Positions 1-64,000 of a stretch of 64,000 nucleotides of DNA are shown piece by piece (the stretch's first letter is position 1; the number at the start of each line of letters is the position of its first letter). The DNA comes from Dietzia sp. ANT_WB102. GTDB taxonomy: Bacteria; Actinomycetota; Actinomycetes; Mycobacteriales; Mycobacteriaceae. The stretch spans positions 1 through 64,000 of the forward strand of contig NZ_VOBA01000003.1 of assembly GCF_008369165.1 (NCBI RefSeq), in the 5' to 3' direction. Position numbers and translations under genes: made by a program. The notes beneath the pieces were generated by a model, which saw only the letters and a program-made list of their open reading frames with translations, had not been told where the DNA came from and did not search any database.

Positions 1-168
1 ACCCTCGCCTCTCGGCTCCGGCCCGCTCCCTGGCGGCTCCGATAAAGTTACACGGACCGCGACGAAACTACTAATCGCCAGGTCAGACACCCAATCCCGC
101 CACGACCACCACCCAACAGCCCCCACAACCACAAGCTCCGCGCCGGCACGCACCCAGCGGTCCGTGCT

Positions 169-1452
169 TCACCGATTGGTGGGGACTCGTTCAATCTCAC
201 CGCCGAGCGCCCGCACGTTGCCCACGAAGTCGGAGTAACCGCGATCTATGTGGAAGATTTCGCAGACCTCGGTCACGTCGTCTGCGCACATGCCCGCCAA
301 CACAAGACCTGCGCCAGCGCGGATATCGCTTGCCCAGACGGTCGCCGAGTCCAAGCGTTCCCGGCCGACGATCTTGGCGTGGTGCCCGTCCGTCTCCGCA
401 TTCACACCCATGCGCACCATCTCCTCCACGAACCGGAAGCGCGCCTCGAAGAGGTTCTCTGTCACCACCGACATCCCTTGGGAGACCGAGGCGAGCGCGA
501 TCGCCATCGGCTGGAGGTCCGTGGGGAATCCGGGGAAGGGCAGGGTCCGGATGTCGCGGGCCCGCGGGCGGCCGTCCTGGGAGATACGGATCCAGTCGGG
601 ACCGGTCTCCACGTGTGCGCCCACTGCGCGCAAATTCTCCAGCACCACGTGAATGAACATGGGGTCGATTCCGGTGACGGTGACGTCGCCCCGGGTCATG
701 ACGGCCCCCATGGCCCAGGTGGCGGCGACGATCCGGTCCCCGATGACCCGGTGACTGACCGGGGTCAGTCCGTCTACGCCGCGGATGGTGATCGTGCTCG
801 TTCCGGCACCGCTGATTTGCGCACCCATCTCATTGAGCAGGTCGCAGATGTCCACAATCTCCGGCTCGCGGGCTGCATTCTTTAGGACCGAGGTGCCCTC
901 CGCCAGCACGGCTGCGGTCACGAACGTCTCGGTGGCGCCGACCGACGGGAAGCTCAGCTCGTAGTCCGCCCCCCTGAGTTCGGTGGCCTCGGCGACCAAC
1001 CGGCCGTGGTCCATGTGGGTGCGCGCGCCGAGCCGGTTGAGTCCGTTCTGGTGCCAGTTGAGTGGGCGGCTACCGATGGCATCGCCACCGGGCATGGCGA
1101 GGACCGCACGGTGGTGGCGTCCGACCAGTGGACCGAGGATGCACACGGATGCGCGCAGACGCTGTGCCGCCTTGTCATCGGCCACGTGCCCCAACTCGGC
1201 TGGAGTGTCGATCACGACGGTATCGCCGGAGATCTCGACCGTGCACCCGAGATGGCGCAGGACATCGGCCATCGCCGGCACATCGGAGATGGCCGGGCAG
1301 TTGGTCAGAGTCGTCCGCCCCTCGGCCATGAGTGCCACGGCCATCAGCTTCAGCACGCTGTTCTTGGCACCGGCAACGGAGATCTCGCCTGACAGTCGGG
1401 TGCCGCCTCGGACGAGGAAGCTCTCCTCGCGGGATGTGGGATTAGCGCTCAC
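169..1452 (-). CDS. murA: UDP-N-acetylglucosamine 1-carboxyvinyltransferase MurA with Asp in place of the catalytic Cys
   Basis: First committed step of peptidoglycan synthesis: transfers enolpyruvate from PEP to UDP-GlcNAc in the cytoplasm. The 427-residue length is typical of MurA. The N-terminal region has the family's [15 protein letters not shown] pattern (residues 22-36). The active-site loop reads [10 protein letters not shown] (121-130): residue 124 is Asp where most bacteria have the Cys that fosfomycin alkylates. A natural Cys-to-Asp change is known in mycobacteria and gives intrinsic fosfomycin resistance. The start is a GTG six nt after a TAGGGT -10-like hexamer, so the message is probably leaderless. 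It is divergent from the cobalamin adenosyltransferase gene, the same pairing as Rv1315/Rv1314c. In mycobacteria the rRNA operon follows murA; the 168 bases left of it here show nothing recognisable. Confidence 0.97.
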
Positions 1453-1458
1453 GGTCCC

Positions 1459-1515
1459 ACCCTAGGTGAGACGGGGGAAGGATCCGAGGAACGGCGGCCC
1501 TCCGCAGCGTAGGTT
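1459..1515. promoter_or_regulatory. Divergent leaderless promoters of murA and the adenosyltransferase gene
   Basis: On the reverse strand TAGGGT (1464-1459) lies six nt before the murA GTG. On the forward strand TAGGTT (1510-1515) lies seven nt before the ATG at 1523. Both spacings fit transcription starting at the start codon, as is common in actinobacteria. Neither has a convincing -35 box. No cobalamin riboswitch fits in the gap. Confidence 0.5.
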
Positions 1516-1522
1516 GGCTGTT

Positions 1523-2098
1523 ATGGCTGTTCATCTGACCAAGATCTATACCCGGACCGGCGACGACGGGTCCACGGGCCTGTCGGATTTCTCGCGCGTC
1601 AGCAAGAACGACCCGCGGCTGGTCGCGTATGCGGACTGCGACGAGGCCAACGCCGCGATCGGCGTGGCCGTGACCCTCGGCGGGTTGGACGACCGTGTCG
1701 TCGCTGTTCTGCGGACCGTGCAGAACGACCTGTTCGATGCCGGAGCCGACCTGTCTACGCCGGTGGTCGAGAATCCGAAGTACCCGCCCCTACGGATCGA
1801 GCAGTCCTACATCGACCGGCTCGAGGGCTGGATCGACGAGTTCAACGCCGAGGTACCGGACCTCACATCGTTCATCCTGCCCGGCGGGACACCTGGGGGC
1901 GCGTACCTTCACGTCGCGCGCACGGTTACCCGTCGCGCGGAGCGCTCGGCGTGGGCGGCCGTGGAGTCCAATTCGGAGACGACCTCGGTCCTTCCCGCGA
2001 AGTACCTCAACCGGTTGTCGGATCTGCTGTTCGTCCTGGGTCGCGTCGCGAACCCGGAGGGCGACGTCCTGTGGGTGCCCGGCGGCGAGCGCGGCTGA
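1523..2098 (+). CDS. PduO-type ATP:cob(I)alamin adenosyltransferase
   Basis: Makes adenosylcobalamin from ATP and cob(I)alamin in the cytoplasm. The N-terminus has the PduO-family ATP-binding signature TRTGDDGSTGL (about residues 9-19), and the C-terminal half has the conserved helix pattern around RRAERSAW. The length, 191 residues, is usual for the family. I chose the ATG at 1523 rather than an upstream in-frame start because the family begins just before the TRTGDDG motif and a -10-like TAGGTT sits seven nt upstream. Orthologue of Rv1314c by domain and position next to murA. It would supply coenzyme for enzymes such as methylmalonyl-CoA mutase, none of which is in the window. Confidence 0.93.
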   Translation: MAVHLTKIYTRTGDDGSTGLSDFSRVSKNDPRLVAYADCDEANAAIGVAVTLGGLDDRVVAVLRTVQNDLFDAGADLSTPVVENPKYPPLRIEQSYIDRLEGWIDEFNAEVPDLTSFILPGGTPGGAYLHVARTVTRRAERSAWAAVESNSETTSVLPAKYLNRLSDLLFVLGRVANPEGDVLWVPGGERG

Positions 2099-2177
2099 GC
2101 CGAGGCCACGGGCTGGCGGCCTCGCCGGCGCGCACCCGGGGCGGCGAGATCAAGGCGGCGTGATCAAGGCGGCGCAA

Positions 2178-3062
2178 TCAGGGCAGCGCGCCCATGCGGC
2201 GCGCTGCGTTGACCGCCTCGAAACGGGTGTGCGCGTCGAGTTTCCGCATCACCGACCGCAGATAGCTCTTCACCGTCTCGGCGCCGATCCCCATGTCGGC
2301 GGCGGTCTCGATGTTGGTCTTGCCCTGCGCGACGCAGGCCAGCACGTCCAGCTCGCGGCGGGACAGCCGCGCGGTGGGCATCTCGGGCGGCGGGGAGACC
2401 ATCTCAGCGCAGATGCGTTCGAGCTCGGCGCGCACGTCCGGATCCTCGGTGCGTGACGCGAGCATCCGCAGGCGGGCGTGCGTCTCGCGCATCCGCTCGT
2501 TGGACAGCACGTCGTCCCACCGGCCCTCGCCGGAGCCGGGTCCGACCGGGGCGGCGCCCCGGGCCGCCAACGCGTCGTTGACAGCAATCTCCTGTTCCAA
2601 CGCACGGGCGGTCGCCGCCATCTGGTTGAGGACCTTCTCCCCGAACCGGACCGAAGAGTGGACGCCGGCGTAGATCACCGCGCGGACGTCCTTGCCCACC
2701 ACCACGGGGATCGCCGCCATCGACCGCAGGCCCTCGGAGAGTACCGGGAGGTCGTACTCGTGGGTGATGACACCGGCCCGCGGGTAATCGGCAACGCCGA
2801 CCGGTTTGCCGGTCGCCATGACCCGCCCGCCGACGCCGGCCCCGTAGTGGACCTTGAGATCCTTCATCGCCGAGGTCCGCATGCCGAGGGACTCGGACAG
2901 GACGAGCGTGTGGCCCTCACCGACGACACCACCGATCGTCACGGGGATCCCCGTGGCCTCGCGCAGCGCCGCGATCGCACTGCGCACCGAGGCGAGGTCG
3001 CGCTTACGTCGCTGGGCGTCCCCGGCGCCGTTCGAGCCGCGGCCCGTACTGTCCTCGTCCAC
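2178..3062 (-). CDS. ramA: RamA-like LuxR-family regulator with GAF domain
   Basis: A 294-residue transcription factor: an N-terminal GAF-like sensor domain (about 15-170, with VHYGAGVGGRVMATGKPVGVADY) and a C-terminal LuxR helix-turn-helix (about 225-290: LSRRELDVLACVAQGK, GIGAETVKSYLRSVMRKL). This layout, and the ending AVNAARRMGALP, closely match RamA of Corynebacterium glutamicum, the activator of acetate and central carbon metabolism genes; the match is from memory. I set the start at GTG 3062 because GGGAGGAG sits six nt before it; the upstream in-frame extension is low-complexity and Gly-rich. No targets can be named from this window. Confidence is high for the architecture and moderate for the ramA name. 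Confidence 0.85.
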   Translation of the reverse strand: MDEDSTGRGSNGAGDAQRRKRDLASVRSAIAALREATGIPVTIGGVVGEGHTLVLSESLGMRTSAMKDLKVHYGAGVGGRVMATGKPVGVADYPRAGVITHEYDLPVLSEGLRSMAAIPVVVGKDVRAVIYAGVHSSVRFGEKVLNQMAATARALEQEIAVNDALAARGAAPVGPGSGEGRWDDVLSNERMRETHARLRMLASRTEDPDVRAELERICAEMVSPPPEMPTARLSRRELDVLACVAQGKTNIETAADMGIGAETVKSYLRSVMRKLDAHTRFEAVNAARRMGALP

Positions 3063-3246
3063 GAGGTCTCCTCCCTCGTCTGTGCGGCCCCCCCCCACCG
3101 CAGTAGGTAGGCCCCCCCTGCCGGTGCGGCACTCCGCCATCGTCAGCGCCACTATACGCACGTGGACGGGGTGACGCCGAACCGAAACATGAGAAAGCCG
3201 TCAGGTCATCGGGGGTACCGGTTGCCGCTTCATCCCCACGAGACGG

Positions 3247-4383
3247 TCAGGGAGTGAAAGCTGGATCGAATGCCTCGGGATCCTCGGGATCCGCCAGCAT
3301 CGCGGCGGCCCCGGTGACGGGCGCCGCGCGCTGCTCGTCATAGATCCACTCCTCGACATCGCTGGAGTCCGGGTCGCCGATCAGGTACGGGTGCAAGCCC
3401 AACTCCGCGGTCGCGTCCACCGTCTCCCCGGCGACCAGAACGACCTCGTCGAGGAAGCCGGCCACCTCGTCGTCGTCCATCGCCACGCCGATCACCACCA
3501 GGCCCTCCGGCCCCTCTCCCCCCGCGCGCAGTTCCAACCGGCGGCCCACCAGGGCCACCTCGTAGCGACGGGGGCCGTCCGCGGTGGCCATGGTCAGTGT
3601 GCCCTTGGCGCGGTACGCGCCGGTCGGCGGTGCGGAGACCGCGGCGAGGAAGCGACGCGGATGGAGGTGTCCGGCGGGCGTCACGGTGACCGCCGTGTAG
3701 CCGTCGTGGAGGTGTTCGTGGAGGTGTTCGTGGCCGCCGTGCGAGTGGCCGCCGTGTGCGTGGTCGCCGTGTGAGTGGCCGCCGCCGTCTGCGGTGGGCG
3801 CACTGTCGGGCGCCATGTCGAGTAGCAACCCGGCCGGGACCGCGGCGCGGACCGCCGGCACTACAGCCACGCGCGGGGCGTGGGCGCGAATCGTCGCGCG
3901 GAGCTCCCCGAACCGCTCGCGGGTGACAAGGTCGCACTTGTTGACGACGACGAGGTCGGCCTCCGCCAGGTGCGCCGCCAGTCCCGGGTGCCTAGCCATG
4001 GCGTCGTCGAGGCCCTCGGCGTCGACGACCTGGACCATCCCGGCGTGGCGCGCCACGTCGCGAGGGACGTCGTGGACCATCCGCGACAGGACCGGCGGCT
4101 CGGCGAGCCCACTGGCCTCGATGACCGCCAGATCCAGGCTCAGCTCCGGGTCGGCGAGTGTGGTCAGGGTCTCGCTGAGCTCACTGGCGTCGATCTCGCA
4201 GCACACGCAGCCATTGGCCAGCGAGACCATGGAGTCCACGCGGCCGGCCACGGCGGTGGCGTCCACGTCGATCTCGCCGAAGTCGTTGACGATCGCCGCG
4301 ATGCGCAGGCCCGGCGTGCCGGACAGCAGGTGGTTGAGCAGCGTGGTCTTTCCGGCACCCAAGTAGCCGGTCAGGACGAGCAC
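3247..4383 (-). CDS. CobW/COG0523 G3E GTPase with a histidine-rich metal-binding segment
   Basis: Putative metallochaperone GTPase. The Walker A GYLGAGKTT begins at residue 6 of the start chosen; CVCC (59-62) is the canonical metal-binding CxCC; NKCD (148-151) gives guanine specificity. Between the GTPase and C-terminal CobW domains lies a stretch of alternating His (about 203-226, thirteen His). COG0523 proteins of this kind usually handle zinc or cobalt, often under zinc limitation; the metal here is unknown. The frame stays open far upstream inside the enoyl-CoA hydratase gene, but that part is not CobW-like. I therefore place the start near GTG 4383 just before Walker A; a start slightly upstream is possible. 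The gene follows the hydratase closely and may share its transcript. Confidence 0.85.
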   Translation of the reverse strand: MLVLTGYLGAGKTTLLNHLLSGTPGLRIAAIVNDFGEIDVDATAVAGRVDSMVSLANGCVCCEIDASELSETLTTLADPELSLDLAVIEASGLAEPPVLSRMVHDVPRDVARHAGMVQVVDAEGLDDAMARHPGLAAHLAEADLVVVNKCDLVTRERFGELRATIRAHAPRVAVVPAVRAAVPAGLLLDMAPDSAPTADGGGHSHGDHAHGGHSHGGHEHLHEHLHDGYTAVTVTPAGHLHPRRFLAAVSAPPTGAYRAKGTLTMATADGPRRYEVALVGRRLELRAGGEGPEGLVVIGVAMDDDEVAGFLDEVVLVAGETVDATAELGLHPYLIGDPDSSDVEEWIYDEQRAAPVTGAAAMLADPEDPEAFDPAFTP

Positions 4384-4454
4384 AGGCAGGGGCTCGCCGG
4401 GGGCGCGGTGGGCGCCCGCGGCCCCGGCGAGGTGCCCGTGCTTCTGCCTCTGGC

Positions 4455-5240
4455 TCAGCGGCGCCACTCGGGCCTGCGCTTCTCCGCGAACGCCGACATG
4501 CCCTCGGTCTGGTCCTCGGTGGCGAACAGCGCGTAGAAGGCGTTCTGCTCGGCGAGCAGTCCCTCCTCGAGGGTCGTCTCGAAGGAGCGGTTGACGGCCT
4601 GCTTCGCGACGATGGCGGTGGTCTTGCTCATGGAGGCGATCTTGTCGGCGACCTTCATGGCCTCGTCGAGCAGTTCGGCCGCGGGAACGACGCGGGCGAC
4701 CAAGCCGGAGCGCTCGGCTTCCTCGGCGTCCATCTGGCGGCCTGTCAGGCACAGGTCCATGGCCTTGGCCTTGCCGACGGCGCGGGTGAGGCGCTGTGAA
4801 CCGCCCATACCCGGGATGACGCCGAGGGTGATCTCGGGCTGGCCGAACTTGGCGTTATCGCCGGCGATGATCATGTCGCACATCATTGCCAGCTCGCAGC
4901 CGCCGCCCAAGGCGAAACCGGACACTGCGGCGATGATCGGCGTGCGTGCGGTGGTGAGGCGCTTCCAGTCGTGGAAGAAGCGCTCAAGGTAGATCCCCGG
5001 GTAGGTCTTGTCCTTCATCTCCTTGATGTCGGCGCCGGCCGCGAAGGCCTTCTCCGAACCGGTGATGACGATGCAACCGACCCCGGGCTCGCCGTCCAGT
5101 GCCTCAACCGCCTCGACGACCTCCTTTTCCATGGCACTGCTCAGCGCGTTAAGTGCCTTGGGGCGGTTGAGCGTGATGACCGCGACGCGGTCCTTCTGCT
5201 CCACCAGGATGTTCTCGAACTGCTTCTCCGTCACGGACAT
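4455..5240 (-). CDS. echA8: Enoyl-CoA hydratase (EchA8-like crotonase)
   Basis: Hydrates trans-2-enoyl-CoA to L-3-hydroxyacyl-CoA in fatty-acid beta-oxidation. The 261-residue protein has the crotonase fold signatures: oxyanion-hole segment [11 protein letters not shown] (about 65-75), the first catalytic Glu in [13 protein letters not shown] and the second in [13 protein letters not shown]. Both Glu are present, so a true hydratase is expected rather than a non-hydratase crotonase. The ATG at 5240 opens a typical N-terminus ([21 protein letters not shown]). It lies upstream of the CobW gene on the same strand. The closest recalled mycobacterial match is echA8 (Rv1070c); specificity cannot be read from sequence. 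Confidence 0.93.
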
Positions 5241-5325
5241 GCGTGTCTCCAGTCTGTCGTCGCCAGGGTCCTGAACGCTGTTACTTGGAAGTCCTTGTAA
5301 AAGCGTCGGGACCGATGCTAGCCGG

Positions 5326-8300
5326 TCAGCGGGCGAGCGGCCCGCCGTTCCACAGTCCCGACCGTACGGCCTCCCCGTGCTCGACTGTCGCCTCGCGCGC
5401 CTCCGGCACGAGCGGGGTGTACCGCACGAGCGATCCCCAGTCCCGGTCCCAGTCGTGCTCGAGGTAGGTCGGCACCGTCTCGCCCTTGAGCAGCAGCTCG
5501 ATGAACCCGAGTGGCCCGCCGCCGTCCCACGCCTGCCACGTATTGGTGGAACTCACCGCCAGCCCGCGATCGGGCAGGACGCGATATTCGGGCAGTTCAT
5601 GGATGCCGGCGTATTCCTCGAACGGGCGCAGGCAGGGGGTGTGGAACGCCACTGCCCAGTCGGGCAGGACCGGGGTCGTGTCGCCCACCAGGTCCTGCAT
5701 CGTGATCAGCTCGGGCATGCGAGGCGGGGTGATCGCGATCCACCGCGACGGGTCCGGGTCGAGGTCGCGCACGACCAGCCGGATCGCGGTGGTCTCGGCG
5801 GGCAGCGTGTCCACCGGGACGCGCAGGTTGCGCCAGGACGGGGCGGGCCCGATGTCGATGGGCAGCACCGAGCCCGCCACCTCGAACTTGCCGCCGCCGG
5901 TGGAGTACTCCACCTGCACCGCGTCGCGGGCGATGGACCCGGCCACCCCGATCGTGATGAGCGGGTTCTGTTCGGACCGCTCGGGCAGCGGGTACCAGTC
6001 GGTCGTCGTCTCTGCGTTGAGCTGCGCGCCGAACTGGTGGCTACCGAGGACCGGCACCCGGGCCGGGTCGAGGCCAAACGGGAGGACGGAGTGGCTGCCG
6101 TTGATTCCCTCGCCTGCGCGCACACCGCCCTCCGTCCCGGCGGTCGTCGAGGTGGTGTCGGAGCCCTCGCCCGTACCGGGCGTGTCTGTCTCTACCGCCT
6201 GGGTGGCGGTGAGGTCGGTGGGGATCCCGTCGGGTGCGAACTTGACCGCTTCGCCCCCGGCCTCGAGCTGGTTCCGGGGCTCGCCGACCGGGGCGAGCAG
6301 TCCGGCGTTGGCGTCGGGCTCGACGAGGACCGCGTCCGCGATCCCGCAGGGCTTGCCCGAAAGCGCGCGGAGATTCTGCAGGCCCACCGAATAGGCGGGG
6401 TACTGGTTACGGACCGCTGCGGCCATCGAGGCGACGATGACGACGACGACGAGGGCCGCCGCCAGCCCGAGAGGGGCATGTGAGACCTCGCGCGCGAACC
6501 GGAGCAGGGGCCCGCGGTCGTCCCCGGGCCGCGCCGGCCCGGTCCGCGTGATGAACGGCTCCCGGTAGTGCAGGAACAGCGCGGCAAGAAGCGCGAGGAC
6601 CATCAGCGCGAAGAACACCGAGTACAGGGTCACCCCGGCGATCGTGGGCTGGGTGCCTCCCCAGGGGATTCCGTAGATGGAGATGTACCACCAGCCGTTG
6701 GTGGAGGTGAAGCTCAGAGCGAGCACAAACAGGACGGCGGCCAGGAAGAGCATGCGGTTTCGTAGCGACCTGGTCGCAGCCGGGAGGACGGCCATGGTCA
6801 CCAGCGCTGCCAGCGCCGCGCCGATGGTGGCGAACGCGCCGAAGTGGTGGGTCCACTTGGTCGGGTTGAGTGCCATGAACGCGATGGAGATGGCGGCCAA
6901 ACCCACGATGCGGCGGGCGGGCCCACCAGACACCCCGGGGATTCGCCCCTTGCGGAAGAGGATCGCCGCACAGGTGATGAGGGACAGCAGCATGGCGAGC
7001 ACCGCGAAGCGGCGGGCCAGGGACCCATCCGGGGTGGGGTTCATCAGCCACCCGTAGCGCCACACCTCCTCATACCAGCTGCCGGCGGGGCCGACGTCCC
7101 CGAGCAGCGCGGAGGACTGCAGCGTGGTGACCAGGGGCTGGTCGAGGAAGATCAGGTGCAGCACGCCCAGGCCGGCAGCCAGCAGCGGCGCGACGGTGGG
7201 CACCCATCCGTCCCGCCTCGCTCGCCGGATCACCAGCAGCAGCAGCGGCCGCGACGCGGCGATGATGACGGCGATGCAGAACGTGCCCGTCGGCGCAGCG
7301 GACAGGGTGAGTCCGCCGATGATGAACCCGGTCGCGGCCGGCAGCAGTCGGCCCGTTGCGAGCGCCCGCTCGAGCGAAACCCAGGTCGCCAGGACGCCGA
7401 ACGCGATGATCGGTTCGGGCCGCAGGCCGTTGTTGTAGGTGAGCCAGAACGCGAGGAAGACCGCGGCGGTGCTCCACCTCACTGCCGGGGCGCCGCGGGC
7501 GGCGATGCCCAACCTCGGGATCACTTCCCGGGACAGCAGGATCCACGAGGCGATGCCCAGGAGCAACGCGGGTAGTCGTAGCCAGATGCTACCGAGCGAG
7601 ACGGCGCTCATCGCGGTGTACAGGTAGTAGGGCATCCCGAACGGCGCGTACGGGGCGCCGTAATAGCGGAACACCTCCGGCATGTAGCCGCTCGAGACGG
7701 CAGCGCGGGCCTCGGTGAGGATGTAGCCGTCGTCTGCGGTGTTGGCCCCGATGACGTGCCACACCAGGAGAGTCACGACGACCAGTAGGTCCAGCGGTCG
7801 CGGTTTCCACCAGCCCGGCGGGAGGATGCGACGCGCGACCCGCCCGTCGCGCAGGTCGAGCCGGTGCAGGGCGACGAGCGCGACGATGATCGTGAGGATG
7901 CCCAAAACGATCGCGATCTGCTTGATCGCGGTCGCCTGGGTGGTGTAGCGCGAGTCGACCGTGATGTTCACGGCCATGCCCTCCGGTACCGCGCCCTTGA
8001 GGTCGGTGAACACGCCGACCACCTGCGGGCGCAGGTCCTGGTCGATGCGGCCCCCGACGCCCTGCCCGTCGACATTGAGACCGACGAACTCGGCACCGGT
8101 CGACCCGGAGTCGGCCGTGACGTGGATCGTCGAGCACGCCCCTGCCCCGGCGACAGCGTCGGTGGGCGCGGAAGCAACGAGCGCGTTGCGGCTGCGGACC
8201 TCCACGTTGGGGCCGGCCACGGATACCACGAGAGCGCGGGCAGCTGAATTCTCCCCCGCTTGGCGGGGCGCGGTCGACACGAGCACTCCGTCCTCACGAC

Positions 8301-8577
8301 CCTGCTCGCGCAGTTGTCGGACGGCCGAGCACGGCACGTCCAAGGTGAGATCGAGTGGGTAATACGCGACGAGCGGAGCCGTGACCGGGTCGAGTGTGCC
8401 TGCCTCGGGCCAACTGATGCTCGTGGTGGTCTGGGTGACCGGCAGCAGCGGCACGATGATCGCCAGGAGGACGGCGACGAGCCCGCTGACCGCGGCGACG
8501 ATCCCCCACCGAGGCCCGGCCTGGGACTTCTGTGGCACGTCGGAGACCTCGGGGGCAGTCGATGGCATGGCGTCCAC
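5326..8577 (-). CDS. emb: Emb-type arabinosyltransferase (GT-C membrane enzyme)
   Basis: Adds arabinofuranose from decaprenyl-phospho-arabinose to arabinogalactan or lipoarabinomannan in the periplasm; the ethambutol-target family. The 1083-residue length fits. A TM helix near residues 23-48 is followed by an extracytoplasmic domain (about 50-215), then more than ten TM helices (about 220-700), and a large periplasmic carbohydrate-binding C-terminus. The catalytic Asp pair of GT-C enzymes is in [13 protein letters not shown] (DD at 282-283). Only one emb gene is in the window, so EmbA, EmbB or EmbC cannot be assigned. The frame opens with GTG at 8577; ATG at 8568 is equally plausible, and no clear ribosome-binding site separates them. 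Presence of this gene marks a mycolic-acid actinobacterium. Confidence 0.93.
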
Positions 8578-8608
8578 GCTATAACGAAGGGCGGAGGATC
8601 CCCGAAAC

Positions 8609-8649
8609 GACGAACGCGCCGGAGGAGTGTTCCCTCCGGCGCGTTCGTC
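8609..8649 (-). terminator. Hairpin terminator after tRNA-Phe
   Basis: Perfect 17-bp stem (8609-8625 with 8633-8649) and a 7-nt loop, directly downstream of tRNA-Phe on the reverse strand. It has no long T-run. It also insulates the emb gene. Confidence 0.75.
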
Positions 8650-8656
8650 ACCGTTG

Positions 8657-8730
8657 TGGCCAGGGCCGGGATCGAACCGGCGACCTTCCGCTTTTCAGGC
8701 GGACGCTCGTACCAACTGAGCTACCTGGCC
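8657..8730 (-). tRNA. tRNA-Phe (GAA)
   Basis: Cloverleaf read on the reverse strand: acceptor GGCCAGG/CCTGGCC, anticodon stem TCCGC/GCGGA around loop CTGAAAA (anticodon GAA), and T-arm GCCGG-TTCGATC-CCGGC. The 3' CCA is not encoded. Confidence 0.97.
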
Positions 8731-8738
8731 ATAAGACC

Positions 8739-8772
8739 ACCGGCGCATCCGGTGAACACCGAATGCGCCGGT
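8739..8772 (-). terminator. Hairpin between tRNA-Asp and tRNA-Phe
   Basis: Inverted repeat ACCGGCGCAT (8739-8748) / ATGCGCCGGT (8763-8772), with a nested CGGTG-AA-CACCG stem. It is a probable terminator or processing hairpin after tRNA-Asp. Confidence 0.6.
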
Positions 8773-8778
8773 TGTCTC

Positions 8779-8855
8779 TGGCGACCCTGACGGGACTCGA
8801 ACCCGCGACCTCCGCCGTGACAGGGCGGCGCGCTAACCAACTGCGCCACAGGGCC
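8779..8855 (-). tRNA. tRNA-Asp (GTC)
   Basis: Acceptor GGCCCTG/CAGGGTC (one G-T pair), anticodon stem CCGCC/GGCGG around CTGTCAC (anticodon GTC), T-arm GCGGG-TTCGAGT-CCCGT, discriminator G and an encoded CCA. Confidence 0.97.
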
Positions 8856-9051
8856 GTGCTCTTCGCACGAGAAAGAACATTAGTAGACGCCCCGACCATA
8901 ACGCAAATCAGCAGGCAATCGGCGACATCCGTGCAGCTCAACGACACTTTGATGGCGCGCCCGCCCGGCTCGACTCGAGTCCTACCTGCACGAAGTCGAC
9001 GGAGCCTCCATCGGAATCCGGACCACCCGCCCGCCGGGACCACAAATGCGC

Positions 9052-9085
9052 GAGATCCCGGCCACCTGCTGGTGGCCGGGATCTC
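9052..9085 (-). terminator. Hairpin terminator after tRNA-Glu
   Basis: Perfect 15-bp stem GAGATCCCGGCCACC (9052-9066) / 9071-9085 with a 4-nt loop, about 10 nt downstream of tRNA-Glu on the reverse strand. Confidence 0.8.
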
Positions 9086-9094
9086 GGATGTGCG

Positions 9095-9167
9095 TACCCC
9101 CTACGGGATTCGAACCCGCGCTGCCGGCGTGAAAGGCCGGTGTCCTAGGCCGCTAAACGAAGGGGGC
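9095..9167 (-). tRNA. tRNA-Glu (TTC)
   Basis: Acceptor GCCCCCT/AGGGGGT, anticodon stem CCGGC/GCCGG around CTTTCAC (anticodon TTC), and T-arm GCGGG-TTCGAAT-CCCGT. The CCA is not encoded. Confidence 0.97.
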
Positions 9168-9233
9168 CTGCGCCACGTCCGGGGTGCCCCGGTCCGCAGC
9201 GGAGTCCAGTGTAGGGCACCGACTGCCGGGCGG

Positions 9234-9264
9234 TTAAACCAGCCACGGACACGGACGGTATCGT
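9234..9264 (+). promoter_or_regulatory. Orphaned host tRNA-Lys promoter
   Basis: TTAAAC (9234-9239), 19-nt spacer, TATCGT (9259-9264), then 7 nt to the tRNA 5' end at 9272. It is the original host promoter and now drives only the tRNA 5' half at the left attachment site. The -10 is good; the -35 spacing is long. Confidence 0.5.
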
Positions 9265-9270
9265 GACCAA

Positions 9271-9312
9271 CGCCCCTATAGCTCAGTTGGTAGAGCTACG
9301 GACTTTTAATCC
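9271..9312 (+). other. attL: tRNA-Lys 5' half (host copy)
   Basis: The tRNA-Lys sequence runs from the acceptor 5' strand through the anticodon loop (CTTTTAA) and then breaks into phage DNA at 9313. It matches 45931-45973 except for one missing T in the D-loop (GTTGGTAG here, GTTGGTTAG there). The identical block to the right of that difference is 22 nt (9291-9312 and 45952-45973) and is the likely crossover region. Read leftward, the block also encodes the last residues and stop codon of the repressor gene. Confidence 0.92.
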
Positions 9313-9588
9313 ATAGTCCGTGTTTTCTTCGCCCCCGCCGCCTCCGGTGGGGGTTTTTCCTGTTTCGAGCCAGGTGGCGTTGACGCCAGTCATGAGGGCG
9401 ATCTGCATGATCTGGTGCCGCTTCGGTGGGACTCCATCGTCGCGGCACCACCTACTTATGGTGCCGCGGCTGAGTTCGAAGTAGTCCATGAGGTCTGTCT
9501 GCTTGAGGCCGGCGGCGTCGATTGCCATCTGGATGCGCCATCCGAGGGTGAGTTCCGGGACGCCGTTGGGCTGGATGCTGTGTGTCAT
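9283..9588 (-). CDS. Immunity repressor (XRE/HTH), C-terminus encoded in the attachment core
   Basis: A 101-residue Cro/CI-type DNA-binding protein expected to hold the prophage silent. The helix-turn-helix is at about residues 14-70 (GLKQTDLMDYFELSRGTISRW, then VNATWLETGK). A Gly/Glu linker and a tail ending GLKVRSSTN follow; that tail is written in the tRNA-Lys core and stops at a TGA in the tRNA D-arm. In rebuilt attP the extra T shifts past this stop and the frame continues 24 residues to a terminal EAAA (see 45878-45951). I chose ATG 9588 because TTGACC-N18-CATACT ends six nt before it (leaderless) and a perfect operator-like palindrome overlaps it. A longer start at 9624 would lie inside the promoter. 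The design matches integration-dependent repressors of BPs/Brujita-type phages; the stability difference is inferred. Confidence 0.88.
   Translation of the reverse strand: MTHSIQPNGVPELTLGWRIQMAIDAAGLKQTDLMDYFELSRGTISRWCRDDGVPPKRHQIMQIALMTGVNATWLETGKTPTGGGGGEENTDYGLKVRSSTN
9318..9335 (+). repeat. attP arm repeat, left prophage end
   Basis: CCGTGTTTTCTTCGCCCC just outside the core. A near-identical copy, CCGTGTTCTTCGCCCC, lies at 45921-45936. In circular phage DNA the two are direct repeats flanking the core, so they are candidate arm-type integrase sites. Confidence 0.5.
9332..9358 (+). terminator. Intrinsic terminator inside the left attachment arm
   Basis: Stem 9332-9339 / 9346-9353 (one G-T pair) followed by TTTTT. 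It would stop rightward transcripts from the orphan tRNA promoter before they run far antisense to the repressor. The same bases encode the Gly-rich linker of the repressor on the other strand. A smaller hairpin (ACGGACT/AGTCCGT, about 9299-9321, then TTTT) precedes it. Confidence 0.65.
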
Positions 9589-9595
9589 AGACACA
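9581..9595. promoter_or_regulatory. Candidate repressor operator
   Basis: Perfect inverted repeat TGTGTC-ATA-GACACA covering the repressor start codon and transcription start. This is a natural autoregulation site. Further GTGTC half-sites occur at about 9607 and 9653 in the divergent promoter region. Confidence 0.6.
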
Positions 9596-9624
9596 GTATG
9601 TGGCACGTGTCCGACGTGGGTCAA
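9595..9624 (-). promoter_or_regulatory. Repressor promoter (leaderless)
   Basis: Reverse strand: TTGACC (9624-9619), 18-nt spacer, CATACT (9600-9595), then six nt to ATG. In circular phage DNA it would also read into the integrase gene. Confidence 0.65.
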
Positions 9625-9659
9625 GTATTACATTGATGAAAGTTTATCCGGCGTGTCGC

Positions 9660-9688
9660 TTGACCGACGTGATGCAATGCACCATAGT
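9660..9688 (+). promoter_or_regulatory. Early rightward promoter (leaderless)
   Basis: TTGACC (9660-9665), 17-nt spacer, CATAGT (9683-9688), seven nt to ATG 9696. It is back to back with the repressor promoter. Confidence 0.65.
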
Positions 9689-9695
9689 GATCCAC

Positions 9696-9884
9696 ATGAC
9701 ACCCACGGAACTGCTCACAAGCACCCAAGCGGGCGTCATTCTCGGAAAGTCCAGCCGCACCGTGATCCGACTCATCGAAGCCGGAGCAATCACACCCCTC
9801 GGAAAACTCAACGGACCCAACGGCCCGTACGTGCTCACCAGGACCGCGGTCGAGGACTACGCCGAGAAGACACTCGCCGCATAA
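9696..9884 (+). CDS. Excisionase/Cro-like small HTH protein
   Basis: A 62-residue protein with a MerR/HTH_17-type winged helix: LLTSTQAGVILGKSSRTVIRLIEAGAI followed by a wing (PLGKLNGPNGPYVLTRTAVEDY). Proteins of this size and fold beside a repressor are typically excisionases or directionality factors, or the Cro-like partner. First rightward gene, read from its own leaderless promoter, so it would start the lytic programme. It ends TLAA, an ssrA-like C-terminus. The ATG at 9696 is preferred over an upstream in-frame start because of the promoter position. Confidence 0.75.
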   Translation: MTPTELLTSTQAGVILGKSSRTVIRLIEAGAITPLGKLNGPNGPYVLTRTAVEDYAEKTLAA

Positions 9885-9889
9885 AAAAC

Positions 9890-9919
9890 GCCCGCCACCA
9901 GCGGCAACTGGTGACGGGC
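9890..9919 (+). terminator. Hairpin after the excisionase-like gene
   Basis: Stem GCCCGCCACCAG (9890-9901) / CTGGTGACGGGC (9908-9919), 6-nt loop, one C-A mismatch. No T-run follows. It may be an attenuator or antitermination point before the early operon. Confidence 0.5.
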
Positions 9920-9946
9920 AACGAATCCCCACGAAAGGAATCTGAG

Positions 9947-10261
9947 ATGCACTCTACAGCATCCAGCGCAGGACAACACCTGCGAGACGAGGGCACCGCC
10001 CGCGTCATCGAAAACTCCCCCGCCGACTACCGGGCCGCAGCCATCGCCGCAGTGGACCTACTCATCGCTACCAGGCGCGCATTCACCGCCGACGAGGTAC
10101 ACGACCTCATCCCCAACGACCTGACCCCGCATTCCCCGAACGTGGTGCCGGCGATCATCGGTTCCCGCGCCCGCACCGGGCAGATCGTGTCGATGGGTCG
10201 CGCGAGGACGAATCGCGCGTCTCGGCACGCGTCGAAGAACCAGGTGTGGAGGGCCGCGTGA
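9947..10261 (+). CDS. Small early phage protein, possible winged-helix
   Basis: 104 residues; the ATG at 9947 follows GAAAGGAA. A short N-terminal segment precedes a compact domain (about 35-104) with FTADEVHDLIP...SPNVVPAIIGSRARTGQIV and a basic end (RASRHASKNQVWRAA). The pattern suggests a winged-helix DNA-binding fold seen in other actinophage early proteins; this is recalled, not tested. First gene of the long early operon, overlapping the next start. Confidence 0.7.
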   Translation: MHSTASSAGQHLRDEGTARVIENSPADYRAAAIAAVDLLIATRRAFTADEVHDLIPNDLTPHSPNVVPAIIGSRARTGQIVSMGRARTNRASRHASKNQVWRAA

Positions 10262-10467
10262 TGAGCAAGAAGTACATGCGTTCCCCGGTGAAGGGTGACT
10301 GGGTTGTCGCTCTCCGTCTGCATCACGGGCGCCCGGTCGACATCCCGGAGGGCCGGGAGGAACGGCGTTGGCTGGCCGAATATCTGATGGATGTTCATGG
10401 CTGGTCGGTGACTCAGGCGGCGGACAGGTTGGGTTTCCGCACGCTGGATCTGGCGGTGGCGGCATGA
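10261..10467 (+). CDS. Early phage protein, unknown function
   Basis: 68 residues; the ATG overlaps the preceding stop. The C-terminal half (REERRWLAEYLMDVHGWSVTQAADRLGFRTLDLAVAA) looks like a single helix-turn-helix. Upstream GGAGGG serves as ribosome-binding site. No assignable function. Confidence 0.65.
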   Translation: MSKKYMRSPVKGDWVVALRLHHGRPVDIPEGREERRWLAEYLMDVHGWSVTQAADRLGFRTLDLAVAA

Positions 10468-10778
10468 ACCCCGACATCGAGTTCGCCCGCGAGATGAAGG
10501 TTGCGATGGACGCGCTGGGGATAACCCAGGCCGAATGCGCGCAGCTACTCACCGACGCAGGGCTGCCGCACATCTACCACACCACGGTCTCGAAGATGCT
10601 GGCAGGTTCTAGGCCATTCCGGCTGAGTGAGGCCGTTGTCATCGCCCGCACGCTCGGTCTGGACATCGGCAGATTGTACGGCGCACCGGTCTGGTCGTCG
10701 CGGGAACGTCTGATCGAAAACCACCTACGTGTGGCGCTGGCGCTGCTGGCAGACAACAGCGAGCGGGTGTCGGCATGA
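10464..10778 (+). CDS. XRE-family HTH protein
   Basis: 104 residues; start overlaps the preceding stop (ATGA). Helix-turn-helix at about 8-55: MKVAMDALGITQAECAQLL...HTTVSKMLAGSRPFRLSEAVVIARTLGLD. Probably an early regulator, distinct from the immunity repressor by position and sequence. The C-terminal helix (ERLIENHLRVALALLADN) may dimerise. Confidence 0.75.
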   Translation: MNPDIEFAREMKVAMDALGITQAECAQLLTDAGLPHIYHTTVSKMLAGSRPFRLSEAVVIARTLGLDIGRLYGAPVWSSRERLIENHLRVALALLADNSERVSA

Positions 10779-11047
10779 GTATCGACCCGTACACCGATAT
10801 GGCCCGCTGGCTTGACATGGATGCCCGCGCTGAGGCGATGCTGCGGCATCCCGCCGGTAAGGGGCTCGTGTCTGCTGATGTGCAGGCGGCGATGGATGAC
10901 GAGGCGTGCCGGTTGGCGTCTTCCAACTGGAATCCGGTCTCGTTCTGGCGCCAGGTGGGAAACGTCATCGGCATCGTCGCCGTGTTTGTGCTCATCGTGT
11001 GCGGGCCGGCGTTGGTGGCTGACGTGGTGGCGGGGTGGTCGTGGTGA
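10775..11047 (+). CDS. Small membrane protein
   Basis: 90 residues with one strong C-terminal TM segment (about 62-86: VGNVIGIVAVFVLIVCGPALVADVVAG). ATG overlaps the preceding stop. Function unknown. Confidence 0.65.
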   Translation: MSIDPYTDMARWLDMDARAEAMLRHPAGKGLVSADVQAAMDDEACRLASSNWNPVSFWRQVGNVIGIVAVFVLIVCGPALVADVVAGWSW

Positions 11048-11277
11048 ACCCGCTGGACAGGTACGCGGTCCCGGACTCGGAGTTTTCTGACGCCGAGTGG
11101 GACGCAGCGGAAGAAGCGTTGCGTGAGGAACGCCGCGAGCTGGACTGGACCGAAGCGCAGATTGATTCCGCGTTGGCTGACGGCTGGTTGATCGCGGAGA
11201 AGTGCGACGTGCTCCGTCAGGACCGCATCTCGGTGTGGGCGGATGAGGAACGCGCCCGACGCAAGGAGTTCTGGTGA
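11044..11277 (+). CDS. Acidic small phage protein
   Basis: 77 residues from GTG 11044, which overlaps the previous stop. Highly charged and helical (EWDAAEEALREERRELDWTE), Trp-rich. No recognised domain. Translationally coupled on both sides. Confidence 0.6.
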   Translation: MNPLDRYAVPDSEFSDAEWDAAEEALREERRELDWTEAQIDSALADGWLIAEKCDVLRQDRISVWADEERARRKEFW

Positions 11278-11522
11278 CTCCCCCGAATCTCCCCGTGGGG
11301 GCCTGTGGGGATGCGGCCCCCACGGGTGACGTACTGAGCGAAGTTGCCCGTGCCCGCGGTGTGTTGCAGGTCGAAGCCGAGACGCTACGCCAGGAACGCG
11401 ACGAACTTGCCCGAACCATCGAAGTGATGCTGTCCGCACTGGCCGGTGGCGCCCAGTGGGAGATCGACACCGCCCGACATCTCGCCGGACAGGCACTCGC
11501 CTATCTCAAGGACTACCAATGA
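11274..11522 (+). CDS. Coiled-coil small phage protein
   Basis: 82 residues from GTG 11274. Central heptad-like helix (about 20-55: EVARARGVLQVEAETLRQERDELARTIEVML). Unknown function; coupled to neighbours by 4-nt overlaps. Confidence 0.6.
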   Translation: MTPPNLPVGACGDAAPTGDVLSEVARARGVLQVEAETLRQERDELARTIEVMLSALAGGAQWEIDTARHLAGQALAYLKDYQ

Positions 11523-11704
11523 TCCCCACTGAGGCGCTGGTCATCGACAGGGACTCCGACATCTGGTCGTGGGTCGATGGCCGCTGGTACTGCGTCACCC
11601 AACCAGACACCCACGGTTCCACCGAGTCCGAGCTGCTGGCCGAATGTGGCCCGCTCGATGTGCTCGTGTGGCGCAACCGAATCCACGCAAAGGAAACGCA
11701 ATGA
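11519..11704 (+). CDS. Small phage protein, unknown
   Basis: 61 residues, ATG overlapping the preceding stop. Contains a short beta-like motif IWSWVDGRWYCVTQ and ends close to the next start. No assignable function. Confidence 0.6.
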   Translation: MIPTEALVIDRDSDIWSWVDGRWYCVTQPDTHGSTESELLAECGPLDVLVWRNRIHAKETQ

Positions 11705-12186
11705 GCATTCAAGAGTTGGGCCGACGCCTAGCTGTGCTGGATTGGATGGCCCGCAAGATCAAGGGCCAGCAGTCCACCGATAAGGAGGCTTACCAGGACG
11801 AGAAGGTGTCCCGCGGCACGGACTACATCGTTGATGACGCTGGCCGGGAGATCGGGTCGTTGCAGGTGGCTCGTGGACGCAAGTCCGTGTCTGTAGCCAT
11901 TGATGACGAGGCTGCTGCTCTCGAGTGGGCGGTGGACAACTTCGGTGAAACGGTTATCGGGCTGTCCTCGGCTGGCCGTTCGTCGGTGATTGAGGCGGCG
12001 AAGCGGGGAACCCAGGTTCCTGGCGTCACTGTGACGGAAACGGTTGGTGCCCCGACTGTGCGGTGGGTGCCGCATAAGCCGGATCACGAGGACGGTGGGG
12101 CTGACGCTCTGGTGGAGTCAATGCTTTCCCGCGGGATCCTGTCGCTAGACGATGCCCTCGCTATTGAGGGGGGCGACCGTGGCTGA
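11701..12186 (+). CDS. Phage protein upstream of the annealing-protein candidate
   Basis: 161 residues from ATG 11701. Begins with a helical segment (LGRRLAVLDWMARKIKGQQ), then a mixed region with LEWAVDNFGETV. It overlaps the next gene by 8 nt. In actinophages this slot often holds recombination-associated proteins, but I recognise no domain. Function open. Confidence 0.6.
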   Translation: MSIQELGRRLAVLDWMARKIKGQQSTDKEAYQDEKVSRGTDYIVDDAGREIGSLQVARGRKSVSVAIDDEAAALEWAVDNFGETVIGLSSAGRSSVIEAAKRGTQVPGVTVTETVGAPTVRWVPHKPDHEDGGADALVESMLSRGILSLDDALAIEGGDRG

Positions 12187-12739
12187 GTTCAAGGGACCCC
12201 TGGACTACATAGACGTCGCACAACGCCTAGTGGAGTTTCGCCGGCAGTATCCCGAAGGGTCGATGCAGCAAGTCAAGTACGAGCTGCTGGTGGTGAACAA
12301 CAAGTCGTTCATCGTCTACACGGCTGCCGCGTACCGCACCCCGGATGATCCTCGTCCTGGTATCGGGACGGCGTGGGAGCCAGTGCCGGGGCCTACCCAG
12401 TTCACCCGCGACTCGGAGATGCAGAACGCGGAGACTGCGGCGTGGGGTCGGGCGATTGTGGCCGCGTTGGCGGGCGACACGAAGAAGGGTGTCGCGTCGG
12501 CTGAAGAGGTTCGTAATCGGCAGATGACTCCGTTGCAGCGGTCGAAGCAGAACTTGTTGGATCTGTTGGCCGCGTATGAGGTTGATGCTGCGGCGTTTAC
12601 GGCGTGGAAGCTGACTCCGCAGGGTGGCGGGGTGAATCTTCGGGTCGTTAATGATCCGAAGGTTGTGGATCGCGTGATTGCTGATTTTGAGGCTGATCCT
12701 GTGGCGGTTCGTGAGGCTGTCGCGGAGGTGGCGTCGTGA
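12179..12739 (+). CDS. Possible ERF/Sak-like single-strand annealing protein
   Basis: 186 residues from GTG 12179. The segment MQNAETAAWGRAIVAALAGDTKKGVASAEEVRNR (about 80-113, cited in part: QNAETAAWGRAIVAAL) resembles the conserved helix of ERF-superfamily phage recombination proteins, and the position upstream of SSB and nuclease genes fits. The N-terminal half is beta-rich (VKYELLVVNNKSFIVYTAAAYRT in part). The assignment is by pattern only; a hypothetical phage protein is the alternative. Confidence 0.45.
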   Translation: MAEFKGPLDYIDVAQRLVEFRRQYPEGSMQQVKYELLVVNNKSFIVYTAAAYRTPDDPRPGIGTAWEPVPGPTQFTRDSEMQNAETAAWGRAIVAALAGDTKKGVASAEEVRNRQMTPLQRSKQNLLDLLAAYEVDAAAFTAWKLTPQGGGVNLRVVNDPKVVDRVIADFEADPVAVREAVAEVAS

Positions 12740-13095
12740 CCGACGTACTTAACCCGGTGCAGATCGAGCAGTCGATCCGTGACGTGTCGAACCGTATGTC
12801 CAAGGGCGTCACTGTCTGCTCTGAACGGTACGGGCTGTTCCTCGAGGCTGAGCACGCGCATGATCTGGCGTTCGCCCGCGCATACATGGCGCACGAGGGG
12901 GCGGCTCACGAGAAGAAGTATGCGGCGACTCTGGCGACTGCTGGTGAGCGTGCCGCTAGGGATGCGGCGGATGTGGCTTACCGGCATGCGGATCGTACGG
13001 CTCGTGCGTTGGATGCGGAGTTGCGTGCGTGGCAGTCGATTGGGGCGTCTGTCCGGTCGATGTATTCGGTTGCCGGGAGGGGTGAGGGGGCGTGA
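12736..13095 (+). CDS. Helical phage protein, unknown
   Basis: 119 residues from GTG 12736, overlapping the preceding stop. Mostly helical with Ala/Arg/Asp-rich stretches, consistent with a coiled-coil accessory of the recombination module. No domain recognised. Confidence 0.6.
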   Translation: MTDVLNPVQIEQSIRDVSNRMSKGVTVCSERYGLFLEAEHAHDLAFARAYMAHEGAAHEKKYAATLATAGERAARDAADVAYRHADRTARALDAELRAWQSIGASVRSMYSVAGRGEGA

Positions 13096-13442
13096 GCGTG
13101 TCAGCGTTTTCCCCGGTGGTGCGTGCTCGTGTGATGGCCCGGTGTGGTGGTTTCTGTGAGATCCGTGCAGCGGGTTGTTGGGACGAGGCAGCACAGCTCC
13201 ATCACCGTCGTCCCCGCGGCATGGGTGGGTCCCGGTCCGTACTCACTGGGAGTGCAGCGAACGCGGCAGCTACTTGTGTCCAGTGCCATGCGTGGGTCGA
13301 GTCGCACCGGGAGGTGGCGATGGAGCGCGGCTGGATAGTCCGGCAGGGCTCGGATCCGCGCGAGATCCCCGTCTACAGGTATCGGCGGTGGGTGTTGCTG
13401 GATGACGAGGGCGGCATCACCCCGGCAGGAGTCGCATCGTGA
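13092..13442 (+). CDS. HNH endonuclease-like protein
   Basis: 116 residues. Zn-ribbon Cys pair (CGGFCEIRAAGC), HNH core QLHHRRPRG at about residues 36-44, then NAAATCVQCHAWVESHR carrying the second Cys pair and the helix His. A probable small HNH nuclease of the early region; a second, unrelated HNH gene sits next to the terminase. GTG start overlapping the preceding stop. Confidence 0.8.
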   Translation: MSVSAFSPVVRARVMARCGGFCEIRAAGCWDEAAQLHHRRPRGMGGSRSVLTGSAANAAATCVQCHAWVESHREVAMERGWIVRQGSDPREIPVYRYRRWVLLDDEGGITPAGVAS

Positions 13443-13462
13443 GCTATCGAAAGGAACTACAG

Positions 13463-14257
13463 ATGTCGCTCGAGTTGCAGCCGTGCGGCACCAACGCCGC
13501 ATACCAGAGGCACATGAAAGCCGGCGAGCAGCCGTGCGAGCCATGCGTGTTGGCGAACCGTGAGCAGAGCCGCGCCAGCTATAAGCCGAAGAAGCTGGAC
13601 ACCTCCGACTTGCAGCCGTGCGGCACCCGCGCCGCATACCAACGCCATGTGAGGGCAGGCGAGCAGCCGTGCGATGCGTGCCTGGAGGCGAACCGTGAAC
13701 GGAATCGTGCCCGCTATAAGCCGAAGCCGCGGGACACGTCCAAGTTGAAGCCGTGTGGCACTCAGGCCGCGTACAAGCGGCACAGGGCTGCCGGTGAGGA
13801 ACCGTGCGATGCGTGCAAGAAGGCGAATCGTGACGCGTTCAGGGCTCGTCGTGAGGCGTTGCGGAAGAAGTCGCCGGCGTTGAAGCCGTGCGGCACTCAT
13901 GCCGCCTATCAGCGTCACTTGAAGGCTGGGGAGCAGCCGTGTGAGCCGTGCAGGCAGGGGTACCGGGATTACATGAAGGAGTACCTACGCAAGAAGGCGG
14001 AGAAGGCGAAGAACGCCGCACTGCCTGTTGTTGCGCCGGAGAACGCGCACAAGGCCCCTTGCACGGATCCGAGGAACGGTTACATCTGGGATCCGCGTGC
14101 TGACGGCGAGGGGCCAGGTGTGGTGGAGGCCCGGTGGCGGCGTGCCGCTTTCCTGTGTGTGTCGGAGTGCCCGGTGGTTGCTCATTGTCGTGAGTCGCGG
14201 GCTTTGGCTGGTGGCGATGGTGTGTGGGCTGGACGGATCCCGGAGCGTGTGTCGTGA
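13463..14257 (+). CDS. Four tandem Cys/His repeats fused to a WhiB-like domain
   Basis: 264 residues from ATG 13463 (AAAGGA seven nt upstream; a GTG at 13439 would add eight residues). Residues 5-165 carry four copies of a 45-residue repeat with core PCGTxAAYxRHxxAGExPCxxC, each offering three Cys and a His, likely a zinc-binding module. After a linker the C-terminus (about 195-264) resembles WhiB: C200, C232, C236, C242 and a GVWAG turn in place of the usual GVWGG. The middle pair is CxxxC, not the standard CxxC, so Fe-S binding is uncertain. WhiB proteins partner sigma factors, and phage WhiBs can repress host whiB genes. A role in switching transcription is plausible but unproven. Confidence 0.75.
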   Translation: MSLELQPCGTNAAYQRHMKAGEQPCEPCVLANREQSRASYKPKKLDTSDLQPCGTRAAYQRHVRAGEQPCDACLEANRERNRARYKPKPRDTSKLKPCGTQAAYKRHRAAGEEPCDACKKANRDAFRARREALRKKSPALKPCGTHAAYQRHLKAGEQPCEPCRQGYRDYMKEYLRKKAEKAKNAALPVVAPENAHKAPCTDPRNGYIWDPRADGEGPGVVEARWRRAAFLCVSECPVVAHCRESRALAGGDGVWAGRIPERVS

Positions 14258-14430
14258 ACAGCTTCATGGAGAAGTCGGTGATCCCGGCGGCTCGTAAGGA
14301 TCACTGGTGCCGCCCGGATGAGCAGGTGCCCTATCACCTGTCAGATGCACGGTTGCAGCGGCTCGAGGAAGCCCGTCGCCGTGTTCGAGTTAAGGCTGAG
14401 GGTCGAACAGGTGATCGCAGTGACACATAA
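14254..14430 (+). CDS. Small basic phage protein
   Basis: 58 residues from GTG 14254, overlapping the preceding stop. Basic and helical (LSDARLQRLEEARRRVRVKAEGR). Unknown function. Last gene before a structured gap at 14451-14550. Confidence 0.55.
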   Translation: MNSFMEKSVIPAARKDHWCRPDEQVPYHLSDARLQRLEEARRRVRVKAEGRTGDRSDT

Positions 14431-14450
14431 CTCTACCTGCGGTGATGCTG

Positions 14451-14510
14451 TAAACTTGGGGACAAGAACGGCCCCGGCTGAACGCGCCAACGTTCAGGGG
14501 TTCCGGGGCC
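14451..14510 (+). promoter_or_regulatory. Possible internal promoter with nested leader hairpin
   Basis: TAAACT (14451-14456) is a good -10, but no clear -35 precedes it. It is followed by a nested hairpin: GGCCCCGG (14470-14477) with CCGGGGCC (14503-14510), enclosing CTGAAC/GTTCAG. It could start and regulate a transcript for the replication genes. Confidence 0.4.
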
Positions 14511-14550
14511 TGACCAACCCCCTTCTGGGACTAGCAGAAAGGAGCGGGCT

Positions 14551-14850
14551 ATGACCTATCTTAGCCGCACCGAGTACCAGTCGATGCACTGGATTCAACG
14601 ATACGAACTGACCCTCAACCAGCTCATCATGGAGCAACTTGAAGAGGTCCAGGAAGCACTACTGACTCGACGTGGATCGCTAATTGATGGCGCGTACGCC
14701 GCATACGATCAGCTCAACAAGTTCCGCCGAGAGATCATGCTCGGGGAATCACACCTACCCATCGAGGAACGTCGACTCATTGACGACTTGGTGAAGGTGC
14801 GCATGTCGTCGCATCCGCTGGAGGGCGGTGCTGCCGATGACCTGGTTTAA
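14551..14850 (+). CDS. Phage protein, unknown
   Basis: 99 residues; AGAAAGGAG lies well placed before the ATG. Helical and acidic (LNQLIMEQLEEVQEALLTRR). Its 3' end overlaps the helicase-loader-like gene by 14 nt. Function unknown; its coupling suggests a replication accessory role. Confidence 0.65.
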   Translation: MTYLSRTEYQSMHWIQRYELTLNQLIMEQLEEVQEALLTRRGSLIDGAYAAYDQLNKFRREIMLGESHLPIEERRLIDDLVKVRMSSHPLEGGAADDLV

Positions 14851-15673
14851 GGTCGATGACGGTTTCTGGTCGCACCCGAAGGTGTTGACGATGAGCGCAG
14901 AAGCCACATCGTTGTGGGTGCGGGCCGGGACGTACTCGTGCCAGCACCTCACGGATGGCTATATCGCCACTGGTCTGTTGCAGGTTCTTGGTAGCGAGGA
15001 TGCTGCCCGTGAACTGGTTGGTAACGGGCTGTGGCTCGAGGCTGATGGCGGGTATGAGTTCCATGATTGGGATGACTACCAGGAGACGTCGGAGACGGTT
15101 AAGCGTAGGCGTGAGCAGGCGCGTGAGCGGCAGCGAAGGTTCCGCGAAGAACGCGAGAACAGAAAGAACGTCACACCGGGTGTAACGCGTGACACGACGC
15201 GTGACTCACGGGGTAGTTCTCAAAAAGTTTCTACCCCCGACCCGACCCGACCCGACCCGACCCGACCCGACCATTACTCTTCGTCGGCTAAGCCGCCGGC
15301 GGTGGCAGAGCCACCGAGGCAGGACGTCGAAGCACTATGCGACCGACTCCGAAACCACATCGCAGGCAACACCACCCGGACACCGAACATCACAGCGAAG
15401 TGGCGTACCGAGGCGCGACTGCTCCTGGACCGGGATGGCGTTCCGTTCGATGAGGCGGTCCGTGTCTTGGACTGGTGCCAGCAGGACTCGTTCTGGAAGT
15501 CCAACATCCTGTCGATGCCGAAGTTCCGTGAGAAGTTCCCGGCGCTACAGATCAAGTCGCACCAGCAGTCGAATGTGACCACGTTCCCGTCTCGGCCTAC
15601 GGCGTCGCAGCGGGCACAGGCCCACCTCGACACCGTTGAGGAAGCCGTGCGGCTGATGGGTGGTGGGCAGTGA
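14837..15673 (+). CDS. Replisome organiser / helicase-loader-like protein
   Basis: 278 residues. The N-terminus (MTWFKVDDGFWSHPKVL...ATSLWVRAGTYSCQHLTDGYI) is the winged-helix domain typical of phage DnaD/DnaB-like replication initiators. A charged linker (KRRREQARERQRRFREER) follows, then a Pro/Asp/Thr/Arg repeat, then a C-terminal helical domain (about 160-255) with W-rich helices (LDWCQQDSFWKSNILSMPKFREKFP). It probably binds the phage origin and recruits host helicase. The linker contains a GACCC-unit microsatellite. Confidence 0.75.
   Translation: MTWFKVDDGFWSHPKVLTMSAEATSLWVRAGTYSCQHLTDGYIATGLLQVLGSEDAARELVGNGLWLEADGGYEFHDWDDYQETSETVKRRREQARERQRRFREERENRKNVTPGVTRDTTRDSRGSSQKVSTPDPTRPDPTRPDHYSSSAKPPAVAEPPRQDVEALCDRLRNHIAGNTTRTPNITAKWRTEARLLLDRDGVPFDEAVRVLDWCQQDSFWKSNILSMPKFREKFPALQIKSHQQSNVTTFPSRPTASQRAQAHLDTVEEAVRLMGGGQ
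15239..15272 (+). repeat. GACCC pentanucleotide tandem repeat in coding sequence
   Basis: Six full GACCC units plus GACC. It encodes an Asp-Pro-Thr-Arg-Pro pattern in the linker of the replication protein. Three units equal five codons, so slippage by other numbers would shift frame. Confidence 0.9.
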
Positions 15674-16185
15674 ACCCGCAACTCGCAGCACAGTACGCCG
15701 CGCAGGTACTCGCCCGCGCCAACCTGATGGATGCACGAGTCCGTCAAGGTGATCCGGCGCAGACGGCGGTGTGGGCTGAGGTGATCGGTCGGCACAACCT
15801 CGACATCTCATACCTGTTGAACGCGGTCACCGCCTACTACGAGGAGCCTCGGGACCGCACTGTCCAGGTGGGTGATGTGATCCGCATGGCGCGTGATCTT
15901 CGCCAGCGTGACGCGATGGTCGACAACACGCACGCATTGACGGCTAATCACGCCACAGGCGCACTCCCAGCAGGTTCCGGCACATCAACCCACATGGGCG
16001 CAATCAACGCGACCGGGGAGCCGATCCAGGAAGCGTACGAGATTGACGGTGCCGGCCATCTCCCGTGCCCGAGCTGCCAGGCGCAGCCGGGTGAGACGTG
16101 TGGCCGCGATGGCCACGACTTCAAGATCCCGTGCGTGGCGCGTCTTGCGCTCGCATACCGCAACAGGAAGAGGAACCAAGCATGA
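15670..16185 (+). CDS. Phage protein with C-terminal zinc-finger-like motif
   Basis: 171 residues from GTG 15670. N-terminal helical domain (about 1-90) and a C-terminal CPSCQAQPGETC ... H ... C cluster (about 132-155), the small zinc motif often found in actinophage replication-region proteins. Pairs by overlap with both the loader-like gene and SSB, so a replication or loading role is likely; exact function unknown. Confidence 0.65.
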   Translation: MNPQLAAQYAAQVLARANLMDARVRQGDPAQTAVWAEVIGRHNLDISYLLNAVTAYYEEPRDRTVQVGDVIRMARDLRQRDAMVDNTHALTANHATGALPAGSGTSTHMGAINATGEPIQEAYEIDGAGHLPCPSCQAQPGETCGRDGHDFKIPCVARLALAYRNRKRNQA

Positions 16186-16619
16186 GTAACAGCATGATCA
16201 TCAAGGGCCGCGCAGGATCCGATGGAGAGGTTCGGTTCACGCCGTCGGGTGTCGCGTCCTGTTCGTTCTCGGTGGCTGATACGCCACGCAAGAAGGACCA
16301 GTCGGGCCAGTGGGTTGATGCAGGCCCAACGTTGTGGCAGCGGGTGCAGGTGTGGGGACCAGAAGCAGAGAAGGCCGGCGAAGAGGTCCGGAAGGGCGCA
16401 CTGGTCACTGTCAGTGGTCGGGTGCGGGCTGATGAGTGGCAGGACAAGCAGACCGGGGAGACCCGTAAGTCCACGACTCTGGTGGCTGATGTGGTGTATG
16501 TGCATCCGCCGAAGGACCAGCAGGCTCGCCCGCAGCAGCAGGCGCAGCAGGATCCGTGGGGATCACAGCCGCAGCAGCAGGGCTTCGGAGGTGACAACGA
16601 TGACCAGCCTCCGTTTTAG
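16182..16619 (+). CDS. ssb: Single-stranded DNA-binding protein
   Basis: 145 residues. OB-fold core at about 1-112 (MIIKGRAGSDGEVRFTPSG, ASCSFSVADTPRKKD, LWQRVQVWGPEAEKAGEEV, LVTVSGRVRADEW), then a Gln-rich linker and the acidic tip DDQPPF that recruits partner proteins. Coats ssDNA during phage replication and recombination. The ATG at 16182 overlaps the preceding gene. Confidence 0.95.
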   Translation: MSNSMIIKGRAGSDGEVRFTPSGVASCSFSVADTPRKKDQSGQWVDAGPTLWQRVQVWGPEAEKAGEEVRKGALVTVSGRVRADEWQDKQTGETRKSTTLVADVVYVHPPKDQQARPQQQAQQDPWGSQPQQQGFGGDNDDQPPF

Positions 16620-16623
16620 CCCG

Positions 16624-16803
16624 ATGAGTGACGCCGATGACGTGACTGTGACTAAAGCCCAATTTCAGACGGTCCTCCGCCTGGCTCGCGCCGAAGCGTG
16701 GGACGAAGGCTATGACGCTGGCGAGGTCTGCGCGATGGACGCCATGTCCGACGACCATGCGTGTTTCCTCAACCCGTACCGGCAGGAGACCAGCGATGAG
16801 TGA
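16624..16803 (+). CDS. Small acidic phage protein
   Basis: 59 residues from ATG 16624. Acidic (DADDVTVTKAQFQTVLRLARAEAWDEGYDAGEVC). The helix with WDEGYDAG resembles a motif common in small phage accessory proteins. Unknown function. Confidence 0.55.
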   Translation: MSDADDVTVTKAQFQTVLRLARAEAWDEGYDAGEVCAMDAMSDDHACFLNPYRQETSDE

Positions 16804-17089
16804 CGACAGGATCGAGCAGGCTGCACGGGTAATCGGCAAGCACATGAGCCTGTGGGACATGCAGGGCCGACCCGACGTTGATGGCGGGATCGACATGGCA
16901 TTAGCCCGCGAACTGCACGATGCTGGACTACTCGCACCCGCGTCACTGCTGGATGTACAGGATCGCGCATGGACAGAGGGGTGGGCCGCGTGCGACGAGT
17001 GGCGGACGATGGCACCAGCCAGCCAACCAGAGCCGGCCAGCCCTTACTCGCAAGATCGGACCGAGGGTGACTGGAGCACAGACCAGTGA
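16796..17089 (+). CDS. Small phage protein, paralogue of 17988-18311
   Basis: 97 residues from ATG 16796. Shares IEQAARVIGKHM and the ALARELHDAGLLAP helix with the protein at 17988-18311 (IEQAAQVAASAM, IIASALHAAGLLAP), so the two arose by duplication. WTEGWAACDEW follows here. Function unknown. Confidence 0.6.
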   Translation: MSDDRIEQAARVIGKHMSLWDMQGRPDVDGGIDMALARELHDAGLLAPASLLDVQDRAWTEGWAACDEWRTMAPASQPEPASPYSQDRTEGDWSTDQ

Positions 17090-17313
17090 CCGAGCAGGTT
17101 CGCCCGGACTATTACCGGTTCCCCAGCGGTGTCGAGGTCATCGACATCAGCGAGTGGTTGACCGGGAATGGGGCGCAGGTGGTGCAGTACGTGGCCCGAG
17201 CTACTCGCACGGATGGTGTGGTGAAGGGCGACCCGTTGGGGGATTTGCGGAAGGCGTCCCTGTTGTTGTATCGGGAGATTGTTCGGCTCGAGCGTGAAGG
17301 TGACGACAAGTGA
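17086..17313 (+). CDS. DUF3310-like small phage protein
   Basis: 75 residues from GTG 17086. The pattern PDYYRFPSGVEVIDISEW...GAQVVQYVARATR...DLRKASLLLYREI matches the DUF3310 family (phage nucleotide-kinase-associated proteins of unknown role), recalled rather than searched. Coupled by overlap on both sides. Confidence 0.75.
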   Translation: MTEQVRPDYYRFPSGVEVIDISEWLTGNGAQVVQYVARATRTDGVVKGDPLGDLRKASLLLYREIVRLEREGDDK

Positions 17314-17558
17314 GTAAAGACCAGCACGGGCGCGGACCCGCACTACGGGCCATAGACAAGGTGTTCGCATCTGTCAGTGGCAAGCGGATCGCAGAGTTTG
17401 CATACTCCGTCTTCTACGTCGTGACGTTGCTCTTGTTCTTCCAACTCGATCTGGAACTGTGGGCAAAGTTTCTTGGGGTAGCTCTGGTCACGTTCCTGAG
17501 CGGTTCGGCGTACGCGGTTGGGACATGCGACAGAACCCGAAGTGAGGACGAACCATGA
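17310..17558 (+). CDS. Small membrane protein
   Basis: 82 residues from GTG 17310 with two adjacent TM segments (about 29-46 and 51-70: FAYSVFYVVTLLLFFQL, FLGVALVTFLSGSAYAVG). Early-region membrane proteins can act in exclusion, but nothing specific is visible here. Confidence 0.6.
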   Translation: MSKDQHGRGPALRAIDKVFASVSGKRIAEFAYSVFYVVTLLLFFQLDLELWAKFLGVALVTFLSGSAYAVGTCDRTRSEDEP

Positions 17559-17902
17559 GCCGATCCAAGGCCAAGGGCACCGCGATGGAAACACTCATCG
17601 TCACCGCGCTACAGGAACACCTCGGCCCGGAGATATGTCGGCGCACCACCAGCGGGGCGAAAGACCGCGGCGACATTCACGGCCTGTACATCCGCGGGCT
17701 ACGCACGGTGGCCGAGGTGAAGAACACCAAGGCCACCCAGCTCGGAACCCACTGGAACGAAGTGGAGATCGAGCGAGGCAACGACGACGCCGACGTGGGG
17801 ATTTTGATCCACAAGCGTCATGGAAAGGGGCAGGCGTTGGACCAGTGGGTGACGCTCACGGTTCGGGAACTGCTCACCATCATCACCGGGGAGAGACCAT
17901 GA
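17555..17902 (+). CDS. Holliday-junction resolvase-like nuclease (PD-(D/E)XK fold)
   Basis: 115 residues. Basic N-terminus with SRSKAKGTAMETLIVTAL (Hjc-like first helix), then SGAKDRGDIHGLYI with the catalytic Asp, and VAEVKN giving the E-x-K pair, about 20 residues apart. This is the arrangement of Hjc-type resolvases and related PD-(D/E)XK enzymes. It likely resolves recombination or replication intermediates before packaging. ATG overlaps the preceding stop. Confidence 0.8.
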   Translation: MSRSKAKGTAMETLIVTALQEHLGPEICRRTTSGAKDRGDIHGLYIRGLRTVAEVKNTKATQLGTHWNEVEIERGNDDADVGILIHKRHGKGQALDQWVTLTVRELLTIITGERP

Positions 17903-17991
17903 TTCATTGGCTTGCACAGATCCCGTCCCTGCCCACGTTCACCGGGTGGGCAGCCATGCGCCGAATGGCAGAGGGCGGTGCATGGTGGTGA
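17899..17991 (+). CDS. Possible 30-residue peptide
   Basis: Short frame in step with the operon's 4-nt overlap rule: its ATG overlaps the resolvase stop and its stop overlaps the next start. Trp-rich (MIHWLAQIPSLPTF). It may be real or only a translational bridge. Confidence 0.4.
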   Translation: MIHWLAQIPSLPTFTGWAAMRRMAEGGAWW

Positions 17992-18311
17992 ACGACGAGC
18001 AGATCGAACAGGCAGCACAGGTCGCCGCATCCGCAATGGACGGATACAGCGAGGGTGCGTGCCACATAGATCACTACCGCATCATCGCCAGCGCATTGCA
18101 CGCCGCTGGGCTTCTCGCCCCCGAACCACTGCGCGAGGAATGGGGACTCCGGTACATGAACCTTGCAGACGAGCCGATCTACACCTCGAAGTCTGCCTCC
18201 CGTCAGGACGCAGAGAGCGCGGCATGTGACGGCGACCAGTTAGTGCGCCGACTTGTAACCGACTGGCTGCCTGCGGACCGGGCCGAGGGTGACAGGAGGG
18301 CAGACCGGTGA
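17988..18311 (+). CDS. Small phage protein, paralogue of 16796-17089
   Basis: 107 residues from GTG 17988 (ATG 17982 would add two). Shares the N-terminal IEQAAQ and AGLLAP helices with the earlier paralogue but has a different C-terminus (REEWGLRYMNLADEPIYTSKSASRQDAESAA in part). Function unknown. Confidence 0.6.
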   Translation: MNDEQIEQAAQVAASAMDGYSEGACHIDHYRIIASALHAAGLLAPEPLREEWGLRYMNLADEPIYTSKSASRQDAESAACDGDQLVRRLVTDWLPADRAEGDRRADR

Positions 18312-18505
18312 CTGATCCGCAGGAACACATCTTCGCCATCGTTGACGCTAACGGCGACCTCAACACCCAATCAGCGTCCGGCAGGTGGGCATTCCGAACC
18401 CTCAACCCCGCAGCAGAGCGGGCACACCGGGACAGGAATGTGGACATCTTCCGCCCGCAGCATGTGCGGGTGGCCCGCTACAAGTTCGACGGGTGGGCGA
18501 CATGA
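18308..18505 (+). CDS. Small phage protein, unknown
   Basis: 65 residues from GTG 18308, overlapping both neighbours. Mixed, with RDRNVDIFRPQHVRVARY. Nothing recognised. Confidence 0.55.
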   Translation: MTDPQEHIFAIVDANGDLNTQSASGRWAFRTLNPAAERAHRDRNVDIFRPQHVRVARYKFDGWAT

Positions 18506-18738
18506 CCTGGACATGCGACGGCTGCGGTGCAAGCACCCCCATCCAGTACAGGTGGGACCACGACTGCCCCAACATCTACCGCGTCTACTCCCCCACCCGC
18601 CAAGAGACCGGACTAGTCACCGGGGATTGGGGGCACGCTAACGGTAGGTGCGGGGCACTCAACCAGGCGTGTGTGACGAACGATCTGACCGCTGACTGGA
18701 TCGTGCAGACGGCCACCCCGAGATGGGAGAACCAATGA
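18502..18738 (+). CDS. Small protein with zinc-ribbon-like Cys pairs
   Basis: 78 residues from ATG 18502. CDGCG near the N-terminus and further Cys at about 29, 49 and 56 could bind zinc. Coupled by overlap. Function unknown. Confidence 0.55.
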   Translation: MTWTCDGCGASTPIQYRWDHDCPNIYRVYSPTRQETGLVTGDWGHANGRCGALNQACVTNDLTADWIVQTATPRWENQ

Positions 18739-18932
18739 ACCCAGTTTGGTACCAAACCTTGTTCAGTCGCGGCGAAGCAGATCAGTGGGTCGAAGTCCAC
18801 GCCGTCAATAACAACAGAGACCTAACCGGAATCCGGATCGAAGTCGGCGAGGGTGACGACATGTGCGAGGTAGGACTGACTGTCGCGGAAGCTCGCAGGA
18901 TGGCCGCATACATTTTGGAGGCGACGGAGTGA
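18735..18932 (+). CDS. Small acidic phage protein
   Basis: 65 residues from ATG 18735 (an in-frame ATG 12 nt upstream overlaps the previous gene more). Ends with a helix LTVAEARRMAAYILEATE. Unknown function. Confidence 0.55.
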   Translation: MNPVWYQTLFSRGEADQWVEVHAVNNNRDLTGIRIEVGEGDDMCEVGLTVAEARRMAAYILEATE

Positions 18933-19573
18933 CCGACACCTTCCTCGACCAGCACACCACCCGCACCCTCACCTCCGACCTCACCATCATCGCCACATCC
19001 TCAACCGAACTACTCCGCATCGCACGCAGAGAAGTCTCACCGCCCGGAGGACGAGCAGCACGCAACCCCCGCACACCAGGCAGCCGGCCACCACTAAACC
19101 TTGGCGCACTATCCGTAGCCAACGAAGTACACGACTGCCTCGCCGGCTGGGCACGCAACCTCAAAGCCGACACCAACATCCCCATGCCCGCACACATGGA
19201 CGACACCGGCCTCGCCTTGCACCTCAAGTACCACGCCCACCGCATCGCACAACAACCCTGGGCTGAGGACTGCGCCAGCGAGATCAACGGTTGGGCCACC
19301 ACCATCCTCGCAATAACAACCCCGCCCCCGGAGAAGAAGCTGGAAGACTACACCCCAGCCCAACGCCGGGAGGGCATGTCCATCGCCAAGGTCGACGCAC
19401 CCACATGCGCCGAACTCGTAGCCGAATGGACAAACGGCGATCACACCCCGACTCCCGACCAGATCCGCACATGGGGCAAGCGCGGGCACGTGACTAGGTT
19501 CGGGCCGACAGGCCGTTCTATCTACTCGCCCCGCGAGGTGATCGACCACATGCGGAGACGCAAACAAGCGTGA
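18929..19573 (+). CDS. Phage DNA-binding-type protein with C-terminal HTH
   Basis: 214 residues from GTG 18929. Residues about 1-135 form a helical domain with HDCLAGWARNLKADTN and ALHLKYHAHRIAQQPW. The C-terminus (about 155-214: APTCAELVAEWTNGDHTPTPDQIRTWGKRG...SPREVIDHMRRR) looks like a MerR-type helix-turn-helix. Codon usage shifts here to A/C-rich codons compared with the genes before it, suggesting a separately acquired block running to about 20595. Last gene of the early overlap chain; possibly a late-gene regulator. Confidence 0.6.
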   Translation: MTDTFLDQHTTRTLTSDLTIIATSSTELLRIARREVSPPGGRAARNPRTPGSRPPLNLGALSVANEVHDCLAGWARNLKADTNIPMPAHMDDTGLALHLKYHAHRIAQQPWAEDCASEINGWATTILAITTPPPEKKLEDYTPAQRREGMSIAKVDAPTCAELVAEWTNGDHTPTPDQIRTWGKRGHVTRFGPTGRSIYSPREVIDHMRRRKQA

Positions 19574-19867
19574 CCTGCACTGTCCAAGTCGTATGATATG
19601 ATTCACCATAGGTGAGTGACGTGCCCGTGCGGGGGACGTCCTCACCTTTGTTGTTCCCGCGGTCCCTACCTTCCGCGAGCCGAACACCGAGAGACGCACC
19701 GCCTCGGCAAAGCGCGGTGCCCACAAACAACCCGACCCCCTCAGACTTCCCGGTCGTCGTCGCTCGCGATCAACAATCGACAGGCCCCGCTTCGATGCGA
19801 GGGCGCGCACCCACGCGAGGCGCAGCGACCGGGACACAACCACCCCCCACCAGAAGGGGACACCCCA
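19574..19867 (+). other. 294-nt gene-free segment: promoter-like site plus strong hairpin
   Basis: Overlapping TATGAT-type -10 boxes at 19592-19602 (no good -35) are followed within about 10 nt by a hairpin: AGGTGAG (19610-19616) pairs with CTCACCT (19641-19647), with ACGT/ACGT inside, then TTGTTGTT. A transcript starting here would be highly structured and could be a small RNA or an attenuated leader. The remaining 200 nt to 19867 show no convincing frame with a ribosome-binding site. Confidence 0.45.
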
Positions 19868-20068
19868 ATGCCAGGCACAGGCATACACCTAGCCACACTC
19901 ACCATCACCCTCACGATGGACAGTGACGGCACCGAACAACTCACCATCGAACACGCAGACAACCACAGCACTGCACAGTTGGTGGGCATGTTGGAGATGG
20001 GTAAGGACATGGTGTTGCGGGCAGACGACTGGTGCGACTGCCACGACCACGAGTGCGACCACGACTAG
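19868..20068 (+). CDS. Small acidic protein with Cys/His-rich tail
   Basis: 66 residues from ATG 19868 with GAAGGGG upstream. Beta-rich N-terminus (LATLTITLTMDSDG) and a metal-ligand-rich end CDCHDHECDHD. It could bind a metal ion. Function unknown. Confidence 0.6.
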   Translation: MPGTGIHLATLTITLTMDSDGTEQLTIEHADNHSTAQLVGMLEMGKDMVLRADDWCDCHDHECDHD

Positions 20069-20104
20069 CCCACACCCTGACGGGCGAGACCACGGGAGGC
20101 GACC

Positions 20105-20284
20105 GTGACACTCACACCCCAAGCACACCAAGCAGTCGAACACCTCGATGTCACCGGCATCGACGCGCTCATCGCACTCACCCACGCTGACATCACATGG
20201 CACAACCCAACCTTCGAACGCAGAGCATGGGAAGCCATCGACGCACTACTCGACCGACGCAACACACTCACAGGCCAAACATGA
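20105..20284 (+). CDS. 59-residue phage protein
   Basis: GTG 20105 has GGGAGG at good distance, and the stop overlaps the next ATG by four nt. The protein is helical (HQAVEHLDVTGIDALIALTHADI, in part). Codon use matches its neighbours. Unknown function. Confidence 0.6.
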   Translation: MTLTPQAHQAVEHLDVTGIDALIALTHADITWHNPTFERRAWEAIDALLDRRNTLTGQT

Positions 20285-20595
20285 CCACACCCAAGGTCAA
20301 CCGCAGCACCCGCAACTGGCGAAAACTCAAAGAAACATTCCGCACCCAAAGCCAAACAACCAACGCACCATGCTGGCTCTGCGGACAACCCATCGACTAC
20401 ACAGTCAACACAGACGACTACGGATACCACCCCGACGCCTTCGAACCAGACCACTACCACCCCGTCAAAACACACCCAGAACTACGCGAAGACCCCGCAA
20501 ACCTCCGCCCCTCACACGCATCATGCAACCGAACACGCGGAGACACCGACCCCACCGACCTACTCACCATCGGAGACCAATCCCGAACCTGGTAA
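20281..20595 (+). CDS. HNH endonuclease next to terminase
   Basis: 104 residues from ATG 20281. Zn Cys pair CWLCG, core FEPDHYHPVKTH and NLRPSHASCNRTRG give a complete HNH fold (about 31-90). HNH proteins immediately upstream of the terminase are a recurring feature of HK97-type cos phages and stimulate terminase cutting in studied cases. Its place here supports that role. Confidence 0.85.
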   Translation: MTTPKVNRSTRNWRKLKETFRTQSQTTNAPCWLCGQPIDYTVNTDDYGYHPDAFEPDHYHPVKTHPELREDPANLRPSHASCNRTRGDTDPTDLLTIGDQSRTW

Positions 20596-20713
20596 CCAAG
20601 GGGGTAGGGGGTCAACATCACCAGAAACGAACACCGCGGACCAGTCCGGGCAGGTATCGGGTCCTCCCTCCCCCGGGGTTGAGGTGGGGTCGCGCGCGAT
20701 AGGAGGCCGGATT
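20596..20713 (+). other. Gap before terminase, candidate cos/pac region
   Basis: 118 gene-free bases with a G-run motif (AAGGGGGTAGGGGGTC) and C-rich blocks between HNH and terminase genes. cos sites are usually here, but no overhang can be defined from one prophage. Confidence 0.3.
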
Positions 20714-21007
20714 ATGTCTGATGATCAGGGTGCGCAGCGGCGTGAGCTCGAGAATGCGATCGAGGTGGCCTCTCATTTGACGTATATGGATGCGGCGACG
20801 GTGGAGTTGGCGCGCGCGCACGCCGATCACTTGGATGCGGCGTTCGGTGCGGGGTATGAGGAGACGCATCGGGCGATGTATGGGCCGACTGCGACTTATC
20901 ACAAGATCTTGGCCTCTCTGGGGTTGAACCCGGAGGGCCGGCTGAAGCTCGGTTTGACGGAGGCCGAGGAGGACGACGAGATGTCGGAGTTCGAGGGGGC
21001 AGGTTAG
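20714..21007 (+). CDS. terS: Terminase small subunit (putative)
   Basis: 97 residues; AGGAGG precedes ATG 20714. Acidic, helical protein (LTYMDAATVELARAHADHLDAAFG...YHKILASLGLNPEGRLKLGL in part) directly upstream of the large subunit. Size and position fit the DNA-recognition subunit of an HK97-type terminase; sequence alone is not decisive. Confidence 0.75.
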   Translation: MSDDQGAQRRELENAIEVASHLTYMDAATVELARAHADHLDAAFGAGYEETHRAMYGPTATYHKILASLGLNPEGRLKLGLTEAEEDDEMSEFEGAG

Positions 21008-22507
21008 ATGCTGCGGGGCAGCGAGACCCCGCGGTTGTTCACTCCCCCGCGGCGGGAGCTCACACCGGAGACTTCTCTGGGGTTCGAGGTGTGTGACTTC
21101 GCGGAGCGGGTCCTTAAGACGCCGATGCTTCCGTGGCAGCGGTGGTTCCTGGTTCATGCGCTCGAGCTGAATGAGGATGGGTCGTTCCGGTTCAAGACTG
21201 TGTTGCTGTTGGTGGCGCGGCAGAACGGTAAGACTCATCTTGCTCGGGTGTTGTTGTTGTGGCGCCTGTTCGTGGATGGGCCGAAGCGTAATGGTCATCC
21301 GCCCCGGATTCTGGGTGCGGCGCAGACTTTGTCTGATGCCGAGGACACGTGGGATGAGGTTCTGGATCTGGCGGAGTCGCGGCCGGCGTTGAAGAAGCGG
21401 ATGTTGCGGCCGGAGCGTCGGAATGGTAAGCGCACGATCCGACTCAAGTCGGGCGCCCGGTATGTGGTGCGTCCGCTCAAGCGGGAGGCGGGCCGCGGTC
21501 AGACTATCGATCTGTTGTTCCTCGATGAGTTGCGTGAGCATCGGTCGTGGGAGGCGTGGGATGCGATGTCGTCGACGACGTTGGTTCCTGCCAGGTCGCA
21601 GATTGTTGCTGCCTCGAATGCTGGGGATGCCCGGTCGGTGGTGTTGCGCGAGCTGCGGGATGGCTGTATTCGGGCGTTGGGTGATGACGATACGACGGGT
21701 GAGCGGGTCGGGTTGTTCGAGTGGTCTGCCCCGGAGGGTTGTGATCTGAACGATCGGGAGGCGTGGGCGCAGGCGAACCCTGCTTTGGGTCACACGCTGA
21801 CGGTGGATGATCTGGCGGCGAAGCTGCAGGAGAAGCGGTCGAACACGGCTGGGTTTCGTACGGAGAACTTGTGCCAGTGGGTGACGGTCCTTGAGCCGGG
21901 GTATTTCCCGGAGGGTGCGTGGCCGGCGAGTTTGGACTCGCAATCGCGGCCGGCTGAGGGTGCGCGGTTGTCGCTGGCGCTGGATGTGTCGTGGGATCGG
22001 GCTCGTTCGCATCTGGTGGTGTGTGGGCAGCGGGCGGATGGTCGCTGGCATGTTGAGTTGGTGGCGTCGCGTCCGGGTACTGAGTGGGTGATTCCGTGGC
22101 TGGTCGAGCGTCTTCCGGTGGAGGGCGGGGCTGGCTGGTGGGATGGCCGGCTGGTGGTGCAGGCGCGTGGTGCCCCTGCGTCGGCGCTGAAGGATGATCT
22201 GACGGCTGCTGGGGTCGAGGTCATCGAGTGGGGTGGCCCTGAATTGTCGGCGGGTACGGGACGGTTTTATGACGCTCTCGTGCAGGGTCGGATCACGCAC
22301 TTGTCGCAGCCTGTGTTGGCGGCGTCGGTGCGTGGGGCGAAAGACAAGGCGTCTGGGGACGCTACGTGGATTGACCGAAGAAACTCTGTGGGTGATGCGT
22401 CTCCCTCGATCGCGGCGGTTGCCGCGTTTTGGGACGCGACTCGTCCGACCGAAGATGCGCCGACCTCGGTGTATGACAACGAAGACTTTGAGTTGCTCGT
22501 GCTGTGA
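21008..22507 (+). CDS. terL: Terminase large subunit
   Basis: 499 residues. Packaging ATPase and nuclease. Walker A-like LLLVARQNGKTHLARVLLLW (about 73-92), Walker B DLLFLDELREH (about 169-179), then a C-terminal RNase-H-like nuclease domain with LALDVSWDR (about 322-330) as the first acidic site. Starts next to the small-subunit stop and is followed by the portal gene, the standard packaging order. Confidence 0.95.
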   Translation: MLRGSETPRLFTPPRRELTPETSLGFEVCDFAERVLKTPMLPWQRWFLVHALELNEDGSFRFKTVLLLVARQNGKTHLARVLLLWRLFVDGPKRNGHPPRILGAAQTLSDAEDTWDEVLDLAESRPALKKRMLRPERRNGKRTIRLKSGARYVVRPLKREAGRGQTIDLLFLDELREHRSWEAWDAMSSTTLVPARSQIVAASNAGDARSVVLRELRDGCIRALGDDDTTGERVGLFEWSAPEGCDLNDREAWAQANPALGHTLTVDDLAAKLQEKRSNTAGFRTENLCQWVTVLEPGYFPEGAWPASLDSQSRPAEGARLSLALDVSWDRARSHLVVCGQRADGRWHVELVASRPGTEWVIPWLVERLPVEGGAGWWDGRLVVQARGAPASALKDDLTAAGVEVIEWGGPELSAGTGRFYDALVQGRITHLSQPVLAASVRGAKDKASGDATWIDRRNSVGDASPSIAAVAAFWDATRPTEDAPTSVYDNEDFELLVL

Positions 22508-22520
22508 AAGGCGGTGAGGA

Positions 22521-23792
22521 ATGCGTATCGCTTCATGGCTCGGGTTTAAGCCCGTTTCGCCTATCCCTGATGTGATGGTTACTGCCGCTCCGATTGTGGA
22601 GACGTTGCAGGCGCAGGCGATGGGTAAGAGCGCGGACACGTTATGGAAAGAGCAGCCGCATCTTCGGACGGTGATCGACTTCCTGGCCCGTAATGTGGCG
22701 CAGCTCGGGGTTCACGCTTTCGAGATGCAGGGCGATGAGGGCCGGGTCCGGATGCGGGACGGCCTGTTGCCGGCGGTGTTGCGTAGGCCGAACCCGGAGC
22801 AAACGGGCTACGAGTTTTGGCGGGCTGTGGTGTCGGATCTGGCACTGTATGACTCTGCCTACATCATGGTGATCGCGGTGGAGGGCGACGGTTACCACCT
22901 TCGGACGATCCGTCCGTCGTGGGTGACGAGTTTTATCGGTGCTGATGCGTATTCGGTTTCTGGGTACGTGGTGAAGTTCCCTGGCACTGATCGCCCGATT
23001 GAGGTGCCGGCTGAGAATGTGGTCGCGTTCCACGGTTGGAATCCGGTCGACGAGTTGACGGGTTCGTCTCCGGTGAATGCGCTGCGGTCGATTCTGACTG
23101 AGCAGATCCAGGCGCAACTGTTCCGTGAGCAGGTGTGGCGTCGGGCTGGGCGTGTCGGTACGTATTTGACGCGCCCGAAGGATGCTGCGCAGTGGTCGAA
23201 GGAGGGCCGCACACGGTTCAAGGAGCAGTGGTCGTCGGCGTACTCGAATAATGGTGCTGCTGCTGGTGCCACCCCGGTCCTCGAGGACGGGATGGAACTG
23301 AAGCGGGTCGGCTTCTCCGCTAAGGAGGAGGAGTACATCGATGGCACGAAGTTGGCGCTGTCGACTGTGGCTGCGGTGTACCACGTGAATCCGACGATGG
23401 TTGGCTTGTTGGATAACGCGAATTACTCGAATGTGCGCGAGTTTCGGCGGATGTTGTACGGGGAGACGTTGGGGCCGATCATTGCCCATCTTGAGGGTCG
23501 GCTCAATTCGTTCTTGTTGCCGAAGCTCGGTTATGACGATCCGTCGGTGTATGTGGAGTTCAACACTGAGGCTCGTCTGCGGGGGTCGTTCGAGGAGCAG
23601 GCGCAGGTGATGCAGGCGTCGATCGGTGGCCCGTGGATGACGATCAACGAGGGTCGTGCGCGCCAGAATCTTCCGGCTGTCGAGGGTGGCGATGCTTTGA
23701 TCCGCCCGCTGAATGTGACACAGAACGGGAGTCAGACGCCGATCCCTGCCGCTTCTGTTGACGATTCGAATGATGGTGGTGACGAGGGGTGA
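22521..23792 (+). CDS. Portal protein (HK97 family)
   Basis: 423 residues. Typical N-terminus with AQAMGKSADTLWKEQPHLRTVIDFLARNVAQLG and core motifs (GYEFWRAVVSDLALYDSAYIMV, NPTMVGLLDNANYSNVREFRRMLYGETLGP, in part). Forms the dodecameric vertex through which DNA is pumped. Overlaps the following protease gene by 4 nt. Confidence 0.93.
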   Translation: MRIASWLGFKPVSPIPDVMVTAAPIVETLQAQAMGKSADTLWKEQPHLRTVIDFLARNVAQLGVHAFEMQGDEGRVRMRDGLLPAVLRRPNPEQTGYEFWRAVVSDLALYDSAYIMVIAVEGDGYHLRTIRPSWVTSFIGADAYSVSGYVVKFPGTDRPIEVPAENVVAFHGWNPVDELTGSSPVNALRSILTEQIQAQLFREQVWRRAGRVGTYLTRPKDAAQWSKEGRTRFKEQWSSAYSNNGAAAGATPVLEDGMELKRVGFSAKEEEYIDGTKLALSTVAAVYHVNPTMVGLLDNANYSNVREFRRMLYGETLGPIIAHLEGRLNSFLLPKLGYDDPSVYVEFNTEARLRGSFEEQAQVMQASIGGPWMTINEGRARQNLPAVEGGDALIRPLNVTQNGSQTPIPAASVDDSNDGGDEG

Positions 23793-25024
23793 CGATTCGA
23801 GTCGTCATTGGACCGCCGTGTGCGGGTAAATCTACATACATCGCAGAGCACGCGACTGTCGGTGATGTGACGGTTGATTTTGACCGTATGGCTGGGGCGT
23901 TGGGTTCGGAGAGTTCGCACGATGCCCCTTCGGCGGTCATTAAGGCGACCCTTGCTGCCAGGTCGGGGGTTGTAGGTCTCGCACTGAAGGAGTGGGAGTC
24001 CTTAGATGGGGACGTGTGGTTCCCCTACTCGTCGCCACCTAAAGGGTTACTTGAACGGTTCGCTGAAGAGGGCGCCGATTTCATCGTGGTTGATCCCGGC
24101 ATAGACGAATGTTTGGCCCGCGCTGAAAGAGATGGCCGACCAAAAAGCGCCGCTGACGTGATTCGGAAGTGGTACGACAATCCGCCTGAGATTCCGAAAG
24201 GAAGCGGAGAGAAGGGGACGAACGTGATCACCTCCACAATTGACAGGCCAATCGAGATTAAGGCTGGCCCCGATGATGGGCTCGCGGAGGGCGAGTTCAC
24301 CGCGTACGCGTCGGTGTACGACAACGTCGATTCGTATGGCGATGTCGTGACCAAGGGCGCGTTCGCTAACACCCTCGCCGAGTGGAAAGAGTCGGGCGCC
24401 CCGATCCCCCTGTACTGGGGCCATAACATCGCGGACCCCGATTTCAACATCGGCGAGATCGTCGAGGCTGTCGAGGATGACCGCGGTCTGCTGGTGAAGG
24501 CGCGACTGGACCTGGACAATCCGAAGTCGGCGCAAACCTATCGACTCCTCAAGGGGCGTCGGGTTCGGGAGATGTCGTTCGGATTCTCCACGGTGAAGGC
24601 GACCGACGCTGAGCGCGACGGACGATATGTGCGGCAACTCGATGAGGTCAAACTGTTCGAGGTGTCGGTAGTCCCCGTTGGTGCGAACCCTGACACCGAG
24701 GTGATCGCTGTCCGTGCTGCCGCGTCGTCGTTGGCGATGCAGGCCAAGGCCGGGCGCACCTTCTCGACGAAGAACGAGGACACGATCCGCGACGTGGTCA
24801 CCGAACTGCGTGACGCCGCGGACTCACTCGAATCCATGCTTCCCTCCCCCGTCACCGATGACGAGGACGAGGGCACGCCGGCTGACACCGGCGACACAGA
24901 CGACCAGGACAAGGCCAGCGCAGAAGGGTCCGTCGAGGGTAAGTCCTCGGCCAGCCCGGATGTGTCCGTCGATGCCTGGGCGGCACAGATCAACATCCTG
25001 ACTATGAAGGGAGTCCCCCGATGA
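23789..25024 (+). CDS. P-loop kinase-like domain fused to HK97-type prohead protease
   Basis: 411 residues. Residues 1-140 are a P-loop NTPase/kinase-like domain: Walker A GPPCAGKST begins at residue 8; VTVDFDRMAGALGS and ADFIVVDPG follow. Residues about 150-330 are the S78/U35 prohead protease: AYASVYDNVDSYGDVV, then the His of YWGHN (about 212) and the Ser of MSFGF (about 263). A charged C-terminal tail may be a scaffold-like delta domain. GTG 24224 with GAAGGGG upstream could start protease alone (266 residues), so two products are possible. It cleaves capsid precursors during head maturation. The kinase domain's role is unknown. Confidence 0.85.
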   Translation: MTIRVVIGPPCAGKSTYIAEHATVGDVTVDFDRMAGALGSESSHDAPSAVIKATLAARSGVVGLALKEWESLDGDVWFPYSSPPKGLLERFAEEGADFIVVDPGIDECLARAERDGRPKSAADVIRKWYDNPPEIPKGSGEKGTNVITSTIDRPIEIKAGPDDGLAEGEFTAYASVYDNVDSYGDVVTKGAFANTLAEWKESGAPIPLYWGHNIADPDFNIGEIVEAVEDDRGLLVKARLDLDNPKSAQTYRLLKGRRVREMSFGFSTVKATDAERDGRYVRQLDEVKLFEVSVVPVGANPDTEVIAVRAAASSLAMQAKAGRTFSTKNEDTIRDVVTELRDAADSLESMLPSPVTDDEDEGTPADTGDTDDQDKASAEGSVEGKSSASPDVSVDAWAAQINILTMKGVPR

Positions 25025-26235
25025 ACTGGGAGACCAAGCGCGCCGCCCTGATCGCGGACGCAAGCAAGATCGTGGACGAGGCGAAGGCCGCGGACCGCGC
25101 ACTGACCGATGATGAGCGCACCAAGCTCGACGAGATCACTACCGAGGTCAAGTCGGGCGACGAGCACGCCGAGAAGGCTAAGCGTGACGGTGACCTGTTC
25201 CAGTCGATCGCCGGGCTGGGCGCGAAGTCTCGCCGCGGTGCCGGGGAGCGCGGTGCAGGGATGGAGGCGAAGTCGCTCGGTGAGCACTTCGTCGCCTCCA
25301 CCGAGGATGATCGCTCGGAGGTTAAGGGTAACCGTTTCGCGGTGACCGCCCCCGAGTTCAAGGCCCCGAACACGATCGGTGGCTGGACGGCCGGCGCGCC
25401 GGTTCTGACTGACTACGATCGCACTGTTGTCCGCGCCAAGCGTGACCGCCCGGTCATCGCTGACCTTCTCGGGTCGGGCGCGATTTCTGGCAATGCGATC
25501 TCCTACTTTGTTGAGGGCGCGCTCACCGGCGACTTCGGCACGGTGGCGGAGGGTGCGACCAAGCCGGAGCTCGAGTTCGGTACCCCGACTGCTGTCGTTG
25601 ACGCTCTCAAGAAGATCGCCGGCTGGACCAAGTTCTCCGACGAGCTGATTGAGGATGCCGATTTCCTCAAGACCGAGATCGATGTCCGGATGCTGTACCG
25701 GCTCGCGATGGTCGAGGAGACGCAACTGCTCAACGGTAACGGCAGTGGGCAGAACATTCTTGGCCTGCTCAACCGTTCCGGTGTGCAGACCGAGACCGCG
25801 GCAGCCGCAGAGGATGAGGCTGATGCGCTGTTCCGCGCGATGACCAAGGTGTCGACCGCGACCGATCTCACCGCTGATGGCATTGTCATCAACCCGCTCG
25901 ACTACCAGTCGTTCCGTCTGAACAAGGACGGCAATGGCCAGTACTTCGGCGGCGGTTACTTCACCGGCCAGTACGGTGTCGGTGGCGTTCCGGAGCAGCC
26001 CCCGCTGTGGGGTCTGCGCACCATCGTCACTCCGGCGATCGCGGCCGGTACGGTCCTGGTCGGCGCGTTCTCGCAGGGCGCCACGGTGTACCGCAAGGGC
26101 GGCGTGCGTGTCGACGCTGCCAACACCAACCAGGACGACTTCATCAACAACCTCGTGACGCTGCGTGTCGAGGAGCGTATCGCCCTGGCGGTGCGTTACC
26201 CGTCCGCGTTCGTCAAGGTCTCGCTCGCGGCCTGA
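25021..26235 (+). CDS. Major capsid protein (HK97 fold)
   Basis: 404 residues. A helical N-terminal delta domain (about 1-100, KAADRALTDDERTKLDEITTEV in part) precedes the mature shell domain beginning near residue 110. It has the HK97 landmarks: SYFVEGALTGDFGTVAEGATKPE, TKFSDELIEDADFLKTEI (E-loop/spine region) and a C-terminal GAFSQGATVYRKGGVRVDAA. The upstream protease probably removes the delta domain. ATG overlaps the protease stop. Confidence 0.96.
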   Translation: MNWETKRAALIADASKIVDEAKAADRALTDDERTKLDEITTEVKSGDEHAEKAKRDGDLFQSIAGLGAKSRRGAGERGAGMEAKSLGEHFVASTEDDRSEVKGNRFAVTAPEFKAPNTIGGWTAGAPVLTDYDRTVVRAKRDRPVIADLLGSGAISGNAISYFVEGALTGDFGTVAEGATKPELEFGTPTAVVDALKKIAGWTKFSDELIEDADFLKTEIDVRMLYRLAMVEETQLLNGNGSGQNILGLLNRSGVQTETAAAAEDEADALFRAMTKVSTATDLTADGIVINPLDYQSFRLNKDGNGQYFGGGYFTGQYGVGGVPEQPPLWGLRTIVTPAIAAGTVLVGAFSQGATVYRKGGVRVDAANTNQDDFINNLVTLRVEERIALAVRYPSAFVKVSLAA

Positions 26236-26250
26236 GTGACCGACTACTAG

Positions 26251-26284
26251 CCGCCGGGGCTGCCCATGTCAGCAGCCCCGGCGG
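26251..26284 (+). terminator. Attenuator-type hairpin after the capsid gene
   Basis: Perfect 13-bp stem (26251-26263 / 26272-26284), 8-nt loop, no T-run. It probably protects or partly terminates the capsid message, raising capsid output over downstream genes. Confidence 0.6.
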
Positions 26285-26301
26285 TGCCGGAAGGGAGCAT
26301 C

Positions 26302-26463
26302 ATGCGTGAGTATGAAGTGAAGATTGGCGGCATTGCCCACACGGTGCAGTTGGCCGACGAGGATGTGGAGCGGTACGGGGCCGTCGAGCATAAGGGTCAG
26401 AAGGTGGCCCGCAAGTCTGCCCCGAAGACGAAGCCGGCGGTGTCCGGTGACAGCTCCGATTGA
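26302..26463 (+). CDS. Small head-region protein
   Basis: 53 residues, ATG 26302 with AAGGGAGC upstream. Begins REYEVKIGGIAHTVQLADEDVERYGA, a pattern of short phage proteins between capsid and connector genes. Lys-rich end. It may decorate or link the head; unproven. Confidence 0.65.
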   Translation: MREYEVKIGGIAHTVQLADEDVERYGAVEHKGQKVARKSAPKTKPAVSGDSSD

Positions 26464-27040
26464 CCTGTGGGCGGACCTGCCTATCGATGGCGAGACAGCG
26501 CAGGCACTGTCTGGCGGGATGCTGCTGGCAGACTCTGATGACAGTGCGGCCTCGGTGCGGCGGATCCTGTCGTGGGTGCGCACCTACTGTGGCTGGCATG
26601 TGATCGGCGAGCGTGCTGAGACGTTGATCGTCGACGGCACCGGGGCATCGACAGTTCATCTGCCGACGTTGCGGGTGGTCGATGTGGCTGAGGTGTCCGA
26701 GGAGTGGTGGACCGGGCAGGGCGTCGAGACGAGCCTGCTGCCCGCCACGGGATATTCGTGGTCTGTTCATGGGGTTGTGGAGAAGCGGTCCGGTGTGTGG
26801 ACGCGTGAGCGGCGAGGGGTCAAGGTCTCTCTCACTCACGGGTTCGATGCCGCAGACGACCTGCTCGGGGTGGTAGTTCATGCCGCGGTGCGGCATACCA
26901 GCGCCCCGGACGGTAACGCGTTGGCCCGGGTGGGAGACATCTCCTACCAGTCCAGTGGTGCTGGCGCGGCCGGAGGGTCTGCGTTTCTGCAGTCGGAGTA
27001 CGCAGTGCTCGATCACTACCGGCTTAACCCGGGGGTGTGA
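26447..27040 (+). CDS. Head-tail connector protein (adaptor)
   Basis: 197 residues from GTG 26447. Helical N-terminus and beta core (WHVIGERAETLIVDGTGASTVHLPTLRVVDVAEVS in part), resembling head-tail adaptors of HK97-like phages. Assigned mainly by its position after capsid. Confidence 0.7.
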   Translation: MTAPIDLWADLPIDGETAQALSGGMLLADSDDSAASVRRILSWVRTYCGWHVIGERAETLIVDGTGASTVHLPTLRVVDVAEVSEEWWTGQGVETSLLPATGYSWSVHGVVEKRSGVWTRERRGVKVSLTHGFDAADDLLGVVVHAAVRHTSAPDGNALARVGDISYQSSGAGAAGGSAFLQSEYAVLDHYRLNPGV

Positions 27041-27041
27041 G

Positions 27042-27395
27042 GTGTCTGCGTTCGTGGATTCGTTGGTGGTTCTGCGTCCGCGTATGACGGTCGACCGGTA
27101 CTCGTCGGTCGAGAAACCGGATTGGACGTTGCCGCCGGAGCGGATCACTGTCCCGTTCCTGGTGTCTGTTCAGCCGCTCTCGTCGAGCGAGGACGGACCG
27201 GAGCGTCCGGCAGTCACGACGACGTGGCGACTCCTCACACCGCCCGGCCGGGATCTGGATTTGCGGTCGGTGGATCGGGTGGAGGTCAACGGCGAGATGA
27301 CGATGTCGGTCGTCGGTGACGTGGCCCGGTACCGGGCAGGGGCGCCCGGCAGGGTTCACCACGTGCGGGCGGCACTCGAAAGGGTGGCCGGCTGA
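27042..27395 (+). CDS. Head closure / stopper protein (putative)
   Basis: 117 residues from GTG 27042. Beta-rich (VVLRPRMTVDRYSS, RITVPFLVSVQPLSS, TTWRLLTPPGRDLDLRSVDRVEVNGE in part), as in gp16/SPP1-type stoppers. Position between adaptor and tail-completion genes supports this. Confidence 0.65.
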   Translation: MSAFVDSLVVLRPRMTVDRYSSVEKPDWTLPPERITVPFLVSVQPLSSSEDGPERPAVTTTWRLLTPPGRDLDLRSVDRVEVNGEMTMSVVGDVARYRAGAPGRVHHVRAALERVAG

Positions 27396-27661
27396 TGGCT
27401 CTGTCGAAGGAGCAGTGGGAGCGGCTGAACCGCAACAAGTCGGTGCAGCGGGCGTGTGAGCAGGTGGCGCAGAAGGTTGCGTCGCGTGCCCGGCAGATCA
27501 CCGCTGCCGAGGGTGGTGAGGCGTTGATTCGTGTGGAGTCTTCGCAACGTCCTCTCGGCAGGTGGCAGGCCCGGGTGGTGTCGGACAGTCCCGTCGAGGA
27601 GTACGGGGCTGAGAAGCAGAAACGGATTCGCGCCCTGGGGCGCGCCAGCAGGGAGGTTTAA
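27395..27661 (+). CDS. Head-tail joining protein (putative, HK97 gp10-like slot)
   Basis: 88 residues. Basic helical N-terminus (KEQWERLNRNKSVQRACEQVAQKV) then a short beta region. Position and size fit the tail-completion gp10 slot; sequence support is weak. ATG overlaps the preceding stop by one base. Confidence 0.55.
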   Translation: MALSKEQWERLNRNKSVQRACEQVAQKVASRARQITAAEGGEALIRVESSQRPLGRWQARVVSDSPVEEYGAEKQKRIRALGRASREV

Positions 27662-27664
27662 AAC

Positions 27665-27886
27665 ATGGCACAGAAGGACAATGTCGACGTGTGTTGGACG
27701 TCGCATTCGGATTCGACGAAGGTCGGCACCGTCGAGGCACTACCCACCGGTGAGGCGCAGGCCGCAATGTCGACCGGTCTCGCACGTCGGGCGACAGAGG
27801 ATGACAAGCGGTCGGCCGCAGCGAAGAAGGCTGCCGCCACCCGTAAGGAGTCCGCCGGGAACGACGACAAGGCCACGAAGAAGTGA
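27665..27886 (+). CDS. Small Lys/Ala-rich phage protein
   Basis: 73 residues. Short beta N-terminus, then a low-complexity Ala/Lys/Glu/Asp tail (KKAAATRKESAGNDDKATKK). Function unknown. Confidence 0.55.
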   Translation: MAQKDNVDVCWTSHSDSTKVGTVEALPTGEAQAAMSTGLARRATEDDKRSAAAKKAAATRKESAGNDDKATKK

Positions 27887-27892
27887 TCCGCG

Positions 27893-28273
27893 GTGCGTGA
27901 CGTCGAAGCCGACCTGGTGTCGGCGCTGCGCACCTTGCTCGGCGTCGCGGCTGTCGGGGTGGATGTCGTCAGAGTCGACGACCATCTGCCGTACGTTTCC
28001 GTGTCGACCCTGCCGTCTCAGGAGGCGGAGTCGACGTGGGGTGGCCCGATGCGGTCGGTCTCAGACGTGGTGGACGTCGATATTGACGTGTACGCCACCG
28101 ACCTTGGGGCCGTGTTCGACACCGCGGCAGAGGTCCGGCATTGGCTTCTGACTGATGCTCCGGGTCTTCCATTCCAGCCGGTCAATGTGCCGGTGTTCGC
28201 TCGGCGCCCTGATTTCAATGAGCGGGTGCGTCGTCGTGGCGCTGTGGTCCGTTTCCGGGCCCGCCACACCTGA
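27893..28273 (+). CDS. Tail terminator protein (putative)
   Basis: 126 residues from GTG 27893. Helix (VEADLVSALRTLLGV) followed by alternating strands (VVRVDDHLPYVSVSTLPS, VVDVDIDVYATDLGAVF), the fold and position of tail terminators, immediately before the major tail protein. Confidence 0.7.
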   Translation: MRDVEADLVSALRTLLGVAAVGVDVVRVDDHLPYVSVSTLPSQEAESTWGGPMRSVSDVVDVDIDVYATDLGAVFDTAAEVRHWLLTDAPGLPFQPVNVPVFARRPDFNERVRRRGAVVRFRARHT

Positions 28274-28297
28274 CACAACCAACTGCACGTTTTTCGT

Positions 28298-28331
28298 CCC
28301 CCGCCGGGTGGTCCGGTCGGGGGTTTTGTTT
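28298..28331 (+). terminator. Intrinsic terminator before the major tail gene
   Basis: CCCCCG (28298-28303) / CGGGGG (28318-28323) with inner CCGG/CCGG pairing, followed by TTTTGTTTA. Separates head and tail transcription. Confidence 0.75.
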
Positions 28332-28350
28332 ATGCCTAAGGAGGCACCCA

Positions 28351-28968
28351 GTGGCTACTAGCCTCACCAAGACCGGACCGAACTACAACCCCGATCTGAT
28401 CGACTTCGCCAAGGAGGGGGCGGTGTTCGTCGCCCCGACCGGGACGGATGAGCCGACGGGGATGACCGCCTACGACACCCCGTTCGTTGACCTCGGCTAC
28501 CTGTCCACGGACGGGATCGAGGAGAGCCTCGACGAGGAGAAGGGCGATGTCGAGGTCTGGCAGGCCGGCGGCAAGATCAAGGAGTGGATCAAGTCTCGGA
28601 CGTTCACGTTCGGGTTCACGATGATGGCCCGCTCCATCGATACGGTGTCGGTGTTCTACGGCATCCCGGTGGACCAGTTCACCCTCATCCCGGCTGGCAC
28701 TGATCCGGAGTCGCCGGCGTACTACGAGTGGACCGATGGTGGCGCCCCCGCCCTGGATGAGCGGTTCTTCGGGATCGACTACATCACCGGCGGCGGTACC
28801 GGTCACGATCGGATTCTCATTCCGCGTGGCGTGTTCTCGGATCGCGGTTCGATCACCCTCAACCGTGACGACACGATCAAGCTCGAGGGCACGATCACCG
28901 CACAGGTGTCGTCGCAGGGTTGGTCGATCAAGCGTCGCTCGACCGGTCTGGCTCTCACTCCCCCCTGA
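28351..28968 (+). CDS. Major tail protein
   Basis: 205 residues from GTG 28351, with AAGGAGG upstream. Beta-rich tube subunit with the acidic loop DEEKGDVEVWQAGGKIKEWIKSRTFTFGFTMM (in part) common to actinophage tail tubes, ending in a strand block GSITLNRDDTIKLEGTITAQV. It is flanked by hairpins on both sides, consistent with high, separately controlled expression. Confidence 0.9.
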   Translation: MATSLTKTGPNYNPDLIDFAKEGAVFVAPTGTDEPTGMTAYDTPFVDLGYLSTDGIEESLDEEKGDVEVWQAGGKIKEWIKSRTFTFGFTMMARSIDTVSVFYGIPVDQFTLIPAGTDPESPAYYEWTDGGAPALDERFFGIDYITGGGTGHDRILIPRGVFSDRGSITLNRDDTIKLEGTITAQVSSQGWSIKRRSTGLALTPP

Positions 28969-28993
28969 CGGTTAATTCCCGTCCCCTAAACGG

Positions 28994-29031
28994 CCCCGGT
29001 CGTGCGCCTTGTCGGGCACGCACGACCGGGG
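28994..29031 (+). terminator. Attenuator-type hairpin after the major tail gene
   Basis: Perfect 13-bp stem (28994-29006 / 29019-29031), 12-nt loop, no T-run; same design as the hairpin after the capsid gene. Confidence 0.6.
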
Positions 29032-29073
29032 TCTACCTATGCCCGACAAGCCCGACACTAAAGGAGGCCAATC

Positions 29074-29475
29074 GTGGCCAAGGTTCAGAATCTGTCCGAG
29101 ATGCTCGCTAAGCGGAAAGAGGAGCTCGGTTCCAAAACTCGGTTCGAGTGGCCTGTAGACGACAAGAAGTCGTTCTGGGTGCTCGACCCCAAGTGCGCCA
29201 CAGATGAGTGGCGTGACGAGTTCGCGCAGTTGCAGCAGGACTTCCAAGACGGAGATGTCCTGCCGTCCGACTTCCATCATGCGGCGATCGAGATGCTTCT
29301 CGACGATGACAAGTACGACCAGGCTGACGAGTACATCGCCATGTTCGACGGGTTCCCGTCTCCCCTGCAGGCGGCGTCCGATCTGCTGATGGAGACGCTT
29401 CGTGCGTGGAATGACCAGACGGACCCTACCCGGACGTCCTCGCGGAGTACCCGCAGGAATGTGAAGCGGCGCTAA
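29074..29475 (+). CDS. Tail assembly chaperone, short form (gpG analogue)
   Basis: 133 residues. Acidic helical protein (FAQLQQDFQDGDVLPSDFHHAAIEMLLDDD in part) directly before the tape measure, the classic gpG slot. AAAGGAGG precedes the GTG/ATG start region. The last residues (SSRSTRRNVKRR) are read only when no frameshift occurs. Confidence 0.85.
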   Translation: MAKVQNLSEMLAKRKEELGSKTRFEWPVDDKKSFWVLDPKCATDEWRDEFAQLQQDFQDGDVLPSDFHHAAIEMLLDDDKYDQADEYIAMFDGFPSPLQAASDLLMETLRAWNDQTDPTRTSSRSTRRNVKRR

Positions 29476-29855
29476 GCGCCGTGTATGGCGGTGATCCGGT
29501 CGCCGATTTTTGGCATGGCCGGATCACCGCTCGCCGGCTGGTGGTGCTCATCAATGGGTTGCCGCCGGATTCGGCGTTGCATCGGGCACAGACCGGCGGT
29601 CACGTGTGGACGTGGACCGAGTCGTTGCTGTGGATGATCGTCTATCTGCTGCAGGTGATCGATCAGCGGCTGGTGTGGCAGAAGCGTGCCAAGCCGAAGA
29701 TGCCGAAGTGGACGACCTACCCGTGGTCGACCGAGTCGACGTCCGGTAGCGGGTCAAAGAAGCTCGGCGATCGCGGCGAGTTGACGAATGAGCAGGTCGA
29801 AGCGTGGCTGGACACGATCCGGCCCCCTCAACAATCCCAAGGCGGTGACCAGTAA
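29074..29855 (+). CDS. Tail assembly chaperone, long form via -1 frameshift (gpGT analogue)
   Basis: The -1 frame is open from 29415 to 29855 and continues the gpG protein. From the overlap it reads YPDVLAEYPQECEAALSAVYGGDPVADFW (in part), followed by ITARRLVVLINGLPPDSALHRA, a standard gpT extension. The shift must occur between 29415 and 29472; GGACCCTACCCGG near 29420-29432 is the best slip region (CCT re-pairing as CCC), although it is not a canonical heptamer. An ATG at 29481 in this frame has no good ribosome-binding site, so separate translation is unlikely. Confidence 0.8.
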
Positions 29856-32800
29856 TGGCCGATAGTTCATCCGTCTGGGTGCCTGTCCTGCCGTCGTTCA
29901 AGGACTTCTCCAAGGGTATGGAGAAGGGCACGAAGGGCGCAGGCAAGGCGGCTGGGGACCAGATCGCGAAGGAGCTTGAGGCGGCAGTCTCCAAGTCGGA
30001 GACTGCCGTTTCTCGGGCGGCGCAGGCTGCGGAGAAGGCGCAGAACCGTGTCGCGGACGCGACCGGCAAGGTGCGTGTCGCGCAGGAGCAGTTCAACAAG
30101 GCTATTGAGTCTGGCGACCCGGTGAAGGTGGCCCGCGCTGAGGAGGCGTTGGCGACTGCTCGGCGCCGTCAGGGCGAGGCAACCACCGATGCTGAGGCCA
30201 AGTCGAAGGCATTGGCTGGGGCGCAGAAGAATCTCGCCTCGTCCCAGGAGGCGGTGACCAAGAACGCGCAGGAGCAGGCGCGTGAGGTGAAGGCGTCGGC
30301 ACTGTCAGCCGAGCAGGCCGAGCAGGCGTCGAAGGATCTCGATACTGCGAACAAGGCGTTGGCCGCGTCGATGGTGGCGATCGTCGCCGGGGCCGCGGTG
30401 GTGGGTAAGGGACTGTACGATCTCGGGTCGCAGTTCGATGAAATGTTCGACACCATCCGTGTCGGTACCGGCGCGTCTGGTGACGCGTTCGCCGGGCTGC
30501 AGGAGTCGGCGTTGAAGGTCGCGCAAACGGTGCCCGCGATGGACGGTGGCCTGTCGCAGATCGGGTCGACGATGGCTGACCTAAATACCCGTCTGGGTGC
30601 GACGGGCGGGGATCTTGAGACGTTGACGGGCCAGTTCGTGCAGTTGACGAACATGGGCATCGACGCCGACATCAACTCAGTGTCGCAGGCACTGTCCGGG
30701 TTCGGGATTTCCGCCTCTGAGGCGCCGGCCGCGATGGACGAGTTGTTCCAGATTTCGCAGGCCACCGGTCTGTCGATCACTGAGCTCGCGGACTCGGCAG
30801 TCAAGGGTGGCCCGCAGTTGCGGCAGTTCGGGTTCGACATGGCCGACTCGGCAGCGTTGATCGGTTCGCTGGATAAGGCGGGCCTGGACGCGGACAAGAC
30901 GATTGCCGGGATGTCTCGGGCGATGGTGGCGTTCGCCAAGGATGGCAGGGAGCCGAAGAAGGCGCTGTGGGAGACGGTCGTTGAGATCGAGAACTTCACC
31001 AATGCGGGCAATGATGTCGCGGCGCTGGATTTGGCGGGCAAGATGTTCGGCACTCGTGGAGCCGGCCAGTTCGTTGACGCGGTGAAGTCCGGGCAGTTGG
31101 CGGTCGACGACTTCGTGTCGGCTACGGGCGCGTCGTCGGACACCATCCTGGGTGTCGCGGAGGAGACGGCTGACTTTGCGGAGCAGTGGCAACTGTTCAA
31201 GCAGATGCTTGCTGTGGAGTTGGCGCCGGTGGCGCAGCGGGTCTTCGGGGCGATCTCGGAGGCGATGACCTGGTTCAAGGACAATGCGGTCCCTGCGCTG
31301 CGGGATATGGCCGACTGGGTGGGCCGCAACAAGGATGTGTTGTCGGCACTGGCGATCGTGGTCGGGTCGATGGCGGCAGGTTTGGTGATCGCCCGGACCG
31401 GGCTGATGGCGTTCACGGCCGCGCAACGCATCTGGAATGTGGTGACGTTGCTGTCGACGCAGGGCATGAAGGGCCTGAACATGGCGATGAAGGCCAACAT
31501 GTTCGGACTGATTACCGGCGCGATCGTTGGTCTGGTTGCGGGCCTGACGTGGTTCTTCACGTCCACCGAGACGGGTAGGGCGATCTGGGAATCGTTCACC
31601 GGTGCCCTGTTGACCGGGTGGGAGTGGGTCAAGAACGCGTTCGCTACCGCGTGGGCGTTCATCAAGCCGGTCTTTGACGGTCTGTGGGGCGCGGCGCAGA
31701 CTGTGGGAGCGTTCCTCGTCAACGGTTTCCTGCTCTACATTCGCACTCACTGGCTGATCGTGTCGACGGCGATCTCGGTCATCTGGAACACCATCCTCAG
31801 GCCCGTGTTCACTGCGCTCGCCGCGGTCGCATTGTGGCTGTGGAATGCCGTGTTGATGCCGGTGTTCGGCTGGATCAAGACCGGGTTCCAGCTCGTCGGT
31901 GCGGCGTTCTCGTTTTACTGGAACACCGTCATCAAGCCGGTGTGGAACGCGCTCGGTGCCGGTATCCGGTGGGTGTGGGCCAGCATTGTCCTGCCCGTGT
32001 TCGACGCGTTGAAGGCCGGCCTGGGGCTGGTCGGTGACACGTTTTCGTGGGTGTGGAACAACGTCATCAACCCGGTGTGGACTGCCTTGGGTAACGGCAT
32101 CCGGTGGGTTGCCGACAATGTTGTGCATCCCGTATTTGAGGGTCTCAAGCGGGGTGTCGATCTTGTCGCGAAGGGGTTCGAGTTCGCCACGGATCTGATC
32201 GGTCGCGTGTGGGATTCGATCAAGGAGAAGACTGCGGCCCCGATCCGGTTCGTTATTGACACTGTCTACAACAAGGGCATTGTCGCGGTCTGGAACAAGG
32301 TCGCCGGCTGGCTGGGCATGGACGACAAGAAGCTCGAGACGATGCCGCTCGAGTTCGCGTCGGGTGGTGTCCTGCCCGGGTACACGCCGGGACGTGACGT
32401 GCATAAGTTTATCAACCCGGCAACGGGGCAGGGTCTCCACCTGTCGGGTGGTGAGGCGATCATGCGCCCGGAGTGGACCCGTGCGGTTGGTGGTGCTGCG
32501 GCGGTCGATCAGATGAACCGTGACGCCAAGTATGGGCGTGTCCGCAAGCATGGGCGTGAGGCTGCAGCCTTCGCTGACGGTGGCGTGTTGGCGTTCGCCA
32601 ACGGCGGGATTGTCGCGGCGATGACCAGGATTGTGCAGCAGAAGTACCCGATGCTGCAGATGACGTCCGGTTACCGCAACTCCAATGACCTGCATGGTCA
32701 GGGGATGGCCGGCGACTTCTCGAATGGGTCCGGCAACACCCCTGCCCAGTTGGCGCTGGCGAACGATATTGCCGACACTTACCCGGGGTCAATGGAGTTG

Positions 32801-34816
32801 ATCTATGACTCCCCCGGTTTCAATCGGACGATCAAGAACGGGCAGGTGGTCGGCCCGTTCGGGCAGTTCTACACCTGGGGCCAGGCCGGTAACCACCAGC
32901 ATCACGTGCATTGGGCGATGAACACCCCGCCGACGATGCCGTTTGGTGGCGGCGTGTTCGAGGGCGGATCAGACGGTTCCAGCGCCGGGGGTGGTTCGAT
33001 CATCGGCAGCATGGTGCGGTCGGCGATGGACGCGATCATGAACCCGATCATGAAGGCCATCCCCGAGGGTGGTGGCCTGATCGGCGGTCTCGGTAAGGGG
33101 CTGGGCGAGAAGGTGTACGGCACCTTCAAGGATTGGGTGCTGTCGAAGGTCCCTGCCGGTGGTGGCGGGCAGTACGGGAACATCGACCTCACCGGTGTGG
33201 CCGGCGACAATCTTGCGCTCGGCGAGGCTGCCGCGAAGCAGGTCGGCTGGACCGGAGCCGAGTGGGAGGCACTGAAGACGCTGTGGACGGGCGAGTCCGG
33301 GTGGAACAACAATGCCCAGAACCCGACCTCCACGGCCTACGGCATTGCCCAGTTCCTCGATTCGACGTGGGCCCCGTACGGGCCGAAGACGTCTGATCCG
33401 GCGAAGCAGATCGAGTACGGCATCCGCTACATCCAGGACCGGTACGGTACCGCGACCGGGGCGTTGTCGTTCTGGAATGCGCAGTCGCCGCACTGGTACG
33501 ACGATGGCGGCTGGCTACCCTCTGGCGGTATCGGGGTCAACGAGTCCGGTAAGCCGGAGCCGGTGTTCACCAACCCGCAGTGGACACTCATCAAGTCGCT
33601 GGTCATCTCCACCGCGGAGTTGCTCGATCCGATCCGGTTGATGGCCCGTGATGGTCGGGACGCGATCAGTCATCTGAAGAAGATCGCCGACGACACCCGT
33701 CGCGGGGTGCAGCACCAGATCGATACCCGGATGGGTGCTGTGTCCGCTGCGGTGTGGGCTGCACTACCCGGCGAGGTGAAGGATGCTCTCACTGTCGCCG
33801 AAGCTGTCGGCGCGCAGTGGGAGAAGGTGTCCGGCTACCTGAACGAGAAGGCGATCGCCTGGTCGAAGGGTGAGTGGCCGATCGGGTCGGCCCGTACCCC
33901 GGTGGTCGAGCCTGGCCCGGGCTGGCAGCAGTTCCGTCTCGATGATTCGCTCGAGGAAGTTGCGCGCGCAAACGTCGATCTCGCAGAGCAGGTTATGGCC
34001 GGGAAACTTTCGCCCGGCAACGATCCGGTCGCCAATGCCTTGTTCGACATTTTCGGTCGGGATCCGATCCTGCCGGATCTGGCGCGTATTGCTGCGATGG
34101 GCCCGAATGCGATCGAAGCCGCAACCGATGCGGCGTTGCACGCGTTCGAGACCGGGGAAACTGCCCGACTCGAGGAGTGGACTGCATCAAACTCGCAGTT
34201 GACCGAGGCGGTGTTGCGGGCCCGGGATGCGGCGATCGTCACCGGGCAGATGGTTCAGGGTGCGGTGAACGGCTACCTGAACTGGGCGATGGCGTCGGAC
34301 ACGCAGGGCCGGCAGGGGTCGTGGCAGGAGTATTTCCAGCACTACGGCGGCGAGTACGGCACCGCGCAGGGTGACTGGCTGCTGTCGCAGGTCGGGTTCG
34401 GCGGGATTGTGGGCGGCAAGTTCAAGGATTCGTTCGCGAACCTGCTGATCGCGACCGCGGAGTCGCCCCTGTTGTCGGCTCCTCCGATCCTGGACGACGA
34501 GGGCCGTGTGATCGGGTCTCAGTTGCCGGGCAGTACCCCGGAGGCAGTGGGGACAGTGGAGGCGCCGCAGGCTGTCGAGCTCGCGGAACCGCCGACGGTC
34601 ACCCTGCCGGACGAGGCCATCGACCTCGATACCGCCCCGGTCGAGGCGGGCACGAAGGTGTCTATCGAGATCCCCGAAGGTAAGACTGCCCTGTCCATCG
34701 ACGAGTTCAAGGAGATCCTTGTGCGCATTGATGAGCGGCTCGACAGCGTGGAGATTGCGATTGATGGGGAAGCTGATCCGGCGCCGCTCGGTCTCGGTGT
34801 GGGGGGTATCGCATGA
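29855..34816 (+). CDS. Tape measure protein with two peptidoglycan-hydrolase-type domains
   Basis: 1653 residues; length would set a tail of roughly 240-250 nm by the usual 1.5 A per residue. N-terminal coiled coil (about 20-165); TMP core with hydrophobic segments; repeated Trp-rich helical units (about 590-790, WNxVIxPVWxALGxGIRW-like). An M15/VanY-type domain is at about 930-1020 (SGYRNSNDLHGQGMAGDFS, HHVHWAM) and an SLT transglycosylase-like domain at about 1115-1215 (LWTGESGWNNNAQNP, STAYGIAQFLDSTWAPYG). Both would help pierce the thick mycolate wall during DNA entry. ATG overlaps the chaperone stop by one base. Confidence 0.93.
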   Translation: MADSSSVWVPVLPSFKDFSKGMEKGTKGAGKAAGDQIAKELEAAVSKSETAVSRAAQAAEKAQNRVADATGKVRVAQEQFNKAIESGDPVKVARAEEALATARRRQGEATTDAEAKSKALAGAQKNLASSQEAVTKNAQEQAREVKASALSAEQAEQASKDLDTANKALAASMVAIVAGAAVVGKGLYDLGSQFDEMFDTIRVGTGASGDAFAGLQESALKVAQTVPAMDGGLSQIGSTMADLNTRLGATGGDLETLTGQFVQLTNMGIDADINSVSQALSGFGISASEAPAAMDELFQISQATGLSITELADSAVKGGPQLRQFGFDMADSAALIGSLDKAGLDADKTIAGMSRAMVAFAKDGREPKKALWETVVEIENFTNAGNDVAALDLAGKMFGTRGAGQFVDAVKSGQLAVDDFVSATGASSDTILGVAEETADFAEQWQLFKQMLAVELAPVAQRVFGAISEAMTWFKDNAVPALRDMADWVGRNKDVLSALAIVVGSMAAGLVIARTGLMAFTAAQRIWNVVTLLSTQGMKGLNMAMKANMFGLITGAIVGLVAGLTWFFTSTETGRAIWESFTGALLTGWEWVKNAFATAWAFIKPVFDGLWGAAQTVGAFLVNGFLLYIRTHWLIVSTAISVIWNTILRPVFTALAAVALWLWNAVLMPVFGWIKTGFQLVGAAFSFYWNTVIKPVWNALGAGIRWVWASIVLPVFDALKAGLGLVGDTFSWVWNNVINPVWTALGNGIRWVADNVVHPVFEGLKRGVDLVAKGFEFATDLIGRVWDSIKEKTAAPIRFVIDTVYNKGIVAVWNKVAGWLGMDDKKLETMPLEFASGGVLPGYTPGRDVHKFINPATGQGLHLSGGEAIMRPEWTRAVGGAAAVDQMNRDAKYGRVRKHGREAAAFADGGVLAFANGGIVAAMTRIVQQKYPMLQMTSGYRNSNDLHGQGMAGDFSNGSGNTPAQLALANDIADTYPGSMELIYDSPGFNRTIKNGQVVGPFGQFYTWGQAGNHQHHVHWAMNTPPTMPFGGGVFEGGSDGSSAGGGSIIGSMVRSAMDAIMNPIMKAIPEGGGLIGGLGKGLGEKVYGTFKDWVLSKVPAGGGGQYGNIDLTGVAGDNLALGEAAAKQVGWTGAEWEALKTLWTGESGWNNNAQNPTSTAYGIAQFLDSTWAPYGPKTSDPAKQIEYGIRYIQDRYGTATGALSFWNAQSPHWYDDGGWLPSGGIGVNESGKPEPVFTNPQWTLIKSLVISTAELLDPIRLMARDGRDAISHLKKIADDTRRGVQHQIDTRMGAVSAAVWAALPGEVKDALTVAEAVGAQWEKVSGYLNEKAIAWSKGEWPIGSARTPVVEPGPGWQQFRLDDSLEEVARANVDLAEQVMAGKLSPGNDPVANALFDIFGRDPILPDLARIAAMGPNAIEAATDAALHAFETGETARLEEWTASNSQLTEAVLRARDAAIVTGQMVQGAVNGYLNWAMASDTQGRQGSWQEYFQHYGGEYGTAQGDWLLSQVGFGGIVGGKFKDSFANLLIATAESPLLSAPPILDDEGRVIGSQLPGSTPEAVGTVEAPQAVELAEPPTVTLPDEAIDLDTAPVEAGTKVSIEIPEGKTALSIDEFKEILVRIDERLDSVEIAIDGEADPAPLGLGVGGIA

Positions 34817-35595
34817 TCACCCTGACTTATACCGGGCCGGACGGTTCCTATTGGGAGTATGTGGGTGAGGGGCAGGGCCGTGAGGGTGTGGTGGCGGCGA
34901 AGCCGGACGGTTTTGTCGCTGACCCCGATGTGACGTTTGAGCCGGCCCCGGCGCAGGCTGGGGAGACCGCGTCCGGGTGGGTGCTCGGGTCGATGAAGGG
35001 CACCCTGGACCTGAACGTCTCGCCCCTGTTCATGGAGTCCGGCGATTCATTGCATCGCCTGTATGACCGGGTGGGCCGGTCGTGGTCGAAGCTCGAGGAT
35101 GGGGAGTTGACGTGGCGGTCGGATGCGGGCGTGCTGATGCGGACCCGTGCCCGACTGGATGGCCTGTTCCCTACTCCGGATAAGTCGCCCGCCGGTCTGG
35201 GGGAACGCTTGCTGCGGGTGGGGTTCCCTGTCCGCTGCCTGGACGGGCTGTGGTTGGGCCCGATCTCGGAGTACAGCGGCCCGTCTGAGGTCGTCAATCT
35301 TGGGGACCTGGACGGGTACCCGCTCGTGGAGTGGTTGGGGTCGGGGGCGAAGGTGTCCGGCCCGGGCATCCCGCAGTTCACTCTGCCCGCTACGTCGCAG
35401 GCGGCGGTGTGGGACACCGATCCGGCCACCGGTGGGCTGGTCACGATTGATGGCCAGCCCGCGACTGTGCTGCGGCGGCTGTTGCGGGGCCGGGTCGCCC
35501 CGGTTCCGATCCCTGCCGGCCAGTCGGCCGCGTGGACGTTCACGGGCTGCACCGCTGTGATGCAGCCGAAGATCCTCAACCCGTGGGGTAGGTGA
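34813..35595 (+). CDS. Distal tail / minor tail protein
   Basis: 260 residues, ATG overlapping the tape-measure stop. Beta-rich (ITLTYTGPDGSYWEYVGEGQG; LRVGFPVRCLDGLWLGP), in the slot of Dit-like distal tail proteins that join tube and baseplate. Last residues overlap the next start. Confidence 0.75.
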   Translation: MITLTYTGPDGSYWEYVGEGQGREGVVAAKPDGFVADPDVTFEPAPAQAGETASGWVLGSMKGTLDLNVSPLFMESGDSLHRLYDRVGRSWSKLEDGELTWRSDAGVLMRTRARLDGLFPTPDKSPAGLGERLLRVGFPVRCLDGLWLGPISEYSGPSEVVNLGDLDGYPLVEWLGSGAKVSGPGIPQFTLPATSQAAVWDTDPATGGLVTIDGQPATVLRRLLRGRVAPVPIPAGQSAAWTFTGCTAVMQPKILNPWGR

Positions 35596-37217
35596 GCATG
35601 TCCGATTGGTCGGCTGAACGGCACGCCACCCTCGCGGCGGGCGGGATTGTGATGAAGCTCCTCGATAAGAATGGGGAGCCGATCGATGACCTGCACGGGT
35701 TTATCGATTGGGAGGCCCCGGAGGGGGTGAATGAGGAGACGACGTTTGTGGCGTCGTATCCGGCTGATCATCCGCTGGTGGAGACAATCATTCCGCTTGG
35801 TGGTTTGGATCCGGAGCGTCCGGAGGACACGTGGACCGAGTTGGTCCATAACGCCTTGTGGGTGTTGATCGAGACTGCTGGGGATGGGCCGAAGCCGCAG
35901 CGGCTGGTGTACCGGATTTTGCGGATCACTGATTCGCAGGGGTCACGTCGGCGCGGGTCGCACATGAAGATCGAGGCGGTGTCGCTGCACCGGTATGCCT
36001 CGCATATCACGTTCCGTGCTGACCCTGGGGCCCCGCTTATCGCGCAGCTCAAGTACCGCGACATTCGGGCTGGGGATTCTCTGCGGACGATCAAGGAGTC
36101 GTTCCTGGTCAATCTGATGCGCGAGTTCCAGCCGGGCGCGGTGACCGGCTGGGATCTGTGGGCGCCGTCGGCGTGGCAGAACGTGGTGGCGTCGCAGTGG
36201 CCGTGCATCGTCAACCCGATCAACCAGTCGACCACGACGGCGATGACGATCCTCGATTACCGGTTCGATTCGGGGTTCGAGGCGGTCAAGGAAACCCTGA
36301 ACGCTGCAGGTCTGCTGCTGACGTTGGATATGTGGTTGGAGGGCGATCCGCAACCGTTCCCCGAGCACACCATCTTGACGATGCCGACGATCATTCTCGA
36401 TGTCGTGCCGCGCCAGTTCGATACGTCGACCAGTGGGCATGTCGGCGACTTGTTGAAGGGCATCATCCGGCAGTACGACACGGATGCGAATGCGCCCCGG
36501 ATTGGGTTGGCGGACACGAGTTCGACGGCGGCTGGGGTGCCAGCGTGGGTGGTGTGGCGTCCGGAGCATATGGCGTCGGTGACTTCCGAGTTCACGATCG
36601 CCAAGTCGGAGCTGTGGCATGTGACGGTGGGTGGCCGTTCTCCGGAAGCGTTGAACAAGCTGGTCGGGTCGGGGTCGAAGGCCGTGTTTATGGGTCTCGG
36701 TGCCGCCCTGGCGGGCGCGATCCCGGTGTTCGGTCCGTTGATCCAGGCGGCGGCGATCTTCCTCGGTGAAGTTGTCGGCGACAGTTTGAAGGACAAACTG
36801 TTCGCGTGGCAGGCGTTCTGGGACAACAAACGTAAGGCCGCGCATGGCCGGTTCGCGAACCGTGACGCTGTCGGCGCCGGTGATGGGTGGACCCTCAGTG
36901 CGTTCCAGCAGGGGTTCCAGATGCTCGCGCAGGGGGCGGGCGGGATCTCTGTCGGATTCCAGGTTGATGGGCGGGCCCCGTTCGAGTGGGGCCGCGATTA
37001 CCGGGCTGGGGATCAGCAGGGTGTGGTTCATCGCGGGATTGTGTTCGCCACGTTTGTGTCGAAGACGGTGATTGGCCAGAAGCGTGGCGATAAGCGGTTG
37101 CGGGAGACGGTCGAGCTTGGTGATCCGCGGGTGCGTGAGGATCCGGTGGCGGTGTTGAACAGGTCGATCGTGTCGGTGAAGAACGCGGTGGATCGCGTGA
37201 AGACGTTTGTGATGTGA
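35592..37217 (+). CDS. Baseplate / Gp37-like minor tail protein
   Basis: 541 residues from GTG 35592 (ATG 35598 also possible). N-terminal beta domain with VMKLLDKNGEPIDDLHGFIDWEAPE resembling the siphovirus Gp37-like tail family; a central region with a hydrophobic segment (about 360-395, GLGAALAGAIPVFGPLIQAAAIFLGEVV in part) and a C-terminal beta domain. Probably part of the tail tip. Confidence 0.8.
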   Translation: MSMSDWSAERHATLAAGGIVMKLLDKNGEPIDDLHGFIDWEAPEGVNEETTFVASYPADHPLVETIIPLGGLDPERPEDTWTELVHNALWVLIETAGDGPKPQRLVYRILRITDSQGSRRRGSHMKIEAVSLHRYASHITFRADPGAPLIAQLKYRDIRAGDSLRTIKESFLVNLMREFQPGAVTGWDLWAPSAWQNVVASQWPCIVNPINQSTTTAMTILDYRFDSGFEAVKETLNAAGLLLTLDMWLEGDPQPFPEHTILTMPTIILDVVPRQFDTSTSGHVGDLLKGIIRQYDTDANAPRIGLADTSSTAAGVPAWVVWRPEHMASVTSEFTIAKSELWHVTVGGRSPEALNKLVGSGSKAVFMGLGAALAGAIPVFGPLIQAAAIFLGEVVGDSLKDKLFAWQAFWDNKRKAAHGRFANRDAVGAGDGWTLSAFQQGFQMLAQGAGGISVGFQVDGRAPFEWGRDYRAGDQQGVVHRGIVFATFVSKTVIGQKRGDKRLRETVELGDPRVREDPVAVLNRSIVSVKNAVDRVKTFVM

Positions 37218-37224
37218 GGAGACG

Positions 37225-37776
37225 ATGATGCCCGACGAGGTCAACCCTGACGAGTTTGTCGACGCGCCGGATCCGGAGCCTGTGGACGAGGCTGACGCGG
37301 ATGACGCGGATGACGTGGCCGATCCGGGCACCGGATGTGAGAGCGGGGGGCGTGCCGATGAGCCGGACCCGGAGCCGGTGGAGACGCCTGAACAAGTACA
37401 GGCGCGCGTCATGGACGAGTTGTTCCCGTATCCGCGGGATGCGGAGTTTCACCGGTTGGCGTTCCTGTTTTTCAACATGCCTTTTTTGAAGGTGTCTGCG
37501 GAGACGGCGCACGCGTTGGCGGCGTGGGTGTTCGACTCGCTGGATTGTTCCGGTCCGGGGGTTGACGCGAAGGTGAAGTACGACGCGTTGGGAGGGTCGG
37601 GGGCGCCGCATGAGACGGGGCGGTGGATCAAGCGGGATGCTGAGCGTGTCGCGGTGGAGGTGACCACCCCCGATGTGGTGCTGACGGGCAAGTCGGAGGC
37701 GGAGTTGGCGCAGATTCTGATCGATGCCGAGGCCGCATTGAATGCGCATCGTGCGCGGACGGCGAAGGGTGTCTGA
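37225..37776 (+). CDS. Minor tail-associated protein
   Basis: 183 residues; ATG 37225 or 37228. A strongly acidic N-terminus (about 1-55, Asp/Glu/Pro repeats) precedes a compact domain (about 65-180: EFHRLAFLFFNMPFLKVSAETAHALAAWVF in part). Lies among tail-tip genes. Function unknown. Confidence 0.65.
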   Translation: MMPDEVNPDEFVDAPDPEPVDEADADDADDVADPGTGCESGGRADEPDPEPVETPEQVQARVMDELFPYPRDAEFHRLAFLFFNMPFLKVSAETAHALAAWVFDSLDCSGPGVDAKVKYDALGGSGAPHETGRWIKRDAERVAVEVTTPDVVLTGKSEAELAQILIDAEAALNAHRARTAKGV

Positions 37777-37779
37777 GTC

Positions 37780-38535
37780 GTGGGTGTGAATCTTGGGCCG
37801 GCGCAGCCGGAGCCGGGTGGGTCCGGCAATATTTTGGAGCACATCTTCACTGGTATCGCTGGTATCGGTGATGCGTTCGCGGCCGGGTTGAACGGCGTTA
37901 TCAACGGCTTGATCGACATGGTCCTCGGGCGATACGAGGGGAGCTTTCCGGCGTTTGTGGATGGGCAGATCGCCATCAATGAACGGTTCGACCTGCTCCA
38001 GTCCATCTCCGGTTACGGCACCGCCTACATGACCCTGAACTACTGGATGGGTTCCGGCGGTGGCGGCGGGCTAGACGAGCGTGGTCTGGAGATCCCGTTC
38101 CGGGACTACCTGGGCCCGCACAAGAACTGCGAGCTCGTCCTCGGCCCGGCTGGGTCGAACGAGACCGGCCACTGGCGTCTGCTCGCGCCGGGCACGTGGC
38201 GGGCAGAGGTGCGGGTGACCGGGCTCACTCTCGAGACCGATGCCCGTCTCATTCTCGAGGTTTGCACCCCGGACGGCACCCCGTACTCACGGGCTATCTT
38301 CGCCAAGGGCGCATTCAACGGCACTCAGCGGCGTTCGCTGGCCGTGTCCCACACCTTCGTCGTCGAAGACGACGGTTACACCGTCCACGCCCGGTGGACC
38401 AAGCAAGCATCTCTGGCGAAGCAGAAATTACTCGGCGGCACCGAGTTATCGTCCTTCACCCTGTCGCGGTGGGACATCGACACCACCGACTATGCCAACG
38501 CCCCCGAGGTGCCGGACGGCCCCGAGATCGGCTGA
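37780..38535 (+). CDS. Minor tail protein
   Basis: 251 residues from GTG 37780. N-terminal Gly-rich hydrophobic segment (GIAGIGDAFAAGLNGVINGLIDMVLG) then a beta-sandwich (about 115-225: WRAEVRVTGLTLETDARLILEVCTPDG in part) like phage minor tail proteins that bind surface polymers. Confidence 0.7.
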   Translation: MGVNLGPAQPEPGGSGNILEHIFTGIAGIGDAFAAGLNGVINGLIDMVLGRYEGSFPAFVDGQIAINERFDLLQSISGYGTAYMTLNYWMGSGGGGGLDERGLEIPFRDYLGPHKNCELVLGPAGSNETGHWRLLAPGTWRAEVRVTGLTLETDARLILEVCTPDGTPYSRAIFAKGAFNGTQRRSLAVSHTFVVEDDGYTVHARWTKQASLAKQKLLGGTELSSFTLSRWDIDTTDYANAPEVPDGPEIG

Positions 38536-38591
38536 CGGCCGACCCCCTACTCCTGCGGCTCCGGCCGCCCCCACTTGACCTGGAGGTCTTG

Positions 38592-40160
38592 ATGCCCACC
38601 TTGTTCGGAACAATCGAAGACGTCACCGGGGCCCCCCTCGACCCGGCGGCACTGCCCCGCGTCACGGTACGCGCCCCATCCCAGCGGGCGTCCCTCGCCG
38701 AGCAGGCCCGCCTGGTCGCATCGGTGCCGGTGCCGGTCACCGTCACCGCGGCCGGGGAGATCACTGTCGACCTCGAGCCCGGTCCGGCGATCCTCCTCGT
38801 GGAGACGAACCGGTCTCGGGACGTGTACGAGCTCGGTGTCACCGAGGACATGACGTTGCTGACCGAGGCGTTGGCGGAGACGTTGCCGGAGCGGTCGTGG
38901 GTGGAGTCGCTCATGGTGAAGCTGCGGGAGGACACTGTCACCGCCGCCACCGATGCGCTCGAGGCGGCGATCGCCACCGGGCAGGACCGGGCCGAGATCG
39001 AGCAGTTGCGCCAGAACCTCATCGACGCGGCGAATCAGAACGCGGCCCCGCACCTCACCCAAGCGGCCCTTAATGCCACCTATGAGACGCAGGTGCAGGC
39101 GACCTCGAAACTGATCGTCGCGCCGTCGTCCATGACGGGGCCGAACGTCCTCGTGGGTGGCACCCAGAACAACACCGCCATTGCCTCGGATGTGGGAATC
39201 TCGGTGATTTTGCAACCGGGCACCGGGCCGTACAACAACGTCATTGGTGGGGATGGGGCGAACGTCAACACCACAACTCCGAACACCACGACGACCGGCA
39301 CCAACGCGCACGTCTCGGTTGTGGGCGGGTATGACAACTCGGCTGGTGCCCTGTCCTCGAAAATCATCTCGGACCACTCCAAGACGCTACCCGGATCGGG
39401 TGGACATAACGGCATCTTCGGTGGGGCGAACATCACGATGGGGTCTAACGCCTCGTTCGCGTTCAGCACAGGTCGTCGCAACACCGTCAACGCGCTGGCG
39501 GCGGGAGTAGTTGGCACGGATAACACGTCCACCGGCAACTTGTCGTGGACCTCGGGCGGGTTCAACACGAACAACTCGATCCAGGGCGTCATGTCCGGCC
39601 AGAACGGCACAAACATCGCGGCCTACGGCTGGGTTCACGGCAACTATTGTCAGACCGTCTCGGGCGCGAACCACGCCTCCGCGATGGGCTTCTATGCGAT
39701 GGGCCGCAACCCGGCACAGAACGCGCTCGCCTCGCAGCGGATCGCCACCACCGGCGATTGCCAAACGTCGGTTACCCACTTCGGTGGCACCACGACCAGC
39801 GATGTCGAGACCACTCTGCGGTCTGGCCCTGTTGCCGCCGTGACGGTGTGGGCGCTGGCGCGGGGGCAGGCTGCCACTGTGGACTTGACGGTGATCGGTA
39901 AAGAGATCGCCACCGGGCATGTGATCGGCGCGTGGGATATTAAGGCTGTCGTGGAGTGGCCCGCCACCGGCAACTTGGTCGTGCTGCAAGCCCCCGTGGT
40001 GACCCCACGGTTCGTGCGGACAGAGGACCCGGCCATTGCCCCTACAGCGACACTTGTCACGGCCTCCACCGCTGGGGCTGTCGCGCCTCGGGTGAAGGGG
40101 ATGACTGGCCGTCCGGTGGCGTGGTCGGCACGGATGGTCACTGTTGAGATAGCGACGTGA
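38592..40160 (+). CDS. Tail fibre / receptor-binding protein with YadA-head-like repeats
   Basis: 522 residues from ATG 38592. N-terminal attachment domain (about 1-100), a helical stalk (about 95-165), then a repetitive Asn/Gly/Thr-rich region (about 180-400: NNTAIASDVGISV, GMGSNASFAF-like, RRNTVNALAAGVVGTDNTSTG) resembling trimeric beta-roll heads of YadA/Hia adhesins, and a C-terminal beta domain. Last structural gene before the lysis region, the usual receptor-binding slot. Host receptor unknown. Confidence 0.75.
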   Translation: MPTLFGTIEDVTGAPLDPAALPRVTVRAPSQRASLAEQARLVASVPVPVTVTAAGEITVDLEPGPAILLVETNRSRDVYELGVTEDMTLLTEALAETLPERSWVESLMVKLREDTVTAATDALEAAIATGQDRAEIEQLRQNLIDAANQNAAPHLTQAALNATYETQVQATSKLIVAPSSMTGPNVLVGGTQNNTAIASDVGISVILQPGTGPYNNVIGGDGANVNTTTPNTTTTGTNAHVSVVGGYDNSAGALSSKIISDHSKTLPGSGGHNGIFGGANITMGSNASFAFSTGRRNTVNALAAGVVGTDNTSTGNLSWTSGGFNTNNSIQGVMSGQNGTNIAAYGWVHGNYCQTVSGANHASAMGFYAMGRNPAQNALASQRIATTGDCQTSVTHFGGTTTSDVETTLRSGPVAAVTVWALARGQAATVDLTVIGKEIATGHVIGAWDIKAVVEWPATGNLVVLQAPVVTPRFVRTEDPAIAPTATLVTASTAGAVAPRVKGMTGRPVAWSARMVTVEIAT

Positions 40161-40227
40161 CTTTGCGCCTGACGGTCGATTGCGGCCGCTACTGACCGAT
40201 TACGGGCGGGGTGGCGGGTCAGGTCGG

Positions 40228-40305
40228 TTGACAGGTATATCTAAGTGGTAGGTGCTCACAGAAGTGAGCGACCCCCGCAGGTGCTACCAACACCATGCGG
40301 GGGTC
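40228..40305 (+). promoter_or_regulatory. TTGACA box with two tandem hairpins before the second recombinase
   Basis: TTGACA (40228-40233), then hairpin GCTCAC-AGAA-GTGAGC (40254-40269), immediately followed by a 10-bp stem GACCCCCGCA (40270-40279) / TGCGGGGGTC (40296-40305) with nested GGTG/CACC. No T-run follows. It could be a promoter with a structured leader, or target sites for the adjacent recombinase. No -10 at normal spacing is clear. Confidence 0.45.
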
Positions 40306-40342
40306 TGAGCCACCAACCAGATGATCCCTGGAGTGATGACCT

Positions 40343-41263
40343 GTGCAGCAGGATACCGCTGCGCGCCCCGTCGGCGCGCCCGTTCCCCCCACCTTCGACA
40401 CCCTCGATCTCATGGTCGACGGGTTCCTCGCCCGCTTCACCTCCCCCGCCACCCGCAGCGCCTACGCTGGCGATCTCGCCCTGTGGCGCTCGTGGTGCGC
40501 CTCCGGCGGGCTGGACCCACTGACCGTGCAGCGCGCCCACCTCGAACTGTTCGCCCGCTGGCTCGAGACAGAACGCGGCAACAGTGCCGCCACCGTGCAT
40601 CGCAGGCTTGTCAGTTTGCGGTCCTTCTACCGTGTCCTTGCCGCCGACGGGATGATCCTGTCCTCGCCCGCGGAGAGTGTCCGACTGCCCAAGGTGGTCC
40701 GGGACCGCACCAAGTACACCCACCTGACCCGCGGGGAACTGTCGTCCATGCTGCGCGCTGCCGATGAGGCCTCCCCCACCGATGGGGCGCTGCTGGCGTT
40801 GATGGGGGTCCTCGGCTTGCGGGTGTCGGAGGCGTGTTCGCTCGAGGTGGATTGTGCGGACCGGTTCGAGCGCGGGCATCGGATGCTCACCGTCACCGGT
40901 AAGGGGGGCGGCACCACCGGCATCCCGGTTCCCGTGCAGGTGGGTCGGCGGTTGGATCGGGCCCGCGGGGACCGGCAGTGCGGGCCGCTGTTGGTGCGCC
41001 GGGACGGGACGCGGATGACGCGCCGGTCGGCGGCCCGTGTCGTGGCCCGGATCGCTGCCGCTGCCGGTGTCGACAAGTCGGTGTCGCCGCATGACCTTCG
41101 GGCCGCGGCGATCACGTGCGCGTTGGACTCGGGGATCCCGTTGCGGGATGTGCAGACGATGGCCCGCCATGCCGATCCGCGTACGACCGAGATCTACGAC
41201 CGTTCCCGCGGCGACATTGATCGCCACGGTGCCTACATTCTCGCCAGTTACCTCGCTGCCTAA
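40343..41263 (+). CDS. Second tyrosine recombinase, in the lysis region
   Basis: 306 residues from GTG 40343. N-terminal SAM-like core-binding domain (about 20-110), catalytic domain with R160 (LGLRVSEACSL), K187 (TGKGGG), H250-xx-R253 (SPHDLRAAAIT), H276 (MARHADPRTTEIYDRSR) and nucleophile Y285: all key residues are present. It is XerC/D-like rather than like the integrase at the right end. Its place between tail fibre and LysB is unusual; it is far from the att sites and probably not the main integrase. It ends SYLAA. The job could be multimer resolution, an inversion system, or a cargo gene; the sequence does not decide. Confidence 0.9.
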   Translation: MQQDTAARPVGAPVPPTFDTLDLMVDGFLARFTSPATRSAYAGDLALWRSWCASGGLDPLTVQRAHLELFARWLETERGNSAATVHRRLVSLRSFYRVLAADGMILSSPAESVRLPKVVRDRTKYTHLTRGELSSMLRAADEASPTDGALLALMGVLGLRVSEACSLEVDCADRFERGHRMLTVTGKGGGTTGIPVPVQVGRRLDRARGDRQCGPLLVRRDGTRMTRRSAARVVARIAAAAGVDKSVSPHDLRAAAITCALDSGIPLRDVQTMARHADPRTTEIYDRSRGDIDRHGAYILASYLAA

Positions 41264-41264
41264 T

Positions 41265-41295
41265 CCTGGGCGCGGGGGTTTTCCTCGCGCCCAGG
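41265..41295 (+). promoter_or_regulatory. Hairpin overlapping the lysB ribosome-binding site
   Basis: Perfect 10-bp stem CCTGGGCGCG (41265-41274) / CGCGCCCAGG (41286-41295), loop Gly/T-rich. The last stem bases form the start of AGGAGG (41293-41298), so the fold would restrict lysB translation. It may also act as a weak terminator for the recombinase gene. Confidence 0.55.
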
Positions 41296-41304
41296 AGGCA
41301 CGCT

Positions 41305-42081
41305 ATGGCACTGACTGCTCTCATTCTCGACGGGGCCGGATCGGCAGGCCGCACCTCGGGCGTGGTGGACCCGTGCGTTGAAAGACTTCGATGGAAGACG
41401 GGATGCACCGCTAAGTGGGTGCCCTGGGCCGCGTCGTTGATGGGGGTCGGCGGCAGTCTGTCGTGGCCCGAAGCATCTAGGCGGGCCGTCAACAGTATCG
41501 CCGCGCAAGTGCGCGCCACCGACAACGACATCATCCTCATCGGGTATTCGGCTGGATGTCGCCCGGTGCGTGAGTTCCTGGAGAAGCATCCCGAGTTCCA
41601 CAACAGGATCGCAGCAGTAGCGCTCATGGCGGATGCGTGGCAGCCCGCTAGTCGCCAGCAGTACGGGGTACCGAACCCGTCCGGCCACGGCATCATGGGC
41701 TCCGATTTCGGGCCACTGCGAGACCGCACCTACTGGGTGGCAGCACCTGGCGACCCAATCCCCCGCTGCGCCCGCGACTCCCTCCTGCGCTATCTGCCGG
41801 CGGTGGCGGATGCGGTTCCCGGTCAGATGCTCGCCACTTTCGTGGACAAGGCCCACCGCGGACGCTTACAACTGATCCCGTTCCTGGGGCTACCGATCCA
41901 CGAATGGCTGTTCGGTCTTGGTCCGCGTATCGAACGCTCTATCCGTGAAGCCGAGGGCTACTTGACGACCGGCAGGCACACCCGCGGTTACACCGAACCG
42001 TTCGACAGTGGCGACGGCGACCGTCGCCCCCTCGCGCACCGACTCGCGGATTCGGTGGCGTGGAAAGTGCGCAACCAGTGA
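41305..42081 (+). CDS. lysB: LysB-type mycolyl-arabinogalactan esterase (putative)
   Basis: 258 residues, ATG 41305 with AGGAGG. Alpha/beta hydrolase with GYSAG (nucleophile Ser82), a downstream Asp candidate in APGDPI (about 154) and His candidate in DKAHRG. Cutinase-like opening ILDGAGSAG, and LRYLPAVADAVPGQMLATFVDKAH as in lysin B. LysB releases the mycolate layer after peptidoglycan is cut, freeing phage from mycolic-acid hosts. No signal peptide: it depends on the holin. Confidence 0.85.
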   Translation: MALTALILDGAGSAGRTSGVVDPCVERLRWKTGCTAKWVPWAASLMGVGGSLSWPEASRRAVNSIAAQVRATDNDIILIGYSAGCRPVREFLEKHPEFHNRIAAVALMADAWQPASRQQYGVPNPSGHGIMGSDFGPLRDRTYWVAAPGDPIPRCARDSLLRYLPAVADAVPGQMLATFVDKAHRGRLQLIPFLGLPIHEWLFGLGPRIERSIREAEGYLTTGRHTRGYTEPFDSGDGDRRPLAHRLADSVAWKVRNQ

Positions 42082-42167
42082 TCGGGCACATCGTGTGGGC
42101 GATCCGCATGGGATGGGCAGTCGCCTCCATCTACCTCGATGCTGCCCGGAACACGCTCGGCTGGTGA
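42078..42167 (+). CDS. Possible 29-residue peptide
   Basis: GTG 42078 overlaps the lysB stop and the TGA overlaps the next GTG. Amphipathic (IGHIVWAIRMGWAVASIYLDAA). Kept because it follows the overlap rule of neighbouring genes. Confidence 0.4.
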   Translation: MIGHIVWAIRMGWAVASIYLDAARNTLGW

Positions 42168-42250
42168 TTGCGGTGCTCATGTTCATTCTCGGACTCATTG
42201 TCGGAGCTATGGGCATCTTGGTCTATCTCGTGTTCGTGGACGAACTGTAG
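42164..42250 (+). CDS. 28-residue single-TM peptide
   Basis: GTG 42164 to TAG 42250. Nearly all one hydrophobic helix (MFILGLIVGAMGILVYLVFV in part). Placed between the two lysins, so it may tune holin timing. Tiny, but the hydrophobic pattern and overlap support it. Confidence 0.45.
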   Translation: MIAVLMFILGLIVGAMGILVYLVFVDEL

Positions 42251-42275
42251 CCACGACATCCCTGAAGGAGTCCCC

Positions 42276-43478
42276 ATGCCAACCATGCCCGTAGATAACG
42301 GGTTCTACGTCACCTCCGGCTTCGGCCCCAGGTGGGGAACATTCCACTACGGCACCGACTTCGGCCGCGGCGGCGGCTCTGGAGGCCATCCCGTCTACGC
42401 GGTCAAGGACGGCACCGTAACCGCATCCGGGCCCGCGTCCGGGTTCGGGCAGTGGGTCAATGTCGATCATCCCGCATCCAACGGCGGTGGGCTCACCGTG
42501 TACGGGCACGTCATCCCCGAGGTGCGTGTCGGCCAGTCCGTGACCGAGGGGCAGCGTATCGCCCGCATCAACCCAGACTCCCGCACAAACGGCGGAGTCG
42601 CACCGCATCTACACCTCGAGTGGCACCGCTATGTGTGGTCCCCGCCCGGCCCGGACCGCCTCGACCCGATGGCGATGCTCGCCGGCGCCCGATGGCCGGG
42701 CACCCCACCAAAGAAGGAGCCGCGCATGGCGCAACCATCAACCACCTACACACAACTCACAACCGTTGACCGCGGCTGGCGAGACCCCAACACCGTCCCG
42801 CTCATCGCCATACACACCTACGAATGTCCCCGCGAATCCGGCGAGCGGGCACTCCGGAACAGGGCGCAATACCAGCAGACGAGCGGCACCGGCTCTTACA
42901 CCGTGCTCGTGTCCGCAGACGGCAAAAGCCTTCGCGCCAACGATGACAACTACACCCCATGCGCGAGCCTCCACACGGGGGACAGGCTCGGGTTCCACCT
43001 CTCGTTTCTGGCCTATGCCCGAGACAGCAGAGAGACGTGGCTGGCCTACGACACCCAGTTGCGTGAGGCTGCCCGCATTTGTGCCGAGTGGTGCCGCCTG
43101 TACGGACATCAGCCACGACACCTATCGATCGCGGAGATGCGGGCGCGTAAAGCGAAGGGGTTCTGCACCCACGCCGACATTTCGGACGCGTTCGGAGAAT
43201 CCGATCACCGGGATCCCGGCAAGGGGTTTCCGATGGATGTGTTCCTCCGTTACGTGACCGAAGCGCTAAACCCGGCACCATCCCCGGCGCCACCAACCAA
43301 GGAGGACGAGTTGAACACCGACCAGCACAGGATGCTCCAGGAGATATGGGACCAGTTGCGCGGCCCGGGCGGTAAGGGCTGGCCGCAGCTCGGAAAAACC
43401 GAGAAGGGCGAGAACCTGACCCTGGTCGACGCCATCGCGGAGATCCGCGCCGACCTCGACAAACTGATGGAGAAGTGA
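42276..43478 (+). CDS. lysA: Endolysin LysA: M23 peptidase + amidase
   Basis: 400 residues, ATG 42276 after GAAGGAG (a second ATG lies nine nt on). N-terminal M23 metallopeptidase (about 1-135): HYGTDFG supplies the HxxxD pair and HLHLEW the HxH. Then an amidase_2-like zinc amidase (about 150-330): IAIHTYECP, SLHTGDRLGFH, CTHADISDAFGESDHRDPG. The C-terminus is a short helical segment. It cuts cross-bridges and the muramyl-alanine bond. It has no signal sequence and follows the lysB gene, the usual lysis cassette. Confidence 0.93.
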   Translation: MPTMPVDNGFYVTSGFGPRWGTFHYGTDFGRGGGSGGHPVYAVKDGTVTASGPASGFGQWVNVDHPASNGGGLTVYGHVIPEVRVGQSVTEGQRIARINPDSRTNGGVAPHLHLEWHRYVWSPPGPDRLDPMAMLAGARWPGTPPKKEPRMAQPSTTYTQLTTVDRGWRDPNTVPLIAIHTYECPRESGERALRNRAQYQQTSGTGSYTVLVSADGKSLRANDDNYTPCASLHTGDRLGFHLSFLAYARDSRETWLAYDTQLREAARICAEWCRLYGHQPRHLSIAEMRARKAKGFCTHADISDAFGESDHRDPGKGFPMDVFLRYVTEALNPAPSPAPPTKEDELNTDQHRMLQEIWDQLRGPGGKGWPQLGKTEKGENLTLVDAIAEIRADLDKLMEK

Positions 43479-43696
43479 CCATGAATCTCACTGAAACGCA
43501 GCGCCGTTGGGCGTACGGCATCGTCATCGCAGCACTGCCCCTTCTGGCCGCGTACGGGATCCTCGGGCCGGACCAGGCACCGATGTGGGTGGCGCTCGCC
43601 GCCGCTGTCCTCGGAGTCTCATCCTCGAGCTTGGCTGCGGCGAACGTAGGTGTGGAGCCAGAGGCGTACACCGGCAAACACCGCGCCGAGGACTGA
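43475..43696 (+). CDS. Holin-like protein (two TM)
   Basis: 73 residues from GTG 43475 (ATG 43481 alternative). Two TM helices (about 13-30 and 36-56: YGIVIAALPLLAAYGILG, MWVALAAAVLGVSSSSLAAA), short charged ends. Typical actinophage holin slot after lysA. Triggers endolysin release. Confidence 0.7.
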   Translation: MTMNLTETQRRWAYGIVIAALPLLAAYGILGPDQAPMWVALAAAVLGVSSSSLAAANVGVEPEAYTGKHRAED

Positions 43697-43699
43697 CCC

Positions 43700-44110
43700 G
43701 TGCGGGCACTCGAGCCATTACACCCCAAACTGCGGATAGCGGCCCTCACTATTGTCTCCACGGGGGCGATAGCCAGGGGCGCGGCATACATTGAGAGACC
43801 CAACACCGGCGGGCTCACCCACTTCATCGACACCATCGTCCCACTGCACGTGTGGGCCATTGTGTGGATCGCCGCCGGCATCACCGTGTTCGCCGGGGTG
43901 TGGCACCGCATCGTCGCTAGGTATGCGCTCGCGTTCGTGTCGATGATGTGGGCCATCTGGGGCATCTCCTACGTCACTTCCACCTTGTTCGGGGATGCGC
44001 ACCGGGGTTGGGTGACCGGGGCACTGATGCTGAACGTGGCCGGACTGACGATCATCATCGCCGCGCTCGCTGACACTGTAGGCCCACCGAAATACCGATG
44101 GGATGAATGA
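43700..44110 (+). CDS. Four-TM phage membrane protein
   Basis: 136 residues from GTG 43700. About four TM helices (near 14-30, 47-66, 72-90, 105-122). Common in lysis cassettes of Gordonia/Rhodococcus-like phages as a holin partner or second holin. Ends four nt into the next gene. Confidence 0.65.
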   Translation: MRALEPLHPKLRIAALTIVSTGAIARGAAYIERPNTGGLTHFIDTIVPLHVWAIVWIAAGITVFAGVWHRIVARYALAFVSMMWAIWGISYVTSTLFGDAHRGWVTGALMLNVAGLTIIIAALADTVGPPKYRWDE

Positions 44111-44475
44111 TGACGTGGTGGCAAACCGTGTTGGGAAGCCTGTTCCTGCTGATCGGTACGTGGGTGACTGCACGGTTTTCCCGCAAGACTGGGGAGGAAG
44201 CGAACGAGGCGGCAGCCACGCAGGCCCGAACCGCGGACTGGGAGGCGTTCTCGCGGGAGTGGCGGGAATGGACCGAGGACAGGTTCGCTGAACGGGACCA
44301 GAAGATCAACGCGCTGACGACAGAGGTGGCGGAGATCCGGTCGGAGCTGGACTCGTTTATGAGTAAGTACCGGATCGCTATCGCCTATATCCGCAGGGTT
44401 GTTCACCAGTTGCAGCGGCATGTCGAGCCGGACGAGATCGAAGCCCCCCCACCGGAGATCAGCGCCGACCTGTGA
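44107..44475 (+). CDS. N-TM coiled-coil lysis-cassette protein
   Basis: 122 residues. One N-terminal TM helix (about 5-22: WQTVLGSLFLLIGTWVTARF) followed by a long charged coiled coil (about 28-105: EAFSREWREWTEDRFAERDQKINALTTEVAEIRSELDS in part). It resembles LysM-independent linker or spanin-like proteins. A role in holin control or envelope fusion is possible. Confidence 0.6.
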   Translation: MMTWWQTVLGSLFLLIGTWVTARFSRKTGEEANEAAATQARTADWEAFSREWREWTEDRFAERDQKINALTTEVAEIRSELDSFMSKYRIAIAYIRRVVHQLQRHVEPDEIEAPPPEISADL

Positions 44476-44503
44476 GGCTGGACCGCCTCAATTGTACGAA
44501 ATA

Positions 44504-44536
44504 GCCGCCCCCGCCTCACTTGAGGACGGGGGCGGC
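44504..44536. terminator. Terminator between lysis and lysogeny modules
   Basis: 10-bp GC stem GCCGCCCCCG (44504-44513) / CGGGGGCGGC (44527-44536) plus inner CTC/GAG pairing, then GTTT. Converging transcripts from both sides probably end here. Confidence 0.75.
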
Positions 44537-44554
44537 GTTTCGCATTTCAGGGCG

Positions 44555-44875
44555 TCACATCGTGAATGCGCCTTCGACTTCAGCATCGTCCTCGCCGATC
44601 GGGGTGACACGGCACTGGTAGGTCCGGCCGTTGAGTTCGCCGTTCACTTGCCAGTGGTCGACCCCGTCAGCGTTGATCTTCCGCAACCCGTCCGCGCCGA
44701 CGGTGGAGAAGTCGCCGATCGACGTACCGGGCGAGATGCCGGCGAGATGCTTCTGACAGAGCACCGCGGCCTTGTTGCGGTCCATGCCGTTGATGCGGCT
44801 GTCACTGTTAGGGTCGCTGGAACAGCCGGCCAGTGCCGCGAGGGCGATCGTGGTGATGGCGAGGATGGTGCGCAT
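44555..44875 (-). CDS. Prophage-encoded lipoprotein, superinfection-exclusion candidate
   Basis: 106 residues. Signal peptide with lipobox LAGC (MRTILAITTIALAALAGCSS), mature part about 88 residues with two further Cys (CQKHL, QCRVTP) that may form a disulfide. GAAAGG precedes the ATG. Lipoproteins made from prophages near the integrase often block injection by related phages (as in TP-J34 Ltp), but no such function is shown here. It is the only lysogeny-region gene likely expressed outward in the lysogen; no strong own promoter was found. Confidence 0.75.
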   Translation of the reverse strand: MRTILAITTIALAALAGCSSDPNSDSRINGMDRNKAAVLCQKHLAGISPGTSIGDFSTVGADGLRKINADGVDHWQVNGELNGRTYQCRVTPIGEDDAEVEGAFTM

Positions 44876-44911
44876 GGGTTTTACCTTTCGTGGTGGTCAA
44901 GCTCGGGACGG

Positions 44912-45823
44912 TTACGCGGCGCCGTGTAGCCGCGGGACGGATTGCCACGGGTCGAGGCGGTCAATAGCGTCACGACGCACCTCATCGGGTAACTGCGCAT
45001 AAATAGCGGTCGTCGCAACATTCTGATGCCGCAGCAAGTCTCTGACTGTGTAGATGTCGGCGCCATCCGCGAGGAGTTGCGTGGCGAAGAAGTGACGCAA
45101 CTGGTGCGGGGTACCTGTCACCCCGGTACGGCGCATCTGATCCGAGATGGTGCGAGACACCGACTTGGCTTGGACGTGTTCGGACGGGTAGTGGCGGGAC
45201 GGGAACCACCAGCCCCGGTCAGGCATCCGCCGCGACCACTCCCCCACAATCGGATGCAGCGGTAGTTCTGCCGGCTTCTTGCCTTTGCCTTTGACTCGTA
45301 GGGTTTGGCGGTCCAGGTCGATGTCCTCGGTGCGGATTTTGGCGATCTCATGGACCCGCAACCCCTGTAGTGCGGCGAGCAGGATCATGGCGTGGGTGGA
45401 CATGCGGGTGGGGGCTGACAAGAGTTTCTGTACGTCCCTGCCGGAGAGGGGGCGCGGGAGCCGTGTCGGGGCTTTGGGTGTTCCCACTTTCACCATCGGG
45501 TTGTCGGCCCGGTGATCGTGTGCCTGTAACCACTTGAACCAGGCGTTGAGGTATCCGACGTAGTTGGCGATTGTGGAGTCGGCCCAGGTGTCGTGTTCTG
45601 CTATCCAGCGGGTGATGATGAGCGGGTCAGCGTGCGCGGGCTGGACGCTTGTTTCGCGGAAGAACTGCGTGAGTACGCGGCGCCGTTCGCTGATGGTGTT
45701 GTGTGCCAATCGTCTTGCGGCTTGCCACAACTCGTATTCGTCAAGGTGTGTGATGGGCATGGCGTTACTGTCGCTCACATCACGCAGCCGGGGGTGTCGT
45801 GTTGCCGGGTTGTTATATCCCAT
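44912..45823 (-). CDS. int: Phage integrase (tyrosine recombinase)
   Basis: 303 residues. N-terminal arm/core-binding region (about 25-115), catalytic domain R156 (LQGLRVHEIAKI), K180 (KGKGKK), H240-xx-R243 (TPHQLRHFFATQ), H266 (LRHQNVATTAIY), Y275. All catalytic residues are intact. It sits 54 nt inside the right prophage end. In circular DNA it lies directly downstream of the repressor on the same strand, so both could share one transcript. It ends RLHGAA, an ssrA-like AA terminus, as known for BPs-type integrases. Start is uncertain among ATG 45823 and an ATG before PITHLDEYELW at about 45760. Confidence 0.93.
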   Translation of the reverse strand: MGYNNPATRHPRLRDVSDSNAMPITHLDEYELWQAARRLAHNTISERRRVLTQFFRETSVQPAHADPLIITRWIAEHDTWADSTIANYVGYLNAWFKWLQAHDHRADNPMVKVGTPKAPTRLPRPLSGRDVQKLLSAPTRMSTHAMILLAALQGLRVHEIAKIRTEDIDLDRQTLRVKGKGKKPAELPLHPIVGEWSRRMPDRGWWFPSRHYPSEHVQAKSVSRTISDQMRRTGVTGTPHQLRHFFATQLLADGADIYTVRDLLRHQNVATTAIYAQLPDEVRRDAIDRLDPWQSVPRLHGAA

Positions 45824-45895
45824 TGGTGTTATTCACTGCCTGCTCGATGGTGGGTGTGTGGTCGAGCGGGCCGGGTGTCATGCGGCTGCCTCTCG

Positions 45896-45924
45896 TTGGA
45901 ACAGATCACGGACGGTGCTACCGT
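45896..45924 (+). promoter_or_regulatory. Phage-borne promoter of the functional tRNA-Lys
   Basis: TTGGAA (45896-45901), 17-nt spacer, TACCGT (45919-45924), then 7 nt to the tRNA 5' end at 45932. It replaces the host promoter left behind at 9234-9264. The same bases encode the viral repressor tail on the other strand. Confidence 0.65.
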
Positions 45925-45936
45925 GTTCTTCGCCCC
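45921..45936 (+). repeat. attP arm repeat, right prophage end
   Basis: CCGTGTTCTTCGCCCC, matching 9318-9335 except for two T residues. Its last bases are the tRNA acceptor strand. Confidence 0.5.
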
Positions 45937-45973
45937 TATAGCTCAGTTGGTTAGAGCTACGGACTTTTAATCC
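45931..45973 (+). other. attR: tRNA-Lys 5' half (phage copy)
   Basis: As attL (9271-9312) but with an extra T in the D-loop (GTTGGTTAG). The 22-nt block 45952-45973 is identical to 9291-9312. Host DNA resumes at GCAGGTCGCC. Confidence 0.92.
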
Positions 45974-46008
45974 GCAGGTCGCCGGTTCGAGCCCGGCTGG
46001 GGGCACCA
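45932..46008 (+). tRNA. tRNA-Lys (TTT), hybrid of phage 5' half and host 3' half
   Basis: Acceptor GCCCCTA/TGGGGGC, D-arm AGCTCAGTTGGTTAGAGC, anticodon loop CTTTTAA (anticodon TTT), T-arm GCCGG-TTCGAGC-CCGGC, encoded CCA. Sequence upstream of the anticodon is from the phage, the rest from the host. Confidence 0.96.
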
Positions 46009-46011
46009 CTT

Positions 46012-46029
46012 CCCGCACCGAGATGCGGG
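46012..46029 (+). terminator. Hairpin after tRNA-Lys
   Basis: CCCGCA (46012-46017) / TGCGGG (46024-46029), 6-nt loop, followed by GCCCGTCGG. Likely terminator or 3' processing signal. Confidence 0.55.
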
Positions 46030-46113
46030 GCCCGTCGGCCCGCCGACCTGTTCCGTTCGGCCCCCGATGCCGGGTCATTGGACCTGCCCGCGTCCCATTG
46101 GGACAATCGGAGC

Positions 46114-47292
46114 ATGTCCGCACCCACCGCCGCCGCGGCCCCCGCGCTACGCATCGGCCCCCTGGAGCTCGCGTCCCCCGTCGTCCTGGCGCCGATGGCC
46201 GGGGTCACCAACGTCGCGTTCCGCACACTGTGCCGTGAGATCGAGCGGGAGCAGCAGGGATCGGTGTCGGGCCTCTACGTTTGCGAGATGGTCACCGCCC
46301 GGGCACTGGTGGAACGCCAGCCCGCGACGTTGCACATGGCCACCTTCGCGCCGGACGAGTCACCGCGCAGCCTGCAGCTGTACACGGTCGACGCCGAGTA
46401 CACGTACGCGGCGGCCAAGATGATCGTCGACGAGGACCTCGCCGACCACATCGACATCAACTTCGGATGCCCTGTCCCCAAGGTCACCAGGCGCGGCGGC
46501 GGGTCCGCGATCCCGTACAAGCGCCGACTGTTCCGTTCGATCGTCGCGGCGGCGGTCCGCGCCACCGAGGGCACGGACATCCCGGTGACCGTGAAGATGC
46601 GCGTGGGCATCGACGACGCCCACCACACCCATCTCGATGCAGGCCGTATCGCCGTCGAGGAGGGGGCCCGTGCCGTCGCGCTACACGCCCGGACCGCGGC
46701 TCAGCGGTACTCGGGCAAGGCCGACTGGTCAGAGATCTCCCGCCTGGTGGACCACATTGGGGCGATCTCAGATGTCCCCGTCCTCGGCAACGGCGACATC
46801 TTCTCCGCCGAGGACGCCGTGCGGATGCGCGAGCAGACCGGCTGCGCGGGAGTGGTGATCGGCCGCGGCTGCCTGGGGCGGCCGTGGCTGTTCTCCGAAC
46901 TCGCCGCAAGGCTCGACGGTCGCGAGGCCCCCACCCCGCCCACTCTGGGTGAGGTTACGCGCGTCATGTACCGCCACGGCGAACTGCTGACACAGCACCA
47001 CGGCGAGGACAAAGGGATGCGCGACATCCGAAAGCACGTCGCCTGGTATCTCCGTGGATTCCCGGCCGGGTCCCAGAAGCGGGTCGGACTGTCCGCCGTC
47101 CGCACCCTGGATGACCTCGCCGCGATGCTCGCCGACCTCCCCGCGGACGAGCCCTTCCCGGCGGACGGCCACGGCCCCCGTGGCCGTCAGGGGTCCCCCT
47201 CCAAGGTGTTACTGCCCGAGGGTTGGCTCGACGACCCGGAAGACGACGCGACCGCGCTCGAGGGCGCGGACGCCGAGAACTCCGGCGGCTGA
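46114..47292 (+). CDS. dus: tRNA-dihydrouridine synthase
   Basis: 392 residues from ATG 46114. FMN-dependent reduction of uridine in tRNA. Signatures: LAPMAGVTNVAFR (about 30-42), DINFGCPVPKVTRRGGGSA, VTVKMRVGID, LHARTAAQRYSGKADW with the catalytic-region Arg/Lys, PVLGNGDIFSAEDA and VVIGRGCLGRPWLF. The length fits the DusB/NifR3 type. The extra C-terminal acidic tail is variable in actinobacteria. Starts 106 bp after tRNA-Lys. Confidence 0.95.
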   Translation: MSAPTAAAAPALRIGPLELASPVVLAPMAGVTNVAFRTLCREIEREQQGSVSGLYVCEMVTARALVERQPATLHMATFAPDESPRSLQLYTVDAEYTYAAAKMIVDEDLADHIDINFGCPVPKVTRRGGGSAIPYKRRLFRSIVAAAVRATEGTDIPVTVKMRVGIDDAHHTHLDAGRIAVEEGARAVALHARTAAQRYSGKADWSEISRLVDHIGAISDVPVLGNGDIFSAEDAVRMREQTGCAGVVIGRGCLGRPWLFSELAARLDGREAPTPPTLGEVTRVMYRHGELLTQHHGEDKGMRDIRKHVAWYLRGFPAGSQKRVGLSAVRTLDDLAAMLADLPADEPFPADGHGPRGRQGSPSKVLLPEGWLDDPEDDATALEGADAENSGG

Positions 47293-47368
47293 GAAATCCG
47301 GAGGTTGAGCCCGGCACAAGTCAGCCCGCTCTAGTTCATCCCGACCAGTCAGGACAGCGGGGCCGGGT

Positions 47369-47390
47369 GTTCACCGGCCGTTCACCGCGA
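47369..47390 (+). promoter_or_regulatory. PHO/RegX3-type box before phoU
   Basis: Two perfect GTTCACC repeats 11 bp apart (47369-47379 and 47380-47390). They occupy the -35 region of a promoter whose -10 TATCCT (47417-47422) lies six nt before the phoU ATG. Confidence 0.75.
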
Positions 47391-47428
47391 CGGCGATCAC
47401 GGTGCTGACATGCGCGTATCCTGGCCGT

Positions 47429-48205
47429 ATGCGTCTCGTCTACTCCGAAGAACTCGCGGACCTGGCCACATCGATGGCCCGGATGTGCTCCCTCGCGACC
47501 GACGACATGGAGCTCGCGACCCACGCCCTGCTCCAGGTCGACCTCGTCGCTGCGGAGAAGGTCCTGGAGTCTTCGACGGAGATGTCCCGGCTCGCGACCG
47601 CGAATGAAGAACGGGGCTTCGCGCTCCTCGCCCTTCAAGCTCCCGTCGCGCGTGATCTCCGGCAAGTTGTCACCTCGATCCAACTCGTGCAGGACCTCGT
47701 CCGTATGGGAGCCCTCGCCGGCCATGTCGCCAAAATCGTCCGCCGGCGCCATCCCGAGCCGGTCCTGCCCGAACCGGTCAACGGCTACCTCGCGGAAATG
47801 GGCCGGGTAGCGGTCTCGCTCGGCCGCTCCGCCACGGAGGTCCTCCTCAACCGCGACGCCGAGCAGGCGGCCACGCTGGCACAACAGGATGACGCCGTCG
47901 ACGAACTGAGGCGTCACCTCTTCACCCTGCTCACTGTCCGGGAATGGAAGTGGGGGGTCGCCTGTGCGGTCGACGTCACTCTTCTGGGCCGCTACTACGA
48001 GCGGTTCGCCGACCACGCCGTGGAGGTCGCCCAGCGCGTGATCTTCCTGGCCACCGGCGAGTACGCCACCGTCCCCGAGGACGACCCCGAGAAGACCTCC
48101 CCCTCGAGCGAGGAATTGGTGCGTCGGTTCAATGAAACGGACCGGACATTTACAGAGCGCATCGCACGGCACAAGACCGCCAATGGAGACGACCCCGCCG
48201 ACTAG
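47429..48205 (+). CDS. phoU: PhoU-family phosphate regulator
   Basis: 258 residues; GTATCC -10-like box six nt before ATG 47429 suggests a leaderless transcript, hence this start. Two PhoU helical repeats (about 10-100 and 120-205) with metal-ligand motifs [21 protein letters not shown] and [15 protein letters not shown]. PhoU restrains the two-component system and the Pst transporter under phosphate plenty. The last 45 residues are a charged tail. Equivalent of PhoY2 (Rv0821c). It is convergent with pstB, which ends 16 bp away. Confidence 0.93.
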
Positions 48206-48220
48206 TACTGACGCGACGGG

Positions 48221-48997
48221 TCAGCCGAAGCGGCCCGAGACGTAGTCCTCAGTCTGCTTGTTGTCCGGGTTGGAGAAGATCTTCTCGGTCGAGTTGACCT
48301 CGACCAGCTGGCCCGGCATGCCGGTGGCTTCAAGGGAGAAGAACGCGGTCTGGTCGGACACTCGAGCGGCCTGCTGCATGTTGTGGGTCACGATCACGAT
48401 GGTGAACTCGTTCTTGAGTTCGGAAATGAGATCTTCCACCGCCAGCGTCGAGATCGGGTCGAGCGCGGAGCAGGGCTCGTCCATCAGCAGCACCTGGGGC
48501 TCGATGGCGATAGCGCGCGCGATGCACAGACGTTGCTGCTGGCCACCGGAGAGCCCGCCGCCCGGCTTGTCGAGACGATCCTTCACCTCGTTCCACAGGT
48601 TCGCGCCGCGCAGTGACTTCTCGGCGACCTCATCGAGGATCTTCTTGTTCTTGACGCCCTGGAGCCTGAGGCCCGCGACCACGTTCTCCTTGATGGACAT
48701 CGTGGGGAACGGATTGGGGCGTTGAAAGACCATCCCGATCGTCCTGCGGACGGCGACGGGGTCGATTTTCTTGTCGTAGATGTCCACGCCGTCGAGCTTG
48801 ATGGAGCCCTTGACATAGGCACCGGCGATCTCTTCGTGCATGCGGTTGAGGGAGCGCAGCACGGTCGACTTGCCACATCCGGAGGGCCCGATGAACGCGG
48901 TCACGGATCGCGGCGGCACATGGAGGTTGACGTTCTTCACCGCGTGGAAGTCGCCATAGAAGATGTCGACGTTCTCTAGGTCTAGTCGCTTGGCCAT
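48221..48997 (-). CDS. pstB: Phosphate ABC transporter ATPase PstB
   Basis: 258 residues. Walker [10 protein letters not shown] (about 34-42), Q-loop [10 protein letters not shown], signature [14 protein letters not shown], Walker [14 protein letters not shown] and H-loop VTHNMQQA. Energises phosphate import with PstCA. Last of pstSCAB on this strand, nine nt after pstA. ATG 48997. Confidence 0.97.
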
Positions 48998-49006
48998 AGC
49001 GGGTCC

Positions 49007-49921
49007 TTACTTGGTTTTGGGCGCGAGCGCCTTGGCGGCGAAGGTGGCGAGCACGTTCGCCAACGCGATGATGACGATAAGGGTGAGCGCTGCACCCCAG
49101 ATCCGGAACTGGCCGGCCTCGTTGGGGTTCGAGAGCTGGTTGTAGATCAACAGTGGGAGCGAGGCCATGTTGCCGTTGAAGACGTCGAAGTTGTAGCGCG
49201 CGGTGTAGCCCACCAAGATGAGCACCGGCGCGGTCTCGCCCATCACTCTCGCGAGGGCGAGGAAGATCCCGGAGATCATCCCGGACAGCGCGGTCGGGAC
49301 GACCACGCTGACGATGGTCTTCCACTTGGGGACGCCCAGCGCGTAGGAGGCCTCACGGAGCTCGTCGGGAACGAGCTTGAGCATCTCCTCGGTCGAACGC
49401 ACGATCAGCGGCAGCATGAGCAGGACCAGTGCGAGGGACACCGCGAACGCGCTGAGGTTGAATTTCAGTACCGAGACCCAGACGCCGAAGACGAAGATGG
49501 CCGCCACCACCGAGGGGACACCGGCGAGGACGTCGACCATGAAGGTCGTCGGCTTGGCGAGTCGCGATTCGGGGTACTCCACCAGCATGATGCCGGCTGC
49601 GACCCCGAGCGGGATCGAGATGACGGCCGCGATCCCGGCCTGGACCAGGCTGCCGTAGATCGCGTGGCCTACGCCGCCTGCCATTGACGACGGTGCGACG
49701 AGATTGAACGAGTTGGTCCACCACGTCACGTCGATGATCGCGGGCAGCCCCGAGGTGATCACCTTGAACAACAGGGCCACCAGGGGGATCACTGCCAGGA
49801 CGAAGCACACCGTGAAAACAACGGTCGCCGCCTTGTTCTTGATCTTCCGGCTTGTCGAGATCGGGAGAAAGGTGTCGACCGGCTTGGCCGGCTTCGCGAG
49901 GTCGGGGGTTGCCTGGGACAT
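49007..49921 (-). CDS. pstA: Phosphate ABC permease PstA
   Basis: 304 residues, six TM helices. Binding-protein-dependent permease motif EEMLKLVPDELREASYALGVPKWKTI (in part, about 185-210). ATG overlaps the pstC stop by one base, so translation is coupled. Confidence 0.96.
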   Translation of the reverse strand: MSQATPDLAKPAKPVDTFLPISTSRKIKNKAATVVFTVCFVLAVIPLVALLFKVITSGLPAIIDVTWWTNSFNLVAPSSMAGGVGHAIYGSLVQAGIAAVISIPLGVAAGIMLVEYPESRLAKPTTFMVDVLAGVPSVVAAIFVFGVWVSVLKFNLSAFAVSLALVLLMLPLIVRSTEEMLKLVPDELREASYALGVPKWKTIVSVVVPTALSGMISGIFLALARVMGETAPVLILVGYTARYNFDVFNGNMASLPLLIYNQLSNPNEAGQFRIWGAALTLIVIIALANVLATFAAKALAPKTK

Positions 49922-50970
49922 CAGCCGTTGACCTTTCCACCGGACACAGACCGCGCGATGAGGTTGACGATGAAGGTGAGGATGAAGAGCACGAGGCCGG
50001 CCGCGATATAGGCGCCGGTGGGAAGCGGGTGATTGAACTCGGCGCTGCCGGACGCGATCTTCGACGCGAACGTGAAACCGCCGTCGAACAGCGACAGGGT
50101 GCTCGGCGAGCTCGCCGCGCGGAGGATGATCAGCACCGCCACGGTCTCACCGAGCGCCCGCCCGAGCGCGAGCATGGAGCCCGCGATCATCCCGGACTTG
50201 GCGTAAGGGAAGCAGGTGAGCCGGATCTTCTCCCATTTGGTGGCGCCCAGCGCGAGGGCGGCCTCCTGGTGGAGGGATGGGGTCTGGCGGATCGTCTCGC
50301 GCGACATGGATGTGATGATCGGCAAGATCATGATGGCCAGAACGACGCCGGCCGTGAAGATGGTACCGCCGCCGGCGATGGTGACGTTGCCGTCTCCGAA
50401 CAGGAATATCCAGTTGAGGTTTTCGTTCAGCCACCCGGCGAACGGCACCATCCACGGCCCCAGCACCAGCAGCCCCCACATGCCGTAGATGATCGACGGG
50501 ACGGCGGCCAGCAGGTCGATAAGCGCCGACAGTGACCGCGAAAGCCGGGGCGGTGCGTACTGGACGAGGAACGTGGCGATGCCGATCGAGACGGGCACCG
50601 CCAGAACCAGTGCGAAGATCGCGCTCAGGACCGTGACCTTGAGAAGATCCAGGATGCCGAAGCGCATGCTCTCCGGATCCGTGGTGTTCCACTCGGACGA
50701 CGTGAAGAAGTTGACATTGTTCTGCATCAGCGACGGCGCCGCCTGCAAAACCAGCACTATCCCGATGAGCGCGATGAGCGCGACGATGACGGCGCCCGCC
50801 GCGACGGTGACTCCGCGGAAGATCGGATCGATTTTCCGTGACGACCCGGCGTCGCGCAGACCGCCTCCTCCGTCTTGGTTTCTGTCGTACACCAGACTGG
50901 TGCCGTCCTTGATCTCGCCGGACGCGGCGTTGCCACCGGCGTCGCGGTCGACGGGTTCGTGAACTGTCAT
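49921..50970 (-). CDS. pstC: Phosphate ABC permease PstC
   Basis: 349 residues. A cytoplasmic N-terminal extension of about 45 residues is followed by six TM helices and the EAA-loop [25 protein letters not shown] (in part, about 220-245). It follows pstS by 79 bp and precedes pstA. Confidence 0.96.
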
Positions 50971-51049
50971 GAGACCTTCAGTCGCTCAGGTGGGAATAGG
51001 TCGGTCACCGCGCACGACCGTACAGGGGCAGACGTGGTGACCGCGAATA

Positions 51050-52159
51050 TCATGAGATCTCTGAGATGGCCGTGACGAGCTTCTCTCGGAACGCGTCCGG
51101 CACGGGGATGTAGCCCTCGTCCTCGAGCTGAGCTTGGACGTCCTCGGACACCGCGACGTTGAGGAACGACTTGACGGCTGCGGCCGTCTCGGGATCGCCG
51201 TAGGTGGAGCACACGATCTCGTAGGTCGGCATGATGAGCGGGTAGGCGCCCGCGGCCTCGGGGACGTAGAACGAAGAGGTGTCGATCACCAGGTCGTTGG
51301 ACCCCTCGTTCTTCAAGGTTGCCGAATCGATAGTCGTGCCGGCGGTCTCGGCGTTGAGCTCCACACCCTCCGCATCCGCCGGGGTGATGAGGTCGACCAT
51401 CGCGAGGCCGAGGTTCTTGGCGTAGGACCACTCGGTGTAGGTGATGGTGCCGGGGGTCTGCGCGACGGCTGCGGAGACACCCTCGTTCCCGCGAGAACCC
51501 TCACCAGTTCCGCCGTTGAAGGTCTTGCCCGCGCCCCCGGTCCAGGAATCGGGGGCGGCAGCCTCGAGATACTTCTGGAAGTTGTCGGTGGTGCCGGATT
51601 CGTCGGAACGGAAGATCACTGTGATCGGCTGGTCGGGCAGCTCCGTTCCCTGATTTTCCGCTGCAATGGCCGTGTCGTTCCAGGTGGTGATCTCGCCGGA
51701 GAAAATCTTGGCGAGGGTGTCGGCCGACAGCGACACGTCGACCCCGTCGAGGTTGTAGGCGATCGCGATGGGTCCGAAGACGGCCGGCAGGTTCCATGCC
51801 GGGCCCTCGCACCGCTCCTCAGCCCGGGGGTACTCGTTGTCCTTGAGCGGGGAGTCGGAGCCGCCAAAATCGGTCTGGCCGCCGATGAACTCCTTGACAC
51901 CCGAACCGGAACCGTTGGAGTTATAGTCCAGCGTCTGCCCCTCACAGCTCATGGCGTAGGAGTTGGCGAAGATCGTCATGGCGTTGTTCTGCGCGGACGA
52001 ACCCGAGGCGTTGAGGCTGGCTTTGCCACCGCACTCCGCATTGGAAACCGCCTGGGCGGCCGTGTCGCCCCCGCCGGTGTTGTCATCCGAACAGGCGGCC
52101 AACCCGACCGCGGTGAGGGCGGCCAACCCGAACAGGGCACCGGTGCGCTTGAGGTCCAC
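51050..52159 (-). CDS. pstS: Phosphate-binding lipoprotein PstS
   Basis: 369 residues from GTG 52159 (AAGGAGA five nt upstream; the earlier in-frame ATG would add ten residues not belonging to a signal peptide). Signal peptide with lipobox GLAAC, then phosphate-binding motifs GSSAQNNAM, GSGSGVKEFIGGQTDFGGSD, FRSDESGTTDNFQKYL and GNEGVSAAV. It delivers phosphate to PstCA. The promoter region has a PHO-type box at 52271-52314. Confidence 0.96.
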   Translation of the reverse strand: MDLKRTGALFGLAALTAVGLAACSDDNTGGGDTAAQAVSNAECGGKASLNASGSSAQNNAMTIFANSYAMSCEGQTLDYNSNGSGSGVKEFIGGQTDFGGSDSPLKDNEYPRAEERCEGPAWNLPAVFGPIAIAYNLDGVDVSLSADTLAKIFSGEITTWNDTAIAAENQGTELPDQPITVIFRSDESGTTDNFQKYLEAAAPDSWTGGAGKTFNGGTGEGSRGNEGVSAAVAQTPGTITYTEWSYAKNLGLAMVDLITPADAEGVELNAETAGTTIDSATLKNEGSNDLVIDTSSFYVPEAAGAYPLIMPTYEIVCSTYGDPETAAAVKSFLNVAVSEDVQAQLEDEGYIPVPDAFREKLVTAISEIS

Positions 52160-52270
52160 AGATTCTCCTTGGTTTACCCGGCACAGCACTCGACCGGGTC
52201 ACGTAGCTGGCAACTGCATCGCGAGTCCGGATCGGAACACACCGACCCGACGAGAAGAGAACCTAGAGCG

Positions 52271-52314
52271 CAGACGTGAACAACCCCGCGAAGGTAGGTG
52301 AACCCGAGATGAAC
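52271..52314 (-). promoter_or_regulatory. PHO/RegX3-type box before pstS
   Basis: Reverse strand, four 11-bp units in a row: GTTCATCTCGG (52314-52304), GTTCACCTACC (52303-52293), a degenerate unit (52292-52282), GTTCACGTCTG (52281-52271). TAGGTT (52265-52260) is a candidate -10 just downstream. The leader to GTG 52159 is about 95 nt. Confidence 0.8.
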
Positions 52315-52413
52315 TCCCAGCTCGAGCGCCGTTCACCTCCCACTGCAGCTCCTCTGCCCAGGGCCCCCACCTGGGGTGCTCCTGAGATTTCCGGCCCGGG
52401 ATGCCGGGCGGAC

Positions 52414-53400
52414 TCAGCGCGAGGCGTACGTCACATCGCGATGCTCGACGGCGAAGCCGAGCCTCTCGTATGTGCGGATCGCGGGGAGGTTGTCGCCTTC
52501 CACATAGAGGACGACAGACTCCGCCCCTACCGTGCTTTCCAGATGAGCGACCCCAATGGCCGTGAGCAGACCACCAAGCCCCCTGCCCTGGTCTGCCGGG
52601 TCTACGGCGACTACGTAGACCTCACCCTCGATCGACTTCCCGGGCTCCGCCACGGTTTTTGTCCAGTGGAACCCCGCGAGTCGCGGGATCTCGCCGGAGG
52701 TGTCCACGGCGAGGAAGACTGCACCGGGGTCCACCCAATCGACGGCGAGACGGTCGTCGAGTTGCTCGCGCGTCCATCCACCTTGTTCCGGGTGCCACGA
52801 GAACGCGGCGTTGTTGACGCGGAGGAACTCATCCCGGGCGTCCATCCCCGCCCACCGCGATCCCCCCTCGGACGCGGCGTCGGCGAGAGCCCCGGTCTCG
52901 ATTCCTTCTGACGCGCGCGGTTCCGGCAGCGTCGGCCCGTCGGCGGCTCGTCGGCGCATCTTGAGCAATTCGCGAGTGCGCGCCAGCCCGAGGTTCTCCG
53001 CGAGGGCCCGGGCCGCCGTCAGGTCCCCGTGCGCCCACACCGCGGCGCGGGGCTCGGCGTTGAACACTGCCCTCAGGAGGGCGGAACCGTGCCCACGTCG
53101 ACGGTGCTCGGGATCTACGACCATCTCCACCGTGGCCTCGTCCCCGGTGCCCGTGAGCTGGGCATAGCCGACGATCGCGGGGTCTCCGGCGCTCGGAGAC
53201 GCGGAGGGGCCGCCGGCGTCCGATTCAGATGCGGCGGGGTCGGATGCGAGAAAGTGCCGAACCTCCCCTGCGGGGCCGCGGAGTGCTCGGAGCGGCTGCT
53301 CACCAAGGGGCGCGACTCCGTCGACCGATTCTGCGATCCCGGCCATCGCCTCTATGCGGTCGGCGGCCCCGACATCCACTGCACGTTCGGTCACAGTCAT
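52414..53400 (-). CDS. mshD: Mycothiol synthase MshD
   Basis: 328 residues with two GNAT domains. The C-terminal one has VYVVAVDPADQGRGLGGLLTAIGVAHL (in part; acetyl-CoA loop QGRGLGG) and the N-terminal one VDPEHRRRGHGSALL. Acetylates Cys-GlcN-Ins to give mycothiol, the actinobacterial thiol. It lies two nt after the winged-helix regulator gene, so they form an operon. Same order as Rv0818-Rv0819. Confidence 0.95.
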   Translation of the reverse strand: MTVTERAVDVGAADRIEAMAGIAESVDGVAPLGEQPLRALRGPAGEVRHFLASDPAASESDAGGPSASPSAGDPAIVGYAQLTGTGDEATVEMVVDPEHRRRGHGSALLRAVFNAEPRAAVWAHGDLTAARALAENLGLARTRELLKMRRRAADGPTLPEPRASEGIETGALADAASEGGSRWAGMDARDEFLRVNNAAFSWHPEQGGWTREQLDDRLAVDWVDPGAVFLAVDTSGEIPRLAGFHWTKTVAEPGKSIEGEVYVVAVDPADQGRGLGGLLTAIGVAHLESTVGAESVVLYVEGDNLPAIRTYERLGFAVEHRDVTYASR

Positions 53401-53402
53401 GC

Positions 53403-54086
53403 TTATTCTCCGTCCTCCCTGCGATCCGTCGGACGGACCGCCTTGTACCCGACGTTACGGACGGTGCCGATCAGCGACTCGTGATCAGGACCGAGTTTGG
53501 CGCGCAATCGCCGGATATGGACGTCGACCGTCCGGGTGCCGCCGAAGAAGTCGTAGCCCCACACCTCCTGGAGCAGCTGCGCACGGGAGAACACCCGGCC
53601 GGGATGGTGGCAGAGGTGTTTGAGGAGTTCGAATTCCTTGTAGGTCAGGTCCAGTGCGCGTCCCTTGACGCGCGCGACGTAGGTCTCCTCGTCGATGACC
53701 AGGTCACCGACCGTGAGGAGTCCACCGTCCGCCGAGCTCTGGGACGAGCGTCGCGCCGCCGCCAGCCGGAACCGCGCGTCCACCTCCGCCGGGCCTGTAG
53801 CCGGCAGGAGGATGTCGTCCAGGCCCCAGTCCCCGCTGACCGCGATCAGTCCACCCTCCGAGACCACGGCGATGACGGCGAAGTCACCACTACCCGATAA
53901 CAATCGGCACAGCGCGCGTGACGCCGCGAGATCACTCCGCGCGTCGACGAGCGCGAGAGCCACTCCGGACAGGTCCCCCAGCGAGGACGCCAGCGGAGGA
54001 AGCACACGCACGGTGTGCGGCAGGAGGGGCAGCGCCGGGATGACCGCCTCGGGGTCTTCTTCAGCAGCGAGGAGCACTACATCCAT
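53403..54086 (-). CDS. GlnR-like OmpR-family regulator
   Basis: 227 residues from ATG 54086 (GAGAGGA upstream). Divergent receiver domain (about 1-115) without the usual DD-D-K pattern, so probably not phosphorylated. C-terminal winged helix (about 125-220: KGRALDLTYKEFELLKHLCHHPGRVFSRAQLLQEVWGYDFFGGTRTVDVHIRRLRAKL in part). Corresponds to Rv0818, the nitrogen-response GlnR-like orphan regulator. The longer open frame upstream lies antisense to lmeA and is rejected. Confidence 0.88.
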   Translation of the reverse strand: MDVVLLAAEEDPEAVIPALPLLPHTVRVLPPLASSLGDLSGVALALVDARSDLAASRALCRLLSGSGDFAVIAVVSEGGLIAVSGDWGLDDILLPATGPAEVDARFRLAAARRSSQSSADGGLLTVGDLVIDEETYVARVKGRALDLTYKEFELLKHLCHHPGRVFSRAQLLQEVWGYDFFGGTRTVDVHIRRLRAKLGPDHESLIGTVRNVGYKAVRPTDRREDGE

Positions 54087-54168
54087 GTCGCATCCTCTCC
54101 GTGCTGGGGCGGGAACGATACTAGCGACCTGCACCCCCGAAACGGGGATTGGAGTACACCTGAAGCCC

Positions 54169-54909
54169 ATGAGAGTCCCCCGCACCGTTGCCCTCGCAGC
54201 TGCCGCCGTGGCCGTCGTGTCCGGCAGCGCCTTCACCGTGGAGTCGGTGTCCGCCTCGCGTATCGAGGCCGATCTGTCCGGTCGCATCGCACCCGCGGAT
54301 CCCGGCACCGGCCCCCCCTCGGTGAAGATCGGCGGCGCTCCGGGCTCGAGGTGGTCCGGTCCGGGCACCCTCGACTCGGTGGCCATCCGGGTCGAGGGCG
54401 TCGACCGACCCGGACTCGGACCGACCGCCGTCGAGGCCGTTGCCAACGATGTGACAGTGCCGGACGACCCGACCGGGCCACTGACGGCGCGGGCGGTGAA
54501 GGTCTCGGTGCAGATCACCGGCGATTCGCTCGGCCCGGCGCTGGGGATGCGGGACGTACTGGTCGGCGCTGCCGACGATCCGAGCCTGGCCGGGGGGACC
54601 GAGCACCGAGCCCGAATCACCGGGACACTCGAGGAGTCCAACGTTCGCGTTTCGGCGTTCGTAGACCTCGTCGTCGACGACCTCGGCGCGCGCCTTGTCC
54701 CCGTCGCCCCCGCGACGGGACCGGCGGGGTTCCCCGACGGTGACGCCGAACTGACACTTCGTCGCACTGCGCTGACACTCGCCCCAGACGTTCTGCCGCT
54801 AGGCGTGGCGGTCGACACACTCACAGTCAAGGGCGGCACCGTCACGGCCACTGGTGCCGGCGGACCTGGCACCGCGCCACTCAACGGCCTCGCACGCTCA
54901 GACCTCTAG
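54169..54909 (+). CDS. lmeA: LmeA-like DUF2993 protein
   Basis: 246 residues from ATG 54169. N-terminal signal/anchor segment (VALAAAAVAVVSGSAFTVESV), then DUF2993 repeats of beta strands (VAIRVEGVDRPGLGPTAVEAVANDVTV in part). Mycobacterial LmeA (Rv0817c) supports lipoarabinomannan maturation in the periplasm. Divergent from the GlnR-like regulator, as in M. tuberculosis. Confidence 0.85.
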   Translation: MRVPRTVALAAAAVAVVSGSAFTVESVSASRIEADLSGRIAPADPGTGPPSVKIGGAPGSRWSGPGTLDSVAIRVEGVDRPGLGPTAVEAVANDVTVPDDPTGPLTARAVKVSVQITGDSLGPALGMRDVLVGAADDPSLAGGTEHRARITGTLEESNVRVSAFVDLVVDDLGARLVPVAPATGPAGFPDGDAELTLRRTALTLAPDVLPLGVAVDTLTVKGGTVTATGAGGPGTAPLNGLARSDL

Positions 54910-54919
54910 ACTCGGGCCC

Positions 54920-55750
54920 ATGAGTCGCGACAATGTACTGGTCAGCACCCGCTGGGCCGAGTCGCGCCTGGCCGACGACTCGGTGGTCTTTCTCGAGGTC
55001 GACGAGGACGTGACGGCTTATCACACCGAGGGGCACATCCCCGGGGCTGTCGCACTGAACTGGCGTACCGAGCTGCAGCAGGAATACACCCGCGACCTCG
55101 TCGATCGCGAGCGGTTCGGCGCCCTCCTGTCCGAACGGGGCATCACCCGCGAGCACACTGTGGTCGTCTACGGCGGCAACCACAATTGGTTCGCGGCCTA
55201 CGCCTACTGGTACCTCCGCCTGTACCGGCACCCAGACGTCCGCCTACTCGACGGTGGACGTATGCGCTGGGAGCGGGACGGTCTACCACTGGAGACCGAG
55301 CTACCGCAGCGCGCGGTGACCGACTACGTCGCTGAACCACAGGACCTGTCGATCCGGGCGTTCCGCGACGACGTGCTCGCGGGTCTCGGCAGGGACGCGC
55401 TCGTCGACGTCCGCTCGGTCGACGAGTTCACCGGTCGGCTCGCCGCCCCCGCTGGACTCCCCCAGGAGGGCGGTCGCCAGCGCGGCCACATCCCCGGCGC
55501 CGTGAGTATCCCGTGGAACCGGGCGGTCACCCGGGACGGCACCTTCCGGTCCGACGCCGAACTGCGCCAGATCTACGCCGACCTCCTCAGCGATGACGAC
55601 CAGCGGGTGGTCGCCTACTGCCGGATCGGCGAAAGGTCTAGCCACACCTGGTTCGTCCTCCACGAACTCCTCGATCGGCCGAACGTCGTGAACTACGACG
55701 GAAGCTGGGTGGAGTACGGCTCACTGATCGGGGTACCGGTCGAGAGGTGA
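54920..55750 (+). CDS. Thiosulfate sulfurtransferase (rhodanese)
   Basis: 276 residues from ATG 54920. Two rhodanese domains; the active one has the Cys loop YCRIGERSSHTW (about 234). The N-terminal copy lacks the Cys (VVYGGNHNWFA). Orthologue of CysA2/SseA (Rv0815c) by position. A -10-like TAGACT (54907-54912), overlapping the lmeA stop, lies seven nt before ATG, suggesting a leaderless message. Confidence 0.93.
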   Translation: MSRDNVLVSTRWAESRLADDSVVFLEVDEDVTAYHTEGHIPGAVALNWRTELQQEYTRDLVDRERFGALLSERGITREHTVVVYGGNHNWFAAYAYWYLRLYRHPDVRLLDGGRMRWERDGLPLETELPQRAVTDYVAEPQDLSIRAFRDDVLAGLGRDALVDVRSVDEFTGRLAAPAGLPQEGGRQRGHIPGAVSIPWNRAVTRDGTFRSDAELRQIYADLLSDDDQRVVAYCRIGERSSHTWFVLHELLDRPNVVNYDGSWVEYGSLIGVPVER

Positions 55751-55798
55751 GCCGGATGTCCACCCCAGACTGTCCCGGAACTGACTAATCTCGGTCGC

Positions 55799-56299
55799 AT
55801 GTCTCTGCTGTCTCGTGCGCTCGGCGTGGCCGGGCGAGCATCCGTCGTGGCTGTGGGCGCCTCGGTCGCCTCCGCCGTGCTCGTGGGAATCGACCAACGC
55901 CGGGGAGCGACCCCGGCCGTGCCCGATCATCCCGGCCCCTACTCCCCCGAGGAGCGTGAGGCCGCCGTACGGATGTATCTGACCGCGCTCACGGTCCCGG
56001 CCGCGGCGTTCCGTGTCCCGTTTGCGAAGGACTGCGTTCGACGCGAAAACGGCCTGAAAACCGGGTTCGGGGCGGACCACCTTCGTTGGGACCTGCATCT
56101 ACACCTCCAGTACTCGCTGATACGCGAGGTCCGCGACATCGTCATCACCGTCGACCCCCCGGGTCGCGAGGGCGTCGTTCACGCGGAATTCGCGCTAGCC
56201 ACCGTTCTGGGTGTGCCCGCGCGGGTCAGCGAGGACTTCGTCGTGCCGCTCGAAGACTGCCTCATCCACTCCATAGAGGCCCGCATCTCACTCGGCTGA
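55799..56299 (+). CDS. Membrane-anchored hypothetical protein
   Basis: 166 residues from ATG 55799, with TAATCT (55786-55791) seven nt upstream. One N-terminal TM helix (about 12-32, [19 protein letters not shown]), then a mixed globular domain with [19 protein letters not shown] and [23 protein letters not shown] (in part). No domain recognised. It occupies the slot of sseC2 in M. tuberculosis but is unrelated. Confidence 0.7.
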
Positions 56300-56323
56300 A
56301 CGGCTCAGGGTTAGGATTGGGCC

Positions 56324-56422
56324 ATGGTGCTCTTCTTCGAAATCCTCTTGGTCCTCTGCACGCTGGCCATCCTGTGGGCCACCTGCTACATCGCCTACCG
56401 CACGGTCACCGACGAGTCGTGA
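56324..56422 (+). CDS. 32-residue single-TM protein
   Basis: ATG 56324, TAGGAT (56312-56317) six nt upstream (leaderless). One hydrophobic helix ([24 protein letters not shown]) and a charged end. Its TGA overlaps the GTG of the nitrobindin-like gene, so translation may be coupled. Confidence 0.6.
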
Positions 56423-57108
56423 CGGAAAGCGGCCCGGCGAACGCCGGCGATCCCACGCCGCCCAGCCCCGAGAGCGGCGGCGGTGAGTCGGTCGTGCCCG
56501 GTTCCGGAAACGCTGCCGTCGACGCCGCGGCGCAGCGATCGGAGGAGACCGCCCGCCGCAACATCACCGCGTTCTCCGAACTCCCCGTCCCGGAAGACAC
56601 CGCGAACCTCCGCTTCGGACCCGACCTGCACCCCGGCCTGCTCGCCCTGCTGCCCCTCGTGGGTGTCTGGGAGGGCGAAGGGGAGGCGGACACCGAGGAC
56701 CGCGGACAGCACCGGTTCGGCCAGCAGGTGGTGGTCTCCCACGACGGCGGGAACTACCTGAGCTGGACGTCTCGTGCCTGGACGTACGACAGCGGCGGAG
56801 CCGTGGACGACGCGGCCTACCGGGAGACGGGATTCTGGCGAATCTCGGCCGACGACCAAATCGAGTTCCTCGTGGCCCACGCCTCCGGCGTCATCGAGAT
56901 GTACTACGGCGCCCCGATCACCCAGTCCGCATGGGAGATGGCCACCGACGTCGTGCTCGCCTCCCCCACCGGGCCCACGCGGGGTGGCGCCAAGCGCATC
57001 TACGGAATCGTCGAGGGCGGCGACCTCGGCTGGGTCGAGGAACGCGTCGTCTCGGAGAAGGGTTTAGTGCCCCACATGTCCGCCCGCCTTCGCCGAGTGG
57101 CCGGCTGA
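56419..57108 (+). CDS. Nitrobindin-like (FABP-like) beta-barrel protein
   Basis: 229 residues from GTG 56419 (overlapping the previous TGA). Disordered Pro/Gly-rich N-terminus (about 1-55), then a ten-strand barrel with GVWEGEGE (about 86-93, the GxWxGxG signature of nitrobindins) and a C-terminal strand with [11 protein letters not shown] carrying the His that binds heme in the family. Matches Rv0813c. Heme or fatty-acid binding is predicted, not shown. Confidence 0.85.
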
Positions 57109-57113
57109 TCCGG

Positions 57114-58793
57114 CTACAGCTCAATCTCCTTCGATACCTGTAGCGGCGTCGCGCGGTCGTGCGTCACCACCACGACTGCGCGCTCCGCTCCGAACAGCCC
57201 GTCCGGGCCGGCGTCGCAAATCCGCTGCATCAGAGTTCCCGCGTCGTCCGCCGAGAGGTGCTCGGTCGGTTCGTCCAGGACCAGCACGGGCGCGGGCACC
57301 AGTAGGGCCCGAGCGAGCAGCAATCTCCGACGCTGACCGGCGGACGTCGCCTCGTCTCCACCTTCCAAGACGGTGTTGAGCCCTCCGGGCAACCCGTCCA
57401 CCCATGAGCCGAGACCGACCTGTTCCAGTGCTGCCAGGAGTTCCTCATCGGGCGCGTCACCCCGGGCCACGAGAAGATTGTCCCGGAGGGTGGTGTCGAA
57501 GATCCGCGCGTCTTCAGCAAGGTAGATCACCCGCTGTCGGCGGAGCGGCCGGTCGAGGAGGGATAGGTCCTCCCCCGCGGCTGATACGCCCCCGGACACC
57601 GGCGGTTGGAGGCCTGCCAGCACCCGCGCGAGCGTGCTCTTACCGGACCCTGACGGACCGCGGACGACCACACGATCCCCCGCGGACAGGACGAGGTCAA
57701 GCGGCCCTCCCGCCAACGCCCTGCCCTCGGGCCCCCACTCCAGGGCGACGACGCTCAGCAGGTCCGCGCTGTCGTCGCGCGCTGGCCGGTGGTGACCGGA
57801 CACCGGCCCACCACGACCGACTGCCCCCGACGCGGGTCCCCGCCTTGGTTCCTCGACCATCGACCGGATCCTCTCGGCGGCCGGGATTGCACGCGAGACG
57901 TGCTCAGCCGCGCCGGGTAGTGCGGTCAGCGCCTCGAATGCCGCCAGCGGGAACAGGACGAGCATTCCGATCCACGTGGGACCGTGCCCAGCGCCGGTCC
58001 CGTAGGCCGCGATCCCGGCGAGCAGTGCCGAGATCGCCGTCACGGTCATCGCGGCCGGTACTGCGGCGACGGCCCTGGCCGAGGCCGCGTCCGCAGACAG
58101 CTCCGCTGACCGTCGACGACCTCCTGCGTCGGTGATCGAGTCGATCGTCGAGTCAAGCCGTCCGCCCACCGCGAGTTCGGCCGCGTGATCGACCACTAGG
58201 ACTGCCGCCGCGGCCTGGTCCGACGTCGCGGCGGAGGCCTCACGCTCAGAGCCCAGCGCGGCGCGCGCCGCGAGCACCGGGGCGACGACGCCCGCGGCGA
58301 GTACCGCCACGGCCATGACCACCGCGACCACCGGGGAGAGCAGGGCGAGCGCGAGCACCGAGCCGAGCGACAGGACCGCGGCCACCGCCGCGGGGATGAT
58401 GACACGCACCACCGTGTCCGCCACCACGTCGAGATCCCGCCCGGAGCGCAGCAGCACGTCACCGGTGCGAAGTGCGGGCGTCGTGCCCGCTTCCGCGAGG
58501 CGCTCGTACAGCCGCTCCCGGGCGCGCGCGGCGCCACGGAGCGCGACGTCGTGGCCTGCCAGCCTGTCGAGGTATCGGGATACGCCTCGCCCGATCCCGA
58601 GGGCCCGCACGGCGACGACGGCCACCGTGAGATCCAGGACGGGGGGTTGTTCCCACGCACGGGTGATCAGCCACGCGGAGATCGCGGCCAGCGATGCAGC
58701 AGCAGCGAGGGTGACACTGGCCATCAGCACCGCACGCAGGACTCGGAAACGGTCGAGTTCCAACAGCCCGAGGACGTGACGCAGGTCGTTCAT
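57114..58793 (-). CDS. cydC: Heterodimeric ABC exporter subunit CydC
   Basis: 559 residues from ATG 58793 (the longer upstream frame is antisense shadow). Six-TM ABC domain then ATPase: Walker A GPSGSGKSTLA, signature TSAGQRRRLLLARALL, Walker B VLVLDEPTEHLS. CydDC exports thiols and is needed to assemble cytochrome bd. Overlaps cydD by four nt. Confidence 0.9.
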   Translation of the reverse strand: MNDLRHVLGLLELDRFRVLRAVLMASVTLAAAASLAAISAWLITRAWEQPPVLDLTVAVVAVRALGIGRGVSRYLDRLAGHDVALRGAARARERLYERLAEAGTTPALRTGDVLLRSGRDLDVVADTVVRVIIPAAVAAVLSLGSVLALALLSPVVAVVMAVAVLAAGVVAPVLAARAALGSEREASAATSDQAAAAVLVVDHAAELAVGGRLDSTIDSITDAGGRRRSAELSADAASARAVAAVPAAMTVTAISALLAGIAAYGTGAGHGPTWIGMLVLFPLAAFEALTALPGAAEHVSRAIPAAERIRSMVEEPRRGPASGAVGRGGPVSGHHRPARDDSADLLSVVALEWGPEGRALAGGPLDLVLSAGDRVVVRGPSGSGKSTLARVLAGLQPPVSGGVSAAGEDLSLLDRPLRRQRVIYLAEDARIFDTTLRDNLLVARGDAPDEELLAALEQVGLGSWVDGLPGGLNTVLEGGDEATSAGQRRRLLLARALLVPAPVLVLDEPTEHLSADDAGTLMQRICDAGPDGLFGAERAVVVVTHDRATPLQVSKEIEL

Positions 58794-60478
58794 CTCCCTA
58801 CACCCGCCTCCACGGGCCTCCCGGCGCCGGTGAGTGTGACCACCACGTCCGCAGCGGCGAGGACAGCCGGGGTGTGCGAGACGACGAGGACGGTCGCACC
58901 CCGGCGCGCGCGGGCGGTGAGGGCGTCGACGACCCGCTGGGCAGTCACCCGGTCGAGGTGTGCGGTGGGCTCGTCCGACAGCAGCACCTGTGCGTCGGAG
59001 GCGAGCATCCTGGTCAGCGCCAACCGGTGGGCCTCGCCGGTGGAAAGGCCCTGACCCGCGTGGCCCACGACGCTGTCCCAACCCTCCTCCCGCGCTGTGA
59101 GCACCTCGTCGAATCCCGCCTGCCGGGCCGCTGTCTCGAGCCGCCTGGGGTCGGCCCCGAACAGTTCGGCGTTCTCACGCAGCGTTCCCGCCACGAGGGT
59201 CGGGCGTTGGGGCTGCCACGTCACCTTGGGCCACCAGTCGGCGCGGTCCACGCGCGCAAGGTCGCTGCCATTGACGAGGACCTGACCATTGACTAGACGA
59301 TCTGGCCCGAGGAGTCCGAGTACGGCCATCACGGTCGTGGATTTCCCCGAACCGTTGGGCCCGGTGAGTGCGGTGACGCGTCCGGGCTCGGCGATGAACC
59401 CGAGGCCGTCAGGCCGTAGCCCGTCGCGACCGTCAACCGTGAGGTTCTCCACTTCGATCGTGACCGGGCCGTCGGGTATTGGAGAGCGGGCGGCGTGGAC
59501 GGAGTTCGCCGGGCCCGCGGGCCCGTCCAGCACCCGAAACGCCCGGTCCGCGGCGTGGGCGCCATCGGTGGACTCGTGGAAACGGGCCCCGACGGTGCGC
59601 AGGGGTTGGTAGACCTCCGGGGCCAGGATCAGAGCGGTGATCCCGGCGGCCAGCTCCATGTCCCCCACCACGAGCCGCAATCCGATCCCCACTGCCACCA
59701 GCGCGACGCACAGTGTCGCCAAGAGCTCCAGCACCATCGAGGAGAGAAACGCGATGCGCAATGCCCCCATGGTGGCCCGCCGGTGTGCCTCCGCGGCACG
59801 TGCGACCTGGATCTCCGGCCCCCTTTCCCGCCCGAGTGCGACGAGCGTGGGCAGTCCCGCGATGAGGTCAAGAACCCTGGACGACAGTCGCGACATCATC
59901 GCCAATTGTTGCTCGGTTCGCGACCGGGTGAGGGTGCCGACGAGGATCATGAACACCGGGATGAGTGGAAGGGTCACCACGATCAGTAGGGCCGAGAGCG
60001 GATCGACGAACGCTACGACGACCAGCAGTGCGGGCGTCACGACGACCGCGGTCGCCAGTGCGGGCACGTAACCGGCGAGGTACGGGACCAGACCCGCCAG
60101 CCCCGTGGTGAGGATCGAGTGGAGCTCGGATGCCTGCCGCCGGCGGGCGAGGGGGTCCCATCCGGCCACCGCATGCGTGAGGCGCGCACGCAGGTCGTCG
60201 ACGACCCCGCCTGCCGCCGCTCGCGCCAGCCGTTGCTGCGCCCAGGTCGCCGCGACCCGCACGGCCGCCGCGACCGCGAGGCCCGTCAACTCCGGCGCCC
60301 AGGCCCCGAGCGCGCGTGACGTGGGGTCGGTGATGACGCCGGCGAGCACCCGCGCCAGCAGTAGGGCGAACCCGGCCGTGGCCAGGGCGAGGACCACGGA
60401 AAGACCAACCGAGACGGCGAGGTGGCGACGGACCGGCCGCGACTCGCGCACGAGCCTGGGGTCGAGCGGCGCCGCCAC
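58790..60478 (-). CDS. cydD: ABC exporter subunit CydD
   Basis: 562 residues from GTG 60478. TM domain (about 15-310) then ATPase: Walker A GPNGSGKST, signature LSTGEAHRLALTRML, Walker B VLLSDEPTAHLD. Starts six nt after the cydB stop. Order cydA-cydB-cydD-cydC on one transcript. Confidence 0.9.
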   Translation of the reverse strand: MAAPLDPRLVRESRPVRRHLAVSVGLSVVLALATAGFALLLARVLAGVITDPTSRALGAWAPELTGLAVAAAVRVAATWAQQRLARAAAGGVVDDLRARLTHAVAGWDPLARRRQASELHSILTTGLAGLVPYLAGYVPALATAVVVTPALLVVVAFVDPLSALLIVVTLPLIPVFMILVGTLTRSRTEQQLAMMSRLSSRVLDLIAGLPTLVALGRERGPEIQVARAAEAHRRATMGALRIAFLSSMVLELLATLCVALVAVGIGLRLVVGDMELAAGITALILAPEVYQPLRTVGARFHESTDGAHAADRAFRVLDGPAGPANSVHAARSPIPDGPVTIEVENLTVDGRDGLRPDGLGFIAEPGRVTALTGPNGSGKSTTVMAVLGLLGPDRLVNGQVLVNGSDLARVDRADWWPKVTWQPQRPTLVAGTLRENAELFGADPRRLETAARQAGFDEVLTAREEGWDSVVGHAGQGLSTGEAHRLALTRMLASDAQVLLSDEPTAHLDRVTAQRVVDALTARARRGATVLVVSHTPAVLAAADVVVTLTGAGRPVEAGVGR

Positions 60479-60484
60479 CGTCGG

Positions 60485-61555
60485 TCAGCTCCGCCCGGCG
60501 GTTCCGCGCACCGATCCGGCTCGCGTCGGTGCGAGTCCGACCGACGGCGGTATCTGCTCCAGCGAGATGCGTCGGCGGAACACCCAGTAGGTCCAGCCCT
60601 GGTAGAGCACGACGACGGGGGTGAGCAACGCGGCCGCCCAGGTCATGACGACCAGCGTGTAGTGCGAGCTGGACGCGTTCTCGATGGTCAGCCCGACACC
60701 GTCGGCGAGCGTGGTGGGCATGACGTCGGGAAAGAGCGAACCGAACAGCAGCACGACGACCGCCGTGATCGCCAGACTCGTCCCGGCGAACGCCCAGCCC
60801 TCGCGGTCCGCGGCGACCGCGCCCACGACGCCGATCAGGGCCGCGGCAGCCACAGCGACAGCGATCCACGTCCACGTGTAGCCGTGGGCCAGCTGCGTCC
60901 ACAAAGCGAACGCGGCACCGACGACGAGGACCAGGGGAGCCAGTAGGCGCGCGAGCCGGACCGATTCGGTGCGCATTTCGCCGCTGGTCTTGAGCGCGAG
61001 GAACACGGCACCGTGCAAGGTGAACACCGAGAGCGTCACCAGACCGCCCAGCAGAGCGTACGGATTGAGAAGGTCGAAGAGGGTTCCGGTGAACTGCTTG
61101 TCCGCGTCGATGGCCACACCGCGGACGATGTTAGCGAACGCGACCCCCCACAGGACCGCAGGTATGACCGACCCGGCCACGATTGCCACATCCCATCGGC
61201 GGCGCCACGCCTGGTCGTCGATCTTGCCCCTGAACTCGATGGCCACCGCCCGGAATATCAACGCGAGCAGGATGAGGAACAGCGGCAGATAGAAGCCGGA
61301 GAACAGGGTCGCGTACCACTCCGGGAATGCGGCGAACATTGCGCCGCCGGCCACGATCAGCCACACCTCGTTGCCGTCCCAGACCGGGCCGATCGTGTTG
61401 AGCACCGCCCTCCGCCGGTTGTCCCGCTCGGGGGTGTCCGGCCCACGGCCGATGACCCGCATGAGTATTCCGACACCGAAGTCGAAACCCTCGAGGAGGA
61501 AGTACCCGAGGAAGAGTACGGCGATGAGGACAAACCAGAATTCTTGGAGGCCCAT
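60485..61555 (-). CDS. cydB: Cytochrome bd oxidase subunit II
   Basis: 356 residues, ATG 61555. Eight or more TM helices; GFDFGVGILMRVIGR and NRRRAVLNTIGPVWDGNEVWLIVAGGAMFAAFPEWYA (in part) are CydB signatures. Follows cydA by 15 bp. Confidence 0.96.
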   Translation of the reverse strand: MGLQEFWFVLIAVLFLGYFLLEGFDFGVGILMRVIGRGPDTPERDNRRRAVLNTIGPVWDGNEVWLIVAGGAMFAAFPEWYATLFSGFYLPLFLILLALIFRAVAIEFRGKIDDQAWRRRWDVAIVAGSVIPAVLWGVAFANIVRGVAIDADKQFTGTLFDLLNPYALLGGLVTLSVFTLHGAVFLALKTSGEMRTESVRLARLLAPLVLVVGAAFALWTQLAHGYTWTWIAVAVAAAALIGVVGAVAADREGWAFAGTSLAITAVVVLLFGSLFPDVMPTTLADGVGLTIENASSSHYTLVVMTWAAALLTPVVVLYQGWTYWVFRRRISLEQIPPSVGLAPTRAGSVRGTAGRS

Positions 61556-61570
61556 TACTCTCTCCCGACG

Positions 61571-63073
61571 TCAGTAGGCGAAGGACAGTGGCCGGTCGGC
61601 GTCACCGTCACCATCCGAGGCGAGATGCGGCTCCGCATCGTGCTCGAGCGGCCCCTCGATGGTGTATCGCCGGATGAGGTAGAACCACACCACCGCCAGC
61701 CCTCCGTAAACGATCGTGAACCCGATGAGGGTGGTCATCACCAGCCACGCGGGATGATCGGACACGCCTTGGCTCACGAGAAGACTGATCACCGGGTCTC
61801 CGGTGGGATTCGGGTGCACCACCCAGGGTTGGCGGCCCATCTCGGTGAAGATCCACCCGGCGGAGTTCGCCAGGAACGGGAAGGGGATCGCTGCCAGTCC
61901 GAGGATGCCGAGCCAACGCTGGTCAGGCATGGGGGCCGAGCGGCGGGTGACCCAGAGACCCACCACGGCCAACGCGGCGGAGCCGACGCCGAGCCCGATC
62001 ATGGCGCGGAAGCTCCAATAGGTGACGAACAGGTTGGGGGCGTAGTTTCCGGGGCCGAACTGCTCCTGGTATTGCTCCTGCAGGTCCTGCACGCCCTGGA
62101 GTTCGACGCCGGAGAAGCGCCCCTCGGCCAGATAGGGCAACACGAACGGAACCTCAATGAGGTGGGTCACCGAATCGCAGTTGTTGTGTGTCCCCACGGT
62201 CAGGACGGAGAAGTCGGGGTCGGTCTCCGTGTGGCAGAGCGATTCGGCGGACGCCATCTTCATCGGCTGCTGCTCGAACATGAGTTTGCCCTGGATATCG
62301 CCGGTGATGATGAGGGCCACGCCCGAGACGATCATCACCCAGAGCGCGAGCCGGGTCACCGGACGGAACAGTTCAAGGGCCTGGGCGCTCTTTTCCGCCG
62401 CAGCCTCGACCTCGCCGTCGCTGTCGAGCCGGGCCTGCTGACGCGTCGCCCGGACCATCCACCACAGCCCGACCCCGGCGACGAAGGTCCCCGCGGTGAG
62501 GAACGCTCCGGCGATGGTGTGAGGTACCGCCGCCATCGCGGTGGAGTTGGTCATCAGGGCCCAGATGCTCGTGAGCTCGGCCCGCCCGGTTTCGGGGTTG
62601 TACACCGCACCCACGGGATGCTGCATGAACGAGTTCGCGGCGATGATGAAGTACGCCGAGAGATTGACCCCGATCGCCGCCATCCAGATGGTCGCGAGGT
62701 GCACGGCCCGCGGTAGTCGCCCCCATCCGAAGATCCACAACCCGAGGAAGGTGGACTCGAGGAAGAAGGCGGCCAGGCCTTCGAGCGCCAACGGGGCACC
62801 GAAGACGTCCCCGACGAACCGGGAGTACTCGGACCAGTTCATCCCGAACTGGAACTCCTGGACGATTCCGGTGACGACGCCGAGCGCGAAGTTGATCAAA
62901 AACAACTTGCCGAAGAACTTGGTCGCGCGGTACCAACCCGTCTTACCTGTGGCCACCCAGACCGACTGCATGATCGCGACCAACGGCGCCAGGCCAATGG
63001 TCAGCGGGACAAAAATGAAGTGGTAGACGGTGGTGATTCCGAACTGCCACCTCGAGATGTCGAGGACGTCCAT
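61571..63073 (-). CDS. cydA: Cytochrome bd quinol oxidase subunit I
   Basis: 500 residues, ATG 63073, GGAG upstream. Nine TM helices; the N-terminus YHFIFVPLTIGLAPLVAI holds the first heme His, and the GRQPWVVHPNP loop near 395 is conserved. The short Q-loop is typical of actinobacterial CydA. Low-oxygen, nitric-oxide-tolerant quinol oxidase. Confidence 0.96.
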   Translation of the reverse strand: MDVLDISRWQFGITTVYHFIFVPLTIGLAPLVAIMQSVWVATGKTGWYRATKFFGKLFLINFALGVVTGIVQEFQFGMNWSEYSRFVGDVFGAPLALEGLAAFFLESTFLGLWIFGWGRLPRAVHLATIWMAAIGVNLSAYFIIAANSFMQHPVGAVYNPETGRAELTSIWALMTNSTAMAAVPHTIAGAFLTAGTFVAGVGLWWMVRATRQQARLDSDGEVEAAAEKSAQALELFRPVTRLALWVMIVSGVALIITGDIQGKLMFEQQPMKMASAESLCHTETDPDFSVLTVGTHNNCDSVTHLIEVPFVLPYLAEGRFSGVELQGVQDLQEQYQEQFGPGNYAPNLFVTYWSFRAMIGLGVGSAALAVVGLWVTRRSAPMPDQRWLGILGLAAIPFPFLANSAGWIFTEMGRQPWVVHPNPTGDPVISLLVSQGVSDHPAWLVMTTLIGFTIVYGGLAVVWFYLIRRYTIEGPLEHDAEPHLASDGDGDADRPLSFAY

Positions 63074-63108
63074 TTGTCCGTGCTCCTACCACGCGGCTCG
63101 ACCGCCCC

Positions 63109-63157
63109 GTCCGGCGGATATAAGCCGGACGATACGCCGCAGGGTATGAACTCTCAA
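63109..63157 (-). promoter_or_regulatory. cydA promoter with operator-like inverted repeat
   Basis: Reverse strand TTGAGA (63157-63152), 17-nt spacer, TATCGT (63134-63129). Just downstream lies a perfect inverted repeat GTCCGGC-N8-GCCGGAC (63109-63130) overlapping the expected start point, a candidate repressor site or 5' UTR hairpin. Confidence 0.6.
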
Positions 63158-63240
63158 TCGTTCACGGGGTGTCGTCCACCACGTTCACCTGCGGCCGGGG
63201 TGGTAAACCGGGCTCCCCCGTGACGATCTCCGGCCTGCGC

Positions 63241-64000
63241 TCAGGCCCGCCCCACAGCGCGATCGACCAGCCCCGGGACATTGATCTGCGGGTCCCCGGC
63301 CGGCAGGACCACGTCGTCGATACGCCGGACCCGGGCGGCCAACGTGACCGAGGAGATCAACCACACCGCGTCGGCGGCCAGGAGATCTGTGAGCAGCAAC
63401 CGCTCCCGATGCACTGAAACGCCTTCGCGCTCGGCGACGTCGTAGAGAGCCCCGAGGGTGGTCCCCTCGAGGATCCCTGCCGTGGCCGGCGGACTGACCA
63501 GCTCGCCCGACCGGGCTATCACGACTGTCGATCGCGGCCCCTCGAGGACCTCCCCGTCCGAAGACAGGTAGACCACGTCGTCGAACCCGTTCGCTGCGGC
63601 GTGCCGCAGGGCCGCCATATTGGTCGCATACGACAGGGTTTTGGAGCCGAGCAACAGCCACGGAGCCGACCCCTCGAGATCCGCAGCGTATCCCCGGTTG
63701 AGCACGGTCACCGCGATGCCCTCCTCGCGGGCGCGCAACGCGTGCGGGCCGACAGGCGCAACGGTGATGTAGGCGGTCTCCGTCCCTCCCCGTTCGGGGC
63801 CCCGCGACAGAACCAACCGCAGCATCGCCTCGGAATCCGCGCCCCACTCCCGCGCCGCCAGGTCGATCCCTTCCCGCCACACGTCGTCCGAGGGCCCGGT
63901 GAGTCCCAAGGCCGTCGCCGACCGCGACAACCGCGCGAGATGACGCTCCGGCTTGGCCGGCCGACCACCCACGACGAGCAACGTCTCGAAGCAACCGTCT
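63241..64000 (-). CDS. pabC: Aminodeoxychorismate lyase, partial at the window edge
   Basis: Fold-type IV PLP enzyme of folate synthesis. The frame stays open to the edge (reading DGCFETLLVVGGRPAKPERHL), so the gene continues past 64000 and the start is not visible. PLP-binding Lys in LLLGSKTLSYATNM, and the substrate-binding EGPRSTVVIARSGELVSPP (in part). Rv0812 equivalent, which completes the pst-mshD-pabC synteny. Branched-chain aminotransferase family is the alternative. Confidence 0.85.
   Translation of the reverse strand, partial: DGCFETLLVVGGRPAKPERHLARLSRSATALGLTGPSDDVWREGIDLAAREWGADSEAMLRLVLSRGPERGGTETAYITVAPVGPHALRAREEGIAVTVLNRGYAADLEGSAPWLLLGSKTLSYATNMAALRHAAANGFDDVVYLSSDGEVLEGPRSTVVIARSGELVSPPATAGILEGTTLGALYDVAEREGVSVHRERLLLTDLLAADAVWLISSVTLAARVRRIDDVVLPAGDPQINVPGLVDRAVGRA

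What the first reader, a model, noticed from the sequence alone, without database searches (positions are those of the whole stretch)
9283..9588. Integration-dependent immunity switch: attP lies inside the repressor gene
Seen: the leftward repressor frame ends inside the tRNA-Lys core at attL (stop at 9283-9285). Joining the phage side of attL to the phage side of attR restores an uninterrupted frame that adds 24 residues ending EAAA; the integrase gene starts about 55 nt further on the same strand. Known: in BPs, Brujita and related mycobacteriophages attP is inside the repressor gene, the viral form carries an ssrA-like tag, and integration gives a shorter stable repressor. Inferred: the same switch works here in a different actinobacterial phage, using tRNA-Lys.
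Basis: partly seen in the sequence, partly recalled or inferred. Interest (0 to 1): 0.95.

Follow-up and report, generated by a model that had tools for sequence, protein, structure and literature searches.

The report
Phage immunity switch inside lysine tRNA
A Dietzia prophage almost certainly turns its immunity on by integrating: joining the host's lysine tRNA gene cuts a degradation-type tail off its repressor; this known type of phage switch appears here in a new host genus, with an unusual twist in which one extra base in the phage's copy of the tRNA decides whether the tail is made.

Summary
A 36.7-kb prophage sits in the tRNA-Lys(TTT) gene of a Dietzia genome. At attL the repressor stops inside the tRNA core (101 aa). 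Joining the phage sides gives a 123-aa repressor ending ...FQREAAA. So the T is phage-borne and crossover lies 3' of it; comparison with a D. alimentaria prophage narrows it to TAATCC.

D. cercidiphylli carries an unrelated repressor with the same arrangement: a different one-base D-loop difference from its host, a tail of the same length ending QAVAA, and the same prophage ending RSSTN*. D. alimentaria uses the same tRNA with the usual polarity (viral ...REIAA; prophage ...PAD*). All three integrases end in AA.

This is integration-dependent immunity as known from mycobacteriophages and Gordonia phages, new for Dietzia as far as I could find. Two features differ: the phage supplies the 5' half and a promoter-like region of tRNA-Lys, on DNA that also encodes the repressor tail; and the stop is hidden in attP by a one-base D-loop shift. 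Proteolysis and immunity are inferred.

The parts
9271..9312 (.). attL core: host 5' half of tRNA-Lys (TTGGTAG) joined to phage DNA at 9313
   Evidence: the same sequence is present in 15 other Dietzia tRNA-Lys genes; host flank ends at 9312 by BLAST
45931..45973 (.). attR core: phage copy of the tRNA-Lys 5' half with an extra T in the D-loop (TTGGTTAG, T at 45951/45952), joined to the host 3' half at 45974
9307..9312 (.). TAATCC, the only stretch where crossover is compatible with all three Dietzia prophages (attR counterpart 45968-45973)
   Evidence: comparison of attL/attR in the window, D. cercidiphylli and D. alimentaria
9283..9588 (-). Prophage form of the immunity repressor, 101 aa, ending ...KVRSSTN*
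   Evidence: Pfam Phage_CI_repr 3.5e-9; phrog_2328 transcriptional repressor 2e-22; Gordonia phage Phishy repressor 63.5% over residues 1-74
45878..45973 (-). [quoted passage not shown] The + strand of the same DNA carries the tRNA 5' half and its upstream region
44912..45823 (-). Tyrosine integrase, 303 aa, ending ...RLHGAA*
   Evidence: Pfam Phage_integrase 3.7e-26; 83% and 73% identical to two Dietzia prophage integrases; 52-54% to cluster N mycobacteriophages and Gordonia phage Dogfish
45932..46008 (+). Reconstituted tRNA-Lys(TTT): phage 5' half, host 3' half; the only TTT tRNA-Lys found in the genome
45896..45924 (+). Promoter-like TTGGAA-17-TACCGT in phage DNA, at the same distance from the tRNA as the native TATCGT
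   Evidence: below the cut-off of the consensus scan, so an inference
9259..9264 (+). [quoted passage not shown]
   Evidence: conserved in the other Dietzia genomes
9331..9354 (+). Intrinsic-terminator-like hairpin with T-run, inside the repressor coding sequence on the opposite strand; would stop antisense transcription from attL
   Evidence: (-20.5 kcal/mol, z -4.3)
9595..9624 (-). Repressor promoter-like TTGACC-18-CATACT; ATG at 9588 follows at once (leaderless)
9660..9688 (+). Divergent promoter-like TTGACC-17-CATAGT; ATG at 9696 (leaderless)
9696..9884 (+). Small HTH, excisionase-like protein, 62 aa, ending ...EKTLAA*
   Evidence: resembles the annotated excise protein of Gordonia phage Phishy

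Best explanation
This is an integration-dependent immunity switch. In the virion and the circular genome, the repressor gene runs through attP into an adjoining phage copy of the tRNA-Lys 5' half (read antisense) and then its upstream region. It gives a 123-aa repressor whose -AA end should mark it for ClpXP-type degradation, so infection defaults to lysis. Integrase, itself with an -AA end, recombines attP with the anticodon-loop region of host tRNA-Lys(TTT), within TAATCC. The repressor is then joined to the host's own tRNA 5' half, which is one base shorter in the D-loop. The shift brings the TGA of the conserved D-stem into frame, and a tag-free 101-aa repressor is made that can maintain lysogeny. 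At the other junction the phage's 5' half, with the extra D-loop base and a phage promoter-like region, rebuilds tRNA-Lys. Shown by sequence: site, polarity, frame change, tags, and repetition in a second prophage. Inferred: proteolysis, immunity and promoter activity.
For: Frame change at attP/attL. The extra T is absent from 15 other Dietzia tRNA-Lys genes, and the host flanks join there. D. cercidiphylli YIM 65002T (G020; named): unrelated repressor, TTTGGTAG in the phage against TTGGTAG in the host, viral ...RSSTKLSYRGVIEDSNVVPMRRQAVAA against prophage ...RSSTN*. Both tails span exactly 96 nt from stop to core end although the 59 nt outside the tRNA share only 32 bases. D. alimentaria 72 (G016): same tRNA and integrase family, viral ...PADYKSAIIAFPSRPGIEDHCPREIAA against prophage ...PAD*. 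Integrases end HGAA, NRAA, NAA. Host tmRNA tag ends ALAA. In the wider integrase family most repressor tails end in AA or VA. Closest repressors include M. abscessus prophages whose records note attP in the repressor. The prophage keeps terminase, portal, head, tape-measure and endolysin genes.
Against: No experiment on either repressor form, and attP was not observed directly. The assembly behind the extra T has not been checked against reads. The -AA end is a short motif; some systems of this class lack it and use other degradation signals (PMC8092301). The tRNA promoter in phage DNA is a weak consensus match.
Confidence: 0.87

Rival explanations
1. The repressor gene overlaps attP, but the tail is functionally neutral: both forms are equally stable and integration only trims an inert extension.
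For: No stability data exist. Many phages lie beside tRNA att sites, and open frames of this length are common by chance: about 30% of random in-frame reads are 12-45 codons long.
Against: Only 1-2% of random reads end in AA, yet three of three Dietzia viral repressors do, all three integrases do, and most relatives do. The frame is kept across a diverged tail of the same length by different one-base D-loop changes.
Confidence: 0.09
2. The extra T at attR is an assembly error or a mutation arising after integration in this strain, so attP really carries the in-frame TGA and the repressor is 101 aa in both states.
For: It is a single base, in an assembly whose reads were not available here.
Against: ARAGORN and the Rfam tRNA model accept the 77-nt tRNA. 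D. cercidiphylli shows its own extra base with the same effect on the frame. Without the T the frame would stop at the D-stem TGA, and the remaining codons to EAAA* would be open only by chance.
Confidence: 0.03
3. Crossover occurs upstream of the extra T, so the repressor does not change on integration and the T belongs to the host.
For: The core is identical on both sides of the T.
Against: Fifteen other Dietzia tRNA-Lys genes lack the T. Three prophages together confine crossover to TAATCC. Tyrosine integrases of this kind commonly act at the anticodon loop (PMC10865867).
Confidence: 0.01

Closest known systems
Integration-dependent immunity of mycobacteriophages (BPs, Brujita; clusters G, I, N, P), Broussard et al. 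2013, as described in PMC4557955
   Same: attP inside the repressor ORF, repressor then integrase on one strand, shorter prophage form, C-terminal tag on the viral form.
   Different: In Brujita and Charlie the tRNA 3' half lies in the retained part of the repressor and the tail carries no tRNA 5' half. Here the tail carries the 5' half and the retained part carries no 3' half.
Dietzia alimentaria 72 prophage (G016 / L047, L049, L052)
   Same: Same tRNA-Lys, integrase 83% identical, viral repressor ends REIAA, integrase ends NRAA.
   Different: Usual polarity. The stop (PAD*) comes from the host anticodon loop: GATTAA in the host, GATTAC in the phage.
Dietzia cercidiphylli YIM 65002T prophage (G020 / L038-L041, L053)
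   Same: Same polarity, same frame, same prophage ending RSSTN*, tail of equal length ending VAA, one extra D-loop base.
   Different: Unrelated repressor body, different D-loop change (TTTGGTAG), integrase 73% identical.
Gordonia phages with predicted integration-dependent immunity (Phishy, Ewald, Dogfish; cluster CW uses tRNA-Lys, PMC5559632)
   Same: Closest repressor (63.5% over the HTH region) and integrase (about 53%) relatives; tails end AA.
   Different: tRNA 3' half is in the retained part of the repressor.
MabA1 prophages of M. abscessus (PMC8092301)
   Different: They use tRNA-Met and are not among the clusters listed there with integration-dependent immunity.

Membership tests
Integration-dependent immunity systems | attP core lies inside the repressor open reading frame | tested here: met
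   independently in D. cercidiphylli
Integration-dependent immunity systems | Integration yields a shorter repressor with a stop at or near attL | tested here: met
   123 to 101 aa; TGA at 9285-9283
Integration-dependent immunity systems | Repressor and integrase on the same strand with attP between them; divergent cro/xis-like gene | tested here: met
Integration-dependent immunity systems | Viral form (and often Int) ends in an ssrA-like -AA tag | tested here: met
   ...QREAAA and ...HGAA; host tmRNA tag ...ALAA
Integration-dependent immunity systems | Viral form is degraded; prophage form is stable and confers immunity | not testable with these tools
   needs protein half-life and plating assays
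Integration-dependent immunity systems | Usual but not defining: phage carries the tRNA 3' half, rebuilding the tRNA at the repressor junction | tested here: not met
   tRNA rebuilt at the integrase junction from the phage 5' half; also in D. cercidiphylli
tRNA-dependent lysogeny (Fionnbharth type, PMC10865867) | Host tRNA not rebuilt; separate phage tRNA of the same isotype | tested here: not met
   tRNA-Lys rebuilt at attR; no other tRNA in the prophage
5'-half tRNA integration (MabA1-like) | Phage supplies the 5' half and upstream region of the target tRNA | tested here: met

The most novel reading that the evidence does not exclude
In two Dietzia phages one stretch of about 96 bp has several jobs: recombination site, degron-coding end of the repressor, and, on the other strand, the 5' half and promoter of an essential host tRNA. 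A one-base change in the tRNA D-loop, tolerated by the tRNA, is the reading-frame key that tells viral from integrated DNA. The conserved antisense TGA of the tRNA D-stem is out of frame in the phage and in frame in the host.
Probability: 0.7. Interest if true: 0.6.

Novelty: new variant of a known kind. Interest (0 to 1): 0.5.

Why it matters
It takes integration-coupled immunity into Dietzia, for which I found no such report, and shows a different way to build it. Host tRNA-Lys read antisense has a stop in all three frames just past the crossover (PAD*, RIKSP*, GLKVRSSTN*). A repressor entering in any frame is therefore cut within a few codons, which may help explain why tRNA sites suit this kind of switch. 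A phage that carries the tRNA 5' half would place that stop in its own tail, and these phages avoid it with one D-loop base. That gives a clean single-base test of the switch and a compact recombination-controlled degron. The lysogen would also depend on the phage's 5' half and promoter for its only tRNA-Lys(TTT).

Tried and rejected
Crossover left of the extra T: rejected from other Dietzia genomes and two further prophages. tRNA-dependent lysogeny: rejected, since the tRNA is rebuilt and no other tRNA is encoded. Viral-contig scans for the repressor and for the attP core ATAG sequence found nothing. A scan for antisense tRNA-Lys 5' halves of variable D-loop length found 39 matches, all of normal length. 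Near-DNA search in the phage collection gave only short matches at about 76% identity. The genus-wide search with the repressor protein found only the D. alimentaria repressor at 34%, because the D. cercidiphylli repressor is unrelated; it was found through the integrase and the att core. A tail-like reading in genome G028 (L096) next to a 5' fragment of tRNA-Arg looks like a decayed remnant and was not used. A wider order-level search added one distant integrase. The original 2013 Broussard paper and its companion review are not in the held library, so those features are cited through later papers.

Full report
What was claimed and checked. The sequence shows this. The core occurs at 9271-9312 and 45931-45973. 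ARAGORN finds the intact tRNA-Lys(TTT) at 45932-46008. The repressor (ATG 9588) stops at TGA 9285-9283 after 101 aa. The virtual attP frame gives 123 aa: 99 shared residues, then NQLSYRGEEHGSTVRDLFQREAAA in place of TN. The integrase frame starts 54 nt beyond.

The base that decides. The two core copies differ by one base: TTGGTAG at attL, TTGGTTAG at attR. The long frame exists only if the extra T belongs to the phage. The tRNA-Lys gene in 15 other Dietzia genomes reads TTGGTAG without exception. In most of them the sequences left of 9312 and right of 45974 lie next to each other, so this is the empty site. The T is therefore phage DNA and crossover lies to its right.

A second case. D. cercidiphylli YIM 65002T (G020, named) has a prophage on a 42.8-kb contig bounded by the same core, with host junctions on two other contigs. 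Its integrase is 73% identical. Its repressor body was not found by the repressor search and has a different sequence. Its phage core reads TTTGGTAG, a different one-base difference from its host's TTGGTAG. The viral frame runs ...NNGDYGLKVRSSTKLSYRGVIEDSNVVPMRRQAVAA* and the integrated frame ...NNGDYGLKVRSSTN*. From stop codon to core end both tails span 96 nt, yet outside the tRNA only 32 of 59 bases agree. The tails look homologous and diverged with the frame kept. I do not claim that the two D-loop changes arose independently.

A third case with the usual polarity. D. alimentaria 72 (G016) has an integrase 83% identical to the window's. Its repressor carries the tRNA 3' half in the retained part. 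The phage reads GAT TAC where the host anticodon loop gives GAT TAA, so the viral form is ...NRRPADYKSAIIAFPSRPGIEDHCPREIAA* and the prophage form ...NRRPAD*. Taken together, the three prophages allow crossover only within TAATCC. This is an inference that assumes the three integrases share one specificity.

A general point about the site. Read antisense, host tRNA-Lys has a stop in all three frames shortly after the crossover: PAD*, RIKSP* and GLKVRSSTN*. Members of the integrase family enter in different frames. A phage that carries the 5' half itself, as the window's does, would meet the D-stem TGA in its own tail. The extra D-loop base removes it from the frame.

Polarity. In the loci surveyed where a tRNA half could be recognised beside an integrase of this family, it was nearly always the 3' half, upstream of the crossover in the retained part of the repressor. 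A handful of loci could not be classified. The published norm is also the 3' half (PMC10865867). Islander counts 159 islands with a 5' fragment among 3919 (PMC4383910), and M. abscessus MabA1 prophages rebuild the 5' end of tRNA-Met (PMC8092301). I found no report of 5' polarity combined with integration-dependent immunity, but the library is incomplete and supplements were not available.

tRNA expression. The phage-supplied region upstream of tRNA-Lys has TTGGAA-17-TACCGT at the native distance from the gene, below the consensus-scan cut-off. This tRNA is the only one with anticodon TTT among the 47 found in the genome; one tRNA-Lys(CTT) exists. [quoted passage not shown]

Tags. The integrases of the three Dietzia prophages end HGAA, NRAA and NAA. 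The host tmRNA tag is ADTNQRDYALAA. Random in-frame reads of this DNA end in AA in 1-2% of cases. That the -AA end causes degradation is inferred from the known class (PMC4557955, PMC8092301); the latter also notes members without it.

Setting. The prophage has terminase, portal, protease, major head, tape-measure, minor tail and endolysin genes, and divergent leaderless promoter-like sites for the repressor and an excisionase-like gene. The host genus is Dietzia, from relatives named.

Verdict. The mechanism class is known. This is a new variant: new host genus, reversed tRNA polarity, and a one-base D-loop frame key, found in two phages.

Noticed in passing
window 9696-9884; L038 from 414; L047 from 1827: The excisionase-like protein next to the repressor also ends in AA in all three Dietzia prophages (TLAA, PAA, QAA). 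In other phages checked it mostly ends in ASA, VAS or PA. All three recombination/immunity proteins may be unstable.
   Followed up: partly
window 9259-9355: The stranded native tRNA-Lys promoter at attL would make a short chimeric RNA (tRNA 5' half plus phage sequence) ending at the terminator. The Rfam tRNA model scores this hybrid above its cut-off (33.7 bits).
   Followed up: no
window 13471-14010: Four tandem 135-nt repeats (61-80% identical to the first) inside the early region of the prophage.
   Followed up: no
L096 (G028:C1 around 720,633): An integrase relative beside a displaced 5' fragment of tRNA-Arg, read in sense by a frame ending QDVAA, about 5.9 kb from another copy of the tRNA sequence: apparently a decayed element that also used the 5' side of a tRNA.
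   Followed up: partly
L045 (G014:C1), L042 and L043 (G019): Further copies of CGGACTTTTAATCC inside degenerate tRNA-Lys-like sequences elsewhere in two Dietzia genomes, perhaps old attachment-site remnants.
   Followed up: no

What the first reader, a model, noticed from the sequence alone, without database searches (positions are those of the whole stretch)
9286..9296. A single extra T in the phage tRNA D-loop decides repressor length
attL (host copy) reads GTTGGTAG and attR (phage copy) reads GTTGGTTAG. On the reverse strand the host version puts TGA in frame directly after RSSTN; the phage version shifts past it into the tail. The tRNA stays functional with either D-loop length, so the phage can carry this frame change without harming the host.
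Basis: partly seen in the sequence, partly recalled or inferred. Interest (0 to 1): 0.82.

Follow-up and report, generated by a model that had tools for sequence, protein, structure and literature searches.

The report
tRNA D-loop base sets repressor length

Summary
The window is from a Dietzia-type genome. A prophage (about 9313-45931) sits in its only tRNA-Lys(TTT) gene. The host half-tRNA at attL reads GTTGGTAG; the functional tRNA at attR, whose 5' half is phage-derived, reads GTTGGTTAG. In antisense the 8-nt form puts TGA in frame in the repressor (101 aa from ATG 9588). Rejoining attP opens a 22-residue longer form (123 aa) ending -EAAA, next to an integrase ending -GAA. This is integration-dependent immunity, a known kind. 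Two features look unusual. The phage carries the tRNA's 5' half, a rare geometry, so the tail is coded opposite a working tRNA. Also, the host 5' half is closed in all three antisense frames, so only the extra base opens a tail. Empty sites in 21 of 21 genus relatives are 8-nt. A second Dietzia prophage with a 29%-identical repressor has its extra T at the other variable D-loop position, giving the same frame and an -AVAA tail. A related integrase with a 3'-half core places the crossover right of the indel. Nothing was tested at the bench.

The parts
9272..9312 (+). attL core: displaced 5' half of the host tRNA-Lys(TTT), 8-nt D-loop GTTGGTAG (host version)
   Evidence: same version at intact sites of 21 of 21 genus relatives
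9283..9285 (-). TGA stop of the prophage repressor, formed by host D-arm bases read antisense
9283..9588 (-). prophage form of the immunity repressor, 101 aa from ATG 9588 (113 aa from the mechanical TTG start 9624), CI-type HTH, ends VRSSTN
   Evidence: PF07022 E 4.7e-9, phrog_2328 E 2.4e-22, about 60% identical to the annotated immunity repressor of Gordonia phages Phishy and Ewald over residues 1-86 of the 113-aa ORF; length
9298..9321 (.). inverted repeat ACGGACT / AGTCCGT, 10 nt apart, candidate integrase core arms centred on the inferred crossover
9696..9884 (+). divergent small HTH_17 gene (excise/Cro-like)
   Evidence: PF12728 E 5.9e-6, just below its curated cut-off; position as in annotated relatives
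44912..45823 (-). tyrosine integrase, 303 aa, C-terminus RLHGAA
   Evidence: PF00589 E 3.7e-26; 52-55% identical to integrases of cluster N-type mycobacteriophages and Gordonia phage Dogfish; C-terminus
45813..45881 (-). 22-codon ORF whose ATG overlaps the TGA of the long repressor and whose end overlaps the integrase start
   Evidence: read by eye from the sequence
45878..45973 (-). remnant 3' end of the virion-form repressor: codes ...VRSSNQLSYRGEEHGSTVRDLFQREAAA*, opposite the tRNA 5' half
45919..45924 (+). TACCGT, TANNNT hexamer ending 7 nt before the tRNA, as in host copies of the genus: candidate phage-supplied tRNA promoter -10
   Evidence: not found by the consensus scan
45932..46008 (+). 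attR: rebuilt tRNA-Lys(TTT), 5' half from the phage, 3' half from the host
45951..45952 (+). the extra T (TT instead of T; D-loop position 20a)

Best explanation
The prophage uses integration-dependent immunity with a 5'-half tRNA core. In the virion genome attP lies inside the repressor gene, whose 3' end runs antisense through the 5' half of tRNA-Lys into about 20 further codons ending -EAAA, an ssrA-like degradation tail, and then by an ATGA overlap towards the integrase. After exchange near the 3' side of the anticodon loop (about tRNA positions 36-41), the repressor is joined to the host's 5' half. That half has one D-loop base fewer, so translation meets TGA and a tail-less, stable repressor is made. 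The phage's own 5' half, with the extra T at 20a and probably its own promoter, takes over expression of the essential tRNA. The extra T therefore does two jobs: it shifts the repressor past the TGA in the virion, and it sits where tRNAs tolerate length variation. Shown by sequence: both cores, both reading frames, the host 8-nt allele, the tails, and a second case with its T elsewhere. Inferred: degradation of the long form, repression by the short form, promoter activity and the exact crossover.
For: Cores and frames. Antisense of the host 5' half is closed in frames 0, 1 and 2 (TGA, TAA, TAG); with the extra T, frame 0 opens. Intact sites are 8-nt in 21 of 21 genus relatives and 7 of 7 further family loci; the +1 form is in 2 of 23 genus genomes, exactly the two with 5'-half prophages. 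G020 (D. cercidiphylli): attL 8-nt with repressor ...DYGLKVRSSTN*; attP GTTTGGTAG with ...VRSSTKLSYRG...AVAA*; integrase 73% identical, ending -NAA. Reconstructed long forms end in AA in 4 of 4 prophages rejoined here (window, G020, G016, G028), and annotated phage repressors in 6 of 6, against 7 of 323 stop-to-stop frames of 100+ codons in the window. Host tmRNA tag ADTNQRDYALAA. Control: a 5'-half prophage without a repressor annotated at its att ends (M. abscessus prophiGD11-1, 1 record examined) has 42 of 42 identical core bases. TANNNT ending 7 nt before the tRNA in both phage flanks, the window's host flank and 21 of 21 genus host copies; 0 of 4 copies from other genera; 42 sites per 36,619 bases of the prophage.
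Against: No empty attB of the window's own species and no virion sequence were found; attP was rejoined from attL and attR. Only two cases of the D-loop solution exist in the data, and in G020 both att sites lie at contig ends. The consensus promoter scan found no sigma-70-type site upstream of the attR tRNA. G028, another repressor next to a tRNA 5' half, solves the tRNA problem differently, with its own complete tRNA-Lys. The integrase of G028 does not end in AA. Stability and activity of the two repressor forms are not tested.
Confidence: 0.83

Rival explanations
1. Integration-dependent immunity is real, but the extra T is a neutral D-loop length variant acquired with a tRNA fragment from another host; the switch rests on the flanks.
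For: D-loop lengths vary naturally; the tRNA-Asp in this window has the same GTTGGTTAG loop.
Against: Without the T the attP frame stops at the same TGA, so no long form exists. The rest of the core matches the host genus. No tRNA-Lys with this core and a 9-nt loop was found outside these two prophages. A second phage has the insertion at the other variable position with the same frame outcome.
Confidence: 0.08
2. The crossover lies left of the indel; the 9-nt version was the host's and the 8-nt version the phage's, so both repressor forms end at the TGA and there is no switch.
For: None beyond the lack of an empty site from this very species.
Against: Intact sites are 8-nt in 21 of 21 genus relatives; a related integrase leaves a phage mismatch at position 35 in attR, so its exchange is right of 35; the tail is open and ends -EAAA only in the 9-nt frame.
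Confidence: 0.03
3. The repressor is an ordinary short protein, the antisense tail is a chance open frame and immunity does not depend on integration.
For: No expression data; the tail is only about 22 codons.
Against: Tails end in AA in 4 of 4 rejoined prophages and 6 of 6 annotated phage repressors, against 7 of 323 frames; the long-form stop overlaps a downstream ATG in both Dietzia prophages; the gene order matches described systems.
Confidence: 0.06

Closest known systems
Integration-dependent immunity of mycobacteriophage BPs and clusters G, I, N, P (passages of PMC4557955 and PMC9934374 seen; Broussard et al. 2013 not held, known here only by citation)
   Same: attP inside the repressor gene; stop supplied by bacterial DNA at attL; longer virion form with an ssrA-like -AA end; tyrosine integrase downstream; divergent small HTH gene; similar sizes (BPs 103/136 aa; here 101/123 aa).
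   Different: The five tRNA-Lys-matching phage records read here carry the tRNA 3' half (positions about 25/28-76), so the stop-setting half is not tRNA-constrained in the phage. Here the phage carries the 5' half and the deciding base lies in a tRNA that must work.
G016 prophage, same genus, integrase 83% identical
   Same: Same tRNA-Lys gene and the same logic: host stop (...NRRPAD*), phage tail (...REIAA*).
   Different: 3'-half core; the deciding difference is a mismatch in the anticodon (TAA to TAC antisense), harmless because that copy is only a tRNA fragment.
MabA1 prophages of M. abscessus at tRNA-Met (PMC8092301, passages)
   Different: attB-5 is not among the sites it lists for integration-dependent immunity; the record examined has identical cores and no repressor annotated at the att ends.
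tRNA-dependent lysogeny (Fionnbharth and relatives, PMC10865867, abstract and passages)
   Same: Integration at tRNA-Lys-TTT near the anticodon, with the essential tRNA supplied by the phage.
   Different: There the tRNA is not rebuilt and a whole phage tRNA complements it; here attR rebuilds it and ARAGORN finds no other tRNA in the prophage. The G028 prophage looks like that kind.

Membership tests
integration-dependent immunity | attP core lies within the repressor coding sequence | tested here: met
   Rejoined attP gives one open frame from repressor through core to tail.
integration-dependent immunity | prophage repressor is shorter because bacterial sequence at attL supplies a stop | tested here: met
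   TGA at 9283-9285 within the host-derived D-arm; host allele from relatives.
integration-dependent immunity | virion form ends in an ssrA-like tag | tested here: met
   Ends -EAAA; host tmRNA tag ends -ALAA. Degradation itself was not tested.
integration-dependent immunity | tyrosine integrase downstream, often with its own C-terminal degradation signal | tested here: met
   PF00589 E 3.7e-26, ends -GAA, minus strand next to the tail.
integration-dependent immunity | short form confers immunity, long form is degraded and does not | not testable with these tools
   Needs experiments.
5'-fragment tDNA island (Islander class) | displaced host 5' tDNA fragment upstream of a complete tDNA, integrase between | tested here: met
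   Fragment 9272-9312, complete tRNA 45932-46008, integrase between; Islander lists 159 with a 5' fragment and 3760 with a 3' fragment of 3919 (passage).
tRNA-dependent lysogeny | target tRNA not rebuilt and a complete isotype-matched phage tRNA present | tested here: not met
   tRNA-Lys rebuilt at attR; no further tRNA in the prophage.

The most novel reading that the evidence does not exclude
A distinct form of integration-dependent switch: where the phage supplies the 5' half of an essential tRNA, host and phage copies must both be working tRNA yet read differently in antisense. Because all three antisense frames of the host half are closed, phages converge on a +1 insertion at the D-loop's two variable-length positions (20a here, 17a in D. 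cercidiphylli). One base is thus at once tRNA nucleotide, frame setter and lysis/lysogeny determinant, and ties the phage to hosts with the shorter D-loop.
Probability: 0.68. Interest if true: 0.7.

Novelty: new variant of a known kind. Interest (0 to 1): 0.62.

Why it matters
It shows how two unrelated constraints on the same bases, a working tRNA on one strand and a conditional stop codon on the other, can be met by one nucleotide placed where tRNA structure is tolerant. It gives a sharp prediction: the phage can switch only in hosts whose tRNA-Lys has the 8-nt D-loop. It also provides a natural set (3'-half core, 5'-half core with D-loop +1, whole phage tRNA) for asking how integration-dependent switches move between att geometries. 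The switch can be tested with small reporter constructs in laboratory strains.

Tried and rejected
Other viral contigs: 39 stretches of viral contigs hold the core with an optional extra base; all 39 are 8-nt. Of these I read 11 that lack the 3' half antisense; no repressor-like reading was seen, but only one att end was in view. Searching phages for the 42-base core returned mainly whole phage tRNA genes among the rows shown (40 of 2006 records listed). Of 26 repressor-like loci from 401 family genomes, 17 have a complete tRNA next to the repressor, 2 only a 5' half (the window and G028) and 7 no tRNA close by, so I considered G028 as a third D-loop case and rejected it: its stop is in the anticodon loop and it carries its own tRNA-Lys. 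I first took the G020 repressor as unrelated, since the search with the window repressor did not list it; blastp gives 29% identity. Two papers were not held. Searches for the combination in print: (listings) and passages of 7 papers; none described a D-loop indel or a 5'-half core with this immunity in what I saw. This does not cover subscription papers.

Full report
What is there. The window holds a prophage between two copies of the 5' part of a tRNA-Lys gene. The left copy (9272-9312) is only a fragment; the right copy is a complete tRNA-Lys(TTT) at 45932-46008. They are identical apart from one base: the left D-loop reads GTTGGTAG, the right GTTGGTTAG. A genus mate named Dietzia cercidiphylli (the same contig as in G020) places the host in or near Dietzia. 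tRNA-Lys(TTT) appears to be single-copy: the next best match in the genome is a tRNA-Met.

The repressor. A CI-type repressor on the minus strand (PF07022, E 4.7e-9; about 60% identical to the annotated immunity repressors of Gordonia phages Phishy and Ewald over the first 86 residues of the ORF) runs leftwards into the left copy and ends VRSSTN* at a TGA made of host D-arm bases. From ATG 9588, the start that best matches relatives (inference), it is 101 residues. Rejoining the phage ends gives attP, where the extra T shifts the frame past that TGA: VRSSNQLSYRGEEHGSTVRDLFQREAAA*, 22 residues longer, so 123. Read with the 8-nt loop the same attP stops at the same TGA; attL read with the 9-nt loop stays open into host DNA to the end of the stretch read (174 residues from the TTG start). 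Host bases minus one T are therefore what stops the prophage form, and the phage T is what opens the virion form.

Why the 5' half matters. The host 5' half read antisense is closed in all three frames (TGA, TAA, TAG); the phage copies of both Dietzia prophages open frame 0 only. D-loop length positions 17a and 20a are where tRNAs vary (textbook numbering, recalled). The window's T sits at 20a (GGTTA), and the neighbouring tRNA-Asp naturally has the same GTTGGTTAG loop. ARAGORN calls tRNA-Lys with either loop.

Host allele and crossover. Among genus relatives, 21 of 21 tRNA-Lys copies not made by a 5'-half prophage are 8-nt, as are 7 of 7 further family loci examined. The +1 form was found in 2 of 23 genus genomes, 1 of 397 order genomes (8-nt form in 63 of 397) and one stretch of genome contigs, from which the window's own genome may be left out. 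So attL carries the host D-loop and the exchange lay to its right. G016, with an integrase 83% identical, shows a phage mismatch at position 35 in its attR, which puts its exchange right of 35; the core here ends at 41. A 7-bp inverted repeat, ACGGACT/AGTCCGT, is centred on the same place. That both integrases cut alike is inference.

A second case. In G020 a 42.8 kb contig is a prophage with an integrase 73% identical and a distantly related repressor (29% identity, HTH_3 E 7.6e-9). Its host half is GTTGGTAG and its phage half GTTTGGTAG, the T now at 17a; two contig ends agree on this. The prophage form ends DYGLKVRSSTN*, the rejoined form VRSSTKLSYRGVIEDSNVVPMRRQAVAA*. The two loops differ at two positions, so two separate insertions into an 8-nt ancestor are the simplest history (inference). 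In both, the long-form stop overlaps a downstream ATG (GCATGA) leading towards the integrase, whose C-termini are -GAA and -NAA.

Comparison. The architecture meets the testable criteria of integration-dependent immunity as given in PMC9934374 (passages). Known relatives read here (Dogfish, WST1, Carcharodon, Phishy, Ewald) carry the tRNA 3' half, and all end in AA, as does phiGD34-2. G016 is such a 3'-half system, in which a substitution in the anticodon region makes the stop/sense difference. So 'one base decides' is not new in itself; doing so inside a functional tRNA half is what I have not found described. Rebuilding a tRNA 5' end is itself rare: Islander lists 159 islands with a 5' fragment and 3760 with a 3' fragment (passage), and MabA1 prophages do it at tRNA-Met (passage). 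The one MabA1 record I examined has identical 42-base cores and no repressor annotated at the att ends, a useful but single control.

Promoter. Because the host promoter stays at attL, the phage must drive the tRNA. A TANNNT hexamer ends 7 nt before the tRNA in both phage flanks, in the window's host flank and in 21 of 21 genus host copies, but in 0 of 4 copies from other genera; such hexamers occur 42 times in 36,619 bases of the prophage. The consensus scan found no sigma-70-type promoter there, so this remains suggestive.

Limits. attP was rejoined, not sequenced; there is no empty site of this species; there are two cases; degradation, immunity and tRNA charging are untested.

Noticed in passing
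window 40343-41263 (+): A second tyrosine recombinase inside the prophage (PF00589 E 2.8e-21), C-terminus ASYLAA; G020 has a weak integrase match inside its prophage contig too (C144:40176-40802). Its role is unknown.
   Followed up: partly
L042 and L144 (G028): A prophage of another genus joins an integration-dependent-type repressor (tail ...KKARTAA) to a complete phage tRNA-Lys(TTT) next to attR, which looks like tRNA-dependent lysogeny combined with integration-dependent immunity.
   Followed up: partly
L136 1319-1396 (Mycobacterium phage Carcharodon): ARAGORN calls a complete tRNA-Thr(ggt)-like structure across the att region inside the repressor gene; it may be a fortuitous fold around the tRNA-Lys 3' half.
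   Followed up: no
window 45813-45881 (-): A 22-codon ORF overlaps both the long-repressor stop and the integrase start; in G020 an 89-aa ORF lies in the same place, suggesting translational coupling only in the virion frame.
   Followed up: partly
L096, L099, L101, L106, L111, L119, L120, L123, L129, L130 (viral contigs): tRNA-Lys 5' halves with an 8-nt loop followed by non-tRNA sequence, probably attL of mycobacterial prophages; how their tRNA is restored was not examined.
   Followed up: no
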